Assembly: GCA_014904985.1 (NCBI GenBank)
Contig: MU128963.1
Location: forward strand, 267,592-282,360
Direction of reading: 5' to 3'
Length of the DNA stretch: 14,769 nt
Origin: Hydnum rufescens UP504
Lineage: Eukaryota > Basidiomycota > Agaricomycetes > Cantharellales > Hydnaceae
A model generated the notes under the pieces. It was given only the letters and a program-made list of their open reading frames with translations, did no database searches and was not told the DNA's origin. The position numbers and the translations under genes are program-made. Position 1 is the first letter of the stretch. Every line of letters starts with the position of its first letter. Positions 1 to 14,769 of this stretch are shown here, piece by piece.

Positions 1-1
1 C

Positions 2-346
2 GAAAACTCAGGCAATAATTCGAATTTGACTGCCGATCAAATTCCTCTCTCATGTCAGGACTTTGCAACGATGGAAGAAACTGAAATCGGCCTTGGAGCA
101 CTAGTAACCGACCGCGACTCACACTACCTGGCACTACGTGTAGGAGAATTCGGCGTATTTTATCCCGACATCGAAAACGATACCGATCACTTCTATTATG
201 CCTACTTAAGCCAAATCCGAATCAGTGACTTCAGTTCAGACGGTCACCTACTCGTTCGAATCCATCTCATCCTCGTAGTGTTTGGCGAAATGGAGGACGA
301 GTGCCCAGACCCATACTTCACCCACACAATCCCCATCGCCGTTTGA
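2..346 (+). CDS. 3' part of an unrecognised protein-coding frame, open at the left edge
   Basis: The frame has no stop from base 2 to a TGA at 344-346, giving about 114 residues, so the start lies outside the window or behind an intron. The product is acidic and ordinary in composition (for example ...YLALRVGEFGVFYPD... and a C-terminal ...FTHTIPIAV). I see no signal peptide, membrane segment or catalytic motif, and I do not recognise the family. The segment is rich in CGA and TCG words, unlike the CpG-poor right half of the window, so it has not suffered the same decay. It has the same orientation as the next two frames and could be an exon of one split gene. A shorter start at 26 (TTG) is unlikely to be used. 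Confidence 0.4.
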   Translation, partial: ENSGNNSNLTADQIPLSCQDFATMEETEIGLGALVTDRDSHYLALRVGEFGVFYPDIENDTDHFYYAYLSQIRISDFSSDGHLLVRIHLILVVFGEMEDECPDPYFTHTIPIAV

Positions 347-569
347 TTCTCTTCGAAATAAAACGCTGCCTCTGCCTGTCCCCTGATGACATTGACGTAT
401 GAGAAGCTGACAGCAAAATATGAATGAAAATGACCCTGCACATCAATGAAGGATTTCGAACCCATGAAAAACCTAAGCGAGATTAAATGGACACATGATT
501 ATTGATCTGCGGATGCAAAAGTGACATAAAAGCAAATCGAACGACTATCCTCAAGGCACGAATCAAAAA

Positions 570-902
570 GTGTTCACCATGCCATTGGAACTTCACACGA
601 TTGTATATCGGCAATTCGATTACCCGTACCCAGAACCATTCACCCATCTCAAACCCCACACGATTATCCGCTATTATCCTAATCCCCAAGTTGCATACGA
701 TGGCGTTATAAAGACAAAAAGGGTCGACTGGACAACGTACGAGTTCGGAGAACCGCATAACAATCGACCCTCATTACGCCATGATCTCGAAATCGAATTT
801 GGTCTTCTCCTCCGTGTTCCAGAAAACATGTCTGTACCCCACCGAACCTTCTCCACAGATGCTCTTGACCTCCACCTGAACAATGCCATTCAAAGTGGGT
901 AA
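570..902 (+). CDS. hypothetical protein, about 110 residues
   Basis: A frame opens at an ATG at 570 (MFTMPLELHTI...) and ends at a stop at 900-902. The product is rich in tyrosine, proline and histidine in its first half and charged in its second half, with pieces such as VDWTTYEFGEPHNNR and LEIEFGLLLRVPENMS. No known domain is evident. The opposite strand is also open over 483-758, so coding strand is not certain. I prefer plus because both neighbouring frames run that way. It may be one exon of a split gene or a fragment of a mobile element. Confidence 0.35.
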   Translation: MFTMPLELHTIVYRQFDYPYPEPFTHLKPHTIIRYYPNPQVAYDGVIKTKRVDWTTYEFGEPHNNRPSLRHDLEIEFGLLLRVPENMSVPHRTFSTDALDLHLNNAIQSG

Positions 903-959
903 TCGCTTAAAAATCCTAGAATAATACAAAGGAAAAACTATTAAAAACACGGATATTAA

Positions 960-1160
960 AGATCCTTACCCAACAATAAGCAATTTCTATCACCAAATTC
1001 GAAACGTAAACTCAGAAGAAATCTTGCTTTGGTTCAAAGGATGGACGTGGTGGTTCTACACAAGGAGGCATGGTCAGATCTCAATCGTATGACTGTCAAG
1101 AAAGGCAAAGGGCATTGCAAGGGGCTGCAATTAAAAGTGTTCACCATCTGTGGAAGATAA
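960..1160 (+). CDS. short open segment without a clear start
   Basis: One frame stays open for 67 codons, bounded by TAA stops at 957-959 and 1158-1160. The product is basic (…NSKRKLRRNLALVQRMDVVV…, then VKKGKGHCKG). The first ATG lies near the middle, so it may be an internal or terminal exon rather than a whole gene. It sits just upstream of the 157-bp tandem repeats. No family is recognised. Confidence 0.2.
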   Translation, partial: RSLPNNKQFLSPNSKRKLRRNLALVQRMDVVVLHKEAWSDLNRMTVKKGKGHCKGLQLKVFTICGR

Positions 1161-1252
1161 AAACATCCAGTATCAGAAAAAGCGAAATTACACAACTTCC
1201 AGCCATTGGACGATCACATGACCGATTATGAGATTAATTACGGCTACGCGCA

Positions 1253-1710
1253 GAAACGAAATTCGTTTTATAACTCCGTCAGTTTTGATCGGAGAGGTAC
1301 GCCCATATAACGCTTAGAAAGCTACGATTCACACCTTTCGAACGGTACCAAACACAAGTTGAACGGACCAAAACTGCACTCTCCAGGCCAATTTTATTAT
1401 TAAAATCCAGGATTTCCAGTAAAAAACGAATACCTCCGTCAGTTCGCATTCAATACTCTCGGAACAACCGCGCCTAGAAAGATATAAAAAATCCGCATCC
1501 AACGGTACTGAGCACGCGAAGAACAGATTAAAACTGAACTCTACAGAACGATATTACTATCAGAATTAACACCCATCAGTAAAAAACGAATTTCTCCGTC
1601 AGTTTACACCGGATCTGCTCGGAACCACCGCGCCCAGAAAGCTGTTAAAAATCCGCATTGAATGATACCAAGCACGCCTATTACGGATACAAACTGCTGT
1701 CTCTGCATCG
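1253..1710 (+). repeat. degenerate tandem repeat, about 157-bp period, three copies
   Basis: The block CTCCGTCAGTT occurs at about 1274, 1432 and 1594. In each copy it is followed at similar spacing by a GATC/GGATC-like box, a CGCGCC or ACGCCC box, AGAAAG, an AACGGTACC-like box and CAC-A-C. AAAAAACGAAT precedes copies two and three. Copies have diverged by many substitutions and small indels, so the array is old. No copy carries a long reading frame. Two further copies in reverse orientation lie at about 12180-12480, so the unit belongs to a dispersed family. The block keeps many CpG sites. Confidence 0.7.
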
Positions 1711-1854
1711 AATCCCACACCATGCACTTGTTCCTTTTATTAACCAGTAACAAAAACACCTTAACCACTGGACTATGCTCAGATTAATCTCCAGAACCCG
1801 GAGATGTCCTTTAATTTCGCTTCCCATGAGCCCCAAAACACATCACAAGATCAG

Positions 1855-2129
1855 TGACATCATGCTCCAACCACTCCACAAGCTCAGCAAATTAGTGACA
1901 TCATTCCCTTTATGAATCCTTTTGTTCTCTTTATGAATGACATCACTATGACTTCACTATGACATCACACTCTATGGATGACTCAGCTATGACCGCATTA
2001 TGACATCATTTCTTTATTACTCTTTTGTTCTACTCCACTATGACTCCCCCATGACATCACTATGATCTCATAGCTTTATTACTCTTTTGTTCTTGCTCCA
2101 TGCACAGCCACCTTCAGATAGGTATATAA
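1855..2129 (+). promoter_or_regulatory. promoter with six TGACATCA boxes and a TATA box
   Basis: TGACATCA, a half-CRE/AP-1-like octamer of the kind bound by bZIP factors, occurs at 1855, 1896, 1938, 1960, 2001 and 2052. Related TATGACTTCAC and ATGACTCAG words lie between. TTACTCTTTTGTTCT also occurs twice (about 2017 and 2077). GGTATATAAGC at 2121-2131 is a good TATA box, with a pyrimidine-rich tract about 20 bases further on that could hold the transcription start. Binding by bZIP proteins is inferred from the motif only. Confidence 0.5.
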
Positions 2130-2360
2130 GCTAGCAGATTTTCTTGTTCCCCCCCATCTCCTCACTCTGGAAATGAACCACTGTCAACTACTGTCTACCA
2201 TTCTGCTTAATATCTAAAGAACTGTCTATCTAAAGCCATCTGGAGCTAAGTCATCTTCAAGGTTGTTGAGACCAAGCTACTGGAAGCCATCTACGCGAAA
2301 TACTGAAGCCAAGGATAGTTGCAGAACCTAAGGTTAGAGTTGCTGGACATCCAGGGAAAA

Positions 2361-2441
2361 GGTAAGCATAACAAAAATACGAGTCAGGGAAGAAGATTGA
2401 AGCATACTAACCAAACTAACCAAGCGCTGACCATTCTATAG
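2361..2441 (+). other. predicted 81-bp intron in the LTR leader
   Basis: A donor GTAAGC follows AAAAG at 2361. A perfect branch-point TACTAAC lies at 2405-2411, CTAAC repeats just after it, and the acceptor CTATAG ends at 2441. Length and signals fit fungal introns. It would be removed from a transcript started at the TATA box at 2123. Confidence 0.5.
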
Positions 2442-2522
2442 CCCACAGATATCCGCATTTTGACTAGGAGGATGTAAACAAGGACACACAAATATAAGTA
2501 AACGAACAAACGCAACACGAAC

Positions 2523-2640
2523 ACGTATAAGCCTTTCCACAAGCATCCCAGACGTATAAGCCTTCCTATAAGCATCCTCCACATATAAGCCTTTCTATAA
2601 GCATTCCATACAACGTATAAGCCTTCTTATAAGCATCTAC
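2523..2640 (+). repeat. minisatellite of about 29 bp, four copies
   Basis: Four copies of a unit close to ACGTATAAGCCTT followed by TCTATAAGCATCC lie head to tail, with a few substitutions and a one- or two-base length change in the last. Each unit holds two ATAAGC words. It sits inside the predicted LTR, between the intron and AATAAA. Confidence 0.75.
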
Positions 2641-2840
2641 GATATATCATTGACTATTGCTAGTCCATATCACATTCCATTCTCCAATAAACACATACAT
2701 ATCTTGCAGAGAGTGATCAACCATCGAAGCGAACCAACCCATTTGAATAAACAGAAACACAGTCTCCTATCTACACACTGGCTGAACCAGATTTTGATTT
2801 GACAGTCATCGGAGCTCCTAACCCTTCTTCTATAGCGCAC

Positions 2841-4180
2841 ATGCCCATATTTCGCCCGGGCCTTTCCTGTGGATTCTTTGGATGGGGGTTTTGCAGAGTG
2901 AGAAAATCTAGAATAGTGCATATGTTAGTTTTAAAAAAATAACAAAAGCAATGCCAAAAGAGCAGCCAGGGCTGCTCTTTTGGTGTCGTTGTACACCCCA
3001 TAATAAAAAACCACATACCTAATATTGCCACACACCCGCCGAAGTGGGTGTGTGGCACCGTACTTGTTTCATCATCATATGGGTTGTGGGTGCTCAAGAG
3101 TTGGGGTCTTGGGTGGCTGCGCACTCCTGTGTTTCATGGTGCATTGTCTGTGCATTCTCCGGGTTGGGTTTCGTGGAGGGAGAAAGAACCTAGAGTAATT
3201 AAATACATTAGTAAAAAAAAAAAACACAAGCAATGCCAAAAGAGCAGCTGGTGCTGCTCTTTTGGCATTGTAATACACCCCATAATTTAAAAAAATGGAC
3301 CTAATACACCCACCAAAGTGGGTGTGTGGCACCGTGCTTGATTCGTTGTTGTAGGCATTGGGGATACGCAAGGGTTGAGGTCCTGGGTGGCTGTGCACAT
3401 GCCCATATTTTGCCCAGGCCTTGTCCACGGATTCTTTGGATGGGGGTTTCGCGGAGTGAGAAAACCTAGAATAGCACGTATGTTAGTTTAAAAGAAATAA
3501 CAAAAACAACACCAAAAGAGCAGCCGGGGCTACTCTTTTGGCATTGTCATACACCCCATAATAAAAAAACACATACCTAATATTGCCACACACCCGCCAA
3601 AGCAGGTGTGTGGTGCCGTACTCGTTTCATCATCATATGGGTTGTGGGCACTCAAGAGTCGGGGTCTTGGTGGCTGCGCACTCCTGTATTTCATGGTGCA
3701 TTGTCTGTGCATTCTCTGGATCGGGTTTCATGGAGGGAGAAAGAACCTAGGATAATTAAATATGTTAGTAAAAAAAAAATACCATAAGCAATGCCAAAAG
3801 AGCAGCTGGTGCTGCTCTTTTGGTGTCATAATACACCCTGTAATTTAAAAAACTGACCTAATACACCCACCGAAGTGGGTGTGGCACCATACTTGATTCG
3901 TCATTGTAGGGGTTGGGTTGAAGTGCTGGGTGGCTGCATGCACCCCCATATTTCGCTCTGGGCCTTGTCTGCGCATAATTTGGCTGGGGTTTCGCAGAGG
4001 GAGAGAGGATCTAGAATAACGAATTTGTTAGTAAAAAAAAACAACACAAGCAATGCCAGAAGAGCAGCTGTTGCTGCTCTTTTGGCATCGCCATACACCC
4101 AGATAAAAAACTTACCTAATAGTGCCCCACACCCGCTGCGGCAGGTGTGTGGCACCATCTTGTGCTTGCTTCAGGTGGCC
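2841..4180 (-). repeat. left block of five exon-intron cassettes, minus strand
   Basis: Read on the minus strand, predicted introns are 4011-4115, 3747-3857, 3466-3576, 3190-3300 and 2908-3018 (105 or 111 bp). Donors are GTAAGT, GTCAGT, GTATGT, GTCCAT and GTATGT. Each intron has an AAAAGAGCAGC-type hairpin (AGAAGAGCAGC on one strand in the first), a T tract, an ACTAAC branch motif and a CTAG acceptor. Each exon ends in a CACCC/GGGTG hairpin before the donor. Cassettes alternate between two types, giving a dimer period of about 557 bp. Frames that cross these blocks change between copies and run through the predicted introns, so I do not call them genes. Confidence 0.75.
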
Positions 4181-4450
4181 TTAGTAGAGTAGAGATTCAA
4201 TGCTGGCGATTGCCGGCCTCAAAAAAGTGCCCAAGTAGGGGCAGTACAAGGCTCATATAAATAGATAATAGATACACATAGAATAATACTAAATATGTAT
4301 TATTTAGTATTCTATGTGTAGGTATCTATTATCTATTTATATGAGCCTTGTACTGCCCCTACTTGGGCGCTTTTTTGAGACCAGCAATCGCTGGCATTGA
4401 ATCTCGTCTGATTCTACTCTACTAAGGCCACCTGAAGCAAGCACAAGATG
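4181..4450. promoter_or_regulatory. AT-rich palindrome centre, candidate divergent promoter
   Basis: This is the innermost part of the inverted repeat and contains no hairpin cassette. Each side has the same outward order: an AT-rich core with CTATTTATATGAG (TATA-like, plus-strand copy at about 4333-4345), the shared GCCTTGTACTGCCCC block, a run of six T in the outward direction, CAATCG flanked by short complementary GC words, and then GGCCACCTGAAGCAAGCAC before the first cassette. Because both arms read outward, this is where a start for both transcripts would be expected. Promoter activity is inferred from position and composition only. Confidence 0.35.
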
Positions 4451-4484
4451 GTGCCACACACCCGCCACAGCGGGTGTGTGGCAC
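4451..4484 (+). repeat. exon-end hairpin of the first right-arm cassette, perfect 15-bp stem
   Basis: GTGCCACACACCCGC (4451-4465) pairs perfectly with 4470-4484 across a CACA loop. The donor GTAAGT begins six bases further on, at 4491. This is the reference form of the exon hairpin. Confidence 0.85.
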
Positions 4485-4490
4485 TATTAG

Positions 4491-4597
4491 GTAAGTTTTT
4501 TATCTGGGGTGTACGGCAATGCCAAAAGAGCAGCAACAGCTGCTCTTTTGGCGTTGCTTGGGTTGTTTTTTTTTTACTAACAAATTTGTTATTCTAG
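4491..4597 (+). other. predicted intron with internal hairpin (reference cassette)
   Basis: The donor GTAAGT lies at 4491, followed by a hairpin whose arms GCCAAAAGAGCAGC (4521-4534) and 4539-4552 pair perfectly over an AACA loop. The stem extends to 19 pairs (4516-4557) if one G-U pair is allowed. A run of T, then TACTAAC ending at 4581, and the acceptor TTCTAG ending at 4597 complete the intron. The hairpin lies between donor and branch point, where pairing shortens the effective distance between splice signals in some yeast introns. Whether it does so here is inference. Confidence 0.65.
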
Positions 4598-5841
4598 ATC
4601 CTTTCTCCCTCTGCGAAACCCCAGTCGAATTATGCGCCAAGGGTGAAATATGGGGGCGCGCACAGCCACCCAAGACCTCAACCTTCGCATATCCTCAACC
4701 CCTACAACGATGAATCAAGTATGGCACCACACCCACTTTGGTGGGTGTATTAGGTCAGTTTTTTTAAATTACAGGGTGTATTACAACACCAAAAGAGCAG
4801 CACCAGCTGCTCTTTTGGCATTGCTTATGGTATTTTTTTTTTACTAACATATTTAATTATTCTAGGTTCTTTCTCCCTCCATGAAACCCAATCCAGAGAA
4901 TGCACAGACAATGCACCATAAAATACAGGAGTGCGCAGCCACCAAGACCCCGACTCTTGAGTGCCCACAACCCATACGACAATGAAACAAGTACAGCACC
5001 ACACACCCGCTTTGGCGGGTGTGTGGCAATATTAGGTATGTGTTTTTTTATTATGGGGTGTACGACAACACCAAAAGAGCAGCCCCGGCTGCTCTTTGAT
5101 GTTGCTTTCATTATTTTTTTAAAACTAACATACACACTATTCTAGGTTTTCTCACTCCGCGAAACCCCCATCCAAAGAATCCGCGGACAAGGCCCGGGTG
5201 AAATACAGGCATGTGCGCAGCCACCCAGGACCTTAGCCCTCACGTATCCCCAATGCCTACAATGACGAATCAAGCACGGCGCCACACACCCACTTTGGTG
5301 GGTGTATTAGGTCTGTTTTTTTAAATTATGGGGTGTATTACAACGCCAAAAGAGCAGCACCAGCTGCTCTTTTGGCATTGCTTGTGTTAGTTTTTTTTAC
5401 TAACATATTTAATTACTCTAGGTTCTTTCTCCCTCTGCGAAACCCAACCCGGAGAATGCACAGACAATGCACCACGAAACACAGGAGTGCACAGCCACCC
5501 AAGACCCCGACTCTCAAGTACCCACAACCCATATGATGACAAAACAAGTACGGTGCCACACACTTGCTTTGGTGGGTGTGTGGCAATATTAGGTATGTGT
5601 TTTTTTATTACGGGGTGTACAATGACACCAAAAGAGCAGCCCTGGCTGCTCTTTTGGCATTGCTTTTGTTATTTTTTTAAAACTAACATATGCACTATTC
5701 TAGATTTTCTCACTCTGCAAAACCCCTGTCCAAAGAATCCACAGACAAGGCCCGGGCGAAATACAGGCATGCGCGCAGCCACCCAAGACCCTAACTCTCA
5801 ACTATTCGCAACCAATACAATGAGGCGACCTCAAATATGGA

Positions 5842-5871
5842 GCCACACACCCGCCGAAGCGGGTGTGTGGC
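5842..5871 (+). repeat. terminal exon hairpin with no donor after it
   Basis: GCCACACACCCGC (5842-5854) pairs perfectly with 5859-5871 over a CGAA loop. In every other right-arm cassette the hairpin is followed by ...TTAG and a GT donor. Here the sequence changes to unrelated DNA after CAAT, which marks the end of the block. Confidence 0.8.
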
Positions 5872-5875
5872 AATC

Positions 5876-6585
5876 AGCCCCTCTGTGTTTCCGCGCTATC
5901 CAATCAGTTCAAACTCCATGTATCCATTATCCCACAACTCTGTAAATAGTGACATCTGCCCTGAAGTCTTCAAGCCCATGTTCAACCCATCACAAGGTCT
6001 TTACTGTGTATTAATCTGATGATCACCCGACTTTCAAAAGGATCAAGACATTCATGGTGCCCTGGAATCTTTGGATTATGGTTGAGGATGAAGATGTGGA
6101 TGGTGAGATTAGTGGAAGATGAACACCCTGACTGTCCCAATGTATGAGCCCTTTGGCCCTTCCCACCTAAGTACTTAGTGTCATTAGTTTTGAATCACTG
6201 GCTCTGTGGAGAGTCGGCAGCCAATCTCATTCAAGGACCTGATCCTTCCTAAGTAATTCCCTCTCACAACTCCTCTCCTCTCCCTCCAGCCACTCCCTCT
6301 TGCTACATTGCACAAGGAACTTGAGGGACCACACCCAAGCAAATTACAGTCATTCTCTGGTATCAATACTGTGATCATTGGCCTGCGGGGTCCCCCTGGG
6401 TTTTTCAACCCCATCTTGTATCCCGCAGCTTTTGCACCCGTGAGTCATGGGGGCGGGTTTTCAACCCTGTGGGGCGGGAGGTCCTAAATTCCCCCGTGGG
6501 GACCCCGTGCAATAGCCTACCCCAACAGACACCCTTCTGTATGCAAAACCAAGTACAAAGCACATGACTGGGGTGCAAAATTGGT
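5876..6585. other. 710-bp spacer between the palindrome and the third block, no gene seen
   Basis: No cassette, convincing reading frame or RNA gene is visible. A minus-strand frame at 6184-6414 (76 codons) lacks recognisable features and I do not call it. A GC-rich inverted-repeat segment at 6386-6507 is listed separately. The last 40 bases lead into the first hairpin of the third block. Confidence 0.5.
6386..6507. repeat. short GC-rich segment bounded by inverted repeats
   Basis: CGGGGTCCCC at 6386-6395 is repeated inverted at 6498-6507. Between them are two related words, GGGTTTTTCAACCCC and GGGTTTTCAACCCTG, each a small stem-loop. The segment of about 122 bp resembles a short nonautonomous repeat. 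No flanking target duplication was found. Confidence 0.45.
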
Positions 6586-6623
6586 ACCACACACCCACTT
6601 CGGCAGGTGTGTGGTAATATTAG

Positions 6624-6723
6624 GTACGTCTCATCCCACTGGTGCCAAAAGAGCAGCAGAAGCTGCTCTTTTGGCACCTTTATTTCTTTTTTTTTACTAA
6701 TGGATTATTATTTGTTGTTCTAG
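6624..6723 (+). other. predicted intron with 17-bp internal hairpin
   Basis: The donor GTACGT opens the intron. GGTGCCAAAAGAGCAGC pairs perfectly with its partner over an AGAA loop, a 17-bp stem. A T tract, TTACTAAT and the acceptor TTCTAG follow. The outer stem pairs (GGTGCC/GGCACC) differ from the right-arm form (GCAATGCC/GGCGTTGC) but still pair. Confidence 0.65.
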
Positions 6724-6875
6724 GCTCCTTTCCTCTGTGAAAACCTGCCTGACAAGCAGATGGGCAAGCCCCCAGTATGCGCAGCCCCCCAAGCCCAAAG
6801 GGCCTGCCCCCTGAAATGATGATCAACAAACCTGTGTACCCCACACCCGCTTCGGCAGGTGTGTGGTAATATTAG

Positions 6876-6974
6876 GTATGTCTAATTGCATTGGTGCCAA
6901 AAGAGCAGCAGAAGCTGCTCTTTTGGCACCTCTGTTTTCTTTTTTTACTAATGTATTATTATTTATTGTTCTAC
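6876..6974 (+). other. predicted intron with a broken acceptor (CTAC)
   Basis: The donor GTATGT, the 17-bp hairpin with AGAA loop and the TTACTAAT branch motif are all present, but the expected TTCTAG end reads TTCTAC at 6970-6974. A transcript would have to use another AG or retain this intron. It is the only full cassette in the three blocks without a consensus acceptor. Confidence 0.55.
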
Positions 6975-7126
6975 ATTCCTTCCCCCCATGAAAACCCACC
7001 TGACAAGCACATGGGCAAGCCCCAGTATGTGCAGCCACCCAAGTGGAGAGGGCCTGCCCCCCAAACATGGTGATCAATGAAACTGTGTACCACACACCTG
7101 CTGCAGTGGGTGTGTGGTAATACCCT

Positions 7127-7242
7127 GTAAGTTTTCAATTACAAGACCTATGAAAGCACCAAAGAGCAGCAGAAGCTGCTCTTTTGGTGCTTCCTTTGTT
7201 TTTTTTTAGAAAAATTAATGTGTTATTTATTGATTGATCTAG
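7127..7242 (+). other. predicted intron with re-paired hairpin base
   Basis: The donor GTAAGT starts after TACCCT, without the usual TTAG. The hairpin has an AGCACC outer arm pairing with GGTGCT, in place of GGTGCC and GGCACC in the two preceding introns, so both sides changed. One A is missing from the left arm. The branch motif is weak (ATTAATG) and the acceptor is ATCTAG. Confidence 0.55.
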
Positions 7243-7386
7243 GCCCTCTCCCAGCACGAAAACCCCTGCACAAAAAAGGGATGTGCACAGCCACCTGCAA
7301 CCCGCAACCCGATCCAAGAACCCGTGATCATGGTGCAAAAAACAAGTACCACACACCTGCTTTGGTGGGTGTGTGGTAATTTTAAG

Positions 7387-7479
7387 GTGAGTACAACTGC
7401 ACAAGAGGAGCAGTGTAGGCTGCTCCTTTTGTGTGGCTTTTCTTGTTTTTTTTACTTAACATATTATTTATTATTTTAG
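7387..7479 (+). other. predicted intron with GGAGCAG/CTGCTCC hairpin
   Basis: The donor GTGAGT follows TTTTAAG. The stem CACAAGAGGAGCAG pairs with CTGCTCCTTTTGTG, 14 pairs including one G-T (G-U in RNA), over a six-base loop. The branch motif is ACTTAAC and the acceptor TTTTAG. Compared with the palindrome introns a G has been gained in one arm and a C in the other. Confidence 0.6.
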
Positions 7480-7638
7480 TTTGTCACCTGGACCCAACAC
7501 CCACAACCCCACTGAACGAACACAGGAGAACGATGACCCACCCACCAAATGAATCCTGCAAACAGCAATGAGTCAAAACCACAACACAAGCCCCAGATGA
7601 ACCCCATGCCCACTGAAGTGGGTGTGGTAATCTTTAAG

Positions 7639-7741
7639 GTAAGTATATATGTACATGTCTGACTATGCAAAAGGAGCAGCAGGGGCTGCTCCTTTTGCCT
7701 GGTTTTTCTTTTTTTAACTAACTTATTATTTATTGTCATAG
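7639..7741 (+). other. predicted intron with perfect 14-bp variant hairpin
   Basis: The donor is GTAAGT. GCAAAAGGAGCAGC pairs perfectly with its partner over an AGGG loop. Compared with the reference GCCAAAAGAGCAGC both arms have lost one base and gained another at matching positions. The branch motif is TAACTAAC and the acceptor CATAG. Confidence 0.65.
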
Positions 7742-7854
7742 GTATTCTTCTGAACCTGCATCCCCCAACTGAAGCCACAACCCTGCTGAGTGAAAACATG
7801 CGACCATGGGTGAGGGGGAACCCCAATGGTGAAGCATGAAATGACATCCCCGGT

Positions 7855-8033
7855 ACCACACACCCACCCAAGTGGGTGTGTGGTGCTACTAGATAGTTGT
7901 TGTTTTTATTTTTTTGTTCTTTGATTTCTATGGACAGTACCACACACCCGCTAGAGCAGGTGTGGTGCTACTAAGTAGTCTTTTTTTTTGATTTCTACAG
8001 AGTACCACACCAGAGTGGGTGTGTGGTATAATT
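7855..8033 (+). repeat. shrunken terminal units: hairpins separated by short T-rich tracts
   Basis: After the last intron, the hairpin ACCACACACCCAC/CCAA/GTGGGTGTGTGGT at about 7855-7884 is followed by two more CCACAC...GTGTGG hairpins at about 7939-7966 and 8003-8027. They are separated only by T-rich tracts ending in TGATTTCTAYRG-like words and ACAG. The inner AAAAGAGCAGC hairpin is absent. The second gap (GTAGTC to TTTCTACAG) is only 26 bp, too short for a spliced intron. These look like decayed or minimal cassettes. An AAAT-type simple repeat follows at about 8034-8053. Confidence 0.55.
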
Positions 8034-8053
8034 TTAAATAAATAAATAAATAA

Positions 8054-8516
8054 TAAGAATGAAACATGGGACTCCTGAATGAAACCCCACTGACCTGGGG
8101 TAGCATAAGTATAATATAGTGATAATAAATAATTAATTATAAATGGAAGATATTATCCCTGATAAGCCCATATGGCCTGCTGCAAGTCTGAGATTCTCTA
8201 AGTCCCAGTTTTGGCCAATTTTCAGCCATTTCAGCCAATTCTGGGCCAGGAGGTGAAATCATAAAAATGGCCATTTCAGCTGAAATAGTGATGGGACCTA
8301 CTTAGGTACCATTATCTGCCCTGGAAGTGGTACCTAACTAGGTAGGCTTAGATGACTGACCAAGGTGACAACAAAGCAATCAGGCAAGTGTAACTAAGGC
8401 AGGTCATGGGATCAACACATTACCTCTGAATCAAGCTTTGCCTTTGATTGGGCCATCTGCTGAGCAACATCTCCTCCAGTCATCACAATAGTGGCAGTCA
8501 TTGAAGCTTTTTCCAT
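8054..8516. other. intergenic DNA with an inverted repeat, no complete gene seen
   Basis: ACCTACTTAGGTACCA-type sequence at 8297-8311 is repeated inverted at 8328-8346, next to a perfect palindrome ATTTCAGCTGAAAT (8273-8286) and several GGCCATTTCAGC-like words. From 8516 down to about 8424 the minus strand stays open in the frame of the gene to the right (from an ATG just past its TGA), so this part may be a decayed extension of that gene. Confidence 0.45.
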
Positions 8517-9288
8517 TCATAGATCCTCAACAAGGGTCTCACAATGATCACACCAACCTGCAGAGCTGGGGCCACCACATTCCTTTTGGAGTTCCTCATA
8601 TGCTGGCTTTAAAAATTCAGTGACAATCCTGCCTCCCTTTCCTACTCAAGCCCAGTCATCAGACAATGAAGTGCCTAAGAGTTAAATAGATTATCTCACC
8701 TAAACCAGAAGGGTTCCTCTTGGCAAGCTTTTGCTGGTGCTGGAATGAATTCCATGCATTTGGCCCTCTCCTCTTGATGAGTGTCCCAGCAACTCCAGCA
8801 ATTCTGTACAGTGTCAAAGGATAGCAGCTCCAAGACTGAGCCAGACCAGTAATCACAGCCTTGAACACTGCAGCATGTTTTTCCACTCCCTGCAATTGTG
8901 CTTCTGAAAATTGACCCCCTTGTCCTCCTGGACCTCTTGCAAGCAATTTCATCCCTCCCAGCCCAGATTGATCCTTATCAACAGAATCACTGGGGACCAA
9001 CACCTTGTGGTGCTTTGGGGACAATACTCCAATGTCATCATTGGTATCCTCTCTATGGGATTCCTGTATCACATCCACCCAGTCATCATCAGCCTGAGCT
9101 GAAATCTGAAAGACATCATCTTCCTCTGCCTCAGATGAATCATCCTCATTGATCAGCTGATTGTGCAATGACACAGCCTCCAAATTTTTGATTTGAGTCC
9201 TCTTTGATGAGGATGAGACCAATGATGATTTCAAAACCAATGGAGATGACAGCAGCACAGGGGAAAACTTCAGTTCACAGAAAACCAC
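8517..9288 (-). CDS. unrecognised protein with a GPNAWNSF motif, two predicted exons, possibly decayed
   Basis: The minus strand is open from about 9288 into a predicted 58-bp intron (8699 down to 8642: GTGAGA, TTTAAC, GAGTAG), then continues in frame to TGA at 8517-8519. The start is uncertain, because the first 30 or so residues fall in a 137-bp tandem repeat and read like it (FSPVLLSSP). The middle has an acidic stretch (DDSSEAEEDDVFQISAQADD), then a glycine-rich turn and RRGPNAWNSFQHQQKLAKRN. That motif recalls the NAWN-type region of hypothetical basidiomycete proteins, from memory and not searched. The second exon has WCDHCETL. Directly after the TGA the same frame resumes with ATG and about 31 more codons, so the stop may be a nonsense mutation. 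The region has no CG dinucleotides. Confidence 0.5.
8642..8699 (-). other. predicted 58-bp intron in the GPNAWNSF gene
   Basis: On the minus strand GTGAGA opens the intron after GGTTTAG, TTTAAC is a reasonable branch site, and GAGTAG closes it. Joining at this acceptor keeps the frame open (GLG then KGGRIVTEF). An earlier TTAG acceptor would run into a stop. Length is typical of basidiomycete introns. Confidence 0.55.
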
Positions 9289-9606
9289 AGCCCTAGGTGT
9301 GGCCTGCTGTGTAACTCAAAGTTGTGTGGGGTGTTGAAGATGGGCAAGAAAGCCACGAAAAACTGACAAGACTCCAGATTTTGAGGAGAGAACAGAAACA
9401 CAGGGGAATGGAAAATGACAGTCCAAGGTGTGGCCTGGCAGTATGGCTCTAAGTTGTGTCTGGTGATGTGTGAAAAAACCATGAAAAATCTACAAGACTC
9501 TAAATGTTGAGGAGAGGGGGATGACAGCAGCACTGGGGAAAACTCCAGATAACAGAAAACCACAGCCCTAGGTGTGGCTTGCTGTGTAGCTTGAAGTTGT
9601 ACCAGA
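9245..9606 (-). repeat. tandem repeat of about 137 bp, three imperfect copies
   Basis: Related blocks start near 9245, 9393 and 9520. Shared plus-strand words are ACAGGGGAAAA or CACAGGGGAATGG, (C)CAAGGTGTGGC or CTAGGTGTGGC, and TTGAGGAGAG. On the minus strand the copies are open in a common frame (9270-9656), with the peptide LESCxFF appearing twice, and the pattern runs into the start of the neighbouring gene. It could be an expanded coding repeat or a noncoding one that happens to be open. A related reverse-oriented piece lies at about 13515-13575. Confidence 0.6.
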
Positions 9607-9659
9607 GTGAGAATGAAAAACAGTTTCAGCTTCTCCCAGGTAAACAAACTAACCAAGCA

Positions 9660-9859
9660 ACATCATATATCTGCAGGTACACCTACATACATTCACACAT
9701 AGTAATAATCATGTCATAGCATATCTAGAACAAGTTTGAATTTCGTCTGGGGTGTGACTCCAAACCATTCTGAATTGGACTGTTCTTCCTTATACCCCAC
9801 CCAGTTCATGATCATTATCAACTCTTTTTGAAGATCCACATGTGGTCATGGAATAGAAG
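9660..9859. other. 200-bp spacer, nothing recognised
   Basis: No reading frame, repeat or signal stands out between the tandem repeat and the stop codon of the minus-strand pseudogene. Confidence 0.4.
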
Positions 9860-11587
9860 TCAGAATGAAGACTGCTTTCTCTGCCAGAATGAATGAAGCA
9901 TCATTGTGAATTGATGTAAGTTGAGCAGCACAGAGTCCATGCCATGCTCCTGCTCCTCAACAGAGATCTGAGCTTCTAGAGCCATGGGCATAAAAGTACA
10001 GGCTGCCATTGGACAGACACATTGTGGAGACAGAACTGGATTCAGAGGATGAAGGTCATGTTCCAACATATATTGGCATGTTTCATTCTTGAAGATTGAG
10101 AAAGGAGGGGCAACTGCCAGCAAGCTGTTCCATTCCTCCAATGATTTTGAACATGCATATACTTCTGTGACATAATGCAAGTTGATGTCAGCACACTTGA
10201 TGGCTTGCATGTTTATTGAAGGATGGTCGATGAGCTCAACATATACAAGTTGCCTCTTTGTCTTGCTTGCAGTGAACAACTCCACCACAGGCTCTGCTCT
10301 AGCTCTCTCCTTGAAGTATAGGTGAATCCTCATGGTCACACTGTGAGCATGTCTTGTTACCCAGACTTGAGTTACTGCAAATGCACCTGTGTCCCTGAAT
10401 TCATCCAACCACTGCCATATGATTTGCTCCAGAGTGCCATTACCTTCACCCTCCTCATGCTGACCTATCTCCACTGAAAACCACTGCTGGACTGAGATGT
10501 AGGCAGGAGACATGGCAATAGGAGGGGGCACAGGAGGAGAAGGTACAAGAGAAGGCACTAGAGGAGAGGGCATGAGAGGAGAGGGCATGAGAGGAGAGGG
10601 CATGAGAGGAGAGGGCATGAGAGGAGAGGGCATGAGAGGAGAGGGCATGAGAGGAGAGGGCCATGAGAGGAGAGGGCATGAGAGGAGAGGGCATGAGAGG
10701 AGAGGGCATGAGAGGAGAGGGCATGAGAGGAGAGGGCATGAGAGGAGAGGGCATGAGAGGAGAGGGTGCGAGAGGAAGAGAGGGTGTGAGAGGAGGAGAG
10801 AGTGTGAGAGGGGGAGAGGGCACAACAGGAGAGGACATAACAGGAGAGGACATAACAGGAGAGGACATAACAGGAGAGGACACAACAGCAGGAGAGGGCA
10901 TGACAGGAGGCATAGAAGAATTCTCAGTAGGGGTGACTGATGCAGAAGCAAGGTCTCCAGGACCATTCACTGAAGGCACATCATGCACAGATATCGTAGA
11001 CAATTGAGCCTCTATGTGCAACTGCTCTTGTACCAGTCTTGAGGCCTTAGTCTGACGATCAGCTCTTGGACCCCTGGGAGCACCAGCAGGAGGGGGGCTT
11101 CATCTCCCAATCCAGTGTAATCTCAAGTCATGATTCTGCAACTGGGAAGGTCCTGTCACAAATGATCCACTCCTGCACCAATGCCCTGAAAAATCACCTT
11201 CCTGTTGACAATCCTGCTGGCTGAGATCATGATGATGATCATTCATGGGTTGATTGCACTGGAAACCACTTTCACCAGAATCTGATGACTGACTCCCCCT
11301 TTGTTCTGCAGAATCTCTTGAAACATGCATGGGCCCAGATACTGTCTTTTCAGAGACAACAGGTGAATGAGGTGTGGCAGGAGGGCTGGGTGATTACTTG
11401 AAGTGGAAACTGTCATCTGTTGAGAAGTGGTGGTGACATGATGTGTGGGGAAACTGAAAAGAGGTTGTAGATCATAGATGTACTGATTTGGGTAATCAAC
11501 AGCCCCAAAAAGTAAATCTACCCCAAACTGTATCCATGTGAAAGACACTTCCCCCAGTGTAAGCAGGATGGTTATCAACCAATCCAA
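9860..11587 (-). pseudogene. decayed gene with SPLMP repeats and an unrecognised C-terminal domain
   Basis: Reading on the minus strand, coding-like sequence runs from about 11587 to a stop at 9860 but needs at least three repairs. A TGA at 11100-11102 interrupts an otherwise continuous frame (...LHWIGR stop SPPPAGAPRG...). One extra C at 10661-10662 shifts the frame within the minisatellite, since SPLMP repeats read in one frame above it and another below. Around 11375 the frame must also change, from ...TSSNHP to SPPATPHSP.... The N-terminal part is rich in Q, S and H, then comes the proline repeat, then about 210 residues of ordinary composition (…QQWFSVEIGQHEEGEGN…, then …VYVELIDHPSINMQ…). 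The family is not recognised. Further coding-like pieces continue to about 11714. Confidence 0.55.
10561..10771 (-). repeat. 15-bp coding minisatellite, about 13-14 units
   Basis: The plus-strand unit GAGGAGAGGGCATGA repeats exactly six times from 10561, once with an extra C (10651-10666), then about six more exact copies and one variant to about 10771. Diverged 15-18 bp relatives (AACAGGAGAGGACAT and others) continue to about 10915. On the minus strand it encodes the pentapeptide SPLMP. The plus strand is almost pure purine with mirror symmetry (GAGAGGAGAG), the kind of tract able to form triplex DNA. Near-identity of units implies recent expansion or homogenisation. Confidence 0.9.
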
Positions 11588-11714
11588 CTACTGTCTGTGA
11601 GGTTGAGCCAGGGATGAAGGAGGGAATCACAGAACTAATCTGGATGTTCAGGTTCGAGTGGGGGAAGGTCTTTTGAACAGGGGAAATTGCAGTGAGCCAA
11701 CAAAGCCCAAGCAA

Positions 11715-12179
11715 TTAAGTGAGAATGTGTGTTTCAGTCAGATTACCACACCCTAAGAATCTCTTCTTGAGACCTTAGTCAAAGTGTAGTTAGAATTCGC
11801 TTTTTGTAGTGAGAAATCACCCAGGGACCAGCAGCTGTTCAAGAAGCTTCAAACTGGAGGGAGGGGGAGAACTACTGAATTTGTGTGCTACCTGGACCTA
11901 ATATACAATCCAGACTTCAACTCAATAGAAAGTAAAAAGGTCGGGCTTAGGGACACACAGAGAAAAAGAAATGAAGTTAAAATCTTCAAAACTGATGGAG
12001 ATATTCCAATTTCAAGATAAAAGGGGAGATTGACACATTACATGCTATTCCTCCTCCAAACCTGGACAAGTTCCCTTAAGAAAAAGTGGAATAGGTCGCC
12101 CTGAGGGTCTTCTCCATTGGACATAAGGGGGCCGGAAGTAATTTGCTATTTTGAATGGTGGAGCAAAGGGGGAGTCATG
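11715..12179. other. 465-bp stretch without a recognised gene
   Basis: No convincing frame, repeat or RNA gene is visible. It lies upstream of the minus-strand pseudogene and could contain its old promoter, but I see no clear TATA box in a suitable position. Confidence 0.4.
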
Positions 12180-12480
12180 GGGAGGGAGTTGTCTTGTGAA
12201 AAATGGAGTTCGTGTCCAATAGTTTTTCCCTTGGTGCTGTTCGATGCGCATTTTCAACAGCTTTTAGGGTGTGGTACTTGCGAACAAATCTGATAAGAAT
12301 TGGCTTCGAAAATCAAGAAATACTCCTTTAGAGTATGAATCATGGCAAGATATTGTTACAGGGACCGCATTTTTGATCTGTTCATTTCGTGTTTGATACC
12401 GTTTGATAAGTACAATTCATATTGTTCTAGGTGTGGTCATTTTGAGTCGATCTGATCAAAAATGACGGAGAAATTTGAAA
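12180..12480 (-). repeat. two reverse-oriented copies of the 157-bp repeat family
   Basis: On the minus strand, TTTCTCCGTCA then TTTTTGATC, AACGGTATCAAACAC and GAACAGATCAAAAATGC follow in the order of the copy at 1270-1400. The next copy has CCACACCCTAAAAGCTGTTG, AAAATGCGCATCGAACAG and CACCAAGGG, matching the copy at about 1630-1690. CTCCTTTAGAGTA also occurs twice (about 12323 and 12485). This stretch is CpG-rich, unlike its flanks, which fits an insertion that escaped the surrounding decay or arrived later. Confidence 0.65.
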
Positions 12481-12499
12481 AATACTCCTTTAGAGTAGT

Positions 12500-13015
12500 G
12501 CAGCCCCTATCTGGATCATGTGACAGACCCGCAAGTCCAGAATCAGAACTAGGCCTGGTCCGCGTCATTACATAATCACAATTCATCGCCCTTAAGGCAG
12601 TAGGATGGCTTGGAAGAACAGACAAGCCATACAGTCTTGAGGAAGAATGGCAAGTTGAATTGCCTTGTCCAAAAAAAATGGACTTAATGTAGGGCATAAA
12701 CTGCCCCTTTTTGATGAGGACTGTTGAGGTCTGATGGATAGTCAATAAATTGACTGGTGGACATGGTAAAGGAATGAGGCAATATTATGAGTTGGAAAGG
12801 GGTGGGAATCCAATTGATTTCTTGAATAAATGAATGATGATGGAATTAAATGAGTGCAGTGACATGTGATTGTTTCATTTGTAAGGAAAATGGGCCGAGG
12901 ATGAGGATTCTATGGTGTAGGGATTTATCCCTCCAACACTGGCTGTCCCAAATCTTTCCACATAAGAGGCTGATCTGTATGCATGTTAGAGGCAGGATGT
13001 CAACACTGAAAAACT
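12500..13015. other. about 515 bp without a supported gene
   Basis: Frames on both strands (12437-12745 minus, 12850-13068 plus) are short and without recognisable composition. No RNA gene or repeat was seen. Confidence 0.35.
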
Positions 13016-13360
13016 TCACCTGCCTTGAGCTTGAGAGGGCAACATCTCCCCTGCTATTAGAAGATTGAACAGGGAGGAGATCTCAGGGGATGGCAGGACT
13101 GGAGCATCCTCAAGATTTGTGTGTGGATGCTGTGGTACCTCAGAGGGTGGTGCAGAAACCATTGCAATTGGGTTGAGCAAAGCAGCATCTTGTCCAGAGT
13201 CTTGAGAGTGACCTGAGCGAAGATGCTGTGGGGCCCCATGGGGCCCCACAGAAAGTTCAGCAGCCAAGTCCTGACTGCTGATGGATGAGGACATCAAGTT
13301 CTCACTCTGTGAGAACTTTCCAGGTAATGCTGAGCACCTAATTGGTGTACAACATATCAA
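13016..13360 (-). CDS. coding-like fragment, low-complexity protein
   Basis: A minus-strand frame of 114 codons begins with an ATG (MICCTPIRCSALPGKFSQSE) and continues in S-, Q-, A- and P-rich sequence to a stop at 13016. It contains SSISSQDLAAELSV and LPSPEISSLFNLL. The perfect palindrome at 13226-13251 lies inside it and is translated as VGPHGAPQH, so the palindrome either became part of the coding region or the frame is accidental. No domain is recognised, and it may be an exon or remnant of a larger minus-strand gene. Confidence 0.3.
   Translation of the reverse strand: MICCTPIRCSALPGKFSQSENLMSSSISSQDLAAELSVGPHGAPQHLRSGHSQDSGQDAALLNPIAMVSAPPSEVPQHPHTNLEDAPVLPSPEISSLFNLLIAGEMLPSQAQGR
13226..13251. 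repeat. perfect 26-bp palindrome with GGGGCCCC cores
   Basis: CTGTGGGGCCCCATG and the bases after it up to 13251 form an exact palindrome centred on CATG. The same 18-bp core recurs at 14433-14450 with different flanks. Confidence 0.9.
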
Positions 13361-13514
13361 TCATTAGTGTGCAGTAGGAGGTGGATTAGGGAAGTTCTAT
13401 AGACCCTCAATGGAGCTCTCATATGTGAGATAAAATTGATGGAAACTCAACCTTTGAGGTTGATATGGGAATTTACTCCCAGAAATACCCAAATTTCACC
13501 TCTAACCCTAGCAG

Positions 13515-13575
13515 AAGGGGCAGTTGACAGTACAGCAAGCCACACCTTGGGTAGTTGTTTTCCATCTGCAGGACA
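13515..13575 (-). repeat. dispersed copy related to the 9245-9606 repeat
   Basis: On the minus strand, ATGGAAAACAAC, CCAAGGTGTGGCTTGCTGTA and following bases resemble plus-strand 9404-9437 (ATGGAAAATGAC, CCAAGGTGTGGCCTGG, AGTATGG). Similarity covers about 45 bases, so this is a short relic. Confidence 0.45.
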
Positions 13576-13611
13576 CCTTCTGGTTGGTTTCTCCAACTAG
13601 GTATTTTTTCT

Positions 13612-13860
13612 AACTTCTTTGGACACTTCAACATAACTGCACTATGTCTGCCTTCATTTCATCCCAGGTACCAGCACCTTCCCATATGCATTTGAATACC
13701 ATGCCCCCAGATAAGGAATCATTGCCAGATTGCCTCAATGGTCTCTAGGGTTTTTTCCATGAGCTTCATATGTTCATTGAGGATGTCTATGTCCATGATG
13801 CCTTGGAAACAGGGAAACACATAAGTCAAATATTCTTAATTTATATACCTCTTGCAGCTC
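13612..13860 (-). pseudogene. scattered minus-strand coding remnants
   Basis: Short stretches read like protein on the minus strand: GIMDIDILNEHMKLMEKTLE and a few residues more to a TGA near 13720, and IWEGAGTWDEMKADIVQLC to a TGA further left. Just upstream, GTATAT, TTTGACTTAT and TTTCCAAG (about 13854 down to 13808) resemble a 47-bp intron, but joining there does not keep a frame open. The pieces are in different frames, so I treat this as a decayed gene of unknown family. Confidence 0.25.
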
Positions 13861-13861
13861 A

Positions 13862-14053
13862 ATGATTCCCCAGTCGAAAGCTCTTGTAGTCATTGTTAAA
13901 GATGGTTGTGAAGCCCAAGCTCTTGGTTTTGTTGGTTGGCACAAATGTGGCATCAGAGATATTATGCTCTATAAATGTCAATATAAATCAACCCTGAATC
14001 TGAAATCTCTTGGTGAGAATGCATCAGCTCTGATGTCTATTGTTCATTATTGA
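13862..14053 (+). CDS. short plus-strand frame, doubtful
   Basis: A frame of 63 codons starts at ATG (MIPQSKALVVIVKDG...) and ends in TGA. Composition is plausible for a protein, but there is no recognised domain, and the neighbouring minus-strand remnants argue for the other strand. Confidence 0.15.
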   Translation: MIPQSKALVVIVKDGCEAQALGFVGWHKCGIRDIMLYKCQYKSTLNLKSLGENASALMSIVHY

Positions 14054-14373
14054 TACCCATGATATAGGATTCAAAAGACTGATACACACCAAGGGATTGT
14101 GTACCCAATGGTGCAAGGGGAAATTTGTGAGAGCTGAGCTTGAGGGATGATGTTTAATCCAGTACAAACAATTCATTCCCCATTCCAATGGGATCCCCAG
14201 TGAGTTGGATGGTGATTGGCTACAACTGTTGCCTGCCCCTTCCTCTTTGGTTTGACATCCACCATCTCAATCCACTCCCACACTCATTGCAAAAGATGGT
14301 CCCCCTACAAACCAGTCAGCCATAATTGTATATCTAGTTAGGCCCTTTTGCCTTGCTTTTATTCAATCTAATA

Positions 14374-14453
14374 GTGGGCTTTTAGGTGGGGGGCCCCTGG
14401 GGCCCACTGGGTGATTTCACAGCATGAGACAAGGGGCCCCATGGGGCCCCTTG
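14374..14453. repeat. GC hairpin followed by a perfect 24-bp GGGGCCCC palindrome
   Basis: AGTGGGC near 14373 is repeated inverted as GCCCACT near 14402, with GGGGGGCCCCTGGGG between them. Then CAAGGGGCCCCATG and following bases at 14430-14453 form an exact palindrome sharing its central 18 bases with 13226-13251. Confidence 0.75.
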
Positions 14454-14769
14454 CTCTGAACTTGGCTTCAGGTATCAGCCCATGTATGAGACCAAGAGGT
14501 TCAAGGCCTTGTTCAAGACCAGTCAGAATAGGTAGTTTCAATCAGGGTATTGGGATAGGTCCTGGCAAGCCTGGGAATGCCCCTGAATGGGTCAGCAGGC
14601 TATATGGACTTATCAGCAATTGGGATTGTTTATTTATTACTATTTGTTCTCATTATCAGATTAATTCCCCTGCCTCCCCCAGATCATAACACATAATTAT
14701 TCATTTGTTATTATTATACTATTATACATGTATCATAGAGCTTATCCCCCCTCCCTCCTGGGTTGCATG
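14454..14769. other. right-end stretch, no gene seen
   Basis: A plus-strand frame (14411-14689) runs through the palindrome and lacks protein-like features. From about 14685 the DNA is AT-rich (TTATTATTATACTATTATAC) up to a C-rich tract at the edge. Confidence 0.35.

Follow-up and report, generated by a model that had tools for sequence, protein, structure and literature searches.

The window, a 14,769-nt stretch of the Hydnum rufescens UP504 genome (GCA_014904985.1, contig MU128963.1, forward strand 267,592-282,360), is a slice through two dispersed DNA transposons, families A and B. Both have the same plan, in which cassettes on the minus strand are followed by a central palindrome and then by cassettes on the plus strand, and transcription is therefore predicted to run outward. 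Each cassette consists, in order, of an exon-end hairpin, a donor, an intron hairpin, a T tract, a branch motif and an acceptor. The ends, the target duplications in most of the copies checked, the dispersal, the layout of the arms and the recurrent order of the signals were all observed, and the elements are best read as carriers of divergent, multi-intron, noncoding, structured transcription units. We think it probable that these are two non-autonomous transposon families with a shared cargo, namely outward arrays of dual-hairpin cassettes predicted to give a spliced noncoding RNA that starts at the palindrome.

All 15 units described in the initial annotation were located where it had placed them, but they are not a local tandem array; the window cuts two dispersed transposons. 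The first two of its three blocks form a single inverted repeat, one arm each, with its centre near 4298, and the third belongs to the other transposon. It made no mention that the first five units lie on the minus strand, and it overlooked the arms diverging from a palindrome, the two transposon families and the 5' end that family A has in common with KDZ-transposase elements. Family B has inserted into a copy of family A, of which one piece remains in the window:

2835-6519, no strand: family B element, a palindrome flanked by two divergent arms of cassettes (inverted repeats I1/I2/I10/I17)
4192-4405 (arms 4192-4275 and 4322-4405), no strand: family B central palindrome, predicted two-way transcription start (I17, 94% complementary)
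6520-8367, plus: family A element with KDZ-type ends, 3' part, plus-strand arm (identity to other copies)

The introns predicted within these elements, with donor, branch and acceptor, are:

2908-3018, minus: predicted intron with hairpin, GTATGT / ACTAAC / TAG
3190-3300, minus: predicted intron with hairpin, GTCCAT / ACTAAT / TAG
3466-3576, minus: predicted intron with hairpin, GTATGT / ACTAAC / TAG
3747-3857, minus: predicted intron with hairpin, GTCAGT / ACTAAC / TAG
4011-4115, minus: predicted intron with hairpin, GTAAGT / ACTAAC / TAG
4491-4597, plus: predicted intron with hairpin, GTAAGT / ACTAAC / TAG; fold 4447-4596 z = -11.0
4754-4865, plus: predicted intron with hairpin, GTCAGT / ACTAAC / TAG
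5036-5145, plus: predicted intron with hairpin, GTATGT / ACTAAC / TAG
5311-5421, plus: predicted intron with hairpin, GTCTGT / ACTAAC / TAG; edges by eye
5593-5703, plus: predicted intron with hairpin, GTATGT / ACTAAC / TAG
6624-6723, plus: predicted intron with hairpin, GTACGT / ACTAAT / TAG; fold 6580-6725 z = -5.8
6876-6974, plus: intron with hairpin, acceptor altered to TAC, GTATGT / ACTAAT / TAC; the L009 copy has TAG
7127-7242, plus: predicted intron with hairpin, GTAAGT / ATTAAT (by eye) / TAG; edges by eye
7387-7479, plus: predicted intron with hairpin, one base altered, GTGAGT / CTTAAC (by eye) / TAG; edges by eye
7639-7741, plus: predicted intron with hairpin, GTAAGT / ACTAAC / TAG

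All 15 start with GT and 14 end with AG, the exception (6876-6974) being the single mutated acceptor already noticed in the initial annotation. Its five junctions (4490/4598, 4753/4866, 5592/5704, 6623/6724 and 7638/7742) agree to the base with the predicted edges. Four of the 15 donors (GTCAGT twice, GTCTGT and GTCCAT) are weaker than it implied. The hairpin pattern search recovered 14 of the 15 intron hairpins; the remaining one, in 7387-7479, has one base changed and was seen in repeat family D2. The exon hairpins are:

3017-3059, minus: exon-end hairpin stretch (repeat family D3)
3306-3328, minus: exon-end hairpin, short form (by eye; within repeats D8 and D11)
3585-3614, minus: exon-end hairpin (by eye; overlaps repeat D11)
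3863-3882, minus: exon-end hairpin, short form (by eye)
4114-4156, minus: exon-end hairpin stretch (D3)
4443-4485, plus: exon-end hairpin stretch (D3; folds)
4716-4758, plus: exon-end hairpin stretch, short form (D3)
4988-5030, plus: exon-end hairpin stretch (D3)
5271-5313, plus: exon-end hairpin stretch, short form (D3)
5545-5587, plus: exon-end hairpin stretch (D3)
5832-5874, plus: final exon hairpin of block 2, with no following intron unit (D3; sequence)
6576-6618, plus: exon-end hairpin stretch (D3; folds)
6828-6870, plus: exon-end hairpin stretch (D3)
7079-7121, plus: exon-end hairpin stretch (D3)
7338-7380, plus: exon-end hairpin stretch (D3)
7604-7627, plus: exon-end hairpin, partly decayed (by eye)
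7845-8033, plus: three terminal exon hairpins that lack intron hairpins, then an AATAAA-rich predicted 3' end (D3/D8; sequence)

Cassette units number thousands across the genome. One form of the intron hairpin occurs 4,235 times, compared with once for a reversed-pattern control, and chance is thereby excluded. The matches sit in arrays with a recurring order of units, and the plan was found in two families with unrelated ends as well as with a third stem type. A single switch from minus to plus strand was observed in each of ten stretches, ie nine two-ended copies of family A and the family B piece in the window.

The family A piece is 87.6-89.8% identical to copies L009, L010, L012, L013, L015 and L018-L020, and its 3' terminus, CTGACCAAGGTG, lies at 8356-8367. 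All nine two-ended copies examined have ends of the form CAGG...GGTG, and thus the CA...TG termini of Kyakuja/KDZ. Target duplications of 7-8 bp were found in eight of the nine; seven are exact, and L018 becomes the eighth once its start is placed at CAGG. They measure 7 bp in L010, L013, L025 and (by eye) L018, and 8 bp in L009, L012, L026 and L028, while no clean duplication was seen for L022 or for two end pairings on contig C6. The terminal inverted repeats are imperfect, 12 of the first 15 bases agreeing between the ends; two Kyakuja families of Laccaria, in contrast, are reported to have no terminal inverted repeats (PMC12730594). Family A resembles Kyakuja, of the KDZ superfamily, in its termini, in the 7-bp duplications of some copies and in a 5' end common to KDZ-encoding elements of the same genome, but differs in its four 8-bp duplications, in that no transposase was found in it and in its cargo of cassette arrays. 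A KDZ domain was detected in other elements of the genome. Among the matches listed (contigs C1-C26), 8 of 23 KDZ matches had a convergent CAGGCTGGTCAG 1.6-2.3 kb away, the other orientation classes numbering 0, 0 and 2. One KDZ element with a convergent CAGGCTGGTCAG, L039, also has the subterminal palindrome of family A at its end. The stop-to-stop frames of the L009 element do not exceed 180 aa, and it is therefore at most a non-autonomous passenger with respect to KDZ.

Family B ends in TAGGCTATTGCACGGGG, with inverted termini of 17 bp. Its left end in the window is truncated at 2834/2835 by another repeat, and its right terminus, at 6519, was recovered genome-wide; a full-length copy lies at C41:129032-133367. 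Two copies were checked for target duplications: the one on C92 has an 8-bp duplication, TGGCAAAC, and the one on C41 has no clean one. The 8-bp duplication of that one copy is a likeness to hAT transposons, as is the terminus, TAGGC..., which we take to follow the hAT end pattern, but family B differs in bearing arrays of intron-containing cassettes. It contains alternating units, each about 280 bp long.

The ordered donor, branch and acceptor of a spliceosomal intron were found at usable spacing on at least one strand at 238 of 289 hairpin sites, and on both strands at 25 of those 238. Per strand, 263 of 577 passed the splice-signal scan; shuffling the flanks of these gave 206 passes in 5,260. 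Among 67 non-redundant cassettes the best donor had GT in 60 (GTGAGT, GTAAGT or GTATGT in 47 of these) and lacked it in seven, the best branch was ACTAAY in 49 and the best acceptor YAG in 62, these sites having been chosen by a scan that is biased towards consensus. In the right arm of L009, similarity was detected in 35 of 36 intron pairs but in only one of 28 exon-body pairs, and T content was 38.3% in introns against 13.7% in exons. The pair comparison, with the recurrence of the signals in the 67 cassettes and with no coding frame standing out, supports the suggestion in the initial annotation of a structured, intron-bearing array that would be under constraint while its exon bodies change. 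Splicing of the cassettes is strongly predicted on these patterns. A spliced and reinserted copy lacking introns was not found among the 71 reported matches to one exon-exon junction, for which 40 of the 122 candidate regions were scored.

Six cassette stretches, including one antisense counterpart of another, were folded and gave z scores of -5.8 to -11.3, none of 200 shuffles of each being as stable; sense and antisense fold equally well. At stem pairs free of the search pattern, covariation at pairs 8 and 12 exceeded all 2,000 partner shuffles and at pairs 11 and 16 all but three, and it was not clearly seen at pairs 9, 10 and 13. Changes to G-U and to A-C were about equally frequent (8 and 7 in the 67-cassette set, 31 and 19 in the redundant set), so tolerance of wobble pairs is no clear proof of pairing in RNA. 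The loops differ between strands. GNRA intron loops numbered 15 of 67 in the sense and none in the antisense orientation, a purine bias that may arise from composition. An exon hairpin was recovered by the search in only 39 of the 67 cassettes, and 12 of these 39 had UNCG loops in the sense orientation, against one in the antisense; the bias is smaller in the redundant set (41 against 10 of 136).

The elements would be mobilised in trans, family A by the KDZ transposase of those elements with which it has its 5' end in common. RNA polymerase II likely initiates at the central palindrome and halts at the AATAAA-rich tracts preceding each terminus, and the intron hairpin probably draws donor and branch point together and so speeds splicing. 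Introns have no obvious use in a transposon that encodes no protein. In these two families, whose ends are unrelated, thousands of noncoding units repeat the splice signals and the hairpins, and in the L009 arm the sequence separating them has diverged past recognition. Dense, good introns might make the transcripts resemble those of well-spliced host genes, and thus let them escape the RNA-based silencing that poorly spliced transposon RNA would set off. We lean weakly towards this evasion as the purpose of the arrays; a non-autonomous element moves without need of RNA, so the role is proposed purely by analogy. The idea is reportedly made directly testable by studies of spliceosome stalling in another basidiomycete. 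If the cassettes are spliced, they constitute a large natural experiment on intron function and on good splicing as protection from such silencing.

Arrays that yield heavily spliced noncoding RNA, as predicted here, would add a new type to the cargoes of transposons. More tentatively, and with doubt outweighing confidence, the cargo may be a new class: a self-multiplying mobile noncoding gene made of dual-hairpin cassettes, which in a single mushroom rides on two or more families whose ends are unrelated. Transcription would start in both directions from a palindrome, and splicing would serve the element itself, as camouflage against spliceosome-linked RNA silencing or as a source of thousands of hairpin RNAs.

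It is unlikely, in our judgement, that the cassettes serve as host genes of small structured RNAs, with exons as by-products and each intron yielding a stable or Argonaute-bound short hairpin. The single hairpin per intron, its stem length (16-23 pairs in 180 of the 208 sense cassettes), its 4-nt loop in 63 of 67, its almost invariant core (GAGCAGC/GCTGCTC, partly fixed by the search pattern) and the T-poor, noncoding exons would all suit such genes, but the exon hairpin is left unexplained. A comparison of the window and of L009:500-6100 with Rfam gave no family above its threshold, and thus no sign of a known box C/D or H/ACA RNA. The snoRNA host genes UHG and Gas5 likewise alternate noncoding exons with introns containing one structured RNA apiece, as is predicted for the cassettes, which differ in having no known RNA family, in their exon-end hairpin and in being borne by transposons.

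The palindromes could instead act as DNA, as inverted half-sites (GAGCAGC, CCACACCC) for a transposase or host protein, the splice signals being remnants of the originally amplified sequence. Repeated binding sites are frequent in transposons, both hairpins are almost perfect palindromes whose short spacer is mostly 4 bp, and the compensating changes and the equal folding of both strands are compatible with this. We consider it improbable, given the persistence of ordered donor, branch and acceptor where exon bodies fail to align, the sharp difference in T content, the strand-specific loops and the outward-pointing arrays in all ten stretches. Selfish tandem growth, in which hairpins drive duplication within the transposons and splice signals persist through copying alone, is also a poor candidate: neighbouring units are sometimes close copies (one exon pair has z 18, and family B has its alternating units), but copying should have kept the exon bodies as well as the introns of the L009 arm, and would not account for a plan shared by families whose ends are unrelated and also found with a third stem type.

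The initial annotation had raised the possibility of an introner-like element that was amplified along with its exon. The abundance of mutually similar introns that bear splice signals and hairpins recalls introners, but an intron that itself invades genes is very hard to reconcile with a mobile unit of approximately 4-6 kb whose termini and target duplications lie far outside the introns, and with matches arranged in ordered arrays. Introners are likewise similar repeated introns spread by DNA transposition, Pezizomycotina being the fungal group named in their connection (PMC9860276). The cassette introns differ in having edges distinct from those of the element and in lying within a transposon's own noncoding unit. 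Foldback/Galileo-type elements also have long inverted arms of tandem subunits around a centre; here the arms are mutually diverged, the subunits are exon-intron cassettes and the termini are different.

In the preferred reading the arrays are noncoding, and no protein-coding signal was found in them. The initial annotation's remark that exon reading frames are not conserved is in keeping with this. Public annotation nevertheless models some arrays of this genome as small multi-exon protein genes, a point of practical relevance. That the joined exons encode a repetitive protein is scarcely credible: the longest joined frame of L009, 169 aa, was equalled or exceeded in 189 of 300 exon-order shuffles, three of the eight middle exons have a length divisible by three, exon bodies are largely unrelated, and the mapped gene models place their donors differently. 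Four annotated Hydnum proteins, from an independent gene-finder, map exactly onto cassettes and use the cassette acceptor in 18 of their 20 introns, but the cassette donor in only five. Of the 15 deviating donors, 13 fall within the exon hairpin, at GTGTGT and similar sites, by which the frame is kept open.

All 15 units described in the initial annotation, each with an exon-end hairpin, donor, intron hairpin, T tract, branch motif and acceptor (here called a cassette), are present in the window (C55:267592-282360, where C denotes a contig of the genome and L a fetched stretch). One unit, window 6570-6840, was used as query against the genome of 63.2 Mb in 539 contigs, and 40 of the 919 candidate regions were scored. 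At least 223 matches were obtained, spread over many contigs, and the unit order recurs locus after locus, with identity falling through about 92, 85 and 74%. Local tandem duplication alone was rejected, since the copies lie on many contigs and their unit order recurs. The introner-like nature proposed in the initial annotation was likewise rejected. The finding is two transposons rather than a single array, a family A copy being interrupted by family B. Judged at the level of sequence, these are mobile elements that carry intron-like, two-hairpin units in divergent arrays.

Features of the window and of related loci
Window 6519: right terminus of family B, TAGGCTATTGCACGGGG read inward
Window 6520-8367: 3' part of a family A copy
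C41:129032-133367: complete family B copy, without a clean duplication
C133:19081-24526 and C119:38062-43485: examples of full-length copies
L029 (C6:404900-414899), about 5291-8068: third cassette type, with a long near-perfect palindrome; adjoins a family A element
L022, L023, L021 and L009: annotated small multi-exon hypothetical proteins P0034, P0036, P0039 and P0043, respectively

Twenty stretches were fetched around places with the recurring unit order. Full copies of family A have about 5.4 kb in common (for example L009:582-6027 compared with L010, L012, L013 and L018) and end at fixed termini, CAGGCTGGTCAGTCA... and ...TGACTGACCAAGGTG. Both ends lie within one stretch in nine copies, seven of which have an exact flanking duplication of 7 or 8 bp. 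By eye, L018 has a 7-bp duplication if its start is placed at CAGG; none was found at L022, nor at two tried end pairings on C6. The 5' terminus CAGGCTGGTCAG occurs at 755 genome sites (control 2) and the 3' terminus at 477 (control 5). The exact family B terminus has 27 genome occurrences (control 0), and the family B copy in C92 carries TGGCAAAC on both flanks. The left arm of family B in the window is truncated by another dispersed repeat, at window 1149-2834, whose end ...CTTCTTCTATA lies at 2834. By eye, this end also breaks up the family B copy of C138. The stretch 1149-2834 recurs over all or most of its length in L012, L023 and L024, at 80.8-92.6% identity.

The carriers resemble DNA transposons of known kinds. 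Family A is not itself a KDZ-encoding element; it appears to be a passenger that depends on a KDZ transposase, to judge from the ends it has in common with KDZ-linked elements and from the termini and duplications reported for Kyakuja, of the KDZ group. Laccaria Kyakuja elements reportedly have CA...TG termini and 7-bp duplications but lack inverted termini (PMC12730594). The KDZ transposase (PF18758) is very abundant in the genome, with at least 154 matches (584 candidates, 150 scored), and one KDZ frame matches BS47DRAFT_1255798 from Hydnum rufescens UP504, a member of the Cantharellales, at 100% identity across 86% of the frame. Many KDZ frames are interrupted, mostly by TGA, presumably the pattern that decay of methylated CpG would give. 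Pairing with the family A terminus was assessed for the 23 KDZ matches listed on C1-C26, the span covered for the terminus. In 8 of the 23, CAGGCTGGTCAG lies 1.6-2.3 kb downstream and points at the KDZ match, an arrangement that the other 15 lack; the remaining three orientation classes numbered 0, 0 and 2. The KDZ-linked end in L039 shares with family A its first 12 bases and the subterminal palindrome around AGGTACCA...TGGTACCT, while those in L040-L043 begin with the same 12 bases, the remainder being less alike. The KDZ-linked end in L042 (C26:393900-395950) directly follows a cassette exon hairpin and a GTGAGT donor, and so this element seems to have inserted into a cassette.

The element in L009 consists, in order, of a terminus, four minus-strand cassettes (located by the hairpin pattern), a 665-bp palindrome, nine plus-strand cassettes, AATAAA-rich sequence and a terminus. 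A minus run followed by a plus run, with a single switch, was found in 10 of 10 stretches, of which nine are family A copies with both ends and one is the family B piece of the window. Among the matches listed, nine further family B-related loci run minus then plus (C2:642-645 kb, C41, C53, C92, C104:200-204 kb, C138, C182, C195 and C225), others have matches on one strand only (for example C108, C250 and C437), and at C169 the plus matches precede minus matches about 7.5 kb off. Where the minus-then-plus plan holds, cassette transcription would run outward from the palindrome. A third stem type with the same plan occurs in L029, with exon hairpin CCACACCCCAGC...GCTGGGGTGTGG, intron hairpin AAAGGGCAGC...GCTGCCCTTT and a palindrome near 6850; its intron hairpin pattern has 127 genome sites (control 0). 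By eye, one exon of L029 seems to contain an aspartate-rich open frame that was perhaps coding in the past.

We think that the cassettes are spliced, as predicted from their signals, selective drift, composition, stem covariation, strand-specific loops and the public gene-finder. The scan took in both strands at 289 hairpin sites, located in the window and in 24 stretches, a donor being required to have at least 6 of 8 consensus bases. Branch, acceptor and donor were found on at least one strand at 238 of the 289 sites (on both at 25 of these), and 32 sites had no branch-acceptor pair on either strand; 206 of 5,260 shuffled flanks passed the same test. Sixty-seven non-redundant cassettes were then drawn from 208 sense cassettes among 571 strand-hits, the others being left out as near-duplicates or by a rule on T-richness, itself biased towards intron-like flanks. 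With the best sites chosen by scan, the donor was GT in 60 of the 67, the branch ACTAAY in 49 and the acceptor YAG in 62. In the right arm of L009, alignments of introns beat shuffles with z > 5 in 35 of 36 pairs, compared with 1 of 28 for exon bodies minus the hairpin, and sense-strand T makes up 13.7% of the exons versus 38.3% of the introns. Against splicing counts the result that no spliced genomic copy, recognised by an exon-exon junction in genomic DNA, was present among 71 matches listed.

The covariation evidence excludes the seven innermost pairs of the stem, which the search pattern had partly fixed. Pairs 8 and 12 of the intron stem covary, the observed count being reached by none of 2,000 partner shuffles. 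For pairs 11 and 16 it was reached by 3 of 2,000 each, for pairs 14 and 15 by 50 and 23, and for pairs 9, 10 and 13 by 2,000, 341 and 107. GNRA intron loops number 15 of 67 on the sense strand and 0 on the other strand; UNCG exon loops number 12 compared with 1, an exon hairpin having been found in 39 of the 67 cassettes. Two observations weigh against this reading: G-U and A-C changes in the stems are about balanced, and folding is equally stable on the sense and antisense strands.

The joined-exon translation is similar to eleven annotated Hydnum proteins, at E below 1e-3 for nine and more weakly for two. Four of the eleven map exactly onto cassettes of L009, L021, L022 and L023, and their models together contain 20 introns. 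Counted from the mapping rows, the cassette acceptor is used in 18 of these introns and the cassette donor in 5, and 13 of the other 15 begin inside the exon hairpin, at donors such as GTGTGT. This preference for other donors counts against the predicted splicing, and in our view these models were made to fit open frames and do not prove it. If they rest on RNA, many cassette donors would have to be placed further upstream; in the L009 model the move is 15 bases for the first intron and 17 for the second. Protein coding by the joined exons was rejected, as the longest frame in ten joined L009 exons, 169 aa, was reached by 189 of 300 exon-order shuffles. The protein search with the antisense frame gave 0 among 104 candidates. 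A known structured RNA was rejected because no Rfam family reached the cut-off in the window or L009:500-6100 (the miRNA-type matches, all under cut-off, are positioned on palindromes and hairpins), and a tRNA was rejected because the tRNA search found none.

The cargo common to families with unrelated ends consists of noncoding two-hairpin exon-intron cassette arrays. Searches of an open-access library with few subscription journals gave no title or abstract that described noncoding dual-hairpin exon-intron cassette arrays; if splicing is shown, this cargo would form a separate kind. Transcription would proceed from the central palindrome, the cassette RNA would be spliced, and the element would move in trans. 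The intron hairpin, placed between donor and branch point, would remove about 40 of the roughly 100 bases from the path between them. In yeast introns, a hairpin which shortens the donor-branch path can improve splicing. Stalled spliceosomes can set off the production of small RNAs directed at transposons in Cryptococcus neoformans, a basidiomycete (Dumesic et al. 2013, as cited in PMC6643885). Transposon RNA in which good introns are numerous would escape such silencing. Protection from silencing is thus the purpose we prefer by analogy, unlikely as it is when taken by itself; a non-autonomous transposon moves without needing a transcript, which counts against it. Close behind comes the alternative that the cassettes are hosts of small RNAs.

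The pattern AGAGCAGCN{3,8}GCTGCTCT has 4,235 genome sites (1 for the reversed pattern), and the exon-hairpin pattern CCACACCCN{4,12}GGGTGTGG has 865 (control 0). Across 25 stretches, 192 of 289 cassette hairpins match the exact 4,235-site pattern, so that the genome likely holds near 6,400 in total, a scaling which assumes that stretches picked for similarity are typical. The plasmid collection gave no match. The hairpin AAAGAGCAGCNNNNGCTGCTCTTT has one site in each of five IMG/VR viral contigs (L044-L048). Window 10485-10925 holds an array of about 23 copies of a 15-bp repeat, GAGAGGGCATGAGAG, within a long minus-strand open frame at 9860-10966.
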